64,000 nucleotides of DNA from assembly GCF_014645895.1 (NCBI RefSeq), contig NZ_BMMP01000002.1, forward strand, positions 62,001 to 126,000, in the 5' to 3' direction. Positions 1 through 64,000 of the stretch are shown piece after piece. The notes under the pieces are model-generated. The model made no database searches. It saw only the letters and a list, made by a program, of their open reading frames with translations, and was not told the DNA's origin. The translations under genes were made by a program, and so were the position numbers. Source of the stretch: Streptomyces daqingensis. GTDB lineage: Bacteria > Actinomycetota > Actinomycetes > Streptomycetales > Streptomycetaceae. The stretch's first letter is position 1. Each line of letters begins with the position of its first letter.

Positions 1-205
1 TGAGGGAGTTGGTGACGAGTTCGCTGACCAGGAGCGCGGCGTCGTCCGCGAGGCGCTCCAGCTTCCAGGCTTCTGAGCCCGCCGGGGGCGGGCCCTCGCT
101 GATGGCCGCGCGTACGAGGGTGCGGGCCCGGGCCGGTGCGAGCTGGCTCGCCGACAGCGCCGTCCGCGTGACGGGATCGCTGAGACCGGAGAACGGCAGT
201 CGCAC
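1..205 (-). CDS. ATP-binding regulatory protein, anti-sigma-factor (RsbW/SpoIIAB) type, 5' part only
   Basis: Only the first 68 codons are in the window; the gene continues past base 1. The minus strand reads from a GTG at 205 with AGGAG (212-216) six bases upstream. The visible protein ends in LLVSELVTNSL, the N-box helix of the HATPase_c_2 kinases that act as anti-sigma factors or serine kinases in Streptomyces. Members of this family are usually 130-160 aa cytoplasmic proteins, so roughly half is missing. It is divergent from the giant histidine kinase and may share its regulatory region. The ATPase family is fairly sure from the N-box; the partner sigma factor cannot be told. Confidence 0.8.
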   Translation of the reverse strand, partial: MRLPFSGLSDPVTRTALSASQLAPARARTLVRAAISEGPPPAGSEAWKLERLADDAALLVSELVTNSL

Positions 206-244
206 GGGTATCTCCTGACTCGGATCAGAAAGCACCAAAGCCAC

Positions 245-250
245 TACAAT
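245..250 (+). promoter_or_regulatory. -10-like hexamer upstream of the multi-HAMP kinase
   Basis: TACAAT lies 43 bases before the kinase start in the 87-base divergent spacer. No good -35 hexamer is visible at 16-18 bases upstream, so the promoter is tentative. Confidence 0.3.
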
Positions 251-292
251 AGGATAAAGGCCATACTTCCTGGTCGCTGGGAATGAGGTGCC

Positions 293-3200
293 ATGGACGA
301 CCCGCTGGGGCAGTCGGTGCGCACGGCCGATCTGCGTCCACTGCTGGGAGCGCTCCGGTCGCTGTCGGACGGGGATTTCTCCGTCAGGGCAGCGACCGAG
401 GCGGACGGGATACTGGGCGAGATCGCCGGAGTGTTCAACCAGATAGCTGCCCGCAACGAACATCTCTCCTCCGAGCTGCGGCGGGTCCGCGACGGAGTGT
501 CCAAGCAGGGGGCTCTCGACGAGCGGATCACGGCGAGTCCCGGCGCGGGAGGCTGGGCGACCAACGTCGACGACGCGAACCACGTGATCGAGGCGCTCGC
601 GGCCCCGGTCACCAAGGCCACGCGCGTCCTGGAGGCCGTCGCCGACGGCGACCTCACCCAGCACATCGATCTGCGCGACGGTCACCGCCTCGAAGGGGAC
701 CTCGGTCGCCTGGGGAACGGGCTGAACCGGCTCGTCGACCAGCTGTCCATGTTCACCGGCGAGGTGACGAGAGTCGCCCGCGAGGTCGGCACCGAGGGCC
801 GCCTGGGCGGCAGGGCCGACGTGGGGGCGCTCTCGGGAGACTGGCGGCACGTGACCGAGGCCGTCAACACGATGACGGAGCGGCTGACCGGTCAGGTACG
901 GGACATCGCCGGGGTGACCACGGCGGTCGCCCGCGGTGATCTCACGCAGAAGGTGACGGCCGAGACCGCCGGCGAGCTGCAGGACCTGAAGCTCACCGTG
1001 AACACGATGGTCGACCAGCTCTCCGCCTTCGCCGACGAGGTCACCCGCGTCGCCCGCGAGGTCGGCACCGAGGGCAACCTCGGCGGCCAGGCCGAGGTGA
1101 GGGGCCTGTCGGGGGCGTGGAAGAACCTGACGGACAACGTCAACACGATGGCGTCCAACCTGACTTCGCAGGTACGCAACATCGCCCAGGTCTCGGCGGC
1201 CGTGGCGCAGGGCGACCTCAGCCAGAAGATCACCGTCGACGCCAAGGGCGAGATCCTCCAGCTGATGAGCAACGTCAACAGCACGGTCGACCAGCTCTCC
1301 GCCTTCGCCGACGAGGTCACCCGCGTCGCCCGCGAGGTCGGCACCGAGGGCAACCTCGGCGGCCAGGCCGAGGTCAAGGGCGTCTCGGGCGTGTGGCGCG
1401 ACCTGACCGACAACGTCAACCTCATGGCGTCGAACCTGACTTCGCAGGTGCGCAGCATCGCGCAGGTCGCCACAGCCGTCGCCGAGGGCGACCTCAGCCA
1501 GAAGATCACCGTCGACGCCAAGGGCGAGATCCTTCAGCTGAAGACGACGCTCAACACGATGGTCGACCAGCTCTCCGCCTTCGCCGACGAGGTCACCCGC
1601 GTCGCCCGCGAGGTCGGCACCGAGGGCAACCTCGGCAGGCAGGCTCAGGTGAGGGACGTCTCCGGCGTCTGGAAGGACCTCACCGACAGCGTCAACTCCA
1701 TGGCCCTGAACCTGACTTCGCAGGTACGCAACATCGCGCAGGTGACCACGGCCGTCGCCAACGGCGACCTGTCCAAGAAGATCGACGTCGACGCCCGCGG
1801 CGAGATCGCCGAACTCAAGGACACCGTCAACACGATGGTCCACCAGCTGCGGGCGTTCTCGGACGAGGTCACCCGTGTCTCCCGTGAGGTCGGCACCGAG
1901 GGCAACCTCGGCGGCCGGGCCCAGGTGCACGGTGTCTCCGGCGTCTGGAAGGACCTCACAGACAACGTCAACTTCATGGCGACGAACCTGACTTCGCAGG
2001 TACGCAACATCGCGCAGGTCGCCACCGCGGTCGCCAACGGCGACCTGTCCAAGAAGATCGACGTCGACGCCCGCGGGGAGTTCCTGGAGCTGAAGACGAC
2101 GCTCAACACGATGGTCGACACCCTCTCCTCCTTCTCCTCGGAGGTGACCCGTGTGGCCCGCGAGGTGGGCAGCGAGGGCCAGTTGGGAGGGCAGGCACGC
2201 GTCGAGGGCGTCTACGGCACCTGGAAGGGCCTGACGACCAGCGTCAACGAGCTCGCCTCCAACCTGACGAACCAGGTGCGCGCGATCGCCGAGGTCGCCA
2301 GCGCCGTCGCGCAGGGCGACATGTCCCGCACCATCTCCGTCGACGCCCGCGGCGAGGTCGCCGAACTCAAGGACAACGTCAACGTGATGGTCGGCAACCT
2401 GCGCGAGACCACACGCACCAAGGACTGGCTGGAGTCGAACCTGACCCGCATCGCCGGCCTCATGCAGGGGCACCGCGACCTGGTGGAGGTCGCCGACCTC
2501 ATCCTGCGGGAGCTGACGCCGCTGGTGAACGCGCAGGCCGGCGCCTTCTTCCTGGTCGGCCCCGGCGCCGCGCCCGGCGAGGAGCTGGAGTTCATCGCCG
2601 GGTACGGCACCAGGGGGCCCGGCGAGGCCGAGGCGCAGACCAGCGGCCCGATGCGCGGCCTGATCGCGCAGGCCGTCGAGGAGAAGAAACGCATCCTCAT
2701 CGAGGACGCTCCGCCGGATTACGTCCGGGTCGAGTCGGGCCTCGGCGCCGCGCCGGCGGCCAACATCCTCATCCTGCCGATCCTCTTCGAGGACCGCGCG
2801 CTCGGCGTCATCGAGGTCGCCTCGTTCAGCAAGTTCAACGACATCTACCTGACGTTCATCGACCAGTTCGTGCACACCATCGGCGTCTCGGTGAACACCA
2901 TCATCGCCAACGCCCGTACCGAGGTGCTGCTCTCGGAGTCGCAGCGGCTCACCAAGGAGCTGCGGCAGCGCTCCGAGGAGCTGCAGCGCACGAACGCCGA
3001 GCTGGAGGAGAAGGCGGCGCTGCTGGCCACGTCCTCGCAGTACAAGTCGGAGTTCCTGGCCAACATGTCGCACGAGCTGCGTACTCCGCTGAACTCGCTG
3101 CTCATACTGGCCCGGCTGCTCGCCGACAACCCCGACGGGCGGCTGTCCGACCAGGAGGTGGACTTCGCCAACACCATCTACCGCTCCGGCTCGGACCTGC

Positions 3201-4771
3201 TGCAGCTCATCAACGACATCCTCGACCTGTCGAAGGTCGAGGCGGGCCGCATGGACGTGCGCCCGAAGAAGCTGCCGCTGACCAAGCTCCTGGACTACGT
3301 GCACGCCACGTTCCGACCGATGACGATCGACCGGGGCCTTGCCTTCGAGATCGCGGTCGGCGAGAACGTTCCGCGCGAGCTGTTCTCCGACGAGCAGCGG
3401 CTGCAGCAGATCCTGCGCAACCTGCTGTCCAACGCGGTGAAGTTCACCCCGTCGGGAGGCATCGAACTGCGCGTGGAGCGCGTCACGACACGGGAGTTCG
3501 AGGAGGAGACGCTCCGCAAGGCGGATTCCGTGCTGGCGTTCTCCGTCAAGGACACCGGCAGCGGCATCCCCCCGGAGAAGCTGTCGGTGATCTTCGAGGC
3601 GTTCCAGCAGTCCGACGGCACCACGAACCGCAAGTACGGCGGCACCGGGCTGGGCCTCTCCATCAGCCGTGAGATCGCGGGACTGCTCGGCGGACGCATC
3701 GACGTCGAGAGCGAGGAGGGCGTGGGCTCCCGCTTCACCCTCTACGTCCCCGCCGTCTACCCCGGCAGCACCCCCTCCACCGAGCCGGGTCCCGCGTCGA
3801 TGGCGCGTACGGCCTCCGGCGATGCGACCACGGAAGCGCTCGGTGCTCCGCCCGTGCCGGCCGCTCTCCCGGAGCCCGCGCCCACCCCGCACGCGGAGCC
3901 CCCGGCCGACGGCGGGGCCCCCGCGGCCCCGTCCGCCGAACGCCCCGAGCGCGGCGCGGGCACCACGGCCGCAGCCTGGCCGGAGGCCACGCACACCGGG
4001 CCCCCCGCCCCGCCGGACAGCCCGCCGCGCCAGTCGGCCCCCGAAAGGCCGGTCGAGCCCGTCACCCCGGAGCGCGGCGCGCCCGCCGAGCCCCGCGAGC
4101 CCGGCGGCGGCGCACACGACGACACGTGGCCGGAGACGACGCAGCTCAAGCGGTGGCTCAGCGGGCCGCAGGGCCGGGTCCTGTCGGGCGCGAACGTGCT
4201 GATCGTCGACGACGACATCCGCAACGTCTTCGCCCTCACCCACGTGCTGGGACGGGTGGGGATCTCCGTGAAGTACGCGGAGAACGGCCGGGAGGGCCTG
4301 GACGTCCTGGACCGCTCCCCCGAGGTGTCGCTGGTCCTGATGGACATCATGATGCCGGAGATGAACGGCTACGAGGCGATCCGCACCATCCGCAACACTC
4401 CCCGGCTCGCGGGACTGCCCGTCATCGCCCTGACGGCGAAGGCCATGTCGGGCGACAGCCAGAAGGCCCTGGACAGCGGGGCCGACCTCTACGTCGCCAA
4501 GCCGGTGGAGGTGGACAAGCTGCTCGCCTCGATGTACGAGCTGCTCAACGCGCAGGACCGGCCCCAGGGCACCGAGGCCCCGCCCGGCGGCACGGCCTCG
4601 CCGGACGGCACGGCCTCGCCGGACGGCAGGGCCTCGCCGGACGGCAGGGCCTCGCCGGACGGCAGGGCCTCGCCGGACGGCAGGGCGTCGCCGGACGGGA
4701 GCGGACCGGCCCAGGACGGTTCCGGCCATCCCGCCGACGAGAACGCCGACCCGCCCGGGCGGACCTCATGA
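293..4771 (+). CDS. Multi-HAMP, GAF-containing hybrid sensor histidine kinase
   Basis: A 1492-aa soluble signalling protein without signal peptide or membrane helix. Residues 15-715 hold about eight HAMP-type units (GDF/GDL/GDM-S/T motifs) alternating with [13 protein letters not shown] segments, repeated about every 92 aa. A GAF domain follows (about 725-870), then a coiled coil (880-920), HisKA with phospho-acceptor H927 in [10 protein letters not shown], and HATPase_c with N, G1 (DTGSGIP) and G2 (GTGLGLS) boxes (1035-1150). A Pro/Ala-rich linker leads to a receiver domain (1300-1420) with phospho-acceptor D1351 in [11 protein letters not shown]. The tail is a six-copy [12 protein letters not shown] repeat. 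The layout resembles fungal group III (Nik1-type) kinases and streptomycete HAMP-array kinases. GAGG at 285-288 supports the ATG. Its stop overlaps the next response regulator, so both act in one phosphorelay. The stimulus is unknown. Confidence 0.93.
985..2120 (+). repeat. 276-bp tandem repeats encoding HAMP units
   Basis: The HAMP units are repetitive at DNA level too. The stretch starting gaccagctctccgccttc recurs at about 1013, 1289 and 1565, exactly 276 bases apart, with tens of bases identical over each junction. More diverged copies follow at 1840 and 2116. Near-identity at synonymous positions points to recent duplication or gene conversion. Confidence 0.85.
4592..4699 (+). repeat. 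Six-copy 18-bp in-frame minisatellite
   Basis: Six consecutive 18-base units encode TASPDG (twice) then RASPDG (four times) in the kinase C-terminal tail. Copy number is likely to vary between strains by slippage without breaking the frame. Confidence 0.9.
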
Positions 4772-5463
4772 GCACCCCCACGCCGGACAGGTCGAGCATC
4801 CTCATCGTCGACGACATGCAGGAGAACCTCGTCGCCCTGGAGGCCGTGCTGGGACCTCTGGACCAGCAGCTGGTCACCGCCCGGTCCGGCGAGGACGCGC
4901 TCAAGGCGATGCTGCGGCAGGACTTCGCGGTCGTCCTGCTGGACGTCCTGATGCCCGGCATGGACGGCTTCGAGACGGCCAGCAACATCAAGCGCCTCGA
5001 CCAGACCAAGGACGTTCCGATCATCCTGCTGACCGGCACCGACGTCGACGCCGACTACGCCTACCGCGGATACGCCCTGGGCGCCGCGGACTTCCTCTCC
5101 AAGCCCATCGACCCCTGGGTGCTGCGCACCAAGGTCAACGTGTTCCTGGACCTCGACCGCAAGAACCGGCAACTCGCCGTCCAGGCCGAGCAGTTGCGCC
5201 GTCTTCTGGTCGCCGAGCAGGCTCCGGGAAGGAGCGGCGGGCCGGCGGCGGAAGGCCCGCTGGAGGGCACCGCCGGCGGGAACGGCCGCATGGGAGCCGG
5301 CACGGGCGGTGCGGAACGCCTCGCGGAGATCACCGAGAAGCTCACGGAGATCGAGGTGCTGGTGCGCGACTCGCAGCATCCCGACAAGACCGGACTCGCG
5401 GACCGTATCGCCGAGTTGGAGGCCGCGGTCCGCGCCCTCAGCTCGGGAGAGGGCGGGGCGTAG
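4768..5463 (+). CDS. Response regulator with coiled-coil C-terminus
   Basis: 231 aa. The ATG overlaps the kinase stop (ATGA), so translation is coupled. Residues 10-125 form a receiver domain: acidic pair D15-D16, phospho-acceptor D59 in LLDVLMPGMDG, conserved T in LLTGT, and the lysine in LSKP. The C-terminal 100 residues have no DNA-binding or enzymatic domain; they contain heptad-like helices (DRKNRQLAVQAEQLRRLL and ITEKLTEIEVLV) split by a Gly-rich linker. It is probably a phosphorelay intermediate or protein-interaction output for the upstream hybrid kinase rather than a transcription factor. Confidence 0.9.
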   Translation: MSTPTPDRSSILIVDDMQENLVALEAVLGPLDQQLVTARSGEDALKAMLRQDFAVVLLDVLMPGMDGFETASNIKRLDQTKDVPIILLTGTDVDADYAYRGYALGAADFLSKPIDPWVLRTKVNVFLDLDRKNRQLAVQAEQLRRLLVAEQAPGRSGGPAAEGPLEGTAGGNGRMGAGTGGAERLAEITEKLTEIEVLVRDSQHPDKTGLADRIAELEAAVRALSSGEGGA

Positions 5464-5477
5464 CTCCTCCGCCCCGC
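5453..5477. terminator. Weak hairpin between convergent genes
   Basis: GCGGGGCG (5453-5460) pairs with CGCCCCGC (5470-5477) across a 9-base loop that includes the stop codon of the response regulator. There is no T-run, so this is a possible terminator only. Confidence 0.35.
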
Positions 5478-5489
5478 TCCTCCCGGGTC

Positions 5490-5708
5490 TCAGCGGTCCC
5501 GCAGATAGACGTCCGTCGACGCGGTCGCCATGTCGCGCCCCGCACAGGCCCGCCTGCGCGCCTCACGCACTCCGGCACTCGCCGCCGACTCGATGCGCAG
5601 GCCCTCCGCGCTCGTTTCGCCCCGCCGCCGCTCGCGGCGCACGAGGACGGCCGTCAGCCAGGCGATCACGCACACCGTCACGGCCGCCACCGCGATGACA
5701 GTCACCAT
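5490..5708 (-). CDS. Small single-pass membrane protein, unknown
   Basis: 72 aa if it starts at the ATG at 5708, which follows a GGGGGG purine run; the frame stays open upstream to 5741. Residues 2-24 are one hydrophobic helix (VTVIAVAAVTVCVIAWLTAV) followed by RRERRR, the positive-inside signature of an N-out/C-in anchor. A charged cytoplasmic tail of about 45 residues follows. No family is recognised. It lies downstream of and on the same strand as the debranching-enzyme gene, 76 bases away, so could be its distal operon partner, but no functional link is evident. Confidence 0.55.
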   Translation of the reverse strand: MVTVIAVAAVTVCVIAWLTAVLVRRERRRGETSAEGLRIESAASAGVREARRRACAGRDMATASTDVYLRDR

Positions 5709-5784
5709 GGGTCCCCCCGGAACCATCGACCAGGGGGCCATTTTCAGGCATCCCGCCCTTTCCGGGCCAGACGGTTTCCGGCCT

Positions 5785-7983
5785 TCAGCGTGACGCCGGG
5801 CCGTCCGGCGTGACCGTCACGCCCGTCAGACCCGACACGGCCGGGGTCCCCGCGGCGTCCACCTCCACCCCGAACCGCCGCTCGCCCAGCCGCAGGCCGC
5901 GAGCCCGCAGCGGCCGGTAGGCGGCGGACATCTCGGGGCGCACGGTGAGCCGTCCCGCCGGGGCGTCCGCCTCCAGCCCGAGGACCGCCTGAAGCACCGC
6001 CACGACGGAAGCCGCTGCCCACGCCTGCGGACGGCAGGCCGCAGGGTAGGGCGCCGGACGCGCGTCGAGCGCGGTCCCGTGGCCGGCGAACAGCTCGGGC
6101 AGCCTTCCGTCGAAGGAGACGGACGCGCGGACCAGTCCCGCGGCGAGCGACTCGGCGGCGGCGTGGTGACCCGCTCGTGAGAGGCCCTGCACGGCCGTCG
6201 CCGTGTCGTGCGGCCAGACCGTCCCGATGTGGTAGCCCAGCGGGCTGTAGCCGCCGGAGCCCTCCGCGAGGGTGCGCAGGCCGAAGCCGGAGTCGAGCTC
6301 CGGCCCGGCGAGCCGCTCCGCCACGAGACGGCTCTCGTGCTCGTCGAGGAGTCCGGTGCCGAGGAGGTGGCCCATGTTGGACGTGACCGCGTCCAGGGGC
6401 TGCTTGTCGCTCCCCAACGCGATGGCCGGGTACGGGCCTTGGGCGTCCTCCACCCAGAAGCGGTCGCGGAAGCGGGACTTGAGGCTCGCCGCCCATTCCT
6501 CCCAGCGGTCGGCGTCCGGGCGGCCGAAGGCCCGCAGCAGCGCGGCCCCGCCGAGGGCGGCCTCGTGCGCGTACGCCTGCACCTCGCACAGCGCCACGGG
6601 GGGCTCGGCGAGCCGGCCGTCGCTGTGGCGTACGGCGTCGCCCGAGTCCTTCCAGCCCTGGTTGGACAGTCCGCGGCCGGTGCTGTCGACGTACTCGAGG
6701 AAGCCGTCGCCGTCCGCGTCGCCGTGGCTCTCCATCCACCGCAGCGCCGACTCCGCGTGGGGCAGGAGGCGTTCGACCTCCTCGGCTGGCATGCCCCAGC
6801 GCCAGGCGTCGTGCAGCAGCGTCACCCACAGCGGGGTGGCGTCCACCGTGCCGTAGTAGCAGGGCGGCAGGGCGATCTCGTCGCTCACCCGGAGCCCGTC
6901 GCGGCGTACCTCGTGGAGGATCTTGCCGGGCTGCTCCTCCGTCGGCGGGTCGGTCCTGGTGCCCTGGCGGCGGGCGAGGGTGCGCAGAGTGCCGGCGGCG
7001 AGATCCGTACCGAGCGGCAGCAGCATGCGGGCGGCGATGAGGGAGTCGCGGCCGAAGAGCGTCAGGAACCAGGGGGCGCCTGCCGCGAGGAAGGTGTCGT
7101 CGGCGTCGAGGGGGTCCGCGAGCAGCAGCGACCCCAGGTCGGAGCAGGAGCGGGCGAACCAGTGGTCGAGGCCGCGGTCAGCCGAGTCGAGGCCCGCGTC
7201 GGCGGCGAGGGCAGCACGGGCCGCGGGCGGCGCCGGACGGAAGGCCGCGCCCCTCTCGTCCTCGACGGTGCAGCGCAGGGTCGCCGTCCAGCGTCCGCCG
7301 GCGGCCAGTTCGACGCGGTAGCTCAACTCGCCGGTGACGCCGCCGGAACCGGAACCGCCGCCGGGGCCGGAGCCGCCGGCCCGGTCCGCTCCGGGAGCCG
7401 TGGCGGGGACGCTGCGTACGTCGTCCGGCGCGGGCTCGGCGGCCAGCCGTACGGTCAGCTCCTCGTCGGCCCATATGAGGCCGTCGCGCTGCCGTTCCGG
7501 GGAGACGTCACGCGTGGGACGCCCGCCCTTGACCGTCTCCAGGGAGGCCAGGTCGCTCGCCGCGCGCACCGTCAACTGCACGCTCGTGGAGGTGCGTCCG
7601 GCGTTCACTACGATGAGCGTCTCCACCAACTCGCCGGCTTCGACCCGGCGTTGGCGTTCCAGCGTGACCGCCGGGTCGGGGCTGTGCTCGGCGAGACCGC
7701 GCAGGACCGAGCGGAAGGAGGCGCTGTCGGCGGTGTCGGGACCGCCGCTGATGGGGGCGTTGGGCACGCCCTCCGCGACGACGGTCAGCCGGGCGAGGCC
7801 CCGGCGGTCGCCGTGGTAGAAGCCGTCCGGGCCTCCGGCGAGCTGCCCGTCCGGCCGGGAGACGGCCATGCTGGGCGCGCAGATCGTGAGGCAGGCGTCG
7901 TGCAGGAACGGCTGGAGTTCCACCGGAGCGGCGGACGTGCTCGCGGTACCTGTGCCGTCGTGAGTCTTGACAGTTGTCTCCAC
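5785..7983 (-). CDS. Glycogen debranching / amylo-alpha-1,6-glucosidase family protein
   Basis: 732 aa from a GTG at 7983 with AGAGG nine bases upstream. Residues 25-215 match the beta-sandwich N-terminal domain of bacterial debranching-type proteins (FYHGDRRGL, LERQRRVEAGEL). Residues about 270-680 are the (alpha/alpha)6 barrel, with FLTLFGRDSL, DGFLEYVDSTGRGLSNQGWKDS and GYHIGTVWPHDTA typical of the family. There is no signal peptide, so it acts in the cytoplasm, probably on alpha-1,6 branches of glycogen or imported malto-oligosaccharides. It is divergent from a LacI regulator and a sugar ABC importer, which suggests it processes the imported sugar. A Gly/Pro-rich low-complexity insert lies near residues 205-220. 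Exact substrate unproven. Confidence 0.88.
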   Translation of the reverse strand: METTVKTHDGTGTASTSAAPVELQPFLHDACLTICAPSMAVSRPDGQLAGGPDGFYHGDRRGLARLTVVAEGVPNAPISGGPDTADSASFRSVLRGLAEHSPDPAVTLERQRRVEAGELVETLIVVNAGRTSTSVQLTVRAASDLASLETVKGGRPTRDVSPERQRDGLIWADEELTVRLAAEPAPDDVRSVPATAPGADRAGGSGPGGGSGSGGVTGELSYRVELAAGGRWTATLRCTVEDERGAAFRPAPPAARAALAADAGLDSADRGLDHWFARSCSDLGSLLLADPLDADDTFLAAGAPWFLTLFGRDSLIAARMLLPLGTDLAAGTLRTLARRQGTRTDPPTEEQPGKILHEVRRDGLRVSDEIALPPCYYGTVDATPLWVTLLHDAWRWGMPAEEVERLLPHAESALRWMESHGDADGDGFLEYVDSTGRGLSNQGWKDSGDAVRHSDGRLAEPPVALCEVQAYAHEAALGGAALLRAFGRPDADRWEEWAASLKSRFRDRFWVEDAQGPYPAIALGSDKQPLDAVTSNMGHLLGTGLLDEHESRLVAERLAGPELDSGFGLRTLAEGSGGYSPLGYHIGTVWPHDTATAVQGLSRAGHHAAAESLAAGLVRASVSFDGRLPELFAGHGTALDARPAPYPAACRPQAWAAASVVAVLQAVLGLEADAPAGRLTVRPEMSAAYRPLRARGLRLGERRFGVEVDAAGTPAVSGLTGVTVTPDGPASR

Positions 7984-8004
7984 GTGGGCGCAACCTCTCA
8001 GCCA

Positions 8005-8018
8005 TTGGATCGATCAAA
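8005..8018. promoter_or_regulatory. Candidate LacI-family operator
   Basis: TTGGATCGATCAAA is a 14-base near-perfect palindrome (TTnGATCGATCnAA, one mismatched pair) in the divergent spacer between the debranching gene start (7983) and the lacI-type start (8111). LacI-family operators are even palindromes with a central CG, which this fits. The region around it is unusually AT-rich. Confidence 0.55.
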
Positions 8019-8110
8019 ACGACCATAGCAAAGAGGTCAAGGCCCCAATTTGCCCGCTTTGCGCGGTAGATCGACCGCCTTTACCAGCCATCGCTCCCGG
8101 GAGCCCGTCC

Positions 8111-9205
8111 ATGCCGTCACCTTCCGTCCCGACGCCGCCCGCCCCGCGCCAGGGCCCTGGCGGCGAGGAGGGCACGCCCCCGGCACCGGGCGCGGCCAAG
8201 GGCTCGGTGACGATGGCGATGGTCGCCCGCCGGGCGGGCGTCTCCACGCAGACCGTCTCCAACGCCCTCAACACCCCGGAGCTGCTGCGGCCGGAGACGC
8301 TGGAACGCGTCCGCCGCGCGGTCGACGAGATGGGCTATCGCCCGCACCGCGCCGCCCGCTCGCTGCGTACCCGCGCCAGCAGGCTCATCGGCTTCGGCAT
8401 CGAGCCGGCCGGCCCGGGCAACATGGTGCTCGACCGGTTCCTGCACGCGCTGTCGGAGACGGCAGACGCGGCCGGCTACCGGCTGCTGCTGTTCGCCGCC
8501 GGCTCCGGGCAGCGCGAACTGGCCGCGTACGAGGAGCTGCTGGGCGAGCACGGCGTCGACGCCTTCGTCCTGAGCAACACCGCGCATGGCGACCCCCGTC
8601 AGGCATGGCTCGACGAACGGGGCATCCCCTTCGTCGCGTTCGGCCGGATGTGGTCCGAGCACGAAGTGGGCGACTGGGTCGACGTCGACGGCGCGGCCGG
8701 CACGAAGGCCGCCGTGGACCGGCTGGCCGCCGAGGGGCACCGGCACATCGGCTTCCTCGGCTGGCCTGCCGGGTCCGGCTCCGGTGACGACCGCGCCGAG
8801 GGCTGGCGGCGCGGCCTCCTCGCGCGCGGCCTGGAGCCCGAGCACCGGGCGGAGAGCGTCGAGGACGTCGGCGCCGCCGCCCGGGCGGTGGCGCCGCTGC
8901 TCGACGCGGGCGTGACGGCGGTGGTCGCCGCCAGCGACACGCTCGCGCTGGGCTGCTACCGCGCGGTCGGCAACGCGGGCGGCACGCCCGGGCGCGAGGT
9001 GTCCGTCGTCGGGTTCGACGACTCCCCGGTGGCCTCGCTCCTCTCCCCCGCCCTCGCCAGCGTCGCGCAGCCCCTCGGCGACGTGGGCCGGGAGGCGATG
9101 CGCCTGCTGCTGGCCCGCATGGCCGAACCCGCCAAACCTCCCGAGCGGGTGCTGCTGCCGCCCGCGCTGGTCGTACGAGCAAGCCTCGGCGCCGCCTCCG
9201 GCTGA
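8111..9205 (+). CDS. LacI family transcriptional regulator
   Basis: 364 aa from ATG 8111, preceded by GGGAG. A Pro/Gly-rich N-terminal extension of about 35 residues leads to the LacI helix-turn-helix (MAMVARRAGVSTQTVSNALN, about 37-56) and hinge helix (YRPHRAARSLRTRASRLIGF). The rest is a periplasmic-binding-like effector domain (GVDAFVLSNT, HRHIGFLGWP, AVVAASDTLALGCYRA, VVGFDDSP). It sits between a divergent debranching enzyme and a downstream sugar ABC importer, so it most likely represses both until a sugar ligand binds. A palindrome at 8005-8018 is the candidate operator. The frame is open further upstream, but the chosen ATG has the better ribosome site. Confidence 0.92.
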   Translation: MPSPSVPTPPAPRQGPGGEEGTPPAPGAAKGSVTMAMVARRAGVSTQTVSNALNTPELLRPETLERVRRAVDEMGYRPHRAARSLRTRASRLIGFGIEPAGPGNMVLDRFLHALSETADAAGYRLLLFAAGSGQRELAAYEELLGEHGVDAFVLSNTAHGDPRQAWLDERGIPFVAFGRMWSEHEVGDWVDVDGAAGTKAAVDRLAAEGHRHIGFLGWPAGSGSGDDRAEGWRRGLLARGLEPEHRAESVEDVGAAARAVAPLLDAGVTAVVAASDTLALGCYRAVGNAGGTPGREVSVVGFDDSPVASLLSPALASVAQPLGDVGREAMRLLLARMAEPAKPPERVLLPPALVVRASLGAASG

Positions 9206-9277
9206 TCCCCGCCGCGCGCGGCGCACCCGTCACCGCACCACCTCGAATCTCCCTATCGACTCCCCCAGGAGGCCCGC

Positions 9278-10525
9278 ATGTTCCGCCGATCCGCAGTGGC
9301 CGTCACCGCGTGCGCGGTGCTCGCCGCCACGACGACAGCCTGCTCGTCAGGGTTCGACAAGAATGAGAACGGACCCGAGCAGGACACCGGCAAAGGCCAG
9401 TCGCTCCGCGTCCTCGTCGCCGTCTCCGGCGACGCCGAGACCAAGGCGGTGAAGAAGGCGACCGCCGCCTGGGAGAAGAAGTCCGGGCACAAGGTGACCG
9501 TCCAGCTCGCCAAGGACATCGACCAGCAGCTCGCCCAGGCGTTCGCGGGCAACCGCCCCCCGGACGCCTTCTACGTCAACTCCGACCAGTTCGCGAACTA
9601 CGCCAAGGGCGGCTCCCTCTACGCGTACGGCGAGAAGGTCCCCGACAAGGAGGACTTCGCCCCGCAGCTGCGCAAGGCGTTCACCCACAAGGGCGAACTG
9701 GTCTGCCTCCCCAAGGACTTCTCGACCCTCGGCCTCGTCGTCAACACCGAGAAGTGGAAGGAGGCGGGGCTGAGCGAGAAGGACTACCCGGACACCTGGG
9801 ACGAGCTGGAGAAGACGGCCGCCAAGCTGACCAAGGGGAAGACGGCCGGCCTCGTCACCACCAACGAGTACCAGCGGCTCGGGGTCTTCATGAAGCAGGC
9901 CGGCGGCTGGATAACCGACTCCTCCGAGTCGAAGATGACCGCGGACAGCAAGGAGAACGCCGAGGGCCTCGGCTTCGCGAAGAAGCTGCTGCGCTCCGGT
10001 TCCATGAAGTACGCCAAGCAGGTCGACACCGGCTGGGCGGGCGAGGCCCTCGGCAAGGGGCGGGCCGCCATGATCATCGAGGGCAACTGGCTCGCGGGCG
10101 CCATGAAGCAGGACTTCCCCGACGTCGACTACAAGGTCCTGCCGCTGCCTGAGGGCCCCGCGGGCAAGGGCACGCTGGCGTTCAGCAACTGCTGGGGCGT
10201 GGCCAAGGAGAGCACCCACCAGAAGGCGGCCGTCGACCTGGTGCGCCATCTGACGTCCGCCAAGGAGCAGTTGGCGTCCTCCGACGCGATCGGCGTCATG
10301 CCGAGCCGGGAGAGCGTGATGGACGAGTTCGCGAAGGAGCACCCGGAGTCGGCCGGCTGGGCCGAGGGCGACGCGTACGCCCAGAGCCCCGTGACCGTGC
10401 CCGGATTCACCAAGGTCCTCGACCAGTTCAACTCGGATCTGCAGTCGCTGAGCACGGGCAAGCCCGCCACGATCCTCTCCACACTGCAGCGCAACGGCGA
10501 GCAGGCCCTCAAGAAGGGCGACTGA
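9278..10525 (+). CDS. Extracellular sugar-binding lipoprotein of ABC importer
   Basis: 415 aa. AGGAGG sits six bases before the ATG. The N-terminus is a lipoprotein signal (FRRSAVAVTACAVLAATTTAC, Cys 22 as the lipidated residue). The mature part is a family 1 solute-binding protein: LRVLVAVSGDAETKAVKKA, FYVNSDQFANYAKGG, PDTWDELEKTAAKL, GRAAMIIEGNWL, and the FSNCWGVAKES stretch. It delivers a carbohydrate, likely an oligosaccharide, to the two permeases encoded directly downstream. The gap to the permease is six bases, so the three genes form an operon, probably under the adjacent LacI regulator. Ligand not determinable. Confidence 0.92.
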   Translation: MFRRSAVAVTACAVLAATTTACSSGFDKNENGPEQDTGKGQSLRVLVAVSGDAETKAVKKATAAWEKKSGHKVTVQLAKDIDQQLAQAFAGNRPPDAFYVNSDQFANYAKGGSLYAYGEKVPDKEDFAPQLRKAFTHKGELVCLPKDFSTLGLVVNTEKWKEAGLSEKDYPDTWDELEKTAAKLTKGKTAGLVTTNEYQRLGVFMKQAGGWITDSSESKMTADSKENAEGLGFAKKLLRSGSMKYAKQVDTGWAGEALGKGRAAMIIEGNWLAGAMKQDFPDVDYKVLPLPEGPAGKGTLAFSNCWGVAKESTHQKAAVDLVRHLTSAKEQLASSDAIGVMPSRESVMDEFAKEHPESAGWAEGDAYAQSPVTVPGFTKVLDQFNSDLQSLSTGKPATILSTLQRNGEQALKKGD

Positions 10526-10531
10526 GCAGGA

Positions 10532-11704
10532 ATGTCCACCTCGACCGGGACTCCGGCGCCGCCGTCCACCGCAGGGCGGCCCGGCCCGTCCCCACGCTCC
10601 CGCTTCGCCTCCCGCGGCACACGCGGCCGTGAAGGCCTGTGGGGCTGGCTGTTCGTCAGCCCCATGGTCCTGGGGCTCGGGCTGTTCATGGCGCTGCCGA
10701 TCGTGATGGCGGCATGGGTGAGCCTGCTGAACTGGGACGGGCAGTCCAACCCGTTCACGCCGGACGCCGACTTCGTGGGCCTGGCCAACTACCGCAGCCT
10801 GCTGGCGGAGGACGGCCTCGCGCGGACGCTGCTGGCGACGTCGCTCCGGAACAACACGTACTACGTGCTGCTGACGGTCCCGCTGCAGACCGCCCTCTCG
10901 CTGACCCTGGCGATCGTCGTCAACCAGCGGATGCTGCGCGGCCGTAGCATGCTGCGCACGACGTTCTACTTCCCCTCCGTCACCAGCTCGATCGCCGTCT
11001 GCACCGTCTTCCTCTTCCTGTTCCAGGGCAGCGGCGCCGTCAACCAGCTGCTGGGGTACGTCGGCGTCAAGGGTCCGAACTGGTTCGCCGATCCGCGCGG
11101 CGTCCTGTGGGTGCTGCTGGAGGCGGCCGGCGTCATCGACGGGGAGAAGCCCGGCGGGTTCCTCGCGGAGCACCGGCTCATGGGCCTGCCCTGGTCGGAG
11201 TGGCTGGCGGGGCCGTCGGTGGCCATGTGCACCCTCATCCTGCTCGCCGTATGGACGACGTCGGGCACCTTCATGCTCATCTTCCTCGCGGCGCTGCAGA
11301 ACATCCCCCGGGAGCTGGAGGAGGCGGCGGCGCTGGACGGGGCCGCACGCCGGCACGTGCTGCGCCACGTACTGCTGCCTGCGCTACGTCCGGTGATGTT
11401 CCTGGTGACGACGCTCGGCCTGATCGCCACCTGGCAGGTCTTCGACCAGGTGTACGTGCTGGGGCAGGGCGATCCCGCGAACACGACGCTCACCCCGGCC
11501 TTCCTCTCCTACTCCTACGGCTTCGACAACGCGGAGTTCGGACAGGGAGCCGCGATCTCCTTCGTCCTGCTTGCGATCGTCCTGCTGATGACGGGAGTCC
11601 AGCGTGTGCTCCTGCGCGAGCGGGGGTCCCGCCGGCCGAGGAGAGCGCGCGGACGACAGGCCCAGGACACGCCGGAGAAGGGAGCGGTCCGTGCGCACGA
11701 CTGA
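10532..11704 (+). CDS. Sugar ABC transporter permease, MalF/UgpA-type
   Basis: 390 aa integral membrane protein. The cytoplasmic N-terminus (about 35 residues, Pro/Arg rich) is followed by GLWGWLFVSPMVLGLGLFMALPIVMAAWVSLLNW, the usual first segment of family 1 permeases. Six or seven helices are visible. The EAA loop (EEAAALDGAARRHVLRHVLLPALRP, about residues 262-287) docks the ATPase. Residues about 175-235 form a longer-than-usual loop. The stop overlaps the start of the next permease by 14 bases. No ATPase gene is present nearby; streptomycete sugar importers of this class share the housekeeping ATPase MsiK, which is the likely partner. Confidence 0.92.
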   Translation: MSTSTGTPAPPSTAGRPGPSPRSRFASRGTRGREGLWGWLFVSPMVLGLGLFMALPIVMAAWVSLLNWDGQSNPFTPDADFVGLANYRSLLAEDGLARTLLATSLRNNTYYVLLTVPLQTALSLTLAIVVNQRMLRGRSMLRTTFYFPSVTSSIAVCTVFLFLFQGSGAVNQLLGYVGVKGPNWFADPRGVLWVLLEAAGVIDGEKPGGFLAEHRLMGLPWSEWLAGPSVAMCTLILLAVWTTSGTFMLIFLAALQNIPRELEEAAALDGAARRHVLRHVLLPALRPVMFLVTTLGLIATWQVFDQVYVLGQGDPANTTLTPAFLSYSYGFDNAEFGQGAAISFVLLAIVLLMTGVQRVLLRERGSRRPRRARGRQAQDTPEKGAVRAHD

Positions 11705-12728
11705 CGCAGAGGGGACGGGCACGGAGACGACCGTCCCCGGCACGAACGGCAACGGGACAGCGGGTACCGGCGGTGCGGGCACGAGCGGTGCGGTTACGGG
11801 CAGTGCGGCGGCCGGCAAGGCGGCGCGTGCCGGCAGGAGGAAGCAGGCCGCAGCGGCGGAGGAGCGCCCGGTACTGGCCCGCTTCCCGCGCCCGGCACGG
11901 CTCGCCGGTTACACGCTGCTCCTGGCTTTCGCCCTGCTCTACGCGCTGCCGTTCCTGATCCAGGTGGCGACGAGCTTCAAGACCGACCCGGAGGCCGCGT
12001 CGCGTCCGCTCTCGCTCCTGCCGGAGGCGCCCACCACCGCCGTCTTCGAGAAGCTGAGCGGCTCCGGCGAGGCGGGGGACGGCGTGCCGTTCACGCGCTG
12101 GCTGGGCAACAGCACGCTGGTGACGGTGGTGGTGACGCTCGGCCGGGTCCTCTTCGACTCGGCGGCCGGCTACGCGCTGGCCCGGTTGCGCTTCCGCGGC
12201 CGTGCCCTGCTGGTCACGTTCGTCATCGCGGTCATGGCCGTTCCGCCGGTCGTGCTGCTGATCCCGAAGTTCCTGGTGCTCAACACGCTCGGCATCTTCG
12301 ACACCTACACCGGGATGATCGTGCCGCTGCTGTTCGACGCGGCGGGGATCTTCATCATGAAGCAGTTCTTCGAATCGATACCGCGCGAGGTGGAGGAGGC
12401 GGCCCGCATCGACGGTGCGGGCATCGGGCGCATCTTCTGGTACGTCGTCCTGCCGATGTCGCGGCCCGCGCTGATCACGGTGACACTGCTGTCCTTCCAG
12501 GGCTCGTGGAACGAGTTCACGCACTTCCTGGTGGCCACGCAGTCGAGCGACTACGAGACCCTGACCACCGGTCTCGCGCGCTTCGTCTCGGGCGGGCTGG
12601 GCGCGGGCACGCAGTACCCGCTGAAACTGGGCGCCGCCCTGCTCTCGACGATCCCGGTCGCGGTGCTGTTCTTCTGCTTCCAGCGGTACTTCATCCGCGG
12701 GGCCAACGCCGGCGCGGTGAAGGAGTAG
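11691..12728 (+). CDS. Sugar ABC transporter permease, MalG/UgpE-type
   Basis: 345 aa from GTG 11691 with GGGAG upstream, overlapping the previous gene. Residues 2-60 are a low-complexity Gly/Thr/Ala tail that is unlike the compact N-termini of most MalG proteins; an internal start could shorten it. Six transmembrane helices begin with LAGYTLLLAFALLYALPFLIQVATSFK. The EAA loop reads EEAARIDGAGIGRIFWYVVLPMSRP. It ends with the importer's typical C-terminal helix (FFCFQRYFIRG). Last gene of the importer operon, followed by a strong hairpin. Confidence 0.92.
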   Translation: MRTTDAEGTGTETTVPGTNGNGTAGTGGAGTSGAVTGSAAAGKAARAGRRKQAAAAEERPVLARFPRPARLAGYTLLLAFALLYALPFLIQVATSFKTDPEAASRPLSLLPEAPTTAVFEKLSGSGEAGDGVPFTRWLGNSTLVTVVVTLGRVLFDSAAGYALARLRFRGRALLVTFVIAVMAVPPVVLLIPKFLVLNTLGIFDTYTGMIVPLLFDAAGIFIMKQFFESIPREVEEAARIDGAGIGRIFWYVVLPMSRPALITVTLLSFQGSWNEFTHFLVATQSSDYETLTTGLARFVSGGLGAGTQYPLKLGAALLSTIPVAVLFFCFQRYFIRGANAGAVKE

Positions 12729-12740
12729 CAGGAACACGAG

Positions 12741-12773
12741 CGCGCTCCCGCCCCTTGACGGGGCGGGAGCGCG
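12741..12773. terminator. Bidirectional terminator
   Basis: A perfect 14-bp stem (12741-12754 with 12760-12773) and five-base loop TTGAC lies 12 bases after the importer operon stop and upstream of the end of the convergent NlpC/P60 gene. It can end transcription from both sides. Confidence 0.85.
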
Positions 12774-12811
12774 TCGACGCGGCAGCGGGCCTGTGCGTGA
12801 CCCGCGCCGCG

Positions 12812-13405
12812 TCAGTCCGTCAGGTTCGTCGGACGGTAGGGCTTGTACTCGCTGCCGGACTCCAGGCCGTAGTCGAGCACCCGGTGGTCCGTGCCGTGCC
12901 CGCCGCGCTGCTCGAACGCGGAGTAGGCGGTGTGCGAGTCGTCGGTCCACTTCTCGAAGATCACCACGTGGCGCGTGGTGTTCGAGCCGTCGGCGTCGAT
13001 GAGCAGGTCGCCGGGCTTGAGGTCACCCAGGTTGATCGGGGTGGTCAGGTCCCGGTTGCCCGCCAGCTCGACGGTGTTGGGACCGGACTTCCACAGGCCC
13101 AGCGTCATCGAGACGTAGCCGGAGCAGTCCTGGCGGTACCCGTCGGTCCAGGTCTCGGTCTGGCTGTAGGGCACCTGCGCCCCGTTGTTGGCGGTCAGCC
13201 AGGTCGCCGCACGCTCCAGCATCTGGGCCCGTGTGACGGCATCGGCCTTGGTGCTCTTCTCGCTCTGGGCCGCGGCCGCGGGCTTGTCGGTGGGGGTGGC
13301 GGTCGCGGTGGACGGCAGGACAGCGAAGCCCAGGACGGCGGCACTGCCGGCGGCCACAGCAGCCAGCGATATGCGCGCGCGCCGGCTGATGGACGTGATT
13401 GACAT
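12812..13405 (-). CDS. Secreted NlpC/P60-like cell-wall hydrolase
   Basis: 197 aa from ATG 13405 with GAGAGAAG upstream. The Sec signal is ARISLAAVAAGSAAVLGFAV with cleavage near STATA (about residue 32). The catalytic domain starts near residue 60: the Cys nucleophile is in RQDCSGYVSMTLGLW and the His is in TTRHVVIFEKW, with GDLKPGDLLI between, the order of NlpC/P60 (C40-like) peptidoglycan endopeptidases. No SH3 or peptidoglycan-binding domain is seen, so this is a compact secreted enzyme. It stands alone, convergent with the sugar importer. Substrate bond not known; an amidase-like CHAP relative is the alternative. Confidence 0.8.
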   Translation of the reverse strand: MSITSISRRARISLAAVAAGSAAVLGFAVLPSTATATPTDKPAAAAQSEKSTKADAVTRAQMLERAATWLTANNGAQVPYSQTETWTDGYRQDCSGYVSMTLGLWKSGPNTVELAGNRDLTTPINLGDLKPGDLLIDADGSNTTRHVVIFEKWTDDSHTAYSAFEQRGGHGTDHRVLDYGLESGSEYKPYRPTNLTD

Positions 13406-13737
13406 GTCGCTTCTCTCATGTGGGGGGGTCGGGCCTGCCTCCCGGACGGGTCCACGGCCTTGCGTGAGAGTCCGGGAAGCACGCACATCCTGGTGCCGCC
13501 CTCCTTGTGAACGCCGCCCCCGGAACCGGACCTTCACCTCATGGGCACAAACGGAATGCGGTCATCGGGGCAGAAGTGGTTTCTTCTTCCGACAGGCCCG
13601 CGCAACCGGTTCCGCAGGTCGGCCCATTGAAGGTGAAGACCCCACGCACCCTCGCCGGGCACAGGGCCCGGCCTGTCGAAACCCGGAGCGCCCGAAATTC
13701 GTTGGAACGGCCCCGCCGCCCGTGAAACGGTCCCGCC
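13406..13737. other. Divergent intergenic region, 332 bp
   Basis: Lies between the divergent NlpC/P60 and alpha/beta hydrolase genes and must hold both promoters. Apart from the ribosome site of the former (GAGAGAAG) and a G-run at 13422-13428, I see no clear -10/-35 pair. A c-di-AMP riboswitch, frequent before streptomycete wall hydrolases, was looked for and not recognised. Confidence 0.4.
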
Positions 13738-14559
13738 ATGCCTGACACCACCGAGCAGCCGCTGCCGGACCTCTCCGGGACGTTCGAGTCCTTCGACGGG
13801 ACAGCCGTCGGATACAGGCGGACCGGATCCGGGCCGCCGCTCGTCATGGTGCACGGTTCCGGCGGAGGACTGCACTCCTGGCAGCCGGTGGCCGAACTGC
13901 TCGCCGACCGGCACGAGTTGTGGATCGCCGCCCGGCGCGGTTACGCACCGAGCGGGCCCGCCCGGTCACCGAAGCGCTTCACCGACGAAGTGGGCGACCT
14001 GAGGGCACTGATCGACAGGATCGGACAACCCGTGCACCTGGCCGGCATGTCCTACGGCGCCACCGTCGCCCTGCACGCCGCGGCAGCCGGGCTCCCGGTG
14101 CGCTCCCTCGCCCTGTGGGAGCCCCCGCTCTTCGCCGCGGGCAGCGAACTGACGTCCGTCCAGGCGCGGTTCGAGCAGCTGACGGCGCAGGACGACCGGC
14201 GGGGGGCCGAGCTGCTGCTGGCGCGGGAGGTCGCCCGCATCCCCGCCGCGCTGCTGGAGCTCATGGACGCCGGGGAGCCGGACGGCGACGAGCCCTCCGA
14301 CGCGCCCGGCTGGTGCGGCGACCTCGAATCGATGGCCGCCGAGACGGCGGACGTGCGGCGCTGGACCGCCGTCACCGTGCCGGTACTGCTCATGCGGGGC
14401 GCCGACACGTGGCAGCCGATGCCGGAGACCCTCGACCGCCTCGCTGCCGCGCTGCCCGACGTGACGCAGAAGTCGTTCCCCGGCCAGATGCACTTCGCAC
14501 CGTCGCTCGTCCCCGAGGACGTGGCGGCGGAGATCGGCGCCTTCCTGGCGCACCGCTGA
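13738..14559 (+). CDS. Alpha/beta-fold hydrolase
   Basis: 273 aa. Residues 38-48 carry the oxyanion loop VMVHGSGGGLH; the nucleophile elbow is GMSYG (Ser about residue 104); the acid follows in LLMRGADTW; the His is near the C-terminus in GQMHFAP. The lid region (about 135-200) is short. There is no signal peptide, so it is cytoplasmic. Substrate unknown: esterase, lactonase or epoxide-hydrolase activity are all possible for this fold. No Shine-Dalgarno sequence is obvious before the ATG. It is monocistronic, with the following gene convergent. Confidence 0.85.
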   Translation: MPDTTEQPLPDLSGTFESFDGTAVGYRRTGSGPPLVMVHGSGGGLHSWQPVAELLADRHELWIAARRGYAPSGPARSPKRFTDEVGDLRALIDRIGQPVHLAGMSYGATVALHAAAAGLPVRSLALWEPPLFAAGSELTSVQARFEQLTAQDDRRGAELLLAREVARIPAALLELMDAGEPDGDEPSDAPGWCGDLESMAAETADVRRWTAVTVPVLLMRGADTWQPMPETLDRLAAALPDVTQKSFPGQMHFAPSLVPEDVAAEIGAFLAHR

Positions 14560-14734
14560 CGGCTTCCCGAACACGCCCGCACGCGCCGCCGAGCCGGGTA
14601 CCGCACGCCGACGCCCGTCTCAGCAGCGGGAGTTGAGCCCCGACGTCCCTGGGCCGTGCCCGCCAGGCCGCACCCGTCCCGTCACACTCGCACTGCACCA
14701 GGGGCGGCGACGTGGGCGCAGGCGCCCGCCGGGC

Positions 14735-15679
14735 TCAGACGGACAGCGTCTCGACGGAGACCTCCCACAGGCGTTCCGCTGCCGCGGGGTCGAGGGCGTA
14801 CGGCGCCACGCCCCGGCTCCCGCCGGGCTCGCCGCGCGGCGCCTCGTCGCAGTCCTCGAAGTACCGGCCGCCCACGCCTTCCAGCAGCGGCGACGTCGCC
14901 AGCAGCACGGAGGCCGCCGCTCCCTGCGCGGGCGTCCTCCAGGCGGGGGCGTCCGGTCCCGCCTCGGCTCTCATACGCCGCAGCTCCCCCTCGTCGGCGT
15001 GCCGCTGGAGCCGCGTCGGAACCGCCCCCGGCGTCAGCGCGTTCACCGCGATCCCGTCGCTCTGCCAGCGCCGCCACGCCCCGACGGCGAAGAGCACGTT
15101 GGCGGTCTTGGACTGCCCGTAGGCCTGCCACGGATCGTAGGGACGCTCGCGGAAGTGGACGTCCTCGAAGACGACGGGCGAACGCAGGTGGGCGCTCGAA
15201 CTGACGGACACCACGCGGGCGCCGCCCGCCGCTGCCAGCGCGCGGTGCAGCCCCACCGTGAGCGCGAAGTGGCCGAGGTGGTTGGTGGCGAACTGCAGCT
15301 CCCAGCCCTCCGGCGTGCGTGACTCCGGAGCGGCCATCACTCCGGCGTTGTTCACCAGGATGTGCAGGGGCCCTTCCCAGCCGGCGATGAACGCGGCGAC
15401 CGACTTGCGGTGGGCGAGGTCCAGCGGTGCGACGCGTCCCCTGGTGTTGCCCGTGCCCGCGCCGATGTCCTCCGCCGCACGCCGTCCCGCGGCCGTGTCC
15501 CGTACGGCCAGCGTCACCTCGGCACCGGCTCCGGCCAGCGCGCGGGCGGTCTCGGCGCCGATTCCGGAGGAGCCTCCGGTGACGACGGCCCGGACACCCG
15601 TCAGGTCGATGCCGTCGACGACCTCGGCGGCGGTGGAGTCGGCGGTGAAGGGCGTGCTGATGGGGGCGGTTTCGGTCAT
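14735..15679 (-). CDS. Short-chain dehydrogenase/reductase, retinol-dehydrogenase-like
   Basis: 314 aa, starting at ATG 15679, which begins MTETAPIST. The Rossmann motif TGGSSGIGAETARAL (about residues 33-47) suits NAD(P); NNAG occurs in LVNNAGVMAA; the active site is a YGQSKTANVLF triad (Tyr and Lys) preceded by Ser in VVSVSSSAH. The length (about 310) and C-terminal FEDCDEAPRG segment match the classical bacterial group annotated as SDRs similar to retinol dehydrogenases and WW-domain oxidoreductase. Cytoplasmic, monocistronic, substrate unknown. Confidence 0.88.
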   Translation of the reverse strand: MTETAPISTPFTADSTAAEVVDGIDLTGVRAVVTGGSSGIGAETARALAGAGAEVTLAVRDTAAGRRAAEDIGAGTGNTRGRVAPLDLAHRKSVAAFIAGWEGPLHILVNNAGVMAAPESRTPEGWELQFATNHLGHFALTVGLHRALAAAGGARVVSVSSSAHLRSPVVFEDVHFRERPYDPWQAYGQSKTANVLFAVGAWRRWQSDGIAVNALTPGAVPTRLQRHADEGELRRMRAEAGPDAPAWRTPAQGAAASVLLATSPLLEGVGGRYFEDCDEAPRGEPGGSRGVAPYALDPAAAERLWEVSVETLSV

Positions 15680-16034
15680 GGTCTGATCCCGTCTCGCGCG
15701 GCGGTCCGGAGTGGGGAGGCCCGCCCTCGTGCGACGCGAAACGGAGGAGGAGCCTCCACTACGACCACTACCGGCGAGCCCCACCGTCATCAAGGTGCCC
15801 CGCCGACGTGGCCCCGCGGACGAGGGGCCCCGCCCTCCACCCCGGGGAGGGCAAGGCCGCCGGTGCCCGAATTGACAGATCGGACGGGGGTGCCAGGCTG
15901 GAAAGGAGGACGATCCGGGGCGTGCGGCACCTGTCCGGCGCCACCGCGAGGAGCGGACGTCACCGGGTCACGGAGCCGCGGCGCCGGGCCGACGGGCCGC
16001 GCTCCGGCACGGCACACCCTGACGGGAGCCACTC
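15680..16034. other. Divergent intergenic region, 355 bp
   Basis: Between the SDR and the unknown 181-aa protein. It carries a clear promoter for the rightward gene (see 15872-15899), then an AAAGGAGG run at 15902-15909 with no gene start in range, leaving a leader of about 125 bases before the coding start. Confidence 0.5.
15872..15899 (+). promoter_or_regulatory. Sigma-70-type promoter
   Basis: TTGACA (15872-15877), 16-base spacer, CAGGCT (15894-15899). The -35 is a perfect consensus; the -10 resembles the TAGGCT form common in Streptomyces. Transcription would start near 15906. Confidence 0.6.
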
Positions 16035-16580
16035 ATGACCCACGCAGCGAGCGCCCCCCTGCGGGCGAAGGCCACGGCCTCCGCGTCCAGCGTCGTGATG
16101 CGGGAACCGCTGGCCATCTACCTCAACGACCACCTGCTCGGTGCGACCAGCGGCAGCGAGCTGGCACGGCGGGTGGCGAAGCAGCAGGCGCAGTCGGCCG
16201 ACGGCGCCGCCCTGGTGCGCCTCGCCGACGAGATCGCGCAGGACCGCGCCGAACTGCTGCGGATCATGGACGACCTGGGGGTGCCCGTCCGCCGCTACAA
16301 GATCGGCATCGGATGGGTCCTGGAGAAGGCGGGCCGCGCGAAGTCGAACGGCTCCCTCCTGCGCCGGGCGCCGCTGAGCAGCCTCATCGAACTCGAGTCG
16401 CTGCGCGCGGGCGTCGAGGCGAAACGGCTGATGTGGCAGGCGCTGCGCGCGGCCGGGGCGGACCGGACGGGCCCCCTGGGCCCGGACCGGCTGACGGAGC
16501 TTCTGCACCGGGCGCGGCGGCAGTCGGAGACGCTCGAAGAGCTGCACCAGCGGACGGCGGCCGTCCTCGCACGGTCCTGA
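16035..16580 (+). CDS. Conserved helical protein, unknown function
   Basis: 181 aa, ATG preceded by GGGAG. No signal peptide and no membrane segment. After a 25-residue Ala-rich tail, the protein is predicted almost wholly helical: PLAIYLNDHLLGATSGSELA, LVRLADEIAQDRAELLRIM, then a second helical pair. It resembles a ferritin-like or four-helix-bundle protein common in Actinobacteria, but I see no paired E/H metal ligands, so no function is assigned. It sits between an SDR and the sulfonate operon, with its own promoter. Confidence 0.75.
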   Translation: MTHAASAPLRAKATASASSVVMREPLAIYLNDHLLGATSGSELARRVAKQQAQSADGAALVRLADEIAQDRAELLRIMDDLGVPVRRYKIGIGWVLEKAGRAKSNGSLLRRAPLSSLIELESLRAGVEAKRLMWQALRAAGADRTGPLGPDRLTELLHRARRQSETLEELHQRTAAVLARS

Positions 16581-16670
16581 CCGGCGCCCACGCAGGCCGT
16601 GCGCGGGCTGCGTGGATGCCGGCCCGTCCTCCTCACCCGTCTCACCTGCCGGAACGCAGGGCGACAGGGG

Positions 16671-16699
16671 TTGAACCGCGCGCGAGCCTCGCACACAAT
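16671..16699 (+). promoter_or_regulatory. Promoter of the sulfonate operon leader
   Basis: TTGAAC (16671-16676), 17-base spacer, CACAAT (16694-16699). The transcription start is expected 7-8 bases downstream, which falls on the ATG at 16707, so the leader peptide mRNA is probably leaderless. Confidence 0.6.
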
Positions 16700-16706
16700 G
16701 CGTGAC

Positions 16707-16787
16707 ATGACAGCTGCCGCCGACATCCTCGTGGGACGTCTCCACGTCGATCTGTGCCGCCTTCACAGCGCGGCCTGTCGCAGCTGA
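16707..16787 (+). CDS. Putative regulatory leader peptide upstream of ssuD
   Basis: 26 codons from ATG 16707 (another ATG lies at 16698). The peptide ends in RLHVDLCRLHSAACRS with two Cys codons near the stop, a pattern seen in short actinobacterial leader peptides placed before sulfur-assimilation genes. No Shine-Dalgarno site is present, and the promoter puts the transcript start at this ATG. Between its stop and ssuD lies a 224-base untranslated stretch with a GC hairpin. The inferred role is sensing of charged Cys-tRNA: ribosome stalling or release would change folding of the downstream RNA and so control the sulfonate genes. Confidence 0.65.
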   Translation: MTAAADILVGRLHVDLCRLHSAACRS

Positions 16788-16796
16788 CACCTCGCC

Positions 16797-16811
16797 GCGG
16801 CCTCCGGCCGC
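16797..16811 (+). terminator. Possible attenuator hairpin between leader peptide and ssuD
   Basis: GCGGCC (16797-16802), loop TCC, GGCCGC (16806-16811), followed by a pyrimidine-rich tract (cttctctctcctcttct). It begins 10 bases after the leader stop, where a stalled ribosome would cover it. Confidence 0.4.
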
Positions 16812-17011
16812 CGCGCTTCTCTCTCCTCTTCTGGCGGAATCGCTTTCCGACGGAATCGCTGTCCGCGGCATCGCGCCGCTTCTTCCCGTGCCGTGTGCCG
16901 GGGCCCTTTCAGCGCGCCCGGGCGTGACCGCCGGGCCGTGACGCGTCATGGCCGGGCCCCCGTGCGCCCGGCCGCCACCCCTGCCTGACTCCCACCTTCC
17001 CTGGAGCTTCC

Positions 17012-18226
17012 GTGTCCACTGCGGCATCGCGCCCGGACGTCCAGCCGTCGCCGTCCGGCAGCGCCTCCACTCCCGAGGCGCCTCTGACTTTCCACTGGTT
17101 CCTGCCCACGACCGGCGACAGCCGCCACGTCGTCGGCGGGGGCCACGGCTCGACGCCGGGTTCCGCCGGGGGCGACCGTCCCGCGTCAATCGAGTACCTC
17201 GGCCAGATCGCCCGCAGCGCCGAGCAGTTGGGCTTCACCGGTGCGCTGACCCCCACCGGTGCGTGGTGCGAGGACGCCTGGATCACCACCGCCATGCTCA
17301 CGCAGGTCACCGAACGCCTGAAGTTCCTGGTGGCGTTCAGGCCCGGCCAGATCTCCCCGACGCTCTCCGCGCAGATGGCGGCCACGTACCAGCGGCAGTC
17401 CCACGGGCGGCTGCTGCTGAACGTCGTCACCGGGGGCGAGTCGGCCGAGCAGCGCGCGTACGGCGACTTCCTCGGCAAGGACGAACGGTACGCCCGCACA
17501 GGCGAGTTCCTCGGCATCGTTCGGCGCCTCTGGAACGGAGAGCGCGTCGACCACGACGGGGACCATCTGCGCGTCGAGGGCGCGGAGTTGAACCGGCTGC
17601 CCGACCCGGTGCCGCAGATCTACTTCGGCGGCTCCTCCCCCGCCGCCGGTGAGGTCGCCTCCCGTCACAGCGACGTGTACCTCACGTGGGGCGAGCCGCC
17701 GCAGCAGGTGAAGCAGAAGATCGACTGGATCCGGTCGCTGGCGGAGGCCAGGGGGCGGACGGTGCGCTTCGGCATCCGGCTGCACACGATCAGCAGGGAC
17801 ACCTCGGCCCAGGCGTGGGCCGAGGCGGAGCGGCTGCTCGACGGCATGGACCCCGAACGCATCAAGGCGGTCCAGCAGGGTCTCGCGGCAAGCGAGTCGG
17901 AGGGGCAGCGCCGCATGCGCGAGCTGCACGGCAGCGGCACCAGCGACCAGCTCGAGATCTACCCCGGACTGTGGGCGGGCGTGGGGCTGGTGCGGGGCGG
18001 CGCGGGCACCTCTCTCGTCGGCAGCCACGCGGAGGTCGCGGCCCTCATCGAGGAGTACCACCGCCTGGGCATCGAGGAGTTCGTCCTGTCGGGAGTGCCG
18101 CACCTGGAGGAGGCGTACTGGTTCGGCGAGGGCGTACTGCCGCTCCTGGAGAAGCACGGGCTGTGGCGCCATCCGGCGGGCCCGCACCCGGCGGAGGCGG
18201 GCCTCGTCCCGTTCGCGGGCCGGTGA
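17012..18226 (+). CDS. ssuD: FMNH2-dependent alkanesulfonate monooxygenase
   Basis: 404 aa luciferase-like monooxygenase, start GTG 17012 with CTGGAG upstream. It contains LTFHWFLPTTGDSRHV at the N-terminus, GALTPTGAWCEDAWI, KFLVAFRPGQISPTLSAQMAATYQR and LLNVVTGGE, diagnostic of the SsuD branch rather than general luciferase-like proteins. It uses reduced flavin and O2 to split alkanesulfonates into aldehyde and sulfite, supplying sulfur when sulfate or cysteine is scarce. Flavin comes from SsuE, encoded two genes on. The stop overlaps the MFS start (GTGA). A leader peptide with Cys codons precedes it. Slightly longer than the E. coli enzyme (381 aa) owing to extra N-terminal residues. Confidence 0.93.
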   Translation: MSTAASRPDVQPSPSGSASTPEAPLTFHWFLPTTGDSRHVVGGGHGSTPGSAGGDRPASIEYLGQIARSAEQLGFTGALTPTGAWCEDAWITTAMLTQVTERLKFLVAFRPGQISPTLSAQMAATYQRQSHGRLLLNVVTGGESAEQRAYGDFLGKDERYARTGEFLGIVRRLWNGERVDHDGDHLRVEGAELNRLPDPVPQIYFGGSSPAAGEVASRHSDVYLTWGEPPQQVKQKIDWIRSLAEARGRTVRFGIRLHTISRDTSAQAWAEAERLLDGMDPERIKAVQQGLAASESEGQRRMRELHGSGTSDQLEIYPGLWAGVGLVRGGAGTSLVGSHAEVAALIEEYHRLGIEEFVLSGVPHLEEAYWFGEGVLPLLEKHGLWRHPAGPHPAEAGLVPFAGR

Positions 18227-19677
18227 GCGCCGCAGCGCCGGTCCAGCCGGTTCCCACGGCGCGGGACGCGGAGCCGCGCAAGCTCAGGACGGTGGTGCTC
18301 TCCAGCCTGCTGGGGACGACCGTCGAGTGGTACGACTTCTTCCTCTACAGCACGGCCGCGGGGCTCGTCTTCGGCGAGCTGTTCTTCCCCACGGCGAACG
18401 GCACCGTCGGGACCATGCTCTCCTTCGCGACGTTCGCCGTCGGCTTCGTCGCACGTCCGGTCGGCGGGCTGCTGTTCGGGCACATCGGGGACCGGATCGG
18501 ACGCAAACGCACCCTCGCCTTCACCATGGGCCTGATGGGGGTCTCCACAGCCCTCATCGGCGTGCTCCCCACCTACGAGCAGGCGGGACTCCTCGCTCCG
18601 GGTCTGCTGCTGGTGCTGCGCATCGCGCAGGGGGTGGCCCTGGGCGGCGAGTGGGCCGGTGCCGTGCTGCTGGCGGTCGAGTACGGTCCGCCGGGCCGCA
18701 AGGGCAGGTTCGGCAGCTATCCGCAGATCGGTCTGGCGCTCGGACTCGCCCTGGGCACGGGGGCGTTCGCGCTGCTGAACAACGTGCTCAGCGACAGCGC
18801 GTTCCTCGGGTGGGGATGGCGGGTGGCCTTCCTGGTCTCCCTCGTACTCGTCGGACTCGGCCTGACCGTGCGGCTGAAGATCGACGAGACGCCCGCGTTC
18901 CGGGCGCTGCGGAAGCTGAAGCAGCCGCCCCGCCCGGCCCCTCTGGTCGAGCTGCTGCGTGAACCGGAACCGCGGCGGCACGTGCTTCTGGGCATGCTGG
19001 CCCGGTGGGGCGAGGGCGCGGCGTTCAACACCTGGGCCGTCTTCGCGATCACGTACGCGACGTCGACGCTCCGGCTGGACCGCACCGCCGTCCTGCTGTC
19101 GGTGACGGCCGCCGCCCTGGTGATGGCCGTGGTGATACCCCTCTCCGGACGGCTGACAGACCGTCAGGGGGCGCGCCACGTCTACCTCGTGGGGATGGCG
19201 CTGTTCGCACTGTCGGTCTTTCCGGCCTTCTGGCTCTTCGGCGTGGGCGGGCCATGGGGGTTCGCCGCGGTTCTCGTCCTGACCCTCGGCGTCGTGCACG
19301 CGTACTTCTACGGAGCCCAAGGCACCCTGTTCGCGGCCCTCTTCCCCACCCGGATCCGCTACACGGGCATGTCGTTCGTCTACCAGATGTCCGGCATCGT
19401 CTCGTCCGGCATCACGCCGCTGATCATGACCGCGCTGCTGGCCGCCGCCTCCGGCAGCCCCTGGGCGGCCTGCGCCTACCTGGCCTCCACCGGCCTCGTC
19501 AGCATCTGGGCGACGGCCCGGCTGCGGGAGGCGGACCTGCACATCGCCACGGGGCCTGCCGCGCAGACCGGGCAGACGAAGGGGGAAGCCGCGGAGACGG
19601 ACGGGCCCTCCAAGGTTGCCGCCGCGGCCCCCGGCGCCGGTTCCCTCTCCGGGGAGGCGAGCGCCCGTAGCCGCTGA
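18223..19677 (+). CDS. MFS transporter, metabolite:H+ symporter (MHS) type
   Basis: 484 aa from GTG 18223, overlapping the ssuD stop by four bases. Twelve transmembrane helices. GTTVEWYDFFLYSTAAGLVF is the hallmark of the MHS branch (ProP/ShiA/KgtP), and GHIGDRIGRKRTL is the conserved loop 2-3 motif. The 60-residue C-terminal tail is hydrophilic (Ala/Gly/Glu rich). Translational coupling between ssuD and ssuE strongly suggests it imports a sulfonate by proton symport, replacing the SsuABC transporter usually found with these enzymes. The substrate is inferred only from context. Confidence 0.88.
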   Translation: MSAAAPVQPVPTARDAEPRKLRTVVLSSLLGTTVEWYDFFLYSTAAGLVFGELFFPTANGTVGTMLSFATFAVGFVARPVGGLLFGHIGDRIGRKRTLAFTMGLMGVSTALIGVLPTYEQAGLLAPGLLLVLRIAQGVALGGEWAGAVLLAVEYGPPGRKGRFGSYPQIGLALGLALGTGAFALLNNVLSDSAFLGWGWRVAFLVSLVLVGLGLTVRLKIDETPAFRALRKLKQPPRPAPLVELLREPEPRRHVLLGMLARWGEGAAFNTWAVFAITYATSTLRLDRTAVLLSVTAAALVMAVVIPLSGRLTDRQGARHVYLVGMALFALSVFPAFWLFGVGGPWGFAAVLVLTLGVVHAYFYGAQGTLFAALFPTRIRYTGMSFVYQMSGIVSSGITPLIMTALLAAASGSPWAACAYLASTGLVSIWATARLREADLHIATGPAAQTGQTKGEAAETDGPSKVAAAAPGAGSLSGEASARSR

Positions 19678-19764
19678 GCACCGCCCGACGTCACGACGGC
19701 GCTCCCGCTGCCGGCCTCCGTCGCAGCGGCACGCCGAAGCACCTCACTTCAAGGAGATCCGCAC

Positions 19765-20352
19765 ATGCCCAACGTCCTCGCTCTCTCCGGCAGTCCGTCG
19801 CCCCGCTCCCGCACAGCCTCCCTGGTACGGCACGTCGGCGGGCTGGTAGCGGCGGAGGGCCACACCGTGCGGCACGTCGCCGCGCGGGACCTGCCGCCCG
19901 ACGCCCTGCTCGCGGGCGACGCCTCGCATCCGGCCGTGAGGGAGGTGATCGACTCGATCACGTGGGCGGACGCCCTCATCGTCGGAACACCCGTCTACAA
20001 GGCCGCCTACAGCGGGCTCCTCAAGACGCTCCTCGACCTGCTGCCCCAGTTCGCGCTGGCCGGCAAGACGGTCCTTCCGCTGGCGACGGGCGGCACTCCG
20101 GCCCATGTCCTCGCGATCGACTACGCGCTGCGCCCCGTCCTCACCTCCCTCGGCACCGACAACGTGCTGCGCGGCTGGTTCGTGCTGGACCGGGACGTGA
20201 CCGCCGGCGCGGACGGCGAGGGCGCCGTGGCGCCCGACTCGGCCGCCGGGGTCGCGGAGGCCGCGGGCCGGCTCATCACCGCCCTGGCCGCCCCGGACTC
20301 GGCGACGGCCCGGGTGCCGGGGCTGCCGAGGGGCCTGCCCACCGCGGTCTGA
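19765..20352 (+). CDS. ssuE: NADPH-dependent FMN reductase
   Basis: 195 aa. AAGGAG sits eight bases before the ATG. A flavodoxin-like fold is shown by LALSGSPSPRSRTASLVRHV (FMN phosphate loop), VGTPVYKAAYSGLLKTLLDLLP, LPLATGGTPAHVLAIDYALRPVL and GTDNVLRGWFVLD, all characteristic of SsuE. It supplies FMNH2 to SsuD. It follows the MFS gene by 87 bases on the same strand and is likely in the same transcript. Length (about 190) is normal. Confidence 0.93.
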   Translation: MPNVLALSGSPSPRSRTASLVRHVGGLVAAEGHTVRHVAARDLPPDALLAGDASHPAVREVIDSITWADALIVGTPVYKAAYSGLLKTLLDLLPQFALAGKTVLPLATGGTPAHVLAIDYALRPVLTSLGTDNVLRGWFVLDRDVTAGADGEGAVAPDSAAGVAEAAGRLITALAAPDSATARVPGLPRGLPTAV

Positions 20353-20460
20353 GACGGCGCCGGACGCGGGCGTGGCACAGCGAGTGGAGGGGCACGGCTG
20401 GGGACGGCGGGGGCGGAAACCGGCTTGCGGGACGGCGAGTTCGGCGAGGAGGCTCGGGTC

Positions 20461-21348
20461 ATGACCGAACCGGCCCCCGACGAACCCCGCTCCGAGCCCG
20501 GGGCCGCGGCACCCGCCGTCTCCTCGCCGGCACCTGCCGTCTCCTCGCCGGCACCCGCCGAGGAGGTCCTGCGGTACTACTCGAGGGGCGGAGAGGACGG
20601 GCGGCTACGCGCGGGCGTGGGCCGTCTGGAGTTTTTGCGCACGCAGGACGTCCTGCGCCGGCTCCTGCCGTCCTCGCCGTCGCTCGTCCTGGACGTCGGT
20701 GGCGGCAGCGGCGTGCACGCCCGGTGGCTCGCCCAAGAGGACGGCCACCGCGTCGAGTTGTTCGATCCGGTGCCGCTCCACGTCGAGCAGGCCGCCCAGC
20801 TGGCCGGCGTCGAGGCCCGTGTCGGCGACGCACGCGCGCTGCCCGTCGCCGACGGTTCGGCGGACGCCGTCCTGCTGCTGGGCCCGCTCTACCACCTCAC
20901 CGAGCGGCGGGAGAGGGTACGTGCGCTCGCGGAGGCACGCCGGGTCGTCCGGCCCGGGGGGCCCGTCGTCGCCGCCACCGTCAACCGGTACTCCGCGCTC
21001 CTGGACCAGATGAACCAGGGCGCCTACTTCGAGCCCGCCGAGCGGGAGTTCGTCGACTCGGCGGGCGAGACCGGTCTGCACCCGCGCCCCGACGGCGGGT
21101 TCTGGGCCTACCTGCACCAACCGGCGGACGCCGCGGCGGAGTTCGAGGACGCGGGGCTGGAGGTGGCCGGGCAGTACGGCGTGGAAGGCGCCGTCTGGCT
21201 CATGCGGGAGGCCGCCGGGCGGCTCACCGACGAGGACCGGCTCCCCACCGTGCTGGACGCGCTGCGCGCCACGGAGTCGGTGCCCTCGCTGCTGGGCGTG
21301 AGCGCCCATCTCCTCACGGCCGGCACCGCGCCCGCGGACGCGGTCTGA
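20461..21348 (+). CDS. Class I SAM-dependent methyltransferase
   Basis: 295 aa from ATG 20461 with AGGAGG eight bases before. After a 38-residue Pro/Ala tail containing a duplicated PAVSSPA, a methyltransferase domain follows: SAM motif I is LVLDVGGGSGVHARWLA, the acidic loop follows in VELFDPVP, and ADAVLLLGPLYHLTERRERV is motif IV. The region AATVNRYSALLDQMNQGAYF is typical of small-molecule methyltransferases of the MT_11 group. Substrate unknown. It lies 108 bases after ssuE on the same strand, but no sulfur link is evident. Confidence 0.85.
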   Translation: MTEPAPDEPRSEPGAAAPAVSSPAPAVSSPAPAEEVLRYYSRGGEDGRLRAGVGRLEFLRTQDVLRRLLPSSPSLVLDVGGGSGVHARWLAQEDGHRVELFDPVPLHVEQAAQLAGVEARVGDARALPVADGSADAVLLLGPLYHLTERRERVRALAEARRVVRPGGPVVAATVNRYSALLDQMNQGAYFEPAEREFVDSAGETGLHPRPDGGFWAYLHQPADAAAEFEDAGLEVAGQYGVEGAVWLMREAAGRLTDEDRLPTVLDALRATESVPSLLGVSAHLLTAGTAPADAV

Positions 21349-21460
21349 TCCCGGGCGACACCGGGCCGGACGCGGCACCGGAGCGCCGCGGCACCGACCG
21401 ACCCGGCTTCGACGGACGCGGCACCGGAGCGGCAGCGGCATCGACGGACGCGGCTTGTGC

Positions 21461-21916
21461 CTACCGCTCCGTCTCCGGCTCCCGCTCCGTCGCGCGCCAG
21501 CCCGACCACCGTTCGACCTCGATCTCCACGACCGGCCCCTGCGGCGGTTGTCCGGCGTACTGCTCCCGGTACTTCTCACCGAGCAGCGCCACGTACCGCG
21601 CCGCCGTGCCGCAGCGGGCCGCCGGCGGCAGCACGCGCCCCTTGCCGTCCGCCCGCGCCCACCACAGGCGGTCCCAGTCCTCGTCGTACGCGTCGACGAG
21701 GAGACAGAGCGAGTCGTTGGCGCGGATGTTCTCCAGCCTCTTCAGCCGCGCCGACTCCTTGGGCTTGTGGTCGACGGCGAAGGCGAGGGTGCCGCCGGTC
21801 AGGGCGAAGACGACGGGGACGAGGTGCGGGCGTCCCGAGGCGTCGGCCGTCGCCAGCGTGGCGACGCGCGCCGCGGCGAAGCACTCCCGTGCCTCGCCGC
21901 CCGTCATCCTCGGCAT
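21461..21916 (-). CDS. PPOX-class F420-dependent oxidoreductase
   Basis: 151 aa from ATG 21916 with AGAGGT upstream. It is a small split-barrel flavin/deazaflavin protein: RVATLATADASGRPHLVPV, LAFAVDHKPK, LCLLVDAYDEDWDRLWWARADG and a terminal VVEIEVERWSGW, matching the F420-binding PPOX-class family (TIGR03668-like). It would reduce a small molecule with F420H2 in the cytosol. It is 29 bases downstream of an LLM-class F420 enzyme on the same strand, so the two probably form an operon sharing the cofactor. Confidence 0.88.
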   Translation of the reverse strand: MPRMTGGEARECFAAARVATLATADASGRPHLVPVVFALTGGTLAFAVDHKPKESARLKRLENIRANDSLCLLVDAYDEDWDRLWWARADGKGRVLPPAARCGTAARYVALLGEKYREQYAGQPPQGPVVEIEVERWSGWRATEREPETER

Positions 21917-21945
21917 CGTCGCGACCTCTCGGCGGCTCCCGGCGG

Positions 21946-22773
21946 CTACTCGGCGAACCGGGAGGCGACGTCGGCCAGTCGGTCCAGCGTCTTCAGCGAC
22001 TCGCTCTCCGGAAGGGTGGGCAGGTAGAGCAGCAGCCGCTCCACGCCGAGATCCCTGAAGCCCTCGATGGTGGGGACGTCGTCTCCGACGGCGTAGACGG
22101 TCACAGGTACCTCGCGGCCCGCCGTGCTGCGCAGCTGCTCGATCTTCGGGGCCAGTTTCTCGGGCGTCGTCCTGTTGGCGAGCCAGGCGTCGCCCAGCTC
22201 CGCGATGCGCGGGAACGCGCCCTCCGCGCCGCCCACGTAGATCGGCGGGTGGGGCTCCTGCACGGGCTTCGGCCACGAGTAGACGGGGTCGAAGTCGACG
22301 AACTCGCCGTGGAATTCGGCCTTCTCCTTGGTCCACAGCTCACGCATCGCCCGCAACCGCTCGTTGACCATGCGGCCCCGGGTGGTGGGGTCGGCCCCGT
22401 GGTTCTCCATCTCCTCCCGGTTCCAGCCCACGCCGACGCCGAAGACCGCGCGTCCGCCGGAGACCAGGTCGAGCGAGGCGACCTCCTTCGCCGTGACGAT
22501 GGGGTCCCGCTGCGCCACCAGCGCGATGCCCGTCCCCAGCAGGATCCGCTCGGTGACGGACGCCGCGGCGCTCAGCGCGACGAAGGGATCGAGGGTGCGG
22601 TAGTACATCTCGGGCAGGTCGCCCCCGCCCGGGTAAGGCGAGCGGCGCTCCACCGGGATGTGGGTGTGCTCGGCGATGAGCAGCGAGTCGAATCCGCGTT
22701 CCTCGACGGCCCGCCCCAGGGGCGCGGGGCGGATTCCCTGGTCGGTGATGAAGGTCGATACACCGAACTTCAC
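21946..22773 (-). CDS. LLM-class F420-dependent oxidoreductase
   Basis: 275 aa from GTG 22773 with AAGGAG six bases before. TIM-barrel luciferase-like protein of the F420-dependent branch: KFGVSTFITDQGI, LLIAEHTHIPV, RILLGTGIALVAQRDPIVTAKEVASLDLVSGGR and FGVGVGWNREEMENHG are strong family markers, as is the final LLYLPTLPE. It likely oxidises or reduces a carbonyl or an activated double bond using F420. Forms a two-gene operon with the downstream PPOX-class protein. Substrate not predictable. Confidence 0.9.
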   Translation of the reverse strand: MKFGVSTFITDQGIRPAPLGRAVEERGFDSLLIAEHTHIPVERRSPYPGGGDLPEMYYRTLDPFVALSAAASVTERILLGTGIALVAQRDPIVTAKEVASLDLVSGGRAVFGVGVGWNREEMENHGADPTTRGRMVNERLRAMRELWTKEKAEFHGEFVDFDPVYSWPKPVQEPHPPIYVGGAEGAFPRIAELGDAWLANRTTPEKLAPKIEQLRSTAGREVPVTVYAVGDDVPTIEGFRDLGVERLLLYLPTLPESESLKTLDRLADVASRFAE

Positions 22774-23082
22774 AGTGGCTCCTTCTCGGCTGAGTGCTGC
22801 TGAGTGCTGCTGCGTCCTCGGGCACGCGGAAGCTCCCGGGAGAGGTTCCCGGAGGCGGAGGTACCCGCTGCCGCGCGCTTCATGACAGCGCCTCCGGACC
22901 CGCGCCTGTTCCCGCGCGGGCTCGCGTGCCCGTCCCGGCGCGGGCACGCGCGGCGGGGTCCGACGCGGGCCACCGGTGCGCCGCACCTGCGGGATGTGCC
23001 GCTCCGGCGGATGTGGGTGCGCGGCTGAGGTGGGCACCCGGGACGGGTGTCCGTCAGCGGTGCCAGCGGAGAGGAGCCGGCG
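22774..23082. other. Divergent intergenic region with repeats, 309 bp
   Basis: Between the F420 enzyme and the LigD-like gene. It contains a tandem 10-base repeat tgagtgctgc (22792-22811) next to the former and a perfect stem CGCGTGCCCG (22923-22932) / CGGGCACGCG (22941-22950) with an eight-base loop. No convincing promoter hexamers were found. Confidence 0.45.
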
Positions 23083-23874
23083 GTGAGCAGCAGGACCCGG
23101 AAAGGCAGCGGTGCGACCGGTGCGAAGGTCGCCGGCGCCGGAGGCACCAGCGGCGGCAAGAACGGCGATGGTGACAAGGTCAGCGCGGGTGACAAGGGCG
23201 GCAAGCGCGCCGGGGCGAGCGAGCCCGCCGGGCGCGCCGAGCCCGCACGGCCCCACCAGGGCGGGCAGCAGGCGGCACTGACGCGTTACCGCGAGAAGCG
23301 GCACTTCGGCAGGACGTCCGAACCCCGCGGGGAGGGCACCGAACCCGGAGGGGCACCGTCCTTCGTCGTACAGATCCACGACGCGAGCACCATGCACTTC
23401 GACTTCAGGCTCGAGGTCGACGGCGTCCTCAAGTCGTGGTCCGTGCCCAAGGGGCCCTCTCCCGATCCGCGGGAGAAGAGGCTCGCCATGCCGACGGAGG
23501 ACCACCCCATGGAGTACCGGGACTTCGAGGGGATCATCCCCGCCGGCGAGTACGGAGGCGGCACCGTCATCGTCTGGGACCAGGGGACCTACCAGCCCTT
23601 GACGGAAGACTTCGCCGCCGGCCTGGAGCGCGGGCACGTGAAGTTCCGGCTGGAGGGGTCCAAACTGCGCGGCGGCTACGCCCTCACACGCTTCCGCGGC
23701 GGCAGCGGCGAGGACGGCCGCGCCGCGTGGCTCCTGGTGAAGGAGAACGACGAGCGGGCCGTACGCGACGGCCGCACACCCGACCCCGTACGGGCCCGCT
23801 CCGCCCGCACGAGCCGCACGCTGAAGCAGGTCGGCGCCCAGGCGACCGAGGAGGACACCTGGCACAGCGAGTGA
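23083..23874 (+). CDS. Stand-alone DNA ligase D 3'-phosphoesterase domain protein
   Basis: 263 aa from GTG 23083 with GGAGAGGAG seven bases before. Residues 1-70 are a basic Gly/Lys-rich tail. The catalytic domain starts at YREKRHFGRTSEP and contains FVVQIHDASTMHFDFRLEVDG (active-site H and D), LKSWSVPKGPS and GIIPAGEYGGGTVIVWDQG, the hallmark of LigD phosphoesterase (PE) domains. These trim 3'-phosphates and ribonucleotides at broken ends before end joining. No ligase or polymerase domain is present, so it would act with separate Ku/LigD-type proteins. It lies at the head of a DNA-repair group. Confidence 0.92.
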   Translation: MSSRTRKGSGATGAKVAGAGGTSGGKNGDGDKVSAGDKGGKRAGASEPAGRAEPARPHQGGQQAALTRYREKRHFGRTSEPRGEGTEPGGAPSFVVQIHDASTMHFDFRLEVDGVLKSWSVPKGPSPDPREKRLAMPTEDHPMEYRDFEGIIPAGEYGGGTVIVWDQGTYQPLTEDFAAGLERGHVKFRLEGSKLRGGYALTRFRGGSGEDGRAAWLLVKENDERAVRDGRTPDPVRARSARTSRTLKQVGAQATEEDTWHSE

Positions 23875-23999
23875 CCTCAGCCCGGATCTCACGTTCCGCC
23901 GCTCCGGGCCGTCTTCCTCATGCGGGCCCGGCCTGATGCGGCACAGCCTCACGCGGGCACGGCGAGAATGGCCCGTCGGGAGAAGGCAAGGAGCGTGCG

Positions 24000-24524
24000 A
24001 TGGAAGTCAGCCACACGGTCGTGGAATCGCCACTGGGGGCGCTGACGCTCGTGGCCGAGGACGGGGCGCTGAGCGGCGTCTACTTCGAGAACCACCTGCG
24101 AGGCCCCGCGCCGGACGCGCTGGGACCGAACGTCGAGAGGGGCTCCGGCAGTCCGGACTCCGGCTTCGAGAGGGCGCGGCGCCAGCTCGCGGAGTACTTC
24201 TCGGGCCGCCGCACGCACTTCGACCTCCCGCTCGCCCCGCGCGGCGACTCCTTCCAGCAGCGCGTGTGGAAGCTGCTGGACCAGATCCCGTACGGGGAGA
24301 CGCGCACGTACGGCGATCTGGCACGCGAGCTCGGCGACCCGGCCCTGGCCCAGGCTGTCGGGTCCGCCAACGGCCGCAACCCGCTGAGCATCGTCGTCCC
24401 CTGCCACCGCGTGATCGGGGCGGACGGGCGGCTGACGGGCTACGCGGGCGGTCTGCCGCGCAAGCGGTTCCTTCTCGACCTTGAGGAGTCGCACGCCGGC
24501 ACGGGACCCGGCCGCCTCTTCTGA
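24000..24524 (+). CDS. Methylated-DNA-[protein]-cysteine S-methyltransferase, first copy
   Basis: 174 aa, ATG with AAGGAG seven bases before. It removes O6-alkyl groups from guanine by irreversible transfer to its own Cys. The active site is VVPCHRVIG with Cys 135; the helix-turn-helix YGETRTYGDLARELGDP and the N at SANGRNPLS are intact. The N-terminal RNase-H-like domain is residues 1-85. No AraC (Ada) domain is fused, so it is a pure repair protein. A second, more divergent copy is encoded 0.6 kb downstream after a sigma factor. Confidence 0.93.
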   Translation: MEVSHTVVESPLGALTLVAEDGALSGVYFENHLRGPAPDALGPNVERGSGSPDSGFERARRQLAEYFSGRRTHFDLPLAPRGDSFQQRVWKLLDQIPYGETRTYGDLARELGDPALAQAVGSANGRNPLSIVVPCHRVIGADGRLTGYAGGLPRKRFLLDLEESHAGTGPGRLF

Positions 24525-24587
24525 ATTAGCCGGCCGGCCGTTCCCGCCGGGGCCTCACGTTCCCGGCGTGCGCTTCGTCTACGGGGT

Positions 24588-25157
24588 GTGACCTTGAGAC
24601 CTTTCGAGCAGATCGTGGCCGAGTACGGGCCGATGGTCCTCCGCGTGTGCCGGGCCGTGGTCGGGCCGGCGGACGCCGAGGACGCCTGGTCGGAGACGTT
24701 CCTCGCGGCGCTCAGGGCCTACCCCGGGCTGCCCGGGGACGCCCGGGTCGAGGCCTGGCTGGTGACGATCGCGCACCGCAAGGCGATCGACGCCGCACGG
24801 GCGGGCGCCCGCCGCCCCGTCGCGGTAGGCCGGATCCCGGAATCGGGCAGGGCACTGACCGGCGGACGTGCCGGGGACGAGGGAGCCGCGCCGCCGGACG
24901 CCGGCCGGGCGGGCGGGACCCTGCGGGACTCCGGCCAGTGGGACGCCGACCTGTGGGCCGCTCTCAAGGCCCTGCCGCGGCGCCAGCGCGAAGCGGTCGC
25001 CTACCACTACCTGGCGGGGCTCCCGTACAAGGAGATCGCCGCCGTGACCGGCGGGACCCCGGAGGCGGCGCGCAGAGCCGCGGCCGACGGCATCAGGTCC
25101 CTGCGCAAGAGCTACACCCGCCGTACCCGAGAGGACGAGAGAGGAGAGAGACGATGA
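24588..25157 (+). CDS. ECF-type RNA polymerase sigma factor
   Basis: 189 aa from GTG 24588 (no strong ribosome site). Sigma region 2 is residues 4-65 (FEQIVAEYGPMVLRVC, DAEDAWSETFLAAL, VEAWLVTIAHRKAIDAAR); region 4 is residues 120-178 (LKALPRRQREAVAYHYLAGLPYKEIA, then the recognition helix). The linker between them is long and Gly-rich. No anti-sigma gene is adjacent. The stop overlaps the ATG of the second alkyltransferase (ATGA), so the two are translated together, pointing to an alkylation- or stress-responsive regulon. Confidence 0.88.
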   Translation: MTLRPFEQIVAEYGPMVLRVCRAVVGPADAEDAWSETFLAALRAYPGLPGDARVEAWLVTIAHRKAIDAARAGARRPVAVGRIPESGRALTGGRAGDEGAAPPDAGRAGGTLRDSGQWDADLWAALKALPRRQREAVAYHYLAGLPYKEIAAVTGGTPEAARRAAADGIRSLRKSYTRRTREDERGERR

Positions 25158-25801
25158 TGAAGCACACTTCGGACCGGGACGGCGAGGCCTGGGACGGCGA
25201 GGAGCTCTTCGCGGGCCTCCCGGTCACCGATCCCGGTGCACAGAGCCGTCTGCACGCCCGTCTCGCAGCGGACGCGGAGCGCGAGGGGCTGCTGGACATC
25301 GCCTACCGCACGCTTCCCACTCCCGTGGGGACGCTCCTGCTGGCCGCGACGGACAGGGGACTCCTGCGCGTCGCCTATGACAGCGCCCGGCACGGGGGCC
25401 ACGCGGCCGTGCTGACCGAGCTCGCGGAACGCGTCAGCCCCCGCGTACTGGAGGCCCCTCAGCGGCTGGGCGGGGCGGTGCGGCAGATCGAGGAGTACTT
25501 CGAGGGGCGGCGGACCCGCTTCGACCTCGACCTGGATCTGCGGCTCGCCAAGGGCTTCCGTCGCGAGGTGATCGCGCAGCTCCCCCACATCGGCTACGGC
25601 GCCACCCGCAGCTACGCGGAGGTCGCGGCAGCGGCGGGCAGCCCGCGGGCGGTACGGGCAGTGGGCACGGCCTGCGCGACGAATCCGCTGCCGGTCGTGG
25701 TTCCGTGCCACCGCGTCGTCCGCTCGGACGGTTCGGCGGGCCAGTACGTCGGCGGGGCCGACGCCAAGAAGGTGCTGCTCGGCCTGGAGGCCGCGGCCTG
25801 A
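25154..25801 (+). CDS. Methylated-DNA-[protein]-cysteine S-methyltransferase, second copy
   Basis: 215 aa, ATG 25154 overlapping the sigma-factor stop, GGAGAG upstream. The catalytic Cys 185 is in VVVPCHRVVR; the DNA-binding segment is IGYGATRSYAEVAAAAGSP. The first 50 residues (HTSDRDGEAWDGEELFAGLP, LHARLAADAEREGLLDIAY) are absent from the first copy and contain no known domain; a short acidic tail of this kind occurs in alkyltransferases paired with sigma factors. All core residues are intact, so it should be active. Coupled expression with the sigma factor suggests that the alkylated protein or the lesion response feeds regulation. Confidence 0.92.
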   Translation: MMKHTSDRDGEAWDGEELFAGLPVTDPGAQSRLHARLAADAEREGLLDIAYRTLPTPVGTLLLAATDRGLLRVAYDSARHGGHAAVLTELAERVSPRVLEAPQRLGGAVRQIEEYFEGRRTRFDLDLDLRLAKGFRREVIAQLPHIGYGATRSYAEVAAAAGSPRAVRAVGTACATNPLPVVVPCHRVVRSDGSAGQYVGGADAKKVLLGLEAAA

Positions 25802-26124
25802 GCCGGGAGCATCCCGCGGTCCGAGCCGGACGCCCCGCCACCGCGAGGGCCTTCCGCGCACGCGCGGCGGGTCCGGGACGTCGGCGGGGCGCACGGCGAG
25901 CGAGGCGGGCGGACGCTCGCTGCGGACGGACGGGCCTCGCAGACGGACGGCGCCCGGCCCGCATGCCCTGCGGGAGGTCGCGTCGCCACCGCTGAGACCG
26001 CGTCCAGTGGGCACTCTGTGCGGCAGCGGTCTGCGGCAGCGGACTCGTCCGCTGCCGCACCGGCCGGGCACCGGGCCCGCCGGTCCGCACCGCCGGTTCA
26101 CGCACGCTGAAGGAGCAGCCCGTC
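25802..26124. other. Intergenic region, 323 bp
   Basis: Between the second alkyltransferase and an SDR. It is GC-rich with a perfect hairpin at 26032-26059 as the only clear element. No supported gene. Confidence 0.5.
26032..26059. terminator. Perfect 12-bp hairpin
   Basis: TGCGGCAGCGGA pairs exactly with TCCGCTGCCGCA around loop CTCG. A further copy of the left arm (tgcggcagcgg) lies just upstream at about 26019, so alternative pairing is possible. It probably ends transcription from the sigma/alkyltransferase operon. Confidence 0.5.
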
Positions 26125-26931
26125 ATGGCAGAGACCTCCCCCCGTCAGGGCGCCGCCAAGGCAGCCGTCGTCACCGGATCGGAGTCCGGCATCGGCAGGG
26201 CGACGGCGCTGGAACTGGCCCGCCAGGGCTACGACATCGGAGTCACCTGGTTCGCCCACGAGGCAGAGGGCAGGGCCACCGCGGACCAGGTGCGCCGGCT
26301 CGGACGGCGCGCGGAGGTGCGCCCCCTGGACCTGTCGGGACTGCCGGGCCCGGAGCGGGTGGTCGACGAGTTCGCCGGAGACTTCGGGCGGCTCGACGTC
26401 CTGGTCAACGCGGCGGGCATGAACCGGCCAGGGCCCTTCACGGAGCTGACGTACGACGACTTCCGGCAGGTGCTGTCGGTGGACCTCGAAGGCCCGTTCC
26501 TGCTCAGCCAGCGGGCCGCACTGCGCATGATCGAGCAGGGAGAGGGCGGGCGCATCGTCAACATCACCTCGGTGCACGAGCACACGCCGCTCCCGTCCGC
26601 CGCGGCGTACAACACCGCGAAGCACGGGCTGGGCGGGCTGACGAAGTCGATGGCCCTGGAGCTGGCCGGGCACGGCATCACCGTCAACGCGGTCGCGCCC
26701 GGCCTCATCGCCACCGGCATGTCGGGCATGGCGGGCGTCGACGTCCACACCGTGCACCGCCCGGCGCTGCCCGTCTCCCGTCCGGGGGATCCGCGCGAGA
26801 TCGCCTCGCTCGTCGGGTGGCTCGTCTCGGAGGGGGCGGCCTACACCACGGGCCAGTCGTACGTCGTCGACGGCGGCTTCACCATCGCCAACCCCCAGTT
26901 CACGACGGTCGACTTCGGCGCGGACGACTGA
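26125..26931 (+). CDS. SDR family oxidoreductase (glucose-1-dehydrogenase/FabG-like)
   Basis: 268 aa, AAGGAG eight bases before the ATG. Cofactor motif TGSESGIGRATAL (residues 17-29), NNAG replaced by VNAAGMN, catalytic Ser in VNITSVHEH, YNTAKHGLGGL for Tyr and Lys, and a C-terminal SYVVDGGFT strand. It is a classical 250-residue SDR, most like sugar (glucose/ribitol) dehydrogenases. Cytoplasmic NAD(P)-dependent enzyme, substrate unknown. Monocistronic, convergent with paaK. Confidence 0.88.
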   Translation: MAETSPRQGAAKAAVVTGSESGIGRATALELARQGYDIGVTWFAHEAEGRATADQVRRLGRRAEVRPLDLSGLPGPERVVDEFAGDFGRLDVLVNAAGMNRPGPFTELTYDDFRQVLSVDLEGPFLLSQRAALRMIEQGEGGRIVNITSVHEHTPLPSAAAYNTAKHGLGGLTKSMALELAGHGITVNAVAPGLIATGMSGMAGVDVHTVHRPALPVSRPGDPREIASLVGWLVSEGAAYTTGQSYVVDGGFTIANPQFTTVDFGADD

Positions 26932-26936
26932 CGGGC

Positions 26937-26972
26937 CGGGCTGGAGGGCCGGTCCGCCGGCCGTTCAGCCCG
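26937..26972. terminator. Two-tier hairpin between convergent genes
   Basis: Outer arms CGGGCTG / CAGCCCG (26937-26943, 26966-26972) enclose inner arms GGCCGG / CCGGCC (26947-26952, 26957-26962) with a four-base loop. It overlaps the paaK stop and lies six bases after the SDR stop. Confidence 0.6.
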
Positions 26973-28374
26973 CCCGACCCCGCTCGTCGACGATGCGGCG
27001 GATCTTGCCGACGGAGCGCTCCAGCGTGCCGGGGTCGACGATCTCGACGGCGACGCTCAGCCCGATGCCGTCCTTGACGGCACGGGTGATCGCCGAAGCG
27101 GCCGCCTCACGCTCCGGTCCGGAGGTCCCGGGCCGGGCCTCGGCACGCACCGTCATGTGGTCCAGCCGGGCGCGGGTCTCCAGGCGGAGCTGGAAGTGGG
27201 GGGCGACCCCGGCCGTGCGCAGGAGGATCTCCTCGACCTGGCTGGGGAAGATGTTCACGCCGCGGAGGATGATCATGTCGTCGCAGCGCCGCGTGACCTT
27301 CTCCATCCGGCGGAACGCCGGCCGTGCCGTCCCCGGCAGCAGCCGTGTCAGGTCGCGGGTGCGGTACCGGATCACCGGCATGGCCTCCTTGGTGAGGGAG
27401 GTGAAGCACAACTCCCCTTCCTCACCCTCCCCTTGGAGCACGTCGGTGACGGGGTCCACGACCTCCGGGTAGAAGTGGTCCTCCCAGATGTGCAGGCCGT
27501 CCTTCGTCTCCACGCACTCCTGCGCCACGCCCGGCCCGATCACCTCGGAGAGGCCGTAGATGTCGACCGCGTGGATGCCGACACGCTCCTCGATCTCGGC
27601 CCGCATCTCCTCCGTCCACGGCTCGGCCCCGAAGATGCCCGTCCGCAGGGAGGTGGAGCGCGGGTCGACGCCCTGGCGTTCGAACTCGTCGAGCAGCGTG
27701 AGCATGTAGGACGGCGTGACCATGATGATCTCGGGTTCGAAGTCCTGGATGAGCTGCACCTGGCGTGCGGTCATGCCCCCCGAGACGGGGATGACCGTGC
27801 ACCCCGCGCGTTCCGCGCCGTAATGCGCGCCGAGCCCGCCCGTGAACAGCCCGTACCCGTAGGCGACATGGACCTTGTGGCCGGGCCTGCCGCCCGCCGC
27901 CCGGATGGCGCGGGCGACCATGTCGGCCCACATGGAGATGTCGTTCTCCGTGTAACCCACCACCGTGGGACGGCCTGTGGTGCCGCTGGAGGCGTGGACG
28001 CGGCGGACGTCGGACATGGGTACCGCGAACATCCCGAAGGGGTAGGTCTCCCGCAGGTCCGCCTTCGTGGTGAACGGGAAGCGCGCCAGATCCTCCAGGC
28101 TCCGGCAGTCCTCGGGACGCACTTCCGCCTCGTCGAACTTCCGCCTGTACAGCTCGACTTCGCTGTAGGCCGTACGCAAGGTGTGCTGCAGGCGCCGGAG
28201 TTGCTGTTCCCGCAGCTCCTCGCGGCCGAGCCGCTCGCCGGGGTCCCGCAGCTCGTCCGGGAGCGGCTCGCCCGTGCGGCGCGGAGCGCCGGTGCCGGAA
28301 GTCGCCGCGCCGGGGCCGGAATCGGCGGTCGCGGCGGGCCCGGCCGGGGTCGCGGGAAGTTCGCTCGTCGTCAT
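26965..28374 (-). CDS. paaK: Phenylacetate-CoA ligase
   Basis: 469 aa from ATG 28374. Residues 1-45 are an Ala/Pro-rich tail; the AMP-forming ligase domain then shows VHASSGTTGRPTVVGYTENDI (P-loop), FGAEPWTEEMR, YGLSEVIGPGVAQEC and the C-terminal LRGVNIFPSQVEEIL, all typical of PaaK. It activates phenylacetate to phenylacetyl-CoA in the cytosol, the first step of the aerobic CoA pathway. The start overlaps the paaI stop by ATGA. The ring epoxidase genes (paaABCDE) are not in this window, so either they lie elsewhere or the pair serves another aromatic acid. Confidence 0.92.
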   Translation of the reverse strand: MTTSELPATPAGPAATADSGPGAATSGTGAPRRTGEPLPDELRDPGERLGREELREQQLRRLQHTLRTAYSEVELYRRKFDEAEVRPEDCRSLEDLARFPFTTKADLRETYPFGMFAVPMSDVRRVHASSGTTGRPTVVGYTENDISMWADMVARAIRAAGGRPGHKVHVAYGYGLFTGGLGAHYGAERAGCTVIPVSGGMTARQVQLIQDFEPEIIMVTPSYMLTLLDEFERQGVDPRSTSLRTGIFGAEPWTEEMRAEIEERVGIHAVDIYGLSEVIGPGVAQECVETKDGLHIWEDHFYPEVVDPVTDVLQGEGEEGELCFTSLTKEAMPVIRYRTRDLTRLLPGTARPAFRRMEKVTRRCDDMIILRGVNIFPSQVEEILLRTAGVAPHFQLRLETRARLDHMTVRAEARPGTSGPEREAAASAITRAVKDGIGLSVAVEIVDPGTLERSVGKIRRIVDERGRAG

Positions 28375-28793
28375 GAAGGCCCCTCCATGCCTGGGACGGT
28401 GCGGCTGCGGCCGCGGAATTCGGCTATGACCTCGCCCTCGCGCAGGACGGTCACGTCGTAGACGCCGCTGCGCCCGTAGCGGGTTCGCTCCTCGGCGACG
28501 GCGGTGAGCACGTCCCCCTCCGCGGCGGGCCGGACGAAGGAGATGTCGGCGCCCGAGGCGACGGTCACCGGTCCGTGGCTGTTGCAGGCGCAGGCGAACG
28601 CGGTGTCGGCGAAGAGGAAGATGTATCCGCCGTGTGCGATGCCGTGGCCGTTGACCATCGCGCCCGTCACCGTCATCCGCAGCTTCGCGGCACCGTCCGC
28701 GGCCTCCAGCAGCGTGATGCCCAGGGCCTGCGACGCCTGGTCCGCCGCGAACATCGTGTGCGCCGCCGACCCGCTGCTCATGGCTTGCGTCAT
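28371..28793 (-). CDS. paaI: Hydroxyphenylacetyl-CoA thioesterase
   Basis: 140 aa from ATG 28793. Hot-dog fold thioesterase: GHGIAHGGYIFLFADTAFACACNSHG is the PaaI active-site segment with the catalytic Asp, followed by ISFVRPAAEGDVLTAVAEE and GRSGVYDVTV. It hydrolyses stalled ring-hydroxylated CoA intermediates and so rescues CoA in phenylacetate catabolism. First gene of a two-gene operon with paaK. The frame is open upstream to 28922, but the upstream residues do not resemble the family. Confidence 0.9.
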   Translation of the reverse strand: MTQAMSSGSAAHTMFAADQASQALGITLLEAADGAAKLRMTVTGAMVNGHGIAHGGYIFLFADTAFACACNSHGPVTVASGADISFVRPAAEGDVLTAVAEERTRYGRSGVYDVTVLREGEVIAEFRGRSRTVPGMEGPS

Positions 28794-28859
28794 ACGTTCC
28801 ACGCTCTCGTACGTCCCGGCGGCGGCGGTTCGGGCCGGGTATCCCGGACGAGCCCACCG

Positions 28860-28873
28860 ACCGACCATTCGGT
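28860..28873. promoter_or_regulatory. Inverted repeat upstream of paaI, candidate operator
   Basis: ACCGA-CCAT-TCGGT, five-base perfect arms with four-base spacer, 67 bases before the paaI start. Arms of the ACCGA/TCGGT type are common for TetR-family repressors, including those of phenylacetate genes; no regulator gene is adjacent. Confidence 0.4.
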
Positions 28874-28975
28874 TCACCTTGCGGCGCGGTCCAGTAATCC
28901 AGCAACGGACCTGCGGTGTCAAGGGTTCACGGCAGGCCGGGCGCCGTACCGGAGCTGCTCAGCCGCGTCCGGGCC

Positions 28976-29707
28976 TCACGCGGCGGGTCCGGAGAGCGAG
29001 CGGGCCAGATCCGCCAGGTCCTCCGCCACCCGCGCGGGCTGCGACATCGACTCCGGATAGCGGATTGAGCCCCGGCGCAGCCATGCGCCGCGGAGTCCGG
29101 CCCGCTGGGCTCCGTCGACGTCCCAGGGGTGCACGGCGGCCATCAGGGCCTCGCCGGGGCGTACGTCCACGCTCCGCACCGCGTAGTGGTAGGCCTCGGC
29201 CGCGGGCTTCCAGCGGCGGGGGCCGCTCACACCGAGGACGGCGTCGAACTGGCCACGGATACCGGCGCGTTCGAGAAGTCCCTCCGTCAGGCGGGCATCG
29301 CCGTTCGTCATCGTCACCAGCCGGTGCCCGGCCTCCTTCAGGACGTGTACGCCCTCGGGAACGTCCGGGTGGACCTCCAGGCGCGCCAGGCCGCCGAGGA
29401 TGTGCTCCGCGGCTCCGTCCACGTCGCCGGGCGGGTCCCCGGTCCGCGCCAGCAGATCCCGCAGGCCGTCGCGCGCGAGGTCCGCGAAGTGCGCGTAGCC
29501 TCCGGCGGCGGTGAGCGCGAAGCCGTCACGAAGCACCCCGGCGAACCACAGCGGCATCAACTCGCCGGGCGCGCCGGCGTCTTCGAAGCGGCGGCGCAGC
29601 GGCGCGAAATCGCTGAGCGTCTCGTTGACGTCGAGGACGACGGCCCGCACTGGGCGGTCGCCCCCGTGGGCGGAACCACCGCGGGGCGTGGACTCGGCCG
29701 GGGGCAC
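28976..29707 (-). CDS. Haloacid dehalogenase, type II (HAD hydrolase)
   Basis: 243 aa from GTG 29707 with GGGGAG eight bases before. HAD motif I is VVLDVNETLSDF (nucleophile Asp), motif II TMTNGDARL, motif III in RRWKPAAEAYHYA and motif IV in AAVHPWDVDGA. The VNETL variant and cap-domain placement match the L-2-haloacid dehalogenase type II group. It could remove halogen from 2-haloacids or act as a phosphatase. It is the last gene on the strand after the aldehyde oxidoreductase genes, 21 bases from the molybdenum subunit, so probably co-transcribed. Confidence 0.85.
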   Translation of the reverse strand: MPPAESTPRGGSAHGGDRPVRAVVLDVNETLSDFAPLRRRFEDAGAPGELMPLWFAGVLRDGFALTAAGGYAHFADLARDGLRDLLARTGDPPGDVDGAAEHILGGLARLEVHPDVPEGVHVLKEAGHRLVTMTNGDARLTEGLLERAGIRGQFDAVLGVSGPRRWKPAAEAYHYAVRSVDVRPGEALMAAVHPWDVDGAQRAGLRGAWLRRGSIRYPESMSQPARVAEDLADLARSLSGPAA

Positions 29708-29728
29708 GGCGCCGACTCCCCGACCCGC

Positions 29729-31870
29729 TCAGTACCTGAGCAGCTTGTCCGGCGTGACCGGCAGGTCCCGCACGCGGATGCCCGTCGCGTTGTACACGGC
29801 GTTGACGACGGCCGCCGGGCTTCCGACGATGCCGATCTCGCCGATGCCCTTGGAGCCCAGCGGCCCGGCGTGTGGGTCCGGTCCGTCGAGCCAGGTGGCC
29901 TCGATGTCCAGCACGTCGGCGCTGGTGGGGATGTGGTACTGCGCGAAGTCGTGGTTGACGACGTGACCGGTGCCGTGGTCGAGGACGCTCTCCTCGAACA
30001 GCGCCATGGACATCCCCATGATCATGCCGCCGATGAACTGGGAGCGCGCCGTACGGGGGTTGATGATCCGCCCGGCGGAGAAGACGCCGAGCATCCGCGG
30101 CACGCGCACCTCGCCGGTGTCGGCGTGCACGCGCGCCTCGGCGAACTGCGCGCCGAAGGAGGCCACCGAGTAGCGCCGCAGGTCCGGGTTCTCGGGCATC
30201 CCGGACCTCGTGCGGGCGCCCGGTGCCGGGTCCTCGCCGTGCTGGGCGCGGAACTCCCGCGCGGCCGCGACGATCGTGGAACCCCACGCGGTGACGCCCG
30301 CGGAGCCGCCGGCGACGGTGGCGGTGGGCAGCGCGGTGTCCCCGATCTCCAGGTGCACGGCGTCGAAAGGGCACTCCAGCGCGTCGGCCGCGATCTGGGT
30401 GAGCACCGTCCAGGTGCCGGTGCCGAGGTCCGCTGCCGCGATGCGTACGGCGTGGCCTCCGTCGGAGGTCCGCTCGATCTCGGCGACGGAGCCGGGTCCC
30501 CCGAAACCGGGATAGGTGCTGGCCGCGACGCCCAGGCCGACGAGCCAGTCGCCCTCCCTGCGCGCGCCCGCCTCCGTGCGGGCGTCCCAGCCGAAGCGCC
30601 GGGCGCCGGTGCGCAGGCACTCGACGAGACGCCGGTCCGACCAGGGCCGTCCGTCCCTCGGGTCGGTCTCCGGATCGTTGCGTACGCGCAGTTCGACGGG
30701 GTCGAGGCCGAGGGCGTGCGCGAGTTCGTCCATGGCGACCTCGGCGGCGAACGCGCCCGGTGCCTCGCCCGGCGCCCGCATCCAGGAGGGGACGGGCACG
30801 TCGAGAGCCGCGAGCCGGTGGCTGGTGCGCCGGTTGGGCGAGGCGTACATCATGCGGCTCTGCGCGGCGGTCTGCTCGGCGAACTCCTTGATGGTGGCGG
30901 TCTGTTCGACGGCTTCGTGGGAGAGCGCGGTCAGCCGTCCACCGCTGTCGGCTCCGAGCCGCACGCGCTGGATGGTGGGGGTGCGGTGGCCCGTGAGGCA
31001 GAACATCTGCTGCCGCGTGAGCGCCAGTTTGGCCGGGCGGCCGGGGACCGTCCGCGCGGCGAGCACCGCCAGGACGTGGTGCGCGTGCGGCAGCCCCTTG
31101 GAGCCGAAACCGCCCCCGACGTGCGGCGAGATCACCCGCACCCGCTCGGGAGCGAGCGCGAACAGCGGCGCGAGAGTCATGCGCACCCCGTACGGCCACT
31201 GCGTGGAGTCGTAGACCGTCAGCGCCGGCTCCCCGTCGTCGCTCGCGCCGTGCCACACGGCGACACACGTGTGCGGCTCCATGGGGTTGTTGTGCTCCAT
31301 CGGCGTGCTGTACGTCTCGTCCACCACAGCGTGCGCGGCCGCGAGCGCGGCCTCGACGTCGCCCTCCTCGGTGTCCGCCTCGTCGGCGGGGTTGATCGCC
31401 TCCGGGCGGTAGAGGTCGGGGCGGTCGGAGCTCAACCGGGTGTCGTGCGGCTCCACTTCGTACTCGACGTCGACGAGCGAGGCGGCGTGCCGTGCAGCCT
31501 CGGGGCTCGCGGCCAGGACCGCGCCGATGAACTGGCCCCGGAAGGCGACGTCGTCGGACTGGAGCACGGCCAGCGCGCGGTCCGAACTGTCCGCCAGGCG
31601 CGGGGCGTTGCGCGGTGTGAGCACCGCGGCGACACCCTCGGCGGCCTCGGCCCGCCCCGTCTCCATCCGCAGGACCCTGCCGCGGGCGATCGCCGACTGC
31701 AGAGGGTGGACGTACACCGGGTCGCGCAGCGCGTGCTCCCACGCGTAGGGGGCGGTGCCCGTGACCTTGGCCGGGCCGTCCAGCCGCACCGGCGAGGTCC
31801 CCACCGCGCGGGGGTTCAGCGGTTCGAGCGGTTCGGTGGGCCGGGCCGGCTCTTCTTCGGTGCGGGTCAT
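29729..31870 (-). CDS. Aldehyde oxidoreductase, molybdopterin-binding large subunit
   Basis: 713 aa from ATG 31870 (overlaps the stop of the FAD subunit, GAGGAA upstream). Xanthine dehydrogenase family: VGTSPVRLDGPAKVTGTAPYAWEH opens the a/b hammerhead domain; VGGGFGSKGLPHAHHVL, MRAPGEAPGAFAAEVAMDELAHAL and TVAGGSAGVTAWGS bind the cofactor; KGIGEIGI carries the probable catalytic Glu. It matches the PaoC/YagR branch rather than CoxL (no AYxCSFR motif). Oxidises aldehydes to carboxylates at a molybdenum centre with water as oxygen source. The ORF is open upstream of the chosen start within the neighbouring gene. Confidence 0.9.
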   Translation of the reverse strand: MTRTEEEPARPTEPLEPLNPRAVGTSPVRLDGPAKVTGTAPYAWEHALRDPVYVHPLQSAIARGRVLRMETGRAEAAEGVAAVLTPRNAPRLADSSDRALAVLQSDDVAFRGQFIGAVLAASPEAARHAASLVDVEYEVEPHDTRLSSDRPDLYRPEAINPADEADTEEGDVEAALAAAHAVVDETYSTPMEHNNPMEPHTCVAVWHGASDDGEPALTVYDSTQWPYGVRMTLAPLFALAPERVRVISPHVGGGFGSKGLPHAHHVLAVLAARTVPGRPAKLALTRQQMFCLTGHRTPTIQRVRLGADSGGRLTALSHEAVEQTATIKEFAEQTAAQSRMMYASPNRRTSHRLAALDVPVPSWMRAPGEAPGAFAAEVAMDELAHALGLDPVELRVRNDPETDPRDGRPWSDRRLVECLRTGARRFGWDARTEAGARREGDWLVGLGVAASTYPGFGGPGSVAEIERTSDGGHAVRIAAADLGTGTWTVLTQIAADALECPFDAVHLEIGDTALPTATVAGGSAGVTAWGSTIVAAAREFRAQHGEDPAPGARTRSGMPENPDLRRYSVASFGAQFAEARVHADTGEVRVPRMLGVFSAGRIINPRTARSQFIGGMIMGMSMALFEESVLDHGTGHVVNHDFAQYHIPTSADVLDIEATWLDGPDPHAGPLGSKGIGEIGIVGSPAAVVNAVYNATGIRVRDLPVTPDKLLRY

Positions 31871-32859
31871 CGCCGTTCCTCGGTGGTGAGTTCGCGCAGG
31901 AGCGCGGCGAGCGTGTTGCGCGCCATCGGGATCTTGAAGCCGTTGCCGGGGAGCGGACGCGCCGCCCGCAGCTCCGCTTCGGCCGCCTCCCGGAACGCCT
32001 CGTCGGTCGCGGAGGCACCCCGCAGGGCCTCCTCGGCCCGCTCGGCCCGCCACGGCTTGTGCGCGAGGCCGCCGAAGGCGATGCGGGCCTCACGCACCCG
32101 GTCTCCGTCCGTCTCCACCGCCGCCGCGACGGAGACCAGCGCGAACGCGTACGAGGCGCGGTCGCGCACCTTGCGGTAGCCGGAGCGCGTGCCTGCCGGC
32201 AGCGGCGGAACCTCGACCGCGGTGACCAGTTCACCGTGCCGCAGAACGGTGTCCGCCTCGGGGGCCTCGCCCGGCAGCCGGTGGAACTCCCCTACGGGGA
32301 CGCGCCGTTCGCCGTCCTCGCCGAGCACCGTGACCACGGCGTCGAGGACGCGCAGGGCGACCGCCATGTCCGAGGGGTGCACCGCGACGCAGTGCTCGGA
32401 GGCGCCCAGCACCGCGTGGTACCTGTTCCAGCCGCCGATCGCCGCGCATCCGGAGCCCGGCTCCCGCTTGTTGCAGGGCGTCGTGACGTCCTGGAAGTAG
32501 CCGCACCGTGTGCGCTGCAGCAGATTCCCGGCGGTGGTCGCGGCGTTGCGCAGCTGCCCCGACGCCCCGGCCAGCAGCGCCTGCGAGAGGACGGGGAGGC
32601 GCCGGCGGACGAGGGGGTGGGCGGCGAGGTCGCTGTTGCGCACGGTGGCGCCGATCCGCAGCCCGCCGTCGGGCAGTTCCTCGACGCGGTCCAGGGGGAG
32701 GCCCGTCACGTCGACGAGCAGCTCCGGCGCGGCCACTCCCAGCTTCATGTGGTCGACGAGGTTGGTGCCGCCGGCCAGGAACGCGGCGTCCGGGCGCGCC
32801 ATGACGGCTGCGACGGCGGATCCGGCGTCGTCGGCACGCGAGTAGTCGAAGGGTTTCAC
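31867..32859 (-). CDS. Aldehyde oxidoreductase, FAD/[4Fe-4S] subunit
   Basis: 330 aa from GTG 32859, overlapping the 2Fe-2S subunit stop. FAD_binding_5 fold: AAFLAGGTNLVDHMKLG and SGQLRNAATTAGNL bind FAD. A 40-residue insert (RTRCGYFQ, PCNKREPGSGCAAI, SEHC) carries the Cys residues that bind an extra [4Fe-4S] cluster in E. coli PaoB and in 4-hydroxybenzoyl-CoA reductase; most xanthine dehydrogenase FAD subunits lack it. It relays electrons between the 2Fe-2S subunit and an external acceptor. Middle gene of a tightly overlapping three-gene set. Confidence 0.9.
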   Translation of the reverse strand: MKPFDYSRADDAGSAVAAVMARPDAAFLAGGTNLVDHMKLGVAAPELLVDVTGLPLDRVEELPDGGLRIGATVRNSDLAAHPLVRRRLPVLSQALLAGASGQLRNAATTAGNLLQRTRCGYFQDVTTPCNKREPGSGCAAIGGWNRYHAVLGASEHCVAVHPSDMAVALRVLDAVVTVLGEDGERRVPVGEFHRLPGEAPEADTVLRHGELVTAVEVPPLPAGTRSGYRKVRDRASYAFALVSVAAAVETDGDRVREARIAFGGLAHKPWRAERAEEALRGASATDEAFREAAEAELRAARPLPGNGFKIPMARNTLAALLRELTTEERR

Positions 32860-33383
32860 CGTCCCGCCACCGCCCGGATCGCGTCGACGATGTTGCCGTA
32901 GGCGCCGCAGCGGCACAGGTTCCCGCTCATCCGCTCCCGGATCTCCTCCTCGTCCAGCGGGACGGGACGCGGCACCCCGCCGGGCCCGTCGCCGTCCGCG
33001 GTCGCCGAGCTGGGGTGGCCCGCCTCGGCCTCGGCCAGCATGCCCGCGGCCGAGCAGATCTGACCGGGCGTGCAGTAGCCGCACTGGAAGCCGTCGTGGT
33101 CGAGGAACGCCTGCTGGAGGGGGTGCAGCCGCCCGTCCGCCTCCGCGAGCCCTTCCGCGGTGGTGACCTCGGCACCGTCGTGGGCGACGGCGAACGTCAG
33201 GCAGCTCACCACTCTCCGGCCGCCGAGCAGCACCGTGCAGGAGCCGCACTGCCCGTGGTCGCAGCCCTTCTTGGGGGAGGTGACGCCCAGCCGGTCGCGC
33301 AGGGCGTCGAGGAGCGTGGTGCGGTTGTCCACGGTCAGCGACCGGGGCTCGCCGTCGACATGGAGGGTGAGTTGGGAATCCAC
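32856..33383 (-). CDS. Aldehyde oxidoreductase, [2Fe-2S] small subunit
   Basis: 175 aa from GTG 33383. N-terminal plant-type ferredoxin cluster: GCDHGQCGSCTVLLGG (Cys spacing C-x4-C-x2-C, then C in VVSCLTF). The second cluster in the helical domain: FQCGYCTPGQI and GNLCRCGAYGNI. Together these are the two 2Fe-2S centres of this family. Unlike PaoA of E. coli there is no Tat leader, so the complex should be cytoplasmic. A Gly/Pro loop (TADGDGPGGVPRPVPL) is inserted between the clusters. Confidence 0.92.
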   Translation of the reverse strand: MDSQLTLHVDGEPRSLTVDNRTTLLDALRDRLGVTSPKKGCDHGQCGSCTVLLGGRRVVSCLTFAVAHDGAEVTTAEGLAEADGRLHPLQQAFLDHDGFQCGYCTPGQICSAAGMLAEAEAGHPSSATADGDGPGGVPRPVPLDEEEIRERMSGNLCRCGAYGNIVDAIRAVAGR

Positions 33384-33568
33384 CCCGCCCCAGTACCACG
33401 GGCGCTGAGGGGGTCAAACCTGCCGCCGCGCACCTGCCGCGCTCGGACGCCTGCGGCGTGCGGCGTGCCCCCGGGCGCGGCAAGCTGAGCTCGGCGGCCC
33501 GGTGCCGCGGACGGAAGCACCAGCACCCGGGCGGCGGTCGGCGTCCGGCGGCGGAGGGACGGCAGGAG

Positions 33569-33925
33569 ATGTTCGAGGCGGGCGACATCCGCGAGTGGCG
33601 CGACAGGGACGTGGTGGACCCGGGCGGGAGCAAGATCGGCACGCTGGAGGCGATCTACGTGGACACCCGCACCGACGAGCCGTTCTTCGCCACCCTCACC
33701 ATCGGCGTGCCCACCCGCCGCCGGCTGGTCTTCGTCCCGCTGACGGGAGCGACCGTCGGCCCGTCCTACCTGCGGGTCGCGCACGCCAAGGGCGAGGTGC
33801 GCGCGGCCCCCTCGATCGAGACCGACGGGGAGCTGCCCGCCGGCGACGAGGCGGCCGTCTTCGCGCACTACGGGCTCGACTACGAGACCGGCTCCGGCGG
33901 GGAGCGGCGGCTGGCCCGCCGCTGA
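33569..33925 (+). CDS. PRC-barrel domain protein
   Basis: 118 aa from ATG 33569; GGAGGG lies about ten bases before. MFEAGDIREWRDRDVVDP and SKIGTLEAIYVDTRTDEPFFATL are typical of PRC-barrel beta-barrels, which bind RNA or other proteins (RimM, photosynthetic H subunit). The barrel covers residues 8-85, leaving a short acidic tail with FAHYGLDY. A signalling or structural adaptor role is usual; the partner is unknown. Divergent from the oxidoreductase genes. Confidence 0.82.
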   Translation: MFEAGDIREWRDRDVVDPGGSKIGTLEAIYVDTRTDEPFFATLTIGVPTRRRLVFVPLTGATVGPSYLRVAHAKGEVRAAPSIETDGELPAGDEAAVFAHYGLDYETGSGGERRLARR

Positions 33926-34033
33926 CGCCCCCAGCCGCCTCGGACAGCCCGCCGGCTGCCTCACCCCGCCGCCCGTCGCCCTCCCCGCCGGGTCCCGAAC
34001 CGTTCGGGCCGGGTCCGTGCACGGCGGTTGCCT

Positions 34034-34039
34034 CTAGAG
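34034..34039 (+). promoter_or_regulatory. -10 hexamer of a leaderless S4 gene
   Basis: TAGAGT ends seven bases before the ATG at 34047; transcription from it would start at the start codon. Confidence 0.4.
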
Positions 34040-34046
34040 TCGGGGC

Positions 34047-34427
34047 ATGGCTGCTGAGGGAGAGTCCGTACGGATCGACAGCTGGATCTGGTCCGTGCGG
34101 CTCACGAAGACCCGTTCGCTGGCCGCCTCGGCGTGCCGCGCCGGCCACGTGCGGATCAACGGGGAGCGGGTCAAGCCCGCGCATCCGGTTCGCGCAGGGG
34201 ACCAGGTGCGGCTGTTCCACGCGGGCCGTGAGCGCGTGGTGGTCGTCGCGCGTGTGCTGCGCAAGCGCGTCGGAGCCCCGGTGGCCGAGAAGTGCTACAC
34301 CGACCACAGCCCGCCGCCTCCGCCCCGCGAGGCCGTGGCCCCCGCCGGGGTGCGCGACCGGGGCGCGGGACGTCCCACGAAGCGGGACCGGCGGGAGATG
34401 GAGCGGCTGCGCGGCCTCCAGGGCTGA
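34047..34427 (+). CDS. S4-domain RNA-binding protein, Hsp15-like
   Basis: 126 aa. S4 motif: VRIDSWIWSVRLTKTRSLAASACRAGHVRINGERVKPAHPVRAGDQVRL (two stretches), followed by a basic tail (RPTKRDRREMERLRGLQG) as in Hsp15/RlmH-like factors that bind stalled 50S subunits with peptidyl-tRNA. Cytoplasmic. There is no Shine-Dalgarno site; TAGAGT ends seven bases before the ATG, so the mRNA is probably leaderless. Convergent with the ketopantoate reductase gene. Confidence 0.88.
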   Translation: MAAEGESVRIDSWIWSVRLTKTRSLAASACRAGHVRINGERVKPAHPVRAGDQVRLFHAGRERVVVVARVLRKRVGAPVAEKCYTDHSPPPPPREAVAPAGVRDRGAGRPTKRDRREMERLRGLQG

Positions 34428-34477
34428 ACCGGGACCGCCGGCTCCCCTGCCCCGGACCGGCCCGTCCCGAACCGGCC

Positions 34478-35386
34478 TCAGCCGGCCCGCAGTTCCCGGT
34501 CCACCGCCCGCAGCATCGTCAGCAGCATCCGGTTGAGGGGGACGTCGATGCCGTGCCGCTCGGCGGCCCGCACGACCGCGCCGGTGATGTGCTCGTGCTC
34601 CAGCGGGCGTCCCGCCAGCCGGTCGTAGAGCATCGACGTCCCGCCGTCGGGCGGCACCGAGGTGTTCTTCCGCAGGGCGCTCTGCGCGTCCGCATCGCTG
34701 ACGTCGGCCCCTTCGGCCCGCGCCACGGCGACTCCTTCACGGAGGATGTCCTCGGCGAGCGCGTGCATCTCGGGGTCGCCGAGGATGTGCATGCGCTGCT
34801 TCAGGATCGTGGTGAGCGGGTTGGCGGCCACGTTCGTGAAGAGCTTGCGCCACGCGGCCGTGCGGAAGTCGGCGACCGTACGGACCTTCAGGCGGCTGCC
34901 TTCCAGAAGCAGGGCGAACCGGTCCCCTGCCGGCCCTTCCGGCACGTGCAGCTCGCTGGAGAAGTGGTGCACGATCCGGCCGGGGGCGACCCGCTCCACG
35001 GCCATGTAGGCGAGCGCCGGCAGCAGCTCCGTCCCCTCGGGCAGCAGCGGCCGCACGCGCTCCTCGTGGTCGACGCCGTTCTGGACGACGGCGACGGCCG
35101 TTCCGGGACCGCACAGCTCCCGGAGCCACCCGGCGGCACCCTCCGTGTCCTGGACCTTCGTCGTCAGGAACACCCAGTCGGCGGGCGGGACTTCCCCGGG
35201 GCTCGTGGCGAACCGCAGGTCGGGCCGTAGCTCCTCCCCGCCCGTCCGCATCGTCAGCTCATCGAGTGGCGACCGCAGGCAGAGCGTGACGTCGAGACCG
35301 GCCTCGCGCGCGAACGCGGCCGTCAGCCCTCCGACCGCACCGGCACCGATCACCGCTATGTGCGCGGGTGAATCCATCGAACGCAT
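34478..35386 (-). CDS. Ketopantoate reductase family (2-dehydropantoate 2-reductase)
   Basis: 302 aa, ATG 35386 (alternative ATG at 35377). NADPH motif IAVIGAGAVGGLTAAF at residues 9-24; VFLTTKVQDTEGA, VAVVQNGVDHEE, FTNVAANPLTTI (catalytic Lys and Asn region) and GTSMLYDRLAGRPLEHEHITG are all characteristic. Reduces ketopantoate to pantoate for CoA synthesis, or a related 2-oxo acid; Streptomyces genomes usually hold several paralogues, so a pantothenate role is not certain. An inverted repeat overlaps its start region. Confidence 0.9.
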   Translation of the reverse strand: MRSMDSPAHIAVIGAGAVGGLTAAFAREAGLDVTLCLRSPLDELTMRTGGEELRPDLRFATSPGEVPPADWVFLTTKVQDTEGAAGWLRELCGPGTAVAVVQNGVDHEERVRPLLPEGTELLPALAYMAVERVAPGRIVHHFSSELHVPEGPAGDRFALLLEGSRLKVRTVADFRTAAWRKLFTNVAANPLTTILKQRMHILGDPEMHALAEDILREGVAVARAEGADVSDADAQSALRKNTSVPPDGGTSMLYDRLAGRPLEHEHITGAVVRAAERHGIDVPLNRMLLTMLRAVDRELRAG

Positions 35387-35403
35387 ACAGGCGATCGTAT
35401 GCG
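35382..35403. promoter_or_regulatory. Inverted repeat across the start of the ketopantoate reductase
   Basis: CGCATAC (35382-35388) and GTATGCG (35397-35403) with an eight-base spacer. The first ATG of the reductase is inside the left arm. If translation starts at the second ATG (35377), the repeat sits where a promoter operator would. Confidence 0.4.
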
Positions 35404-35510
35404 GCTGCCGCGGGGCGACCGGCCCGGGGCCTCCATTACCGCAAAACAGACATAGCGGGTGTTACGCATAGATCTCTCTGCCGGTTACACAAGCGGGACG
35501 AGGTTCGGCC

Positions 35511-37043
35511 ATGTACGTGCTGCCAGCAGCTCCGAGCGCACCGGTCACAGACCGCCTCAGACGCCTCCCCTACTACGGCCAGGGGCCGTCCGGACGTCCC
35601 CTGCTCCAGCTCGGGCTGGTCGCCGCCGCCTACACGCTGGCCCAGCTCCTCCTCGTCGTCCCCGGTACCGGGCTCGGGTGGGACGAGACGGTCTACGTCA
35701 GCCAGGTCGACGGCCCCTCCCCCGCGTCCTTCTTCAGCGCCCCGCGCGCCCGCGGCATCTCCTACCTCGTGGCGCCGGTCGCCGCGTTCACCTCCTCCAC
35801 GACGGTGCTGCGCGTCTTCCTCGCCGTCCTGTCCGGCCTTGGCCTCCTCGCCGCCCTGTGGGTCTGGCGCCGCCTGCTGCCCGTGTCCGTACTGGCCTGG
35901 GGCGGCGCCCTGTTCGCCGGCCTGTGGATCAGCCTCTTCTACGGGCCCCAGGCCATGCCCAACCTGTGGTGCGGCTTCGGTTCCCTGGCCGCGGCGGGCT
36001 GCTTCCTGCGGTGCGTGCGCTACGCCCGCGACCGGGCCGCCCTCGCCGGGCTCGTGGTGTCCGTCGGCGCCGTGGCACTGATGCGCCCGCCGGACGCAGC
36101 GTGGCTGGTGCTGGCCCTGGGCGGCGCGGCGCTGGTGGTGCCCGGCTGGCGCCGCCCGGCGGTCCTCGGGGGGCTGCCGGCCGGAGCCCTCGCGGGGGCG
36201 GCTCCCTGGATCGTCGAGGCGTTCACCTCCTACGGCGGCCTCTTCGCACGCCTGCACCGGGCGAGCGAGATCCAGGGCGGCATGGGCTGGAACATCGCCA
36301 TCGGGGACCACGTACGCGCACTGCAGGGACGGATGCTCTGCCGCCCCTGCGACATGGCGTGGGAGCAGCCGCAGACGGCGCTGTGGTGGTTCGCGCTGCC
36401 GCTGCTGGCGGCGGCGGGCATCACGGCAGCCGTACGGGCGGGCCGCCGGGACACCGCGGTGCTGGCCTCCGTGACGGCGGTGGTGCTCGCCCTGCCGTAC
36501 CTCTTCCTGATGGGGTACGCCGCACCCCGCTTCCTGCTGCCCTCCTACGCGCTCCTCGCGCTCCCCGTGGGCGAGTGCATGCGGCGCTCGTTCGCCGAGC
36601 GCCGCGACGGCCGCCGCCCTCTCGTGCTGATCGCCCTCCCGGCGCTGCTCCTGGGCTGCCACCTCGCCGTGCAGTACCAGGTGCTCAACGCCGTTCTGGA
36701 GCGCAACCACAAGGTCACGAGGCAGATGACGAAGGCGGCAGCCACGATGCACGGGCTCGGGCTGCGGGCGCCCTGCACGCTGACCGGGCCGCTCGCCGTC
36801 CCGATGAGCCATTACGCGGGCTGCTCGTCCCGGCAGTCGCGCGGTCACGACGTCAGCATCACCGCAGGCGGGCTGCGTGCCCTCGCGGGCCGGCACGAGG
36901 CGATGGCCGTGATCGTGGGGCACGGCGCCGAACCGCCGCGCTGGGCGCGGGCGTGGCCGTCCGCGCCGCTGAGCGAACTGCCCGGGTACCGGGTGTACGT
37001 GTCGCCGCACGGCGACCGGTCGGTGGCCGCCGGGGCGGAGTGA
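35511..37043 (+). CDS. Polytopic membrane protein, glycosyltransferase-C-like
   Basis: 510 aa. About eleven transmembrane helices, then a soluble C-terminal domain of about 110 residues starting after HLAVQYQVLNAVLERN. The loop after the first helix reads GLGWDETVYVSQVD, with an acidic DE pair in the place of the catalytic Asp in GT-C enzymes such as GT39/PMT and ArnT-like transferases. Further helices hold MPNLWCGFGSL and FLMGYAAPRFLLPSYALLALPVGE, like other streptomycete members. It probably transfers sugar from a lipid-linked donor on the outer membrane face. Acceptor unknown; substrate class is inferred. Confidence 0.7.
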   Translation: MYVLPAAPSAPVTDRLRRLPYYGQGPSGRPLLQLGLVAAAYTLAQLLLVVPGTGLGWDETVYVSQVDGPSPASFFSAPRARGISYLVAPVAAFTSSTTVLRVFLAVLSGLGLLAALWVWRRLLPVSVLAWGGALFAGLWISLFYGPQAMPNLWCGFGSLAAAGCFLRCVRYARDRAALAGLVVSVGAVALMRPPDAAWLVLALGGAALVVPGWRRPAVLGGLPAGALAGAAPWIVEAFTSYGGLFARLHRASEIQGGMGWNIAIGDHVRALQGRMLCRPCDMAWEQPQTALWWFALPLLAAAGITAAVRAGRRDTAVLASVTAVVLALPYLFLMGYAAPRFLLPSYALLALPVGECMRRSFAERRDGRRPLVLIALPALLLGCHLAVQYQVLNAVLERNHKVTRQMTKAAATMHGLGLRAPCTLTGPLAVPMSHYAGCSSRQSRGHDVSITAGGLRALAGRHEAMAVIVGHGAEPPRWARAWPSAPLSELPGYRVYVSPHGDRSVAAGAE

Positions 37044-37181
37044 CCCCCGGCATCCGGGGCTCCGGACGTGGGGCAGCAGCCCGGAGAAGTGGGGCAGCGG
37101 CCCGTATGACCAGTTCAGCGGGGCCGTCGTCCGTCGGCCGCCGGATTGTTTGAGCTGCGGCAGCCGAGGCACTCAGCGTCT

Positions 37182-37862
37182 GTGTGGCTGCTGAGACCGC
37201 CCGGGGTGTACGCCCCGCAGGGCGACACGCATCTCTTGCTCGGGGCTCTCCGGCACGTCGGCGTCCCCAGCGGCTCGCGCATGCTCGACATCTGCACCGG
37301 GACCGGCCTCGTCGCTCTGACGGGAGCGTGCCTGGGCGCCTCCGACGTGCACGCCGTGGACCTGTCCGCGCGGGCCGTCATGGCGGCACGCTGGAACGCC
37401 CGGCTGCGGGGGGTGCCCGTCACCGTGCACCGCGGGGACTTCCTCGACCGCTCCACCGGCCGCTTCGACGTGATCACCGCGAACCCTCCCTACGTGCCCT
37501 GCCCGGACCGGGAGCGCGGCCTGGCGAGGGCGGCGCGCGGAGCCCGTCGGTCCGGACGTGCCTGGAACGCGGGAGAGGACGGACGGGAATGCCTGGACCG
37601 GCTGTGTGAGGCCGCTCCCCGGCTGCTGGCGCCCGGCGGCGTGATGCTGATCGTGCACTCCGCGCTGAGCGGACCGCACCGCACGCTCGGGCAGCTGCGC
37701 GAGGGCGGCCTGGAAGCCGAGGTCGTCCGGCGGAGCCGCAAGCCGTTCGGGCCCGTGCTGCGTCGCAGGGCCGCCTGGCTGGAGGAGCGCGGACTGATCG
37801 AACCGGGACAGCGGGAAGAGGAGTTGGTGGTCGTACGTGCCGATCTCGCACCGCGGGGATGA
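37182..37862 (+). CDS. HemK2/MTQ2-type N5-glutamine methyltransferase-like protein
   Basis: 226 aa from GTG 37182 (VWLLRPPGVYAPQGDT), the usual start of the family; a TTG at 37146 would add 12 unrelated residues. SAM site MLDICTGTGLVALTG; catalytic NPPY in ITANPPYVPCPDRE, the sequence that methylates the amide of a Gln side chain in PrmC/HemK/MTQ2 enzymes. C-terminal region ends LEERGLIEPGQREEELVVVRADL. The true target here is not known; translation release factors are the classical substrates. Overlaps the CDGSH-protein gene, so the two are co-expressed. Confidence 0.85.
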   Translation: MWLLRPPGVYAPQGDTHLLLGALRHVGVPSGSRMLDICTGTGLVALTGACLGASDVHAVDLSARAVMAARWNARLRGVPVTVHRGDFLDRSTGRFDVITANPPYVPCPDRERGLARAARGARRSGRAWNAGEDGRECLDRLCEAAPRLLAPGGVMLIVHSALSGPHRTLGQLREGGLEAEVVRRSRKPFGPVLRRRAAWLEERGLIEPGQREEELVVVRADLAPRG

Positions 37863-38262
37863 CGAGCGGCCCGGACCTGACGGGGACGGGTCCGCGGGGC
37901 GGCAGCCGGACGCGGCAGCGGCCCGGTCTGCCCGGTCGGGTCCCGGAGCCGCTGCGGAGCCCGAAGCGGGAACGGCGCGGGGCGCGGCCTTGGACGTGGG
38001 GCGCGCGGCGCGGCGCGTGGTGATCGATCCCGCCGGTCCCGTCCTCGTCGAGGGCCCCGTCGAGGTCGATCTGGGTGACGGCCGCACGGCCGTCTCGGAC
38101 CGCTTCATGGTCGCGATCTGCGCCTGCCGGCGCAGCCGCAGCTTCCCCTGGTGCGACACCAGCCACCGGCGCAGGTCGCGTCCCGGCCGTGACCAGGCCG
38201 ACGGGAGAGGAACGGACGTGCCGGCGGACTCCGGGCCCGGGGAGGGACCGGGGACGCGGTAG
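37837..38262 (+). CDS. CDGSH-type iron-sulfur protein (mitoNEET-like)
   Basis: 141 aa from GTG 37837, starting inside the methyltransferase gene. The first 55 residues are a disordered Ala/Gly/Arg tail. The CDGSH fold follows: C95-x-C97-x2-S-x3-P-x-C106-D-T-S-H110, the 3 Cys + 1 His ligand set of a labile [2Fe-2S] cluster, with the usual Gly after Asp replaced by Thr. Flanking VEVDLGDGRTAVSDRFMVAI is typical of single-domain bacterial members. Role: redox or iron-sulfur cluster transfer. Ends nine bases from the convergent di-iron oxidase gene. Confidence 0.88.
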   Translation: MPISHRGDDERPGPDGDGSAGRQPDAAAARSARSGPGAAAEPEAGTARGAALDVGRAARRVVIDPAGPVLVEGPVEVDLGDGRTAVSDRFMVAICACRRSRSFPWCDTSHRRRSRPGRDQADGRGTDVPADSGPGEGPGTR

Positions 38263-38270
38263 CCGGGCGT

Positions 38271-39296
38271 TCAGCGGGGCAGCGGCGTACGCAGCGAGCT
38301 GCGGCCCTCGTCCCACGCGCTGCCGATGTGCCGGGAGAGGCGGTCCTCCAGCAGGCCGGTCGCCTGGACCCCGAGGACGATGTCCGGCGCGAGGTGGGGG
38401 TCGCTCTCCAGCAGACCCCCCACCACGTCCCGCCGCATGACCTGCTCGTGCACCGCGTCGGCCTCGATGTGCTCGCTGTAGAAGAACACGCAGTCCGGGT
38501 GGGCGCCCATCCGCTCCAGCGCACGCACCATCCGGCGGGCGCTGGGGGCCGTCGTGGTCTCCGCGGCGGCGAAGTGCCCGACGAGCGCGCCCCGCAGACC
38601 CCGGTGGAGCCCGAAGAGGGACATCATGTTGACCACGGCGAGGGCCGGGGCGGGCGTGGCGTCCAGGTAGTGCAGGTACCCGGTCTCGAGGCCCGCTCCG
38701 GCGAGCAGGTCGACGTAGAGGCGCGCGTGGACGCGCTCGGCCCGTCCCCCTCCGAACTCGTCGTACTCGACGGCGACCAGCGACGCCTTCGCCCGGCCGT
38801 GCAGCCGCGGCACCACCCAGACGTGCGGGTCGGCCTCCTTGTGGTGGTAGACGGAGCGGTGGACGAGGTACTCCCGCATCTGCCACCACTCCCCCTCCTC
38901 GGCCAAGCGGCGGGAGAGGCCGGCGCCGCCGGGCGGCTCGACAAGCAGCTCGTCCAGCTCCGCCGCCACGTCCGCGCCGCCGGGGACGTGGGCACGCAGG
39001 CCGTCGAGGAAGGTCTGCTCCAGCCGGCCCCGCAGGCGCAGCAGTTCGGGGTCCCACTCCCAGGAGGGGGCGACGCCGCGCAGGCCCCGGTAGTGCGGCT
39101 CGTAGCACAGGTGGAGCGCGAGCTGGACGTCCTCGCCGAAGGGGTCGTCACGCGGGACCTCGGGCCAGCGGAGGGCGCCGCCCGGCGGGCTCCGGAGAGC
39201 GTCGAGGACCGCCGCCGAGAGCGGGCCGCGCGGCTGCGGCAGCGGCGCGGCGCCCTCGTCGTGCACCGCGCGGAGCGCTGCGGCCGGCCCGGTCAC
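38271..39296 (-). CDS. Heme-oxygenase-like di-iron (iron-containing redox) enzyme
   Basis: 341 aa from GTG 39296 with GGAGGG five bases before, overlapping the YbdK stop (GTGA). All-helical protein. LVAVEYDEFGGGRAERVHARLY (about residues 170-190) and FFYSEHIEADAVHEQVM (about 270-290) supply Glu/Asp/His clusters that suit the two-metal site of HDO-family enzymes, which oxidise or cleave amines, fatty acids or amino-acid-derived substrates with O2. No heme ligand or signal peptide is seen. The neighbouring carboxylate-amine ligase could make its substrate, and the convergent CDGSH protein could serve its iron-sulfur redox supply. Substrate unknown. Confidence 0.8.
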   Translation of the reverse strand: MTGPAAALRAVHDEGAAPLPQPRGPLSAAVLDALRSPPGGALRWPEVPRDDPFGEDVQLALHLCYEPHYRGLRGVAPSWEWDPELLRLRGRLEQTFLDGLRAHVPGGADVAAELDELLVEPPGGAGLSRRLAEEGEWWQMREYLVHRSVYHHKEADPHVWVVPRLHGRAKASLVAVEYDEFGGGRAERVHARLYVDLLAGAGLETGYLHYLDATPAPALAVVNMMSLFGLHRGLRGALVGHFAAAETTTAPSARRMVRALERMGAHPDCVFFYSEHIEADAVHEQVMRRDVVGGLLESDPHLAPDIVLGVQATGLLEDRLSRHIGSAWDEGRSSLRTPLPR

Positions 39297-40579
39297 GACG
39301 CCCTCCGGGCGGAACCGGGCCTGGTTCCGGCGGCGCCGGACGGCGCGGACGCGGGCGCCGCGTCGGCCGCGGCACGCTGGGACGAAGGCGTCCGCAGGGT
39401 CTCCCGCACGAGATGCCCGACGACCGCCCGCGGCCCCTCGTGCGGTGCGGAAGCCGCGGCGGCGCGCTGACGTTCGGTTCCGGTGCCCAGCTCCGCCACA
39501 GCCGCCAGGAGGCCGCGGACCAGCTCCAGGTCGCCGCTCTCCTCCAGCGCCGGGGAGACGTGCGCGACCAGCTCCTGTACGAGCGTGAGCGCGGGCACCT
39601 CGCGCTCCAGCCGCGGATGCACCCCCGGCCCGCGCAGACCGTGACGGGAGGCCGCCCACACGGCCGCGGCGGCGACCTGGCCGTCCACGGGGGCCGCCTC
39701 CCGGCCCTCGCCGATCGCTGCCAGGGCCGTACCGACCAGGGCACGCGAGAGCGCCGCCTGCAGTACGGCCTCGTCGACGGTGGCGGCGGTGTCCGCCGCC
39801 CGGAACTCCACCGTGGGGAAGCACGGCGAGGGCCGTGCCAGCCAGAAGCTCTGCCGCACGTCGGCGAGGGTGCCGCAGTCGACGAGGCGCTGCAGCTGCG
39901 CGTCGTAGGCCGCCGGGGAGGGCAGGTGCGGCGGGACTCCGGAGCCGGGGAACCGCGACTGCAGCACCATGCGCCAGCTCGCGTAGCCGGTGTCGCGGCC
40001 GTCGTCGAAGGGCGAGTTGGCCGACAGGGCGAGCAGCGTGGGCAGCCAGGGCCGCAGGTGGTTGACGACCTCGACCGCCGTCGCCCGGTCGGGCACGCCG
40101 ACGTGGACGTGGCAGCCGCACGCCTCGTAGTCGGCCACCACCCCCGCGTAGATGCCGGAGATGTCCTCGTAGCGCGGGCCCTCGCTCAGTGCGCCGTAGG
40201 GGCCGGCGAGCACCGGGGTGCCGCTCGCCACCGTGCGCAGGCCCGTCTGCCGGGCCGCGTCCGCCAGCCGCCGCCGTCCCGCGCTCAGCTGGTGCGCCAG
40301 GGCGTCCAGGCCGGTACAGACGCCGGAAGCGACCTCCACCTGGCAGGCCAGCAGCTCCCTCTTGAGCTGCGTGTCCCCGGGGAGGGCGGGTCCCGGCCGC
40401 GCCGCGTGCAGGACCGCTTCCGCCCGGGGCACGGGCCTGCCGGTCTCCCCGTCGAGGATCAGGAACTCCTCCTCGACGCCCACGGTGAGCGACCTCCCGC
40501 CGGGCGCCGGCGGGAAGGCGCCGGCCGCTCGCGGGTCCTCCGCGGCGACCGCGGCGGTCACGGGAGCTGTGTCAGCCAT
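39293..40579 (-). CDS. Carboxylate-amine ligase, YbdK / glutamate-cysteine ligase type 2 family
   Basis: 428 aa from ATG 40579 with AGGAGGG upstream. LTVGVEEEFLILDGETG at residues 31-47 is the family's metal/ATP signature; TQLKRELLACQVEVASGVC, YEACGCHVHVGVPDRATAVEVVNHLRPWLP and FPTVEFRAADTAATVDEAV are all family markers. The family joins an acidic residue (as the activated carboxylate) to an amine with ATP; true glutathione synthesis is not expected in Streptomyces, which makes mycothiol. Ser/Ala-rich C-terminal tail (about 60 residues). Translationally coupled to the di-iron enzyme. Confidence 0.88.
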   Translation of the reverse strand: MADTAPVTAAVAAEDPRAAGAFPPAPGGRSLTVGVEEEFLILDGETGRPVPRAEAVLHAARPGPALPGDTQLKRELLACQVEVASGVCTGLDALAHQLSAGRRRLADAARQTGLRTVASGTPVLAGPYGALSEGPRYEDISGIYAGVVADYEACGCHVHVGVPDRATAVEVVNHLRPWLPTLLALSANSPFDDGRDTGYASWRMVLQSRFPGSGVPPHLPSPAAYDAQLQRLVDCGTLADVRQSFWLARPSPCFPTVEFRAADTAATVDEAVLQAALSRALVGTALAAIGEGREAAPVDGQVAAAAVWAASRHGLRGPGVHPRLEREVPALTLVQELVAHVSPALEESGDLELVRGLLAAVAELGTGTERQRAAAASAPHEGPRAVVGHLVRETLRTPSSQRAAADAAPASAPSGAAGTRPGSARRAS

Positions 40580-40797
40580 CGGACCCTCCTGGTGTTCGGC
40601 GGCGGGCGGACGGACACGGCGGGCAGGGCGGGCCGGCCGCACGGACGGGCCGTAGGCCGGGCCGATGACGGAGTGCCCCCGGCCCCGTGCCGTAAACGGC
40701 ACCGCATGCCCGGCTGCCACGGCCAGGGCGGGGCACACGGCCGGGGCGCGGCAGCCGGGCCGGAACCCGGCCGCCACCGCCCCGGCCGCGGCCCTCG

Positions 40798-42822
40798 TCA
40801 GACGAAGTCGCGCGGTACGCGCTCGTTCCACGTACGCGAGAAGACCCTCTGGTCCCCCTCGTATCCGTCGAGCGTGGCGTGCAGCACGAAATCCGATCCG
40901 GTGGACGTCAGCACCGTGCGGGTCTCCGTACGGACGTTCCACTCGTCGCGCGAGAAGGCCATCGTCCATGCCGACTCGCCGCGGACCGACTCGAAGTCGT
41001 CGGCGACGGAGTCGTACCGCTCGAACGCCTTGCGGTGCACATCGAGGTCGATGTCCTCGAAGTGGACCGTGCCGGCGTCCTTGAGGATCTCCAGCGCGGA
41101 CCCGTAGTCGACGAGGTCGCGCCTGACCTCCCAGCGCGAGTCGACCGGGGTTTTGTAGGAGACCTCGATGGGCGGCGTGCCCTCGGGCTCCTCGAAGGGC
41201 TTGCTGCGCATCTCACCCTCCTCCGACGCCGGGCGCACCGGCAGCGTCAGCGCACTGTTGCAGGCGTAGACGCTCAGCAGCACGGGCTTCGGCGGAGGCC
41301 ACGCCAGCGGCCAGTACGACGTGGAGAGGGACAGCCGGATGCGGTGCCCGGGCGGGAAGGCCTGCCCGACGCCGTTCAGCTGCACCGTGGCGCGATAGCG
41401 GCGTCCCGGCTCCAGGGGCTCCGGTTCGCCGGTGCCGTCCCGGCGGGTGAGGTTGAGCAGGCCGTACGTCACCCGCGTCGCGGAGCCGTCCGGCGCCACG
41501 TCGGACAGGCGTGCCGCGACCATCGCGACCGGCTCGTTCACGGAGAAATCCAGCTCCACCGTGGGCGTGCCGAGGATCTCCACGCGCTCCGTCAGGGCCT
41601 CGGTGTCGAAGACGAGCGAGCCGCCGTCCTCTTCACGCTGGTCGTACGGGAGGTCGGGCGGAGCGCTGTAGGACGCCCACTTGCCGGCGAACTGGCCGAC
41701 GGACAGCGGCGACTGCACCGTCAGCTCCTCCTCGCCGACCGTCGTGCCGGGCGGGTTCACCGTGTGCCTGCTCAGGGGATGGGAGACGGGCCGGATGTCC
41801 GGGGAGGGCCAGGTCTGCTCGCCCACCCACCGCCCGGGGCGCTCCTCGTAGGACGTCGACGGCGGAACGCTCTCCTGCATCCACGTCCGCAGCATGGGGC
41901 CGTCCATCGCTCCGTTGTCCTCGTCCTTGAGCCAGTGGTCCCACCAGCGCACGACCTCCTGGAGGTAGCCGATGGCGGGGCCGGGCTGCCCGAGGTGGGG
42001 GAACTTGTGCGACCACGGCCCGATCAGGCCCTTGCGGGGCACGTCCAGGTTGGCCAGCAGCCGCGTGACGGCGTTCGAGTAGCCGTCGGCCCAGCCGCTG
42101 GAGGCGAGGACGGGGCACCGCACGCTCTGGTAGTCCTCGCAGACCGAGGCGTGCCGCCAGTAGTCGTCGCGGCGCTGGTGGCGGAGCCACTCGAGGGCCC
42201 ACGGCCTGGTGTGCTCCAGCCGCTCCAGCCACATGTCGCGCCACCGCTCCCCGACCAGCGCCGGGTCGGGCGGGCACGTGGAGTAGGCGAACATGGTGCC
42301 CGCCTCGGCCAGGTTGTCGGAGAGCAGGCAGCCGCCCATGTAGTGCATGTCGTCGGCGTACCGGTCGTCCGTGAAGGACGCGATGACGATGGCGTCCAGG
42401 TTCGGCGGCCGGCGCGCGGCGACCTGGAGCGCGCTGAAGGCGCCCCACGAGATGCCCATCATGCCGACGCGCCCGTTGCACCAGGGCTGCTCGGCGAGCC
42501 ACGCGATGACGTCCTCGGCGTCGGACTGCTCCAGGTCCAGGTACTCGTCCGCCAGCACGCCCTCCGACTCCCCGGTGCCGCGCAGGTCGACGCGCACGCA
42601 GGCGTAGCCGTGGCCGGCGATGTACGGGTGGTGCATGGAGTCGCGCACCGCCGTCAGGTCGCGCTTGCGGTACGGGATGTACTCCAGCACCGCCGGCACC
42701 GGCTCCTCTGGCGCGGTCACCGGGCGCCAGATGCGCGCGGCCAGGTGCGTGCCGTCGGAGACCGGGATGCGGACGTGCTCCTCTTCCTCGGTCTTGTGGG
42801 GCAAGTTGGTCACGAAGCGCAT
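40798..42822 (-). CDS. CocE/NonD family alpha/beta hydrolase
   Basis: 674 aa from ATG 42822; AAGGAG is ten bases upstream (an ATG at 42831 lies only one base after it). Residues 20-300: VRIPVSDGTHLAARIWRP opens the X-Pro dipeptidyl-peptidase S15 fold; YACVRVDLRGTGESEG; nucleophile in MGISWGAFSALQVAA; lid about 150-240; C-terminal jelly-roll from about 380 (VELDFSVNEPVAMVAARLSDVAPDG, FPPGHRIRLSLSTSYWPLAWPPP). The family hydrolyses esters and amides (cocaine esterase, acyl peptidases). The residues beyond 560 are a C-terminal extension of unknown role. First-described partner here: an ATP-grasp ligase upstream, 58 bases away on the same strand. Confidence 0.9.
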   Translation of the reverse strand: MRFVTNLPHKTEEEEHVRIPVSDGTHLAARIWRPVTAPEEPVPAVLEYIPYRKRDLTAVRDSMHHPYIAGHGYACVRVDLRGTGESEGVLADEYLDLEQSDAEDVIAWLAEQPWCNGRVGMMGISWGAFSALQVAARRPPNLDAIVIASFTDDRYADDMHYMGGCLLSDNLAEAGTMFAYSTCPPDPALVGERWRDMWLERLEHTRPWALEWLRHQRRDDYWRHASVCEDYQSVRCPVLASSGWADGYSNAVTRLLANLDVPRKGLIGPWSHKFPHLGQPGPAIGYLQEVVRWWDHWLKDEDNGAMDGPMLRTWMQESVPPSTSYEERPGRWVGEQTWPSPDIRPVSHPLSRHTVNPPGTTVGEEELTVQSPLSVGQFAGKWASYSAPPDLPYDQREEDGGSLVFDTEALTERVEILGTPTVELDFSVNEPVAMVAARLSDVAPDGSATRVTYGLLNLTRRDGTGEPEPLEPGRRYRATVQLNGVGQAFPPGHRIRLSLSTSYWPLAWPPPKPVLLSVYACNSALTLPVRPASEEGEMRSKPFEEPEGTPPIEVSYKTPVDSRWEVRRDLVDYGSALEILKDAGTVHFEDIDLDVHRKAFERYDSVADDFESVRGESAWTMAFSRDEWNVRTETRTVLTSTGSDFVLHATLDGYEGDQRVFSRTWNERVPRDFV

Positions 42823-42880
42823 GACCTGCATGCTCCTTTGCTCACGGGTTCTCGTGCGTGATCGCTCGGCGGCGGAAGGG

Positions 42881-44170
42881 TCACTCGGCGGCGGCCGGGT
42901 CCTCGACCTCGAAGGGCAGCGCGGCAAGAGCGCGGTCGTGCTTCTCCCGCATCTCCTCCTCACTGTCGGCCCCGATGAAGATGTGCGCGAGTTCGTAGCT
43001 GTAGCTGTCCTGGCCGGGCATCTCGGAGAGGCGCTGGCCCTCGTCCGGCACCACGTCGATCTTCACGCCCGGGTTGTCGCGCTGGACCTTCTCGATCTCC
43101 TCGCGCGTCGGGACGCGCTTGACGATCCCGTCGGTGAACCAGCGGTGGTACCACTTGGCGGCGACCGCGTATTCACCGTGCTTGGGCCTCATGGCGGGGT
43201 CCGTGCCGAGCGCCAGGCTGATCATGGCGTGGTGGTTGGGGACGCCGTCGACGTAGTCGAACATCTCCGCGTGGGACTGCGAGTGCCGCGGATTGATCTC
43301 CAGCAGGTTGATCTCGTCGTGAGCGGCGTCGTAGAAGTACTCGATGCTGAACGTGGCGTTGTCCATGCCGACCTGCTCGATGACGCGCTTCGAGACGTCC
43401 TTGAGCCGCCGCTGCACGGGCTCGGGAAGCGCCGAGGGGTACTGGTGCCTCATGAAGCTGGAGCTGTCCGGGAAGTTGATCGAGTCGAGCGCCCCGTAGA
43501 CCGTGATCTCGCCCTCGAACACGTAGCCCTCGACCGCTGCCTGCACGCCCGTGAGGGACTCCTCGGCGAGGCACGCCTGACCGCCGACGCCGGCGATCTC
43601 CTCGGGCAGGTCCAGCTGTTCGAGGATGTACTCGAAGGGCCGTCCGACGCGGTGGACCCCGTCGCGGATCTTCGCCACGGCCTCCTGGAACTCCTTCTCG
43701 TCGTCCACCCCGAACGCCAGCTCCGAGGAGAAGGACTTCACGGGCTTCAGCCACATGGGGAAGCTCATGCCCTCGGGCGGCTTCGGGTCGTCGTCCTCCA
43801 GGGAGACGAGCCCGAAGCGGGGGTGCTCGCTGATGACCTTCGACTGCTCCAGCCGGCTCCAGTACTTGTGCTCGCACTTGACGACCGACTCCAGGCTCGC
43901 GCTGCGCAGCCCGTACTCACCGCAGAGGATCGGCACGATGGTGCTCACCGGGAAGTCCCAGTAGCCGACGATGGCGTCGACGCTGCCGTCGAACGCGTTC
44001 AGCTGCGCGCGTGCCTTCTCCAGCAGATCGGGGATCGACACCTCGCCGACCTGCAGCTCTTCGACATCCAGCAGGGAGTGGAAGGCGTAGTTCTCCGCGT
44101 TGGGAACCTCGCGGAGGACTGTCAGGTTCACATCGTCCATCCCGATGACGAAGATGTTCTTGCTGCTCAC
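42881..44170 (-). CDS. ATP-grasp ligase, unknown product
   Basis: 429 aa from GTG 44170 with AAGGAG seven bases before. N-terminal Rossmann-like lobe: NIFVIGMDDVNLTVLREVPN. ATP-grasp core: MWLKPVKSFSSELAFGVDD (nucleotide-binding Lys), ITVYGALDSINFP, and the Mg-binding motif EINLLEINPRHSQSHAEMFDYV near residue 290. Unlike D-Ala-D-Ala ligase, it has a C-terminal lobe of about 100 residues with TDGIVKRVPTREEIEKV and SYSYELAHIFIGADSEEEM. Such proteins make acyl phosphates and join them to amines, thiols or other nucleophiles. Base and codon use do not differ from neighbours. Head of a two-gene operon with the CocE hydrolase. Confidence 0.85.
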   Translation of the reverse strand: MSSKNIFVIGMDDVNLTVLREVPNAENYAFHSLLDVEELQVGEVSIPDLLEKARAQLNAFDGSVDAIVGYWDFPVSTIVPILCGEYGLRSASLESVVKCEHKYWSRLEQSKVISEHPRFGLVSLEDDDPKPPEGMSFPMWLKPVKSFSSELAFGVDDEKEFQEAVAKIRDGVHRVGRPFEYILEQLDLPEEIAGVGGQACLAEESLTGVQAAVEGYVFEGEITVYGALDSINFPDSSSFMRHQYPSALPEPVQRRLKDVSKRVIEQVGMDNATFSIEYFYDAAHDEINLLEINPRHSQSHAEMFDYVDGVPNHHAMISLALGTDPAMRPKHGEYAVAAKWYHRWFTDGIVKRVPTREEIEKVQRDNPGVKIDVVPDEGQRLSEMPGQDSYSYELAHIFIGADSEEEMREKHDRALAALPFEVEDPAAAE

Positions 44171-44431
44171 CGATCTCTCCTTAAGCACTTGACTGGTCCG
44201 TTCGGGTCCTCTGCGGTACCCGTGCACCGGCCTTCGAACCTCAGGCACGCGTGATCCGGGTCTCCCCTGAGCCGCGAGGTGTCCGGATCGGCACGGCGGG
44301 CACCTGGACGTTCCACTACGAACCCGGATGGAACGGACCCGATTCGATGACTTCCGGACATGTGCGGGCGGGCGGTCGTCCGGTCGGGCCGGACGAGCCG
44401 TCGTCCGGTCGTCCGCCCGAAGGAGGCGACC

Positions 44432-45319
44432 ATGAAGGATCGAGTGCCGCCCGGCGCCGCCGAGATCCACTTCGTCGGCAATGCCACCCTGCTGCTGCGC
44501 TACGGGCCGTTCACGCTGCTGACCGATCCGAACCTCCTGCACCGGGGCCGGTTCGCGCACCTCGGGTACGGGCTCGTCACACGCCGCCTCACCGAGCCGG
44601 CGCTGCCTCCCGGCGGGCTCCCGTCCGGACTCGACGCGGTGGTGCTCTCCCACCTGCACGGCGACCACTGGGACCGCGCCGCCCGCCGCCACCTGCACCG
44701 CGGCCTGCCCGTCCTGACGACACCGCACGCCGCCCGGCGCCTGCAGGGGCTCCAGGGCTTCCACCGCGCGACGGGGCTGGCCACATGGCAGAGCCACGAC
44801 CTGGTCAAAGAGGGGTGCCGCGTCCGCGTCACGTCCGTGCCCGGCAGGCACGCGGGCACGGCGGCGCTGCGCCGGCTGCTGCCGCCCGTGATGGGGAGCG
44901 TCGTCGAATTCGACCAGGGCGGCGAGGTCACGCTGCGGCTGTACCTGTCGGGCGACACCCTTCCGTTCGACGGGCTGCGAGAGATCACGGAGCGCTTCCC
45001 CGACATCCATCTGGGCGTCTTCCACCTGGGCGGTACGAAGCTGCCGGGCGGCTTCGTGGTGACGATGGACGGGCGGCAGGGCGGGGAGCTGCTGGACATC
45101 GTCGACCCCGCCCACGTCCTGCCGGTCCACTACGACGACTACACGGTGATGCGCTCCCCGCTGAGCGACTTCGTCGCCGAAGCGGGCAGGCGAGGGTTCG
45201 GGTCCCGGCTGGTGCACTGCCCGCGGGGCGCGGGCTTCGTGGCCGGGCCCGGCCCGCGGGTCGGGGAGGTGCGGCCCGCGGTCGCGCGGACGGGCGCCGT
45301 GGGCGCAAAAGGCGGCTGA
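44432..45319 (+). CDS. Metallo-beta-lactamase-fold hydrolase
   Basis: 295 aa from ATG 44432 with AAGGAGG upstream. Zinc motif HLHGDHWDRAARRHL (HxHxDH) at about residues 73-79, VTSVPGRHAGTAAL for the next His, and LYLSGDTLPFDGL for the bridging Asp; the final His is in VLPVHYDDYTVM. This matches the UlaG/RomA-like cytosolic group, which opens lactones, cleaves N-acylphosphatidylethanolamine or hydrolyses phosphodiesters. No signal peptide. Divergent from the ATP-grasp gene with about 260 bases between. Confidence 0.88.
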   Translation: MKDRVPPGAAEIHFVGNATLLLRYGPFTLLTDPNLLHRGRFAHLGYGLVTRRLTEPALPPGGLPSGLDAVVLSHLHGDHWDRAARRHLHRGLPVLTTPHAARRLQGLQGFHRATGLATWQSHDLVKEGCRVRVTSVPGRHAGTAALRRLLPPVMGSVVEFDQGGEVTLRLYLSGDTLPFDGLREITERFPDIHLGVFHLGGTKLPGGFVVTMDGRQGGELLDIVDPAHVLPVHYDDYTVMRSPLSDFVAEAGRRGFGSRLVHCPRGAGFVAGPGPRVGEVRPAVARTGAVGAKGG

Positions 45320-45434
45320 CGGCACGGGCCGGGCGCCACCGGGACGGGCATCGCGCTCCCGCCGAGCCGGCCCGGCGGCCACCCGGCCGCCGTCCGTCGC
45401 GGCGGCGCCGCACCGATGGCTCCGCGGGCGCACG

Positions 45435-45480
45435 CACGGGAGCGGTGCGGCCGCCTTCCGGCTGCCGCACCGCTCCCGTG
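45435..45480. terminator. Strong hairpin between convergent genes
   Basis: A perfect 17-bp stem (45435-45451 with 45464-45480) and 12-base loop lies between the metallo-hydrolase end (45319) and the helicase end (45498). Confidence 0.8.
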
Positions 45481-45497
45481 TGGTCTTCCCGCGCCTG

Positions 45498-47105
45498 CTA
45501 CGCGGCCTTCCGGCCCCGCTGTGCGCCTGCGGCACCGTAGCCGCGACCCGCCGCCGGCGCGGCCGTCGTCCTGCGCCGCCCGCTCTGGCGCCGCGGCCGC
45601 CCGCCGGCCGCTCCGCGGTCGGAGCCCGCTCCGCCGCGGCCCGCCTCGCCGCTCCGGTTCGCCGCGGCGCTCCGGTTGGCGGAGCCGCTGCCGCGCCTGC
45701 GGTTCCCGGCGCGTCCGCGGGACTGCTTGTCCGGCTCGGGCGCGGCGACGGTCACCGGCACGCCGGACGGCTCCCGCGCCCCGGTGAGCTGCGCGAGCTC
45801 GGCGTCCCGCGAGCCGGCGGTCATGGTCTGGGCGCTGATGCCCACGGCAGCCATGAGGCGGCTGATGTCCCGCCGCTCCTCGGGGAGCACGAGGGTGAGC
45901 ACGCTGCCCGAGGCGCCGGCCCGGGCGGTGCGCCCGCCGCGATGCAGGTAGTCCTTGTGGTCCGTGGGCGGATCCACGTTGACGACGAGGTCGAGGTCGT
46001 CGATGTGGATGCCCCGAGCCGCCACGTTGGTGGCCACGAGAACGGTGACGTGGCCGGTCTTGAAGTGCTCCAGCGCGCGGTTGCGCTGCGACTGCGACTT
46101 CCCGCCGTGCAGCGCCACCGCGCGGACGCCCTTGCGCAGCAGGTCTTTCGTCATCCGGTCCACGGAGCGCTTGGTGTCTCGGAACATCAGCACCCGCCCG
46201 TCGCGCGCGGCGATCCTCGTGGCGGTGTCCGCCTTGTCGGTGCTCGCGACGTGGACGACGTGGTGGTCCATCTCGGTGACGGCGCCCGCGGAGGCGTCGA
46301 CGGAGTGGACGACCGGGTCGGTCAGGAACATCCGGACGAGCCGGTCGACCTCGCGGTCGAGCGTGGCGGAGAACAGCATCCGCTGCCCGTCACCGGGCAC
46401 CTGCTTGAGCAGGGCCGTGACCTGCGGAAGGAAGCCCATGTCGGCCATCTGGTCCGCCTCGTCCAGGACCGAGATGCGCACGTCCTCCAGGCTGCAGTCG
46501 CCCCGGTCGATGAGGTCCTTCAGCCGTCCGGGGGTGGCGACGAGCACCTCCGCACCGCTGCGCAGCGCGTTGGTCTGCCGCGAGATCGCCATGCCGCCGA
46601 CGACGGTCGTGAGCCGCAGCCGCAGCGGACGGGCGTACGGCGTGAGCGCGTCGGTGACCTGCTGGGCCAGCTCCCTGGTGGGCACCAGGACGAGCGCCAG
46701 CGGCTTCCGGGGCTCCGCGCGCCGGGTGGCGGTACGGGCCAGCAGCGCGAGACCGAAGGCGAGCGTCTTGCCCGATCCGGTGCGGCCGCGGCCGAGGACG
46801 TCCCGTCCGGCGAGGGAGTTGGGCAGCGTCGCCCCCTGGATCGGGAACGGCTCGGTGACGCCCTCCTGCGTCAGGGCCGCCAGCAGGGGCGCGGGCATGT
46901 CGAGTTCGGCGAACGAGCTCACCGGGGGCAGAGCGGGGGTCGTGCTGACCGGCAGCGCGAACTCCTGGGGCGGGCCCGCCGGCTGACGCTTGGGCGCCGC
47001 GCCGCGGGAGCGCCCGGGACGCTGCCGGCTGTTGCGGCGGGGGCCGCCGGCGCGCTCGGAGGGGCGGCCCGCGGAACGTGAGGTGTTACGGGTGGGGCGA
47101 TTCAC
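45498..47105 (-). CDS. DEAD-box ATP-dependent RNA helicase
   Basis: 535 aa from GTG 47105. Q-motif region FAELDMPAPLLAAL...PFPIQGATLP; motif I GRTGSGKT; Ia PTRELAQ; Ib TPGRL; II DEAD in VLDEADQM; III SAT in LFSATLD; V ATNVAARGIHID; VI HRGGRTARAG. All key residues are intact. N-terminal basic tail of about 60 residues and a C-terminal RGG/Arg-Ala tail of about 110 residues (GNRRRGSGSANRS, GGRPRRQSGRRR) for RNA binding. It unwinds mRNA or rRNA structure; placement beside a cold-shock gene (168 bases apart, same strand) suggests low-temperature RNA remodelling. Confidence 0.93.
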   Translation of the reverse strand: MNRPTRNTSRSAGRPSERAGGPRRNSRQRPGRSRGAAPKRQPAGPPQEFALPVSTTPALPPVSSFAELDMPAPLLAALTQEGVTEPFPIQGATLPNSLAGRDVLGRGRTGSGKTLAFGLALLARTATRRAEPRKPLALVLVPTRELAQQVTDALTPYARPLRLRLTTVVGGMAISRQTNALRSGAEVLVATPGRLKDLIDRGDCSLEDVRISVLDEADQMADMGFLPQVTALLKQVPGDGQRMLFSATLDREVDRLVRMFLTDPVVHSVDASAGAVTEMDHHVVHVASTDKADTATRIAARDGRVLMFRDTKRSVDRMTKDLLRKGVRAVALHGGKSQSQRNRALEHFKTGHVTVLVATNVAARGIHIDDLDLVVNVDPPTDHKDYLHRGGRTARAGASGSVLTLVLPEERRDISRLMAAVGISAQTMTAGSRDAELAQLTGAREPSGVPVTVAAPEPDKQSRGRAGNRRRGSGSANRSAAANRSGEAGRGGAGSDRGAAGGRPRRQSGRRRTTAAPAAGRGYGAAGAQRGRKAA

Positions 47106-47219
47106 TCAGGGAGAACCTTCCTCGGGGCGGCACGCATCGAGGAAGGCTCCGGAGCGGCAGCGCCGAACGGAGAATCACAGGAACGAGCCGACAATTCGTG
47201 AATGTCTTTCACGCGAGCG

Positions 47220-47260
47220 CGAACCGGGGCCCGCACCACGCAGGTGCGGGCCCCGGTTCG
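47220..47260 (-). terminator. Terminator of the cold-shock gene
   Basis: Perfect 18-bp stem (47220-47237 with 47243-47260) and loop ACGCA, 13 bases after the cold-shock protein stop. It should stop most read-through into the helicase gene. Confidence 0.9.
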
Positions 47261-47273
47261 GAATGCTCGGTAC

Positions 47274-47477
47274 TCAGGCAGGAGTGATGTTCTCCGCCTG
47301 CGGGCCCTTCTGGCCCTGGGTGACGTCGAAGTTCACCTTCTGGCCCTCGTGGAGCTCACGGTAACCCTGGGCCGCGATGTTCGAGTAGTGAGCGAAGACG
47401 TCAGCGCCGCCGCCCTCCTGCTCGATGAAGCCGAAGCCCTTTTCCGAGTTGAACCACTTAACGGTGCCAGATGCCAT
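47274..47477 (-). CDS. Cold-shock protein (CspA family)
   Basis: 67 aa from ATG 47477 with AAGGAG six bases before. The whole protein is one OB-fold cold-shock domain: RNP1 KGFGFIEQ and RNP2 VFAHYS are intact; [11 protein letters not shown] at the N-terminus is typical. It binds single-stranded RNA/DNA and melts mRNA secondary structure. A 147-base 5' untranslated region with a strong hairpin precedes it and is likely the control point, as in other csp genes. Its own terminator follows. Confidence 0.97.
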
Positions 47478-47566
47478 GCGATCTCCTTCTAAGGCAAAAG
47501 CTGAGTCCCACACTGCGCGGAACCCGTCGCCGCTCTGACCCATCCAGGAAGACCGGAAAACAGAAA

Positions 47567-47595
47567 TGCGCCTGAGGTCACAACCTTCAGGCGCA
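47567..47595 (-). promoter_or_regulatory. Hairpin in the csp 5' UTR
   Basis: On the minus strand TGCGCCTG-A-AGGT-TGTG-ACCT-CAGGCGCA folds into a 12-bp stem with one bulged A and a four-base loop, about 30 bases after the predicted transcription start. A thermosensing or RNA-stability element is plausible. Confidence 0.5.
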
Positions 47596-47630
47596 CACAA
47601 AGTCATGGGTACCAAAACTGCAACTCCTTC

Positions 47631-47658
47631 AACCTAGCACACTCCGGGCCCGTGTGAC
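47631..47658 (-). promoter_or_regulatory. Promoter of the cold-shock gene
   Basis: On the minus strand GTCACA (47653-47658), 16-base spacer, TAGGTT (47631-47636) preceded by TGC, an extended -10. Transcription would start near 47624. Confidence 0.45.
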
Positions 47659-47669
47659 GCGAATCCACG

Positions 47670-48656
47670 TCAGTGATGCGGGTCATGTCCGGGAACGGTG
47701 CCGTCCGGTTTTGCCACCAGAAGCAGCCCTGCCATGCCCATGTCGGAATGGCTCTGTACGTGGCAGTGGTACATCCACGCACCCGCGCCCGCTTCCTCGC
47801 CGGCGATGATCTGGAAGCCGAAGGAGTCGGCAGGGCCCGTGATCTTGTTGTCGATGACGCGGCTGGGGTCGCCGGGCCCCTCCAGCAGCCCCGTGCGGTT
47901 GTCGGCCCAGCGATGACCGTGCACGTGGAAGGTGTGGTAGTACTCGCCGTGCGTGATCATGACGATCTCGACCCGGTCGTTCACCGTGACCTTGAAGTCG
48001 GGCCCCTTTGGCAGGTTGTTGATCGTCATGTCGTTGAAGACGATGGTGAGTTGCTCGTCGGGGAGGGGGTCGCCCTCCCGGCGCACGACGAGCGGCCCGT
48101 AGAGCCCGGCCCGTATCCCGCCGGTGCCGTGGTCGGTCCCCACGACGTGGTCGTGATAGTGCCAGTACCCGGCACTGCCGGCGCGGTACGTCCCGTCCTT
48201 CCGCTTGCCGGGGGCGTGGGTGCGCCAGGTGTAGGTGCGCTTGGCGCCGGGCTCGACGATGCTGTGGTTCATCCTTGTGCCGTCGTTCGCCCGGTCGTAG
48301 TCGACGCCGTGCGGGTGGAGGCTGACCGCGACGTCGGTGGCGTTCTCGAGCTCGACGTGCAGGGTGTCGCCCTCGACGAGTTCGACCAGCGGGCCGGGGA
48401 TCGTCGCTTCGCCCTTCTCCAGGCCGTAGCCGATCTGGTCGTCCCCCAGCCTCTCCGCGAAGAGCTTCATGTGGCGCACCTCGCCTCCCGCACGGGCGCG
48501 GCGCGGCGACGCGGCGGAGGCGGCTGAGGCGGAGGCCGGAGAGGCGACGGCGGGTGCGGCGGGGAGGGCGGCCGGGGCGAGCGCGGCGGCCGCGGAACCG
48601 GCGAGGAGGCGTCTGCTGAAGCTACGGCGGGCGAGGTGTCCGGACGGGCGTGTCAT
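47670..48656 (-). CDS. Tat-exported small laccase (two-domain multicopper oxidase)
   Basis: 328 aa from ATG 48656 with AAGGGGGA upstream. The leader [21 protein letters not shown] carries twin arginines, so export is folded through Tat. Copper motifs: [29 protein letters not shown] and the type 1 site [12 protein letters not shown] (Cys, His and axial Met). Only two cupredoxin domains are present, so it should act as a homotrimer like the S. coelicolor laccase SLAC. Oxidises phenols with O2. Divergent from the ThuA/PQQ operon; an inverted repeat lies between them. Confidence 0.93.
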
Positions 48657-48754
48657 CGGTCCCCCTTCGGCGTCGGCCTGAACTGCCGCTGGGCGCCCAG
48701 GCGTTGAGGTGAGCCGAGAAGGACGGTAGCGCCGCCTCCGGCGTTTATCCAGAT

Positions 48755-48780
48755 CCAGGACAAAGTTCGTTGAATCCTGG
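48755..48780. promoter_or_regulatory. Inverted repeat between laccase and ThuA operon
   Basis: CCAGGA (48755-48760) and TCCTGG (48775-48780) flank a 14-base AT-rich spacer that itself contains TTC-GTT-GAA. It sits just upstream of the rightward -35, a usual place for a repressor or activator site. Confidence 0.4.
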
Positions 48781-48789
48781 TCATAGCTC

Positions 48790-48818
48790 TTGGCGTTCCA
48801 CCGAAAGACGTCTACCTT
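48790..48818 (+). promoter_or_regulatory. Promoter of the ThuA/PQQ operon
   Basis: TTGGCG (48790-48795), 17-base spacer, TACCTT (48813-48818), about 39 bases before the start codon. Confidence 0.5.
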
Positions 48819-48856
48819 CATCGTCGTTTCTGTGACTTAAGAGGGGTGGAGCAGTC

Positions 48857-51367
48857 ATGCGGCTCGAACCGCATCAAATGCCCTCAGACCCACGAGGGTT
48901 GCGCACGTCACGACGGCGGTCACGGCGAGTCAGGCTCGCGGCGCTCCTGGCGGGGGCGGTCGCGGCCTCCCTGCTCGGCGGCTCGCCGGCCCTCGCGGGC
49001 ACCGCTCCAGAACCGTCCGTTCCGAAACTCCGACTCCCCAGCCCACCGGGCGGGGACGACGTACGCGTACTCGTCTTCCACGGCTCCGCGGGAGAGGAAC
49101 CGCCGACCGTGGACGCCGGGATCGAGGCGATCGAGGCGATCGGCCGCAGCGGTCCCGCGGCGGAGCGCTTCACCATCACCGCCACCGGCGACCCCTCGGT
49201 CTTCGCCACCGAGAAGCTCGGCCGGTACAACGCCGTCGTCTTCCTCAGCGGCGGCGGGGACGTGCTCGACCCGGCCCAGGAAGCCGGCCTGGAGAGCTAC
49301 ATGGAGGCCGGCGGCGGCTTCCTCGGAGTCCACGACGCGGCGCGGGCCGAGCCGTACTCCGAGTGGTTCGGCGGCCTCGTGGGCGCCCGTCCCGCCGACG
49401 GCGCCCCCGGGAAGGTGCAGCGCGCCACCGTGGAGACGGGCGACCGGCGCAACCCCTCGACCAGGGACCTGCCCGCCGAATGGAAACGTCCGGACCGCTG
49501 GCTCAACTGGGCGGAGAACCCCAGCGGTTCGGTGCACACCGTGGCGCGCGTGCGGGAGAGCACGTACAGCCCCGGCGAGGGCGCCATGGGCTGGGACCAC
49601 CCGGTCTCCTGGTGCCGCGACTACGACGGCGGCCGGTCCTTCTACACCGGCATGGGCGGCACCGCGGACAGCTTCCAGGAGGCCGACTTCCGGACGCATC
49701 TGCGCGGCGCCCTGATGTGGACCACGCGCCTGGCGCGTGCCGACTGCAAGGCGACGATCACCTCCAACTACGAGGCGAAGCGCCTGACTTCGCCGAACAA
49801 GCCGGGCGAGTCCGATCAGATCGGGGAACCGCACGGCCTGGCCACCGCCGACGACGGCCGGGTCTACTACATCGGGCGCGGCGGCGGCGACGCGGAAGCC
49901 CCCGTGGTCACCGACTGGGAGGACCCGGAGATCGGCAAGGGCGAGGGCACCGTCCACGTCTGGGACCCGGCGACGGAGAAGGCCGAGAAGGTCGGCTCGC
50001 TGACGGTCTTCGGGAACAAGGGCGGCGGCGACGAACTCGTCAAGGTCGAGGAGGGATTGCTCGGCATCGCCCTCGACCCCGGATTCGCCTCCAACGGCTG
50101 GATGTACCTGCACTGGACGCCGCACTCCGAACTCGACCGTGACACGCACATGGCCGAGCGCCGCGTCTCCCGCTTCACCGTGGACGCGAAGACGGGGAAG
50201 CTCGACGAGTCCTCGGAGAAGGTGCTGCTGAAGTGGCCCGTGCAGGTGCACAGTTGCTGCCACGCGGGCGGCGGCATGGCCTTCGACTCGAGGCACAACC
50301 TGTACATCGCCACGGGTGACAACAACTCCTCGCAGTTCAGCGACGGTTACTCCGGCAACAACCCCGAGCCCGACTTCAAGGGCGTCTCCTTCGCCGACGC
50401 CCGCCGCACCGCCGGCAACACCAACAACCTCAACGGCAAGATCCTGCGCATCCACCCCGAGGACGACGGCACCTACACGCTGCCCGAGGGGAACCTCTTC
50501 ACCGGCGAGGAGGACGACGAGGGCGGCGGCAAGACGCGCGGTGAGATCTATGTGATGGGCGTGCGCAACCCGGCCAGGATCTCCGTCGACACCGAGACCG
50601 ACACCCTCTACGCGGGGTGGGTGGGCCCCGACGCCGGCGCGCCCAGCACCACATGGGGGCCGGCCAAGTACGACACGTTCGCCCGGATCACGAAGGCCGG
50701 CAACCACGGCTGGCCGTACTGCATGGGCAACAAGCAGCCCTACCGCGACCGCAACCTGCCCGACCCGGAGAAACCCCTCGACTGGTACGACTGCGACCGG
50801 TTGCAGAACGAGTCGCCCAACAACGACGGCCTCGTGGACATCCCGCCCGCCGAGCCCAACAACATCTGGTACTCGCCCCAGGGCGGCGCCCCCGACTACC
50901 CGCGCGACGAGAACGGCGTGCCCAGTTACAAGGAGGACGAGCAGGAGCTGCTGCTGCCCTGGCTCAAGGGCGGCGGCCAGGCCACCATGAACGGCCCGGT
51001 GTACCGCTACGACGCCTCCACGGCCTCGGAGGAGAAGTGGCCCGCGTACTGGGACGGCAAGTGGTTCGTGGGCGACTTCTACGACCAGGAGCAGCCCAGG
51101 CACGCCGTCGTGATGCCGGACGGCGACGAGGCGGGGGCGCTGCCCGTGCACGCCGAGAGCCTGCGCAAGATCATCCCCATCGGGGAGGGCGGCATCCGCA
51201 ACCTGATGGACTGGAAGTTCGCTCCGGACGGTTCGCTCTACGTGCTCGACTACGGCCGCGGCTTCTTCACCTCGGACGACAAGTCCGCGCTGTGGCGCGT
51301 GAGTTACAAGGGCGGGGCGGCGACGCCGAAGCCGGGCGACGTGGTCGGAGAGGCGGCAGGCCGATGA
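48857..51367 (+). CDS. Secreted ThuA-PQQ-type sugar dehydrogenase fusion
   Basis: 836 aa. The signal peptide is about residues 22-47 (VRLAALLAGAVAASLLGGSPALA). Residues 68-290 are a ThuA (trehalose-utilisation, class I glutamine-amidotransferase-like) domain: VRVLVFHGSAGEE, YNAVVFLSGGGDVLD, GGGFLGVHDAARAEPYSEWFGGLVG. Residues 320-820 form a six-bladed GSDH-type beta-propeller: GEPHGLATADDGRVYYI, GGDELVKVEEGLLGIALDPGF, HSCCHAGGGMAFD, GNTNNLNGKILRI, GVRNPARISVD. Such propellers oxidise sugars with PQQ or act on keto sugars. Likely extracellular or wall-associated. Its stop overlaps the next gene (ATGA). The donor/acceptor pair is unknown. Confidence 0.9.
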   Translation: MRLEPHQMPSDPRGLRTSRRRSRRVRLAALLAGAVAASLLGGSPALAGTAPEPSVPKLRLPSPPGGDDVRVLVFHGSAGEEPPTVDAGIEAIEAIGRSGPAAERFTITATGDPSVFATEKLGRYNAVVFLSGGGDVLDPAQEAGLESYMEAGGGFLGVHDAARAEPYSEWFGGLVGARPADGAPGKVQRATVETGDRRNPSTRDLPAEWKRPDRWLNWAENPSGSVHTVARVRESTYSPGEGAMGWDHPVSWCRDYDGGRSFYTGMGGTADSFQEADFRTHLRGALMWTTRLARADCKATITSNYEAKRLTSPNKPGESDQIGEPHGLATADDGRVYYIGRGGGDAEAPVVTDWEDPEIGKGEGTVHVWDPATEKAEKVGSLTVFGNKGGGDELVKVEEGLLGIALDPGFASNGWMYLHWTPHSELDRDTHMAERRVSRFTVDAKTGKLDESSEKVLLKWPVQVHSCCHAGGGMAFDSRHNLYIATGDNNSSQFSDGYSGNNPEPDFKGVSFADARRTAGNTNNLNGKILRIHPEDDGTYTLPEGNLFTGEEDDEGGGKTRGEIYVMGVRNPARISVDTETDTLYAGWVGPDAGAPSTTWGPAKYDTFARITKAGNHGWPYCMGNKQPYRDRNLPDPEKPLDWYDCDRLQNESPNNDGLVDIPPAEPNNIWYSPQGGAPDYPRDENGVPSYKEDEQELLLPWLKGGGQATMNGPVYRYDASTASEEKWPAYWDGKWFVGDFYDQEQPRHAVVMPDGDEAGALPVHAESLRKIIPIGEGGIRNLMDWKFAPDGSLYVLDYGRGFFTSDDKSALWRVSYKGGAATPKPGDVVGEAAGR

Positions 51368-53619
51368 GGACCTACGGCAAGGGCGGTCCTTTCGTGACCG
51401 CCGACCTGCGACGGAGGCGCCGCACGCGCCGTGCGGTCGCCGCCGTGTGCGCGTCGGTGCTGATGCTCCTGGGGCTGGTCTCCGCTCCCGCGCAGGCCCT
51501 CCAGCCTCCGGGAGGAGACGGCACGCGTGCCGAGCAGGTGCTGAACTGGACGGCGAGCGACGACATCACGCGCTACACCTCGGCGCCGGAGACGGCCGTC
51601 GCCGGCGCGGCGACCCTCGTCTTCGAGAACAGCGAGGCGACGGGCAACACGACGTCCATGCCTCACACGCTGACGTTCGTCACCAACGACCCCGACTACA
51701 ACTCCGACGTCGACGTCAACATCCTCGCCAACCCCTCGGACGCGCAGGGAGGCAAGCATTCGGTCGAAGTCACCCTGACCCCCGGGACGTACAAGTACCA
51801 CTGCACGATCCCCGGACACGGCCAGATGCAGGGCACGCTGGTCGTCACCGACGGCGGCGGAGGCGGGGACACCACGCCGCCGGAGACGTCGGCGAAGGTG
51901 GAGGGCGACCAGAACGCCGACGGCGCCTACATCGGCATGGCCACCGTGAGCGTGACCGCGACCGACGAGGGCGGCAGCGGGGTCGACACCGTCGAGTACG
52001 CCCTGGGCGACGGCGGCTACCAGGCCTACACCGAGCCCGTGATGGTGCACGAGACGGGCGAGCACACCTTCCGCTACAGAGCCACCGACAAGGACGGCAA
52101 CGTGGCGGAGGAGAAGTCGGTGAAGTTCACCGTCGTCGCTCCTCCGACCGACGACACCACGCCGCCGGAGACGTCCGCGACGGTCGACGGTGAACAGGAC
52201 GCCGACGGCGCCTACATCGGCATGGCGACCGTCACCGTCTCCGCCTCGGACGCCGGCTCCGGCGTCAACAAGGTCGAATTCGCCCTGGGCGACGGCGAGT
52301 TCCAGCCCTACACGGCTCCGGTGATGGTGCACGAGCCGGGTGACCACGCCGTCCGCTACCGGGCCACGGACAAGGCCGGCAACGCCGCCGAGGTGAAGAC
52401 GGCCGAGTTCACGGTGGTGGAGCAGCCCGAGGAGGACACCACACCGCCGGCGACCACCGCGACGACGGAGGGCAGGCAGAACTCCGACGGGCACTACCTC
52501 GGCAAGGCGACCGTCACCGTCGCCGCGAGCGACGAGGGCTCGGGCGTGGAGAAGGTCGAATACTCCCTGGACGGCGGCCCGTTTCTCGCCTACGAGGACC
52601 CGGTCGTCGTCGACCGGGCCGGCCACCACAGCGTCGCGCACCGGGCGACCGACAAGGCGGGCAACACCTCGCAGGCGGTCTCGGAATCCTTCGACGTCGT
52701 CCCCGGCGGCGGCGTCCCCGCGCCGGACTGCCCCGAGTACGACGAGCGGCCGACCGTCTTCATCGGGGAGACCGACACCGGGGTGCCCAACCGCATGACG
52801 GGGCGGCGGTGCACCGTCGGCGAGCTGATCGAGGACGAGAAGGACTGGTCCTCGCACGCCCTGTTCGTCAAGCACGTCACGGAGGTCGCCGGCGAACTGC
52901 TCGACGAGAAGGTGCTCGACGAGCGGGAACGCAAGCTCATCGTGCGGGCCGCGAAAGCCTCCGGGATCGGCGAACCCGGCCAGCAGGAGGGCTACAAGAA
53001 GCTGTTCGACGGGACGAAGGAGTCCTTCGAGCGGTGGCAGCACGTGGGCGGCGGAGCGTTCGGGCTCCACGACGACGGCTCCATGACCAGCAGCACCGAG
53101 ACCGAGGGCATGGGGATGCTGTGGTATCCGAAGCGCAAGTACGGCGACTACTCGCTGAAGCTCCAGTTCCGTGACGACGCGCCGGGGGACGGCAACGCCA
53201 ACGCCGGTGTCTTCGCCCGCTTCCCGTACGTCCACGACCACCCCGAGGAGTCACGTCCCGAGTGGGTGGCCATCAAGTACGGGCACGAGCTGCAGATCCT
53301 CGACAGGCCCGACGGCGACATGTACAAGACGGGCTCCGTGTACGGCTTCGACCGGGTGAGCCTGGCCGGTGCGGGAGTCACGCCGAAGGGCACATGGAAC
53401 GACTACGAGGTCAAGGTCGTCGGGCAGCGCTACTCCGTCTACCGGAACGGGGAGCTGATCAACGAGTTCGACAACAAGGGCGGCCAGGTCTTCACACCGC
53501 CCCGCGACGACGATCCCGGAACGGACGGGCGGCGCTACGCCTCGGGGTACATCGGCCTCCAGGTGCACGGCGTCACCGACGTGATCTCTTACCGGGACGT
53601 GCGGATCAAGGAGTTGTAG
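51364..53619 (+). CDS. Secreted cupredoxin / Ig-like repeat / DUF1080 protein
   Basis: 751 aa, ATG overlapping the previous stop. After the signal (RRAVAAVCASVLMLLGLVSAPAQA, about 22-45), residues 50-165 are a plastocyanin-like domain with all four type 1 copper ligands: H101, C147, H152 and M155 (YHCTIPGHGQM). Three Ig-like (OmpL47-type) repeats starting DTTPPE span about 170-446. After a 90-residue linker of unknown fold, DUF1080 (3-keto-disaccharide hydrolase family) runs from about 540 to the end (YKKLFDGTKESFERW, YGDYSLKLQFR, GDMYKTGSVYGFD, GYIGLQVHG). Probable role: extracellular electron acceptance by the copper site and cleavage of a 3-keto-glycoside. Confidence 0.9.
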   Translation: MRTYGKGGPFVTADLRRRRRTRRAVAAVCASVLMLLGLVSAPAQALQPPGGDGTRAEQVLNWTASDDITRYTSAPETAVAGAATLVFENSEATGNTTSMPHTLTFVTNDPDYNSDVDVNILANPSDAQGGKHSVEVTLTPGTYKYHCTIPGHGQMQGTLVVTDGGGGGDTTPPETSAKVEGDQNADGAYIGMATVSVTATDEGGSGVDTVEYALGDGGYQAYTEPVMVHETGEHTFRYRATDKDGNVAEEKSVKFTVVAPPTDDTTPPETSATVDGEQDADGAYIGMATVTVSASDAGSGVNKVEFALGDGEFQPYTAPVMVHEPGDHAVRYRATDKAGNAAEVKTAEFTVVEQPEEDTTPPATTATTEGRQNSDGHYLGKATVTVAASDEGSGVEKVEYSLDGGPFLAYEDPVVVDRAGHHSVAHRATDKAGNTSQAVSESFDVVPGGGVPAPDCPEYDERPTVFIGETDTGVPNRMTGRRCTVGELIEDEKDWSSHALFVKHVTEVAGELLDEKVLDERERKLIVRAAKASGIGEPGQQEGYKKLFDGTKESFERWQHVGGGAFGLHDDGSMTSSTETEGMGMLWYPKRKYGDYSLKLQFRDDAPGDGNANAGVFARFPYVHDHPEESRPEWVAIKYGHELQILDRPDGDMYKTGSVYGFDRVSLAGAGVTPKGTWNDYEVKVVGQRYSVYRNGELINEFDNKGGQVFTPPRDDDPGTDGRRYASGYIGLQVHGVTDVISYRDVRIKEL
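51870..52700 (+). repeat. Three Ig-like domain repeats
   Basis: Three consecutive units of about 94 residues, beginning near codons 170, 264 and 358, each with DTTPP at the start and ...RATDKxGN... near the end. The first two also share most of their opening DNA (accacgccgccggagacgtc). Confidence 0.8.
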
Positions 53620-53673
53620 GGCCGTAGCGCTGGAGGGGCGCTGCGCCTCGGGCCCGCGGGCCCGTAGCCCTTG

Positions 53674-53698
53674 GGGCCCGGCCATACCGGCCGGGCCC
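53674..53698 (+). terminator. Terminator of the ThuA/cupredoxin operon
   Basis: GGGCCCGGCC (53674-53683) pairs with GGCCGGGCCC (53689-53698), loop ATACC, followed by TT, 55 bases after the stop. Confidence 0.75.
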
Positions 53699-53873
53699 TT
53701 CGCGCGCCCCGGGGCGGCGCCTCCAGCAGGTCGTCTCCACCCCGCCCGCGCGTCAGGGCTCACCCCCAAGCCAATCCCCCGACAGCCGTTCGGACGCGGC
53801 TGTACGCTGCGCGCTCGTGGACCGCGTCCGGCCCTCCACGGCAGTCCGAAGCACACGCAGCCCCGGAGCCCCC

Positions 53874-54239
53874 ATGTACGACGCCCTGATCATCGCCGCC
53901 TTCGCCGTCTTCGTGGCGGCCCTCGTCGCCGAGCTGCGGCTGACCGGGGAGGACGCACGCACGACGCCGCCGAAGCACTTCGCCGCGATCCTCGCCGGCA
54001 TCGCCGTCAGCGCCGCTCTCGTCGCGACGGCGGAGCTGGCACTGCCGGACCCGCGGTCCGCGGGCTCCGAGGCGGGCCTCCTCGCGAAAGGCGTCGGACT
54101 GGCCGCCGAGTACCTGCCGCACCTGCTCTACGTCTCCACGGTCCTCGTCTGCGTCGACGTCATCCGTACGTGGCACGCCCGCAGGAGGGCCGACGGGCAC
54201 ATCACGACGCCGGGCCGCCCGAAGCTTCCGGGAGCCTGA
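53874..54239 (+). CDS. Small three-helix membrane protein, unknown
   Basis: 121 aa from ATG 53874 with GGAG upstream. Three hydrophobic stretches: ALIIAAFAVFVAALVAEL (residues 4-21), FAAILAGIAVSAALVATAEL (34-53) and LAAEYLPHLLYVSTVLVCVDVI (about 72-93). The loops are short and the C-terminus is basic (HARRRADGH). No family is recognised. It stands alone after a terminator, with a VOC-family gene on the same strand 180 bases downstream. Confidence 0.6.
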   Translation: MYDALIIAAFAVFVAALVAELRLTGEDARTTPPKHFAAILAGIAVSAALVATAELALPDPRSAGSEAGLLAKGVGLAAEYLPHLLYVSTVLVCVDVIRTWHARRRADGHITTPGRPKLPGA

Positions 54240-54418
54240 ACCGGCGCTGTCCGCGCGGTCCGGCGGTCCTTCCGGGGGTTCGCCGAGCCCGACATGAAGC
54301 GGCGAGGGCCCGCCGTGCGGCGGGACGGACGGGTGCGAAGCGTGAAATGTCCGCGGCGACGCGTGCGATGTAGTACGTCTGAGGGGTTCCTGCCGAGCCG
54401 TCGACATCTGGAGCCTTC

Positions 54419-54766
54419 ATGTCCGTCCGCCGCGTCATGCCCGTCATCACCACCGAAACCGCCCCGGAGAGCCGCGACTTCTACGGCCTGCTGGGCTTCG
54501 AGGAGGTCATGGACATGGGCTGGATCATGACGGTGGCGTCCCCCTCCACCCCGGCGGCGCAGATCAGCTTCATGACCAGCGACAAGACGGCCCCGGTCTC
54601 CCCCGACATGAGCGTCGAGGTCGAGGACGTGGACGCGGTGTACGCGGCCGTGCGGGAGGCGGGCGCGGAGATCGTCCACCCGCTGCAGGACGAGGAGTGG
54701 GGCGTGCGGCGGTTCTTCGTCCGCGACCCCAGCGGCCGGGTGGTGAACGTCCTCAGCCACCGCTGA
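54419..54766 (+). CDS. VOC-fold (glyoxalase/bleomycin-resistance) protein
   Basis: 115 aa with CTGGAG before the ATG. Single beta-alpha-beta-beta-beta unit duplicated as in all VOC proteins: MPVITTETAPESRDFYGLLGFEEVMDM and MSVEVEDVDAVYAAVREAGAEIVHPLQDEEWGVRRFFVRDPSGRVVNVL. Metal or ligand-binding role; glyoxalase, dioxygenase or antibiotic binding cannot be told apart. TAGTAC (54371-54376) may be its -10. Monocistronic. Confidence 0.85.
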   Translation: MSVRRVMPVITTETAPESRDFYGLLGFEEVMDMGWIMTVASPSTPAAQISFMTSDKTAPVSPDMSVEVEDVDAVYAAVREAGAEIVHPLQDEEWGVRRFFVRDPSGRVVNVLSHR

Positions 54767-54840
54767 GTCCGCGGTCGCGGAGGCCGTGAGCGGAACCGCG
54801 AGCGCGGGGAACGCGAGCCCGGAGGCGGCGCGAACCCGGA

Positions 54841-54866
54841 GGCGGCCCGCCGTGCGGCGGGCCGCC
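54841..54866. terminator. Hairpin between convergent genes
   Basis: GGCGGCCCGCCG (54841-54852) pairs with CGGCGGGCCGCC (54855-54866); the innermost pairs must open for the tight loop. Between VOC and C39-like genes. Confidence 0.6.
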
Positions 54867-54903
54867 CGTGGAAGGCGCTGCGGAGTTCAGGCCGGCGAAC
54901 CGG

Positions 54904-55626
54904 TCAGGCGGCGTAGCCCTTCGGGGGGATGAGGGAGGCGAGCTGGTCGAAGGAGAGCCAGTAGATCTGGTTGCCGCCGAAGGAGGCCGGGTCGGCGATG
55001 AGCACCGTCCTGTTGGCGTCGTCGTAGCCGATGACGGTGAAGTAGTGGTAGATCGTCTGGTCCGACGGGTAGCCGGGCGGCTGGTTGCCGGGCGGGGCGA
55101 CGATGTTGGTCACCAGCGGGTAGTTGTTGTCGATGTCGAGGACGATGTCGCGCCACAGCAGGTCCTTCTGCTCCTGCGTGGGCGGGTCGTTCGGCATCTC
55201 CTTGGTCTCGTACCAGCCGGTGCCGAGGTTGGCGTTGAGCACGTTCGTGACCTGGCTGATGTGGTCGGTGCCGCCTTCGTGGGTGCCGAGCTGGGCGGCC
55301 AGGTCGGCCTGGCTCGGCGCGCCCATGCGGGCGGAGAGGGCGATGCGCGTCGCCGCCGGGCCGCACCAGTAGCCGGTCTCCTGGACCTGGTAGTCGATCT
55401 CGAGCGTCTTGGCGGCCCTGGTGGAGACGCCGTCGACGTGGAAGCGGGTGCCGGGCTCGTTGTGCCCGCTGACGACGGCGGTGCCGTCGGAGGTGCCGTG
55501 CTCCGTCACCGACACGGACTTGGGCAGGGGCTGTGCCTGCGCGGTCGCCGGGGCGACCAGCACCGCGGCCGCGGTGGTCGCGGCGAGAGCGGTCATGACG
55601 GCGGCGCGGACATGTCTCTTACTCAT
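54904..55626 (-). CDS. Secreted C39-like cysteine peptidase
   Basis: 240 aa from ATG 55626 with AAGGAG upstream. The Sec signal is VMTALAATTAAAVLVAPATAQA (cleavage near residue 32). Catalytic Cys in YQVQETGYWCGPAATRIAL (about 88), His in HYFTVIGYDD, and Asp in VLIADPASFGG: the C39_2 (papain-like) order. Unlike the leader-cleaving C39 domains of ABC transporters, it is free and exported. Substrate unknown; no bacteriocin precursor or transporter is adjacent. Directly follows the esterase gene on the same strand with about 185 bases between. Confidence 0.85.
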   Translation of the reverse strand: MSKRHVRAAVMTALAATTAAAVLVAPATAQAQPLPKSVSVTEHGTSDGTAVVSGHNEPGTRFHVDGVSTRAAKTLEIDYQVQETGYWCGPAATRIALSARMGAPSQADLAAQLGTHEGGTDHISQVTNVLNANLGTGWYETKEMPNDPPTQEQKDLLWRDIVLDIDNNYPLVTNIVAPPGNQPPGYPSDQTIYHYFTVIGYDDANRTVLIADPASFGGNQIYWLSFDQLASLIPPKGYAA

Positions 55627-55810
55627 CAGGGCTCCTTGAGTGATCGTCGATGGTGCGTGGTGGGGGGATCGGCCCGGGACACGCGAGGCCGGTCACCTCG
55701 GAGGGGTCGGACAGAGGGGGCGGGCCCGGACCGCGGACCACGACCGCACCGGCGACGTGCCGGTGCGCGGTGCTGCGAGCCGCGTGTCGGTGCCGGGCCG
55801 CCCGTTCGGG

Positions 55811-56800
55811 CTACGCCTTGCGCAGCCGGTCGAGGATGCCGTCGAGGTCGCGGCTGAAGAGCTTCGTGCGGAAGACGTGGCCGCCGGGCTCCTCGTGGGA
55901 CTCGTGGCGGATGCCCGCCTCGTCGAGCTTGGCGCGGAACTCCCGCTGCCCGGCGAGCACCTGGGTCTCGTTGACGTAGTCCGCCCAGTTCAGCGGGTCG
56001 GGGCTGGTGCCGGCGACGAGGAACACCCGCTTGTTCCTGTAACTGCCGATGTTCTCCACGGGGTTGTCGGCCGAGACCCGCTTCTCGTCCCACAGCGGCA
56101 CGCCGTAGACGCTGCCGCCGGCCAGGTCTGCCGCCGCGGAGGAGACGTTGGCCCAGTGCGCGACCAGGCCGGCGTCGCGCCGGAGGCTTGCCGGCCCGGA
56201 GTGGGCGCTGACGGAGGCGAAGTCGCCGTGGTACTTGGCCGCGTACTTCAGCGCCCCGAACCCGCCCATGGAGAAACCGGCGACCGCGCGTCCGTCGTAC
56301 TCGGCGAAGGTGCGGAAGTTGGCGTCGATCCAGGGCACGAGCTGCTCGATGTGGAAGGTCTCCCAGTTGCGGGGGCCGACGTTGGAGGCGACCGGGTTGG
56401 AGTACCAGCCCGCGTGTCCGCCGTCGGGCATGACCACGATGACGGGCCTGCCCTCGGTCAGCCCGCGGATGCCCGCCTTGTCGAAGGTCATGAAGTCCTG
56501 GTCCAGGCCCCCGCCGTGGAAGAGGTAGAGGACGGGGTAGCGACGGCCGCTGGAGTAGTCGCCCGGGAGGAGGACGTTGACCGCGGGGTTCCAGCCGATC
56601 GCGTCCGTGGCGAATCGGTAGTACTTCATGCGCGGGTCTTTCTCGTCGCTCTCCACGATCCGCAGCCCGGAACCGTCCTCGGCTGCCTCCGCCGTCCCGC
56701 CTCCCATGGTCAGCATGCCGGCTCCGCCGATCAGGGCCGCAGCGGAGAGGCCGCCCGCGGCCTTCAGCGCTCGACGGCGGCTCATGAAGGACTGACTCAC
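55811..56800 (-). CDS. Tat-exported esterase (D-family/enterochelin-esterase-like)
   Basis: 329 aa from GTG 56800, five bases after GGAGG (next GTG at 56803 is too close). Leader SRRRALKAAGGLSAAALIGGAGML with twin-arginine motif, cleavage near TAEA (about residue 40). Catalytic domain: YPVLYLFHGGGLDQDF, IVVMPDGGHAGWYSNP, nucleophile elbow GFSMGGFGALKYA and C-terminal PGGHVF His. Alpha/beta hydrolase of the esterase D/antigen 85 group, acting outside the cell on acyl or sugar esters. In operon order with the C39-like gene downstream. Exact substrate unknown. Confidence 0.87.
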   Translation of the reverse strand: MSQSFMSRRRALKAAGGLSAAALIGGAGMLTMGGGTAEAAEDGSGLRIVESDEKDPRMKYYRFATDAIGWNPAVNVLLPGDYSSGRRYPVLYLFHGGGLDQDFMTFDKAGIRGLTEGRPVIVVMPDGGHAGWYSNPVASNVGPRNWETFHIEQLVPWIDANFRTFAEYDGRAVAGFSMGGFGALKYAAKYHGDFASVSAHSGPASLRRDAGLVAHWANVSSAAADLAGGSVYGVPLWDEKRVSADNPVENIGSYRNKRVFLVAGTSPDPLNWADYVNETQVLAGQREFRAKLDEAGIRHESHEEPGGHVFRTKLFSRDLDGILDRLRKA

Positions 56801-57244
56801 CACAACCTCCAGTGGGGGAATGGATGTTCGTGTTCGTGACGGTGCGCGAGCTGGCGGAGCGGAACCCGCGACGACGGCGCCCGCGGGCAGTTCGGGACGT
56901 GCGTGCGCAACTGGTCCGGGAGCGCCCGGCCCGCCGCGTCCGTCCGCGGCGCACCGTGCCGGAGCAGAGCGGCGGCGAGGCGGTCCGCCCCCGGGCACCC
57001 GGGCCATCAGCGACCGCCCGCTTCCCGCGGTCGCCCCGTCCGGGACCTCCTCCCCCGGTGCCTGACGACGTGCCTGTTTTCAGGGGAAGTTGGCCCTCCG
57101 AGGTGAGCGGACCTCGTCACCTGCGCTCGTACGCCACGGATGTTAGGTACGCGGTTCCGGGAGGGGAGGAGGGCTTTTCGGGTACTGCCGAAAAGTCCTC
57201 GTGAGGAGGGGCGGCAGACGTGGGGCCTGTCCTAGTCTCGCTTC
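56801..57244. other. Divergent intergenic region, 444 bp
   Basis: Between the esterase and the ArsR-type regulator. It must hold the promoters of both. Visible elements are the esterase ribosome site (56806-56810) and a -10-like TAGTCT (57233-57238) for the regulator. No gene is supported despite open frames, which have shadow codon use. Confidence 0.5.
57233..57238 (+). promoter_or_regulatory. -10 hexamer of a likely leaderless regulator gene
   Basis: TAGTCT ends six bases before the ATG of the ArsR-type gene; there is no ribosome site nearby. Confidence 0.35.
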
Positions 57245-58297
57245 ATGGCAGGCGTCCTGCGCATCCACTTCACCGACCGGGACTTCCGCTATGTGCAACT
57301 TGCGAAGTCCGCGGACCCCATCTGGGAGGCGATCCTCGGCCTCCATGTGCTGAGCACCTCCACGACCCGGCTGCCCCCGGAGCTGCGCCCGTGGCGGCGG
57401 GGAGCGGCGGCGAGGGCCCAGAACGACGAACTCCGCGCCGCCTGCCGCCTCCTGGGGGATCTCGCCCCGGCCGACGCGGCGTACTTCCCCGACTTCCTCA
57501 CCCCGGTCGAGTCGGAGGAGGGCATGTCGGTCGGTCTGCGCACGCTGCGCTCCACATCCCGCGCCCGTCTCGCCCGGGAGCTGCAGGAGGCGGCCCGGTA
57601 CCGGCCCATGCCCGGCTGGACCCGGCGACTCGCCTCGGGCGACCGGCAGTTGCTCGACCAGGTCGCCGACGCCGTGCTCCGCTTCCACGCCGAGCTGATC
57701 GCCCCGGACTGGAGCGAGGTCGAGGCTACCGTCGCCGCCCACCGCGACCGGAGAACGGACGCGCTGGAGGGCGGCATGACGGCCGTGCTGGAGAAGCTGG
57801 GTTGCTTCACATGGCGGGACCCGGTGCTCACCGCGCCGTACCCGGTGGACTCCGACCTGCGCCTGCGGGGGCGCGGCATCCGCCTCATCCCGTCCTTCTT
57901 CTGCCACACCATGCCGATCGCGATCGCCGATCCCAACCTGCCGCCCGTCGTGGTCTACCCGGTCTCCTCGCAGCCGCCGGCGTCCCAGGCGGCCGCCGGG
58001 AGCCCGGACGCCCTCGGCGCACTGCTGGGCACCGGCCGCGCCCGCGTTCTCGATGCGCTGACGGTGGCCTTCACCACGGGGTCCGTCGCCGCGCGTCTGG
58101 GTCTGTCCGCCTCCACCGTCAGCGGCCACCTGAAGGTCCTCCGCGACGCCGGCCTGGTCCACAGCGAACGAGCCGGGGCCCACGTGGTGCACCGGCTGAC
58201 CGGCCGGGGCCGCCACCTGCTCGGGACTGACGGGCCCGGGCCCGCGTCGCCCGTCGCCGGCGGGCCGAGGAGCGGAGGCGCCGGGCGGCGCGGCTGA
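57245..58297 (+). CDS. ArsR/DUF5937-type winged-helix transcriptional regulator
   Basis: 350 aa, ATG without nearby Shine-Dalgarno; TAGTCT ends six bases before, so a leaderless mRNA is likely. The N-terminal two-thirds (LRIHFTDRDFRYVQLAKSADPIWEAILGLHVLSTS) is the DUF5937 sensor region of Streptomyces regulators. The winged helix is residues 255-325: ALGALLGTGRARVLDAL, SVAARLGLSASTVSGHLKVLRDAGLVHSERAGAHVVHRLT. It probably controls itself and the divergent esterase or a distant target; ligand unknown. C-terminal Gly/Pro tail of about 25 residues. Confidence 0.87.
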   Translation: MAGVLRIHFTDRDFRYVQLAKSADPIWEAILGLHVLSTSTTRLPPELRPWRRGAAARAQNDELRAACRLLGDLAPADAAYFPDFLTPVESEEGMSVGLRTLRSTSRARLARELQEAARYRPMPGWTRRLASGDRQLLDQVADAVLRFHAELIAPDWSEVEATVAAHRDRRTDALEGGMTAVLEKLGCFTWRDPVLTAPYPVDSDLRLRGRGIRLIPSFFCHTMPIAIADPNLPPVVVYPVSSQPPASQAAAGSPDALGALLGTGRARVLDALTVAFTTGSVAARLGLSASTVSGHLKVLRDAGLVHSERAGAHVVHRLTGRGRHLLGTDGPGPASPVAGGPRSGGAGRRG

Positions 58298-58529
58298 GGG
58301 AACCGGCGCGGGGAAAGGGCCGCCGAGGGAACCGGTGCGGGGAAGTGCCGGGAAGTGCCTCCGAAGTGGCCGGTGGCGAGGATCAGTTGAGCGTGCCTGC
58401 CCGGCGCCGGCACGTGCGACGGCGCGGGCCCGGGGGTTCCTCCCTCCCGCCGCTTCGCACGTCGAACGGGCGTGCCGCGGCCGTGCGTTAGCATCGCGTG
58501 ACCGTCAACACAGCGAGGAGCATGGGGAG

Positions 58530-59375
58530 ATGGCAGAGGCGGCCGGCACCGGGAGCGAGTCCCAGCGCGACACCCCGCTCACCGTCCGGGGAGACGTGCC
58601 CCGGCTTGCGAGCGACGTGCCGCACTCGGCACGGATGTGGGACTACTGGCTCGGCGGCAAGGACCACTATGAAGTGGACCGGCAGGCGGGCGAGAAGGCG
58701 CGCGAGGCGTATCCGGGCATCGTCGACATCGCCCGCACCAGCCGCGCCCTGCTGAACCGCATCGTCACACACCTGGTCTCCGAGGCCGGCGTACGCCAGT
58801 TCCTCGACATCGGCACCGGTCTTCCCACGGCCGAGAACACACACGAGATCGCTCAGCGCGCGGCGCCCGAGAGCCGCATCGTCTACGTCGACAACGACCC
58901 TCTCGTCCTGGCGCACGCCCGTGCGCTGCTGGCGGGCAGACCAGAGGGGTCGACGGACTACCTCCACGCGGACATCCACCAGCCGGGGCAGATCCTGGAG
59001 GGTGCCGGAAAGACGCTGGACCTCACCCAGCCGGTGGGCCTGATCATGTTCGGCATCGTCGGGCACGTCGCCGAGCACTCCGAGGCGCTCTCCATCGCGC
59101 GGGCCCTGCTGGACGGCCTGGCCCCCGGCAGCTACCTCGCCCTGTACACCGGCACGGACGGGGACCCGGCGCTCGTCGAGGCCGAGCGGCGCGTCGGGGA
59201 GGCCGGCGGCACCCCGTACCGGCTGCTCGACAGGCAGCAGGTCGAGGAGTTCTTCGCGGGAATGGACCTCGTCGAGCCGGGTGTGGTTCCCGGAACGCGG
59301 TGGCGTCCCGAGGGGCCGGTGGCTCGTTCGGCCGCCGACTTGGCCTCGCTCAGCGGTCTCGCCCGCAAGCCGTGA
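58530..59375 (+). CDS. DUF574 SAM-dependent methyltransferase
   Basis: 281 aa from ATG 58530. DVPHSARMWDYWLGGKDHYEVDRQAGE is the diagnostic opening of the Streptomyces DUF574 family; SAM motif I is FLDIGTGLPTAENTHEIAQ and the acidic residue follows in IVYVDNDPLVLAH. These 270-residue proteins are numerous in actinomycetes and often lie beside regulators; their substrates are unknown. TAGCAT at 58489-58494 may be the -10, and GAGGAG (58515-58520) the ribosome site. Followed directly by a strong terminator. Confidence 0.9.
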   Translation: MAEAAGTGSESQRDTPLTVRGDVPRLASDVPHSARMWDYWLGGKDHYEVDRQAGEKAREAYPGIVDIARTSRALLNRIVTHLVSEAGVRQFLDIGTGLPTAENTHEIAQRAAPESRIVYVDNDPLVLAHARALLAGRPEGSTDYLHADIHQPGQILEGAGKTLDLTQPVGLIMFGIVGHVAEHSEALSIARALLDGLAPGSYLALYTGTDGDPALVEAERRVGEAGGTPYRLLDRQQVEEFFAGMDLVEPGVVPGTRWRPEGPVARSAADLASLSGLARKP

Positions 59376-59422
59376 CGTCGCCCCGGCCCCGCCCCGGTCC
59401 CCTCAGGGGGGCCGGGGCGACG
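59376..59422. terminator. Terminator between convergent genes
   Basis: Perfect 15-bp stem (59376-59390 with 59408-59422) and 17-base loop, starting at the base after the methyltransferase stop. It also lies 29 bases after the end of the convergent nitroreductase gene. Confidence 0.8.
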
Positions 59423-59451
59423 AAGACGCGGTGCCGCCTTCGGCCGGGTGG

Positions 59452-60108
59452 TCACCAGCCGTTCTCGTGCAGCACCTCGTCCAGCGGCGTCCGCGGGGCG
59501 CGCTTGAAGGTCTCGCCCGTGTAGTGCGCTGTCGGGATCAGCGCGGCCTGGCGGACGTCGGCGGGGAGGCCCAGAACCTGCGCGGCCTCCTCCTCGTGCG
59601 CCAGGTGCAGCGTCGTCCACGCCGTGCCGAGGCCCCGGGAGCGGGCGGCGAGCATGTAGCTCCACGCCGCGGGAAGCACCGACCCCCACAGCCCCGCCTG
59701 GTTCCCCTCGGGCAGTTCGCCGGAAGGGATCCGGAGGCAGGGGACGACCAGTACGGGCACCTCGCCCATGCGGTCGGCGAGGTGGGCGACGCTGTCGTTG
59801 ACGCGGCCCTGGACCTGCGAGCGGGCCGGGTCGTTCGCGTAGAGGCGGCCGGCCGCGTTGGGTGAGTCGAGGTAGGCGCGGCAGGCCTTCTGGTAGATCG
59901 CCCCCATCCGGCGGCGCTTCCCGGGGTCGGTGAGGACGAGCCAGTGCCAGCGCTGCGCGTTGGAGCCGCTGGGGGCCTGCAGCGCGATCTCCAGGCACTC
60001 GCGGACGAGAGCGGGATCCACCGGGCGCGTCAGGTCGAGGCGCTTGCGGACGCTGCGGGTGGTGGTCAGCAGCTCGTCGGGGGTCAGCTCGGGCACAGCG
60101 GGCTCCAT
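59452..60108 (-). CDS. Nitroreductase family protein
   Basis: 218 aa from ATG 60108 (frame open to a GTG at 60141, which may be used leaderless). N-terminal ELTPDELLTTTRSVRKRLDLTRPV, then LQAPSGSNAQRWHWLVLTDPGKR (FMN), MGEVPVLVVPCLR, WGSVLPAAWSYMLAARSRGLGTAWTT and a C-terminal IPTAHYTGETFKRAPR. FMN-dependent homodimeric reductase of nitro or quinone compounds, using NAD(P)H. No Shine-Dalgarno is clear for either start. Divergent from the FadR-type operon. Confidence 0.9.
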   Translation of the reverse strand: MEPAVPELTPDELLTTTRSVRKRLDLTRPVDPALVRECLEIALQAPSGSNAQRWHWLVLTDPGKRRRMGAIYQKACRAYLDSPNAAGRLYANDPARSQVQGRVNDSVAHLADRMGEVPVLVVPCLRIPSGELPEGNQAGLWGSVLPAAWSYMLAARSRGLGTAWTTLHLAHEEEAAQVLGLPADVRQAALIPTAHYTGETFKRAPRTPLDEVLHENGW

Positions 60109-60272
60109 CGGTGTCGCGAACGGGCGGTCGGCGAGTCGCACTTGAGGGATAACGACCGTTCACCTCAGCGCCGCCGGGACCGCGGACATTCCCGTACCGC
60201 GGTCGCGACCGCGTCGGCGCCCGCCGCCTGTTGGGCGGGAGGCTCCCCTTGTCCCCGTGGACTGTACGTGAT

Positions 60273-60291
60273 TCAGTGGCTCATCCACTGA
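60273..60291. promoter_or_regulatory. Candidate operator of the FadR-type regulator
   Basis: TCAGTGG (60273-60279)-CTCAT-CCACTGA (60285-60291), a perfect inverted repeat 24 bases before the regulator start, with a third half-like CACTGAG just after. FadR-family proteins bind such short inverted repeats and often repress themselves. Confidence 0.6.
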
Positions 60292-60314
60292 GTCACTGAG
60301 AGGGTGAGGCCGGC

Positions 60315-61007
60315 GTGGAGACTCTGCCCCGCGAGACGATCGTCGACGTACTGGAGAACAAGCTGCGCGAGGAGATCCTGGCCGGGAACCATCCCGCCGG
60401 CAGCTATCTCCCGCCGGAGCGCGAGCTGGCCGACGGTTACGGCGTCACCCGCACCACGCTGAAGCACGCCTTCGGCAGGCTCGTCCAGTCCGGCCTGCTG
60501 GAGACGCGTCACGGCGTGGGCACCCGCGTACGGGACTTCGTGCGCTTCGGCGGCGCCGACCTGCTGCCCATGCTGGTGCGGCACAGCCCCGACTGGCTCG
60601 GCGAGATCTTCGAAGTCCGGCGCGGCATCGGGGCGTTGATCGCCGAGCGTGCGGCGATGAAGGCCACTCCGGCGCAGCGCGGGGAGCTGCGGTCGCTGCT
60701 GGCCGCCGTCGGCGAGGCGGCGGACGGCGGCGCCGCCCAGCTGGCGGACATCGAGGTGCACCGCGCCCTCGCCCGCGCGACCGGCAACCGCGTCTACACG
60801 CTGCTGACCAACACCCTCTTCAACGCCTACGTGCCGATGCGCGCCCACCTCGTGGCCCCATTCGAGGACCCCGGGGTGGCGCACGCCCGTCTGGAGCCGG
60901 TCGTCTCCGCGGTGGACGCGGGCGACGCGGAGGCCGCGAAGGAAGCGGCCGACGCGTATCTGGCCGCGACCGAGCGCATCATGCTCGACGCCCTCGGGAT
61001 CGCCTGA
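60315..61007 (+). CDS. GntR/FadR-family transcriptional regulator
   Basis: 230 aa from GTG 60315 with GTGAGG upstream. The N-terminal winged helix (residues 8-72): EEILAGNHPAGSYLPPERELADGYGVTRTTLKHAFGRLVQSGLLETRHGVGTRV, typical of the FadR branch. The FCD ligand domain follows: IFEVRRGIGALIAERAA, IEVHRALARATGNRVYTLLTN with the His/Glu metal cluster. It binds fatty-acyl, keto-acid or similar ligands. The stop overlaps the next gene by one base, so it regulates the downstream operon; inverted repeat 60273-60291 is the probable operator. Confidence 0.92.
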   Translation: METLPRETIVDVLENKLREEILAGNHPAGSYLPPERELADGYGVTRTTLKHAFGRLVQSGLLETRHGVGTRVRDFVRFGGADLLPMLVRHSPDWLGEIFEVRRGIGALIAERAAMKATPAQRGELRSLLAAVGEAADGGAAQLADIEVHRALARATGNRVYTLLTNTLFNAYVPMRAHLVAPFEDPGVAHARLEPVVSAVDAGDAEAAKEAADAYLAATERIMLDALGIA

Positions 61008-62479
61008 TGGGCGCCCGGGGAACGGCGTTCTCGGAGGTCATGGCCGGCTCCGTGCGGCTCGCCGGAGAGCGCGAACCGCGCCCCGTCCGGCTGGATCTGG
61101 ACGTACGGGCCGACGAGGTGCTGCGGCCGATGGGGACGACCGAAGGCCGGCTGACGGGCAGGGTGCGGGTCGCCGGCTGGGCCGACGACACAGGCATACG
61201 GGGCGAGTTGGAGATCTCACCGCTCGCCCGGCGCCGCATCCGCTACCGCGTCCACTTCACCGCCGGCGGCCGCAGCTGCATGCTCGACGGCTGGAAGTCG
61301 ATATCGCCCGCCCGTCCGGTCAAGTCGATGACGGTGCTGCCGTTCGTGCTGCTGGAGGACGGCGAGCAGACGGGCGAGGGCACGCTGCGCTTCCCCCTGG
61401 CGACCCAACTGCTCCCGTTCCTGGGCAGTTTCCGCTTCCCCCGCCGCACCGCGTCCCCGTCCGGCGCGGTCGGTCCCGGCGCGGCCGACCCCGACGGTCT
61501 GTTGCCGCCCCGCTGGGACGGCGCCGCCGGACGGACGGAGGTCTGGTACACGACGGTCACCGACCCGGAGAGCGGTACCGGGCTGTGGCTCCACCACGAA
61601 CTGGTCGCTCCCGCGGACGGGTCCGGGGCGTACGCGCACGGCTGGGTCGCGCAGTTCCCCGGCAACGGCCAGGAGCCCGTGCGGCACGCGCGGTTCGGCC
61701 CCGAGCCGTGGAAACCGGCGGGCGGGCAGGACCGTGCGGACGAGGTCTCGGACGGGGCGCGAGGCAGCGGCTTCACCTCCGGAGGCATCGAGGCCGTGCC
61801 CGGCCGACTGCGCGGCTCCGCGGGCCCGTTCAGTTGGGACCTGACCGAACAGCCGGACGGCGAACCGCTGTTCACCTTCCCGCGCTGGTCGTGGCGGCGC
61901 CCCCTGCTGCCTGCCGCACAGATCGTCCCCGCCCCCCAGGCCACGTACAGCGGCAGCTTCACGCACGACGGCAGGGAGCTGCGGCTCGACGACGCTCAGG
62001 GCGCGACGGCCAGGATCTACGGGCACGGCAACGCGCGCCGCTGGGCCTGGCTCCACGCGCACCTGGGCGGCGGCGACGTGCTGGAGATCGTGGCGGCCGT
62101 CTCGATGCGTCCCGTACTGCGCAGGCTGCCGCCGCTGGTCTTCCTGCGGCTGCGGAAGGACGGCCGCACGTGGCCGCGGCGCGTGGAGCGCGCCGCCGTC
62201 GGATGGGCGGGCGCGGGACGCTTCCGCGCCGACATCGGCCTGCCCGTGTGGACCGTCACCGGCCGCTCCGGGATGCGCCGCGTGAAGGTCGTCGTCACGC
62301 AGCCCGAGGAGCGCACCCTCGCCCTGGACTACACCGACCCCGACGGCAGCGGCGCCGTGTGCCGCAACAGCGAGACGGCCGACGCGCACATCCTGCTGGA
62401 GCGCTGGTGGGGCCGGTGGCGCAAGGAGGCCGAGTGGTCTCTGGACGGTACGGCGCACGCGGAGGTGGGCGACCGATGA
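61007..62479 (+). CDS. Lipocalin/CrtC-like protein, unknown function
   Basis: 490 aa, ATG overlapping the previous stop. No signal peptide. Mostly beta-strand protein. The first 140 residues (YRVHFTAGGRSCMLDGWKSISPARPVKSMTVLPFVLLEDGEQTGEGTLRFPL in two pieces) resemble a beta-rich domain often linked to GMC-type cholesterol oxidase-like proteins. The second half (GTGLWLHHELVAPADGSGAYAHGW, ATYSGSFTHDGRELRL, YGHGNARRWAWLHAHL) resembles hydroxyneurosporene-hydratase-type (CrtC/AttH) lipocalin domains. A role in oxidising or binding a hydrophobic terpenoid/steroid is suggested by the GMC enzyme encoded next, coupled by ATGA. Family match is by eye only. Confidence 0.75.
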   Translation: MGARGTAFSEVMAGSVRLAGEREPRPVRLDLDVRADEVLRPMGTTEGRLTGRVRVAGWADDTGIRGELEISPLARRRIRYRVHFTAGGRSCMLDGWKSISPARPVKSMTVLPFVLLEDGEQTGEGTLRFPLATQLLPFLGSFRFPRRTASPSGAVGPGAADPDGLLPPRWDGAAGRTEVWYTTVTDPESGTGLWLHHELVAPADGSGAYAHGWVAQFPGNGQEPVRHARFGPEPWKPAGGQDRADEVSDGARGSGFTSGGIEAVPGRLRGSAGPFSWDLTEQPDGEPLFTFPRWSWRRPLLPAAQIVPAPQATYSGSFTHDGRELRLDDAQGATARIYGHGNARRWAWLHAHLGGGDVLEIVAAVSMRPVLRRLPPLVFLRLRKDGRTWPRRVERAAVGWAGAGRFRADIGLPVWTVTGRSGMRRVKVVVTQPEERTLALDYTDPDGSGAVCRNSETADAHILLERWWGRWRKEAEWSLDGTAHAEVGDR

Positions 62480-64000
62480 GCTACCGACTCGACGGCCTGG
62501 TGGCCGCGTTGCTCGCGGACGACGGCAGCGAGGCATGGCCCGGCGCCGTTCCGGCGCGCGTGGAGAACGTGCTCGGCTCGATGCCCCGCGCCGCCCGCGC
62601 CGGAGTGCGGGCCGCGGCCGCGGCCGTCGATGCCTACGCGCTGCTGCGCGCCGGACGCGGCATGGGCAGGCTCACCCCCCAGGAGCGGGAGACCGTCCTG
62701 TCCTCGCTCGCCGCACGCCCCGCGCTGCTGCCGGTTCTGGACGCCCTGAAGGTGCCGGTGATGCTCGCGGCGGGCACCGAGCGGATGCTCCACAAGGAAC
62801 CCCCCGCCCGTCCCGTGCTCCCCCCGCCCGCCGATCCCCCGCTGGACTGCGTCCCGTCCACCGAGTGGCCGGCACGCGCCACCGCCGACGCGGTCGTCGT
62901 CGGGTCCGGAGCGGGCGGCGCCGTCGCGGCGCGCACGCTGGCCCGGGCGGGCATGCGCGTCCTCGTCCTGGAGGAGGGACGCCACCACACCACCGGGGAC
63001 TTCGGACGGCGCGCCCCGCTCGACAGGTTCACGGAGCTCTACCGCGACGGCGGCGGCACGATCGCCCTCGGCAACCCGCCGGTGGTGCTGCCGGTGGGCC
63101 GGGCCGTCGGCGGCACCACGGTCGTCAACTCCGGTACGTGCTACCGCACTCCGGACCACGTGCTGGAGCGGTGGCGCGACACGTTCGGACTGCCGCTCGC
63201 GGACGCGGACGCCTTCGGCGCGTACCTCGACGAGGCCGAGCGCACCCTCCAGGTCGCGACGCAGCCCATGGACGTCCTCGGGCGCAACGGCCGGACGGCT
63301 CTGCTCGGCGCGGAGCGGCTCGGCTGGGAGGCCGCGCCGCTGCGCCGCAACGCACCCGGGTGCAAGGGCTCCTGCCAGTGCGTGGTGGGCTGCCCCACCG
63401 GGGCCAAGCAGAGCGTGCAGCTGTCCGTGCTGCCCGACGCGTGCAGCGCGGGCGCGCGCATCGTCACCGGGGCGTACGTGCGGCGCATCCTCGTCGAGCG
63501 GGACCGGCCGGGCGGGCCGCGGGCGTGCGGTGTGGCCGTACGGCGGCCGGACGGCAGCGAACTCGAGATCCTCAGCCCGCTGGTCGTCGTGGCGGCCGGG
63601 GCTCTCAACTCGCCGCCGCTGCTGCGGCGTTCGGGGCTCGGAGGCCACCCGCGGCTGGGCCGCAACCTGGCCGTCCACCCCGCGGCGAGCGTCGCGGGCC
63701 GGTTCGCGGAGCCGGTGACGGCGTGGCAGGGCGTGCTGCAGAGCGTCGGCGTGGAGGAGCTGCATGGCGACGGGATCCTCATCGAGGCGACGGCGGGTCC
63801 GCCGGGCATGGGCTCGTTCGTGCTGCCCGGCGTGGGCCGCGGCCTGCGGGCCGAACTCGACGGCGCGAACTCCCTGGCGACGGTCGGCGCGATGATCGCC
63901 GACCTGCCCTCGGGCAGGGTGCTGGGCGCCCGCCACCCGCTGCTGCGCTACGATCTCGCTCCGCGCGACGGCCGCAGGCTCATGCGCGCGGTGACGGCGA
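62476..64000 (+). CDS. GMC-family FAD oxidoreductase, 3' end missing
   Basis: Runs from ATG 62476 (ATGA overlap with the previous gene) past base 64000; 508 codons visible, typical total 680-750 for this subgroup. Residues 1-120 are a helical extension. FAD motif VVVGSGAGGAVAARTLARAG; GRAVGGTTVVNSGTCYRTP; Cys-rich CKGSCQCVVGCPTGAKQSVQL, the signature of bacterial long-chain alcohol / steroid oxidases of the GMC group; then VVAAGALNSPPLLRRSGLGG. Oxidises an alcohol with FAD. Likely part of a FadR-controlled lipid or steroid operon. Confidence 0.9.
   Translation, partial: MSYRLDGLVAALLADDGSEAWPGAVPARVENVLGSMPRAARAGVRAAAAAVDAYALLRAGRGMGRLTPQERETVLSSLAARPALLPVLDALKVPVMLAAGTERMLHKEPPARPVLPPPADPPLDCVPSTEWPARATADAVVVGSGAGGAVAARTLARAGMRVLVLEEGRHHTTGDFGRRAPLDRFTELYRDGGGTIALGNPPVVLPVGRAVGGTTVVNSGTCYRTPDHVLERWRDTFGLPLADADAFGAYLDEAERTLQVATQPMDVLGRNGRTALLGAERLGWEAAPLRRNAPGCKGSCQCVVGCPTGAKQSVQLSVLPDACSAGARIVTGAYVRRILVERDRPGGPRACGVAVRRPDGSELEILSPLVVVAAGALNSPPLLRRSGLGGHPRLGRNLAVHPAASVAGRFAEPVTAWQGVLQSVGVEELHGDGILIEATAGPPGMGSFVLPGVGRGLRAELDGANSLATVGAMIADLPSGRVLGARHPLLRYDLAPRDGRRLMRAVTA

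Follow-up and report, generated by a model that had tools for sequence, protein, structure and literature searches.

The small laccase gene analysed here is, as judged by sequence comparison, linked across several actinobacterial families to a ThuA-GSDH gene and a cupredoxin-OmpL47-X-DUF1080 gene, with the domains switching partners. The gene set is probably sugar-regulated, and the data support its assignment to a sugar-regulated extracellular 3-keto-glycoside system. We lean slightly towards the explanation that it encodes an extracellular module for 3-keto-glycoside processing, whose predicted redox arm would consist of the laccase (SLAC) together with a type 1 copper protein. The Streptomyces small laccase is a much-used and well-studied enzyme; its role can now be tested directly, given the conserved set, a candidate regulator and a shared operator-like site, which together suggest a part in sugar metabolism.

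The window, that is, the whole stretch of 64,000 nucleotides of Streptomyces daqingensis DNA that was analysed, contained the three genes where the first-pass annotation had put them, and their ORFs were confirmed (Table 1). The longest laccase ORF spanned 47670-48821 on the minus strand, and ATG 48656 is its likelier start. The cupredoxin-DUF1080 gene overlaps the stop codon of the ThuA-GSDH gene by ATGA. A start at 50617 was present in the ORF list, although the first-pass annotation did not use it; we regarded it as spurious and took 51364 as the start. By eye, all three N-termini looked export-like, with a twin-arginine motif in the laccase and hydrophobic stretches in the other two proteins.

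Table 1. Positions of the genes, domains and candidate operator of the cluster in the window.
Feature	Position	Strand	Remarks
SLAC-type two-domain laccase gene	47670..48656	-	likely ATG start 48656 (MTRPSG...)
Inverted repeat TTTATCC-N7-GGACAAA, between the divergent genes	48744..48764	.	candidate ROK operator
ThuA-GSDH fusion gene, 836 aa	48857..51367	+	exported, judged by eye
Cupredoxin - 3 x OmpL47 - X - DUF1080 (3keto-disac_hyd) fusion gene, 751 aa	51364..53619	+	exported, judged by eye
Cupredoxin domain, type 1 copper ligands H101, C147, H152, M155	51514..51858	+	
X domain, ~90 aa	52714..52983	+	Pfam: no match at E up to 5
DUF1080 / 3-keto-disaccharide hydrolase domain	52984..53616	+	

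The laccase matched Cu-oxidase_3 and Cu-oxidase_2 in Pfam and aligned with 3cg8 (SLAC) across residues 10-328 of 329 (523 bits). Two-domain multicopper oxidases carry His-rich copper motifs, including HCHxxxHxxMGM. These motifs were present in the window laccase, which places it among the two-domain SLAC proteins, and they were kept in 17 of 18 aligned rows; in the remaining one (L059), Gln replaces the first His of HYHDH. The enzyme is of the same type as the Streptomyces small laccases 3cg8 (SCO6712), 4m3h and EpoA, and a S. coelicoflavus laccase from the same neighbourhood was near-identical to 3cg8 (712 bits, 315 aa). By its sequence, the laccase itself is not new. In the literature searched, we found no description of the gene neighbourhood of SLAC and no statement on the natural partners of the Streptomyces small laccase. 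Judging by gene order and the term 'glycosyl hydrolase', SCO6710 is probably the cupredoxin-DUF1080 gene, and SCO6711 would encode ThuA-GSDH. The search returned nothing on SCO6711, SCO6713 or SCO6714; SCO6710 alone, whose number is close to that of SLAC, turned up, and one paper lists it as putatively CsoR (copper) repressed (PMC6414726), which counts against the sugar-based explanation.

Co-conservation of the laccase with the operon, a check set beforehand, was borne out in three comparisons. The laccase was in the cluster in all 27 other genomes of the family with a near-complete third gene; both partners lay beside it in 79 of the best 80 named laccase loci, the 80th ending at a contig edge; and laccase and third gene were jointly present or absent in 16/16 genomes of the genus. 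The loci behind the first two counts overlap in part (e.g. L075 / G112:C61). In other families, ThuA plus GSDH adjoined the laccase in 19/24 loci, with DUF1080 as well in 18 of those 19, and a cupredoxin lay beside it in 21/24. The usual arrangement there was a ThuA-GSDH-X-DUF1080 protein with a separate cupredoxin-OmpL47 protein, so that the domains are reshuffled. Two laccase loci (L178, L192) stood alone, and in L173 and L179 a cupredoxin accompanied the laccase while ThuA/GSDH were not seen; L177 ended at a contig edge. We considered whether the trio stays together in Streptomyces merely by descent. On the cupredoxin side, one ORF family, LigD-like by eye, recurred in 55/75 loci, so part of the synteny is inherited. 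However, the most-shared ORF family on the laccase side reached only 48/76 loci, against 79/80 for the trio among the best 80; the set stays together in other families although domain order and fusions change; and the inverted repeat turns up again upstream of the paralogous operon and of the ROK gene (see below). We consider linkage without function very improbable.

The product of the third gene showed a Copper-bind match in Pfam (28 bits, cut-off 21.2). Its four type 1 copper ligands were invariant in 15/15 rows, and again in 15/15 rows of a second alignment that included distant loci; ligand conservation had likewise been chosen as a check in advance. Type 1 sites that serve electron transfer have this His-Cys-His-Met set. 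The three Ig repeats of the first-pass annotation corresponded to three OmpL47-type stretches (NCBIfam, 257 bits). In other families the X domain was located between GSDH and DUF1080, and also at the end of cupredoxin-OmpL47 proteins. Two of three X copies had no match in Pfam; the third gave a weak Abhydrolase_10 match below the cut-off (E 0.078), which was taken as chance. X occurs in both partner proteins and the cupredoxin-OmpL47 unit is mobile, which may be signs of a complex assembled outside the cell.

The C-terminal domain matched 3keto-disac_hyd (PF06439) with 117 bits (cut-off 26.8). In a Foldseek search, the DUF1080 region retrieved the 3-keto-glycoside eliminase/hydratases 9fbe and 8rr2 and the 3-keto-2-hydroxy-glucal hydratases 8tda and 8v31, at target TM values of 0.53-0.58 and with a model pLDDT below 50 in parts of the domain. 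By Pfam and fold, the domain belongs to the 3-keto-disaccharide hydrolase family, with a predicted activity on 3-keto-glycosides. The module shares the DUF1080 domain and fold with the bacterial 3-keto-glycoside pathways of the BT2157 family; unlike in these and in the levoglucosan (Lgd) pathway, the window DUF1080 protein carries a cupredoxin and adjoins a propeller-family GSDH and a laccase. The fold match also fits a different role for SLAC, in which ThuA-GSDH and DUF1080 would use 3-oxidation and beta-elimination to free phenols from plant- or lignin-linked glycosides, SLAC would oxidise the released phenols, and the cupredoxin would be a separate electron shuttle. Beta-elimination of a C3-oxidised phenolic glucoside is described for a bacterial enzyme (PMC10628242), and SLAC is reported to have oxidised 12 of 23 tested substrates, flavonoids included (PMC3918160). 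Such action on the aglycone would need no electron feed from GSDH to SLAC, but it leaves without a clear task the cupredoxin, which accompanies the laccase in most distant loci (21/24), L173 and L179 among them. We consider it possible, though rather unlikely.

The ThuA-GSDH fusion matched ThuA with 202 bits and GSDH with 86.7 bits (cut-off 25) in Pfam. Its similarity to the soluble PQQ glucose dehydrogenase/GSDH family (1c9u, 2ism, 3a9g) comprised the GSDH match, His469, which aligned with the sGDH His, and Arg570-Asn571, which aligned with the Arg-Asn of 2ism; all of these residues were invariant in 13/13 rows. In contrast to that family, the window GSDH is fused to ThuA, and the PQQ-site arginines Arg406 and Arg408 of sGDH aligned with Asn and Met, in an alignment that was weak and left Lys377 outside its coverage. 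No pqqE gene scored over the cut-off in the own genome or in 21 of the 28 genomes with the gene set. With 7/28 positive genomes against 12/61 in a genus sample (two genomes shared), pqqE was no richer in set-bearing genomes (Fisher p 0.59), and PQQ synthesis, which would back membership in the PQQ-dependent family without defining it, was dropped as support for a PQQ enzyme. The PQQ use implied by the PQQ-type dehydrogenase of the first-pass annotation was not supported: for the GSDH domain it is doubtful, and scavenged PQQ is possible. An AlphaFold model of ThuA-GSDH (mean pLDDT 48.7) was too poor for a fold search.

The repeat TTTNTCC-N7-GGANAAA was found in 93/107 laccase intergenic regions, in 9/21 upstream regions of a paralogous GSDH/ThuA-DUF1080 operon and in 21/30 regions upstream of a ROK gene, whereas the 936,950 control bases held a single site. 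It was not found in the other 12 paralogue regions, and in this form it was missing from 9 of the 30 ROK regions, that of the own ROK gene among them. A looser pattern gave no match in 24 laccase loci and 19 ROK loci outside the genus; the operator-like site shared by target and regulator promoters was seen in the genus only. The ROK orthologue (~80-92% identity) occurred in 27/27 genomes with the set and in 1/4 without it, and in G072 its gene lay 154 bp from the laccase, while in G034 the distance to the cupredoxin gene was 199 bp. From its position, we guess that it is SCO6566. One paper refers to SCO6566 as a member of the ROK family. The site of the present ROK group was not described in the literature searched. 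The repeat resembles the novH operator of the Streptomyces regulator RokB in its T-rich/A-rich plan, and RokB also binds its own promoter; the five genomic RokB sites differ from it in having A-rich ends and a TVCVT centre (PMC4856308). A second copy with two mismatches in the own genome (C8:43929) lay near genes that, by eye, appear unrelated, and it was taken as chance.

Gene-by-gene reading of the ROK locus revealed a sugar ABC permease and binding protein, a levoglucosan-dehydrogenase-like Gfo/Idh protein, a xylose-isomerase-like TIM barrel, a MIPS-like protein and a GSDH-PKD-CBM6 protein. The Gfo/Idh protein was nearest to levoglucosan 3-dehydrogenase, at 346 bits and below the 650-bit family cut-off. 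Gfo/Idh and TIM-barrel relatives with a sugar ABC transporter also occur in the Lgd cluster (LgdA/B1/B2/C; PMC7676230). The link to 3-keto-sugar chemistry drawn in the first-pass annotation thereby gains independent support from three sides: the shared operator-like repeat, the genes of this ROK locus, and the match of the DUF1080 fold to 3-keto-glucal hydratases. A rival reading is that the genes serve copper handling: the cupredoxin would store copper outside the cell or donate it to metallate SLAC, and the sugar domains would only serve as anchors or act on surface glycans during development. The cupredoxin is indeed the commonest partner in distant loci (21/24, against 19/24 for ThuA plus GSDH); yet its ligands are those of an electron-transfer site, and through the repeat the genes are connected with a ROK regulator of the sugar type. 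A search of the 107 laccase intergenic regions with two simple palindromes modelled on the CsoR consensus gave no match, and CsoR-like sites of this simple form were rejected. We regard a copper-handling role as improbable.

For the 3-keto-glycoside module, we propose that ROK would repress the set until a sugar binds. Outside the cell, the GSDH, ThuA and DUF1080 domains would then oxidise glycosides at C3 and cleave them, and the (keto)sugar would be imported and reduced inside. We recognised no known extracellular 3-dehydrogenase among the proteins of the module. The conserved, probably sugar-regulated exported set points to a role for SLAC in extracellular sugar breakdown, not only in phenol oxidation. 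More speculatively, GSDH may hand electrons to the cupredoxin, from which they would reach SLAC and O2. In the full form of this idea, which we offer only tentatively, SLAC would act as terminal oxidase in an extracellular, respiratory-like chain that drives 3-keto-glycoside formation under a ROK sugar sensor, and phenol oxidation would be a side activity. If true, this chain would be a new bacterial way to use O2 for breaking glycosidic bonds outside the cell. The sugar enzymes themselves seem to need neither cupredoxin nor laccase, since the paralogous GSDH/ThuA-DUF1080 operon of the own genome (L062) has neither within the 16 kb read.

The three genes that the first-pass annotation placed in the window were all recovered by ORF and domain calls: a laccase, a ThuA-GSDH fusion and a third protein (P0003) that contains a cupredoxin domain, three OmpL47 repeats, a further domain (X) and DUF1080 (PF06439). 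The source genome is 6.5 Mb and Streptomyces-like, and the closest laccases among the best 80 of 531 confirmed stretches were from S. albidus, S. abyssalis and S. nanshensis (84-88% identity). By its sequence, the window laccase is of the SLAC type, the two-domain small laccase of Streptomyces (523 bits against 3cg8). The S. coelicoflavus laccase from the same neighbourhood (L141) differed little from 3cg8 (712 bits across 315 residues), and the S. viridochromogenes laccase (L121) was close to 4m3h. Because these relatives match 3cg8 and 4m3h, the well-known small laccases are, judging by relatives, members of the trio neighbourhood.

Features of the trio region and its flanks (window coordinates)
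Feature	Position	Strand	Remark
DEAD-box-helicase-like ORF	45498-47105	minus	laccase side; called by eye
Cold-shock protein (PF00313)	47274-47615	minus	laccase side
Laccase	47670-48656	minus
Inverted repeat	48744-48764		laccase/ThuA-GSDH intergenic; conserved
ThuA-GSDH	48857-51367	plus
Cupredoxin-OmpL47x3-X-DUF1080	51364-53619	plus	ATGA overlap with ThuA-GSDH
C39-like peptidase	54904-55626	minus	beyond the module
Putative esterase (PF00756)	55811-57007	minus	beyond the module

Querying 150 family genomes with P0003 gave matches of some kind in 49, often to a single domain. Besides the source genome, 27 genomes had a near-complete relative, whole or split into pieces (rearranged in G034), and the laccase adjoined ThuA-GSDH in all 27. 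A laccase-alignment scan of named genomes, in which the best 80 of the 531 stretches were examined, partly overlapped with this set. Both partners were present in 79 of these best 80, including L102, whose third gene runs past the contig end; in the 80th, L063, the contig breaks off on the partners' side ~410 bases from the laccase start. Of 106 loci, 105 kept the divergent laccase/ThuA-GSDH arrangement, and the rearranged L061 departed from it. A class-wide draw of 197 genomes contained 16 from the genus; laccase and third gene occurred together in 12 of these, and both were missing from the other 4 (Fisher p 0.0005, uncorrected for kinship). Co-conservation of the laccase with the operon, a check proposed in the first-pass annotation, was seen in all three sets, with 16/16 genus genomes concordant.

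We also examined 24 loci with other-family laccases, from 20 genomes of the class-wide draw (E up to 1e-40). ThuA and GSDH adjoined the laccase in 19, and DUF1080 was present in 18 of these; the remaining one, L181, stops at the contig edge. The cupredoxin was found in 21 of the 24, being absent from the contig-cut L181 and from L178 and L192, where the laccases stand alone. L173 and L179 each had cupredoxin-OmpL47 with a pair of laccases, and neither showed ThuA, GSDH or DUF1080 within the stretch examined; L177 was cut by the contig end. In translated examples from five other-family loci (L176, L180, L183, L187, L195) and the family member L061, ThuA, GSDH and DUF1080 formed one ORF of ~1350-1420 residues, and cupredoxin-OmpL47 was a separate protein, with X at its end in L061, L180, L183 and L187. 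The same gene set under varied fusions is strong evidence for a working unit. Paired adjacent laccase genes were observed in L173, L176, L177, L179, L195 and L196.

The copper site claimed for the cupredoxin kept its ligands: H101, C147, H152 and M155 were invariant in 15/15 rows of the P0003 family alignment and again in 15/15 rows of an alignment with distant loci. The P0003 model (mean pLDDT 71, with stretches of DUF1080 under 50; pTM 0.36) matched 3-keto-glycoside eliminase/hydratases (9fbe, 8rr2) and 3-keto-2-hydroxy-glucal hydratases (8tda, 8v31), among numerous Ig-type matches. In the model, X had about 90 residues, with short strands and two longer helices; a Pfam search with it gave nothing convincing. 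The ThuA-GSDH model was too poor for fold comparison and was set aside. GSDH His469 aligned with the His of soluble PQQ glucose dehydrogenase (sGDH), and Arg570-Asn571 with the Arg-Asn of 2ism; in a weak alignment, the equivalents of sGDH Arg406 and Arg408 were Asn and Met. pqqE was above cut-off in 12/61 genus genomes and in 7/28 genomes with the trio (26 genomes, 7 positive, plus the source genome and G024, both below cut-off). PQQ, if used, would therefore have to be scavenged in most trio genomes.

The strict form of the inverted repeat occurred in 83/106 loci, and GGACAAA in 102/106. The source genome contained the exact form once, and two-mismatch forms upstream of a paralogous GSDH gene, upstream of a gene for a candidate sugar-type regulator (ROK) and at C8:43929. 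TTTNTCC-N7-GGANAAA, defined after inspecting the sites, was found in 93/107 laccase intergenics (window included), upstream of 9/21 paralogues and upstream of 21/30 ROK genes, the source genome's ROK gene not among them; the control gave 1 site in 936,950 flank bases. A looser, earlier pattern was found at 11/21 paralogues versus 4 strand-hits in 1,053,450 control bases, and another, run without a control, at 24/30 ROK loci, L246 and L251 being the same site. Since kinship makes the genomes non-independent, none of the repeat counts can be read as a probability. Outside the genus, 24 laccase loci and 19 ROK loci searched with a looser form of the repeat showed no site. The T-rich/A-rich plan recurs in published ROK sites, among them that of RokB at novH, whereas RokB's own genomic sites differ and lack it (PMC4856308).

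A ROK orthologue was present in 27/27 trio genomes versus 1/4 without the trio, lying 154 bp from the laccase in G072 and 199 bp from the cupredoxin gene in G034. The ROK locus of G044 (L252) encodes, in order, ROK, an ABC ATPase, a permease, a sugar-binding protein, Gfo/Idh/MocA, a xylose-isomerase-like TIM barrel, GSDH-PKD-CBM6, ThuA-DUF1080 and a MIPS-like protein; ROK and the ATPase were library-scanned in the source genome's copy (L254). The best NCBIfam match of the L252 Gfo/Idh/MocA protein was levoglucosan dehydrogenase (346 bits, below the cut-off of 650). The levoglucosan pathway runs via a 3-keto sugar, elimination, hydration and reduction (PMC7676230), and a 3-ketotrehalose hydrolase is among the DUF1080 proteins (PMC9007349). 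A more distant ROK gene (41% identity) lay 332 bp from a non-genus laccase in G359:C8:3613-6055 (L181 region). In seven other non-genus genomes (G332, G323, G263, G384, G290, G339, G368), the best ROK match was ~102-187 kb from a laccase on the same contig, perhaps old synteny. TGA was counted within the matched ROK stretch in G033, G083, G089 and G122 and in the second copies of G088 and G112, where it may be no more than the normal stop of the gene.

The reading that we favour for the trio is a module for 3-keto-glycoside processing outside the cell, under ROK control and coupled to uptake and intracellular reduction. Gene linkage and the common repeat were observed directly; as to regulation and chemistry, we infer that ROK would control the module, that glycosides would be processed outside the cell via 3-keto forms, and that the sugar would be taken up and then reduced inside. 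Most simply, SLAC and the cupredoxin would be its redox arm. SLAC might receive electrons from sugar through the cupredoxin and pass them to O2, as the first-pass annotation proposed, or might oxidise released phenols. An obligate sugar-cupredoxin-laccase chain is disfavoured, because the source genome's paralogous sugar operon (L062) lacked any copper partner across the 16 kb examined. SCO6710 is named as supposedly CsoR-repressed in PMC6414726, and such repression would fit a copper link. No description of the laccase/ThuA-GSDH/cupredoxin-DUF1080 linkage was found in the literature searched, which lay mostly outside subscription journals.

By tblastn, the peptidase and esterase genes had no reported match in the 27 related loci or in the best 80 of 531 laccase loci. 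A cold-shock gene was found on the laccase side in 2/27 family loci and in 7 of the best 80 of 531.
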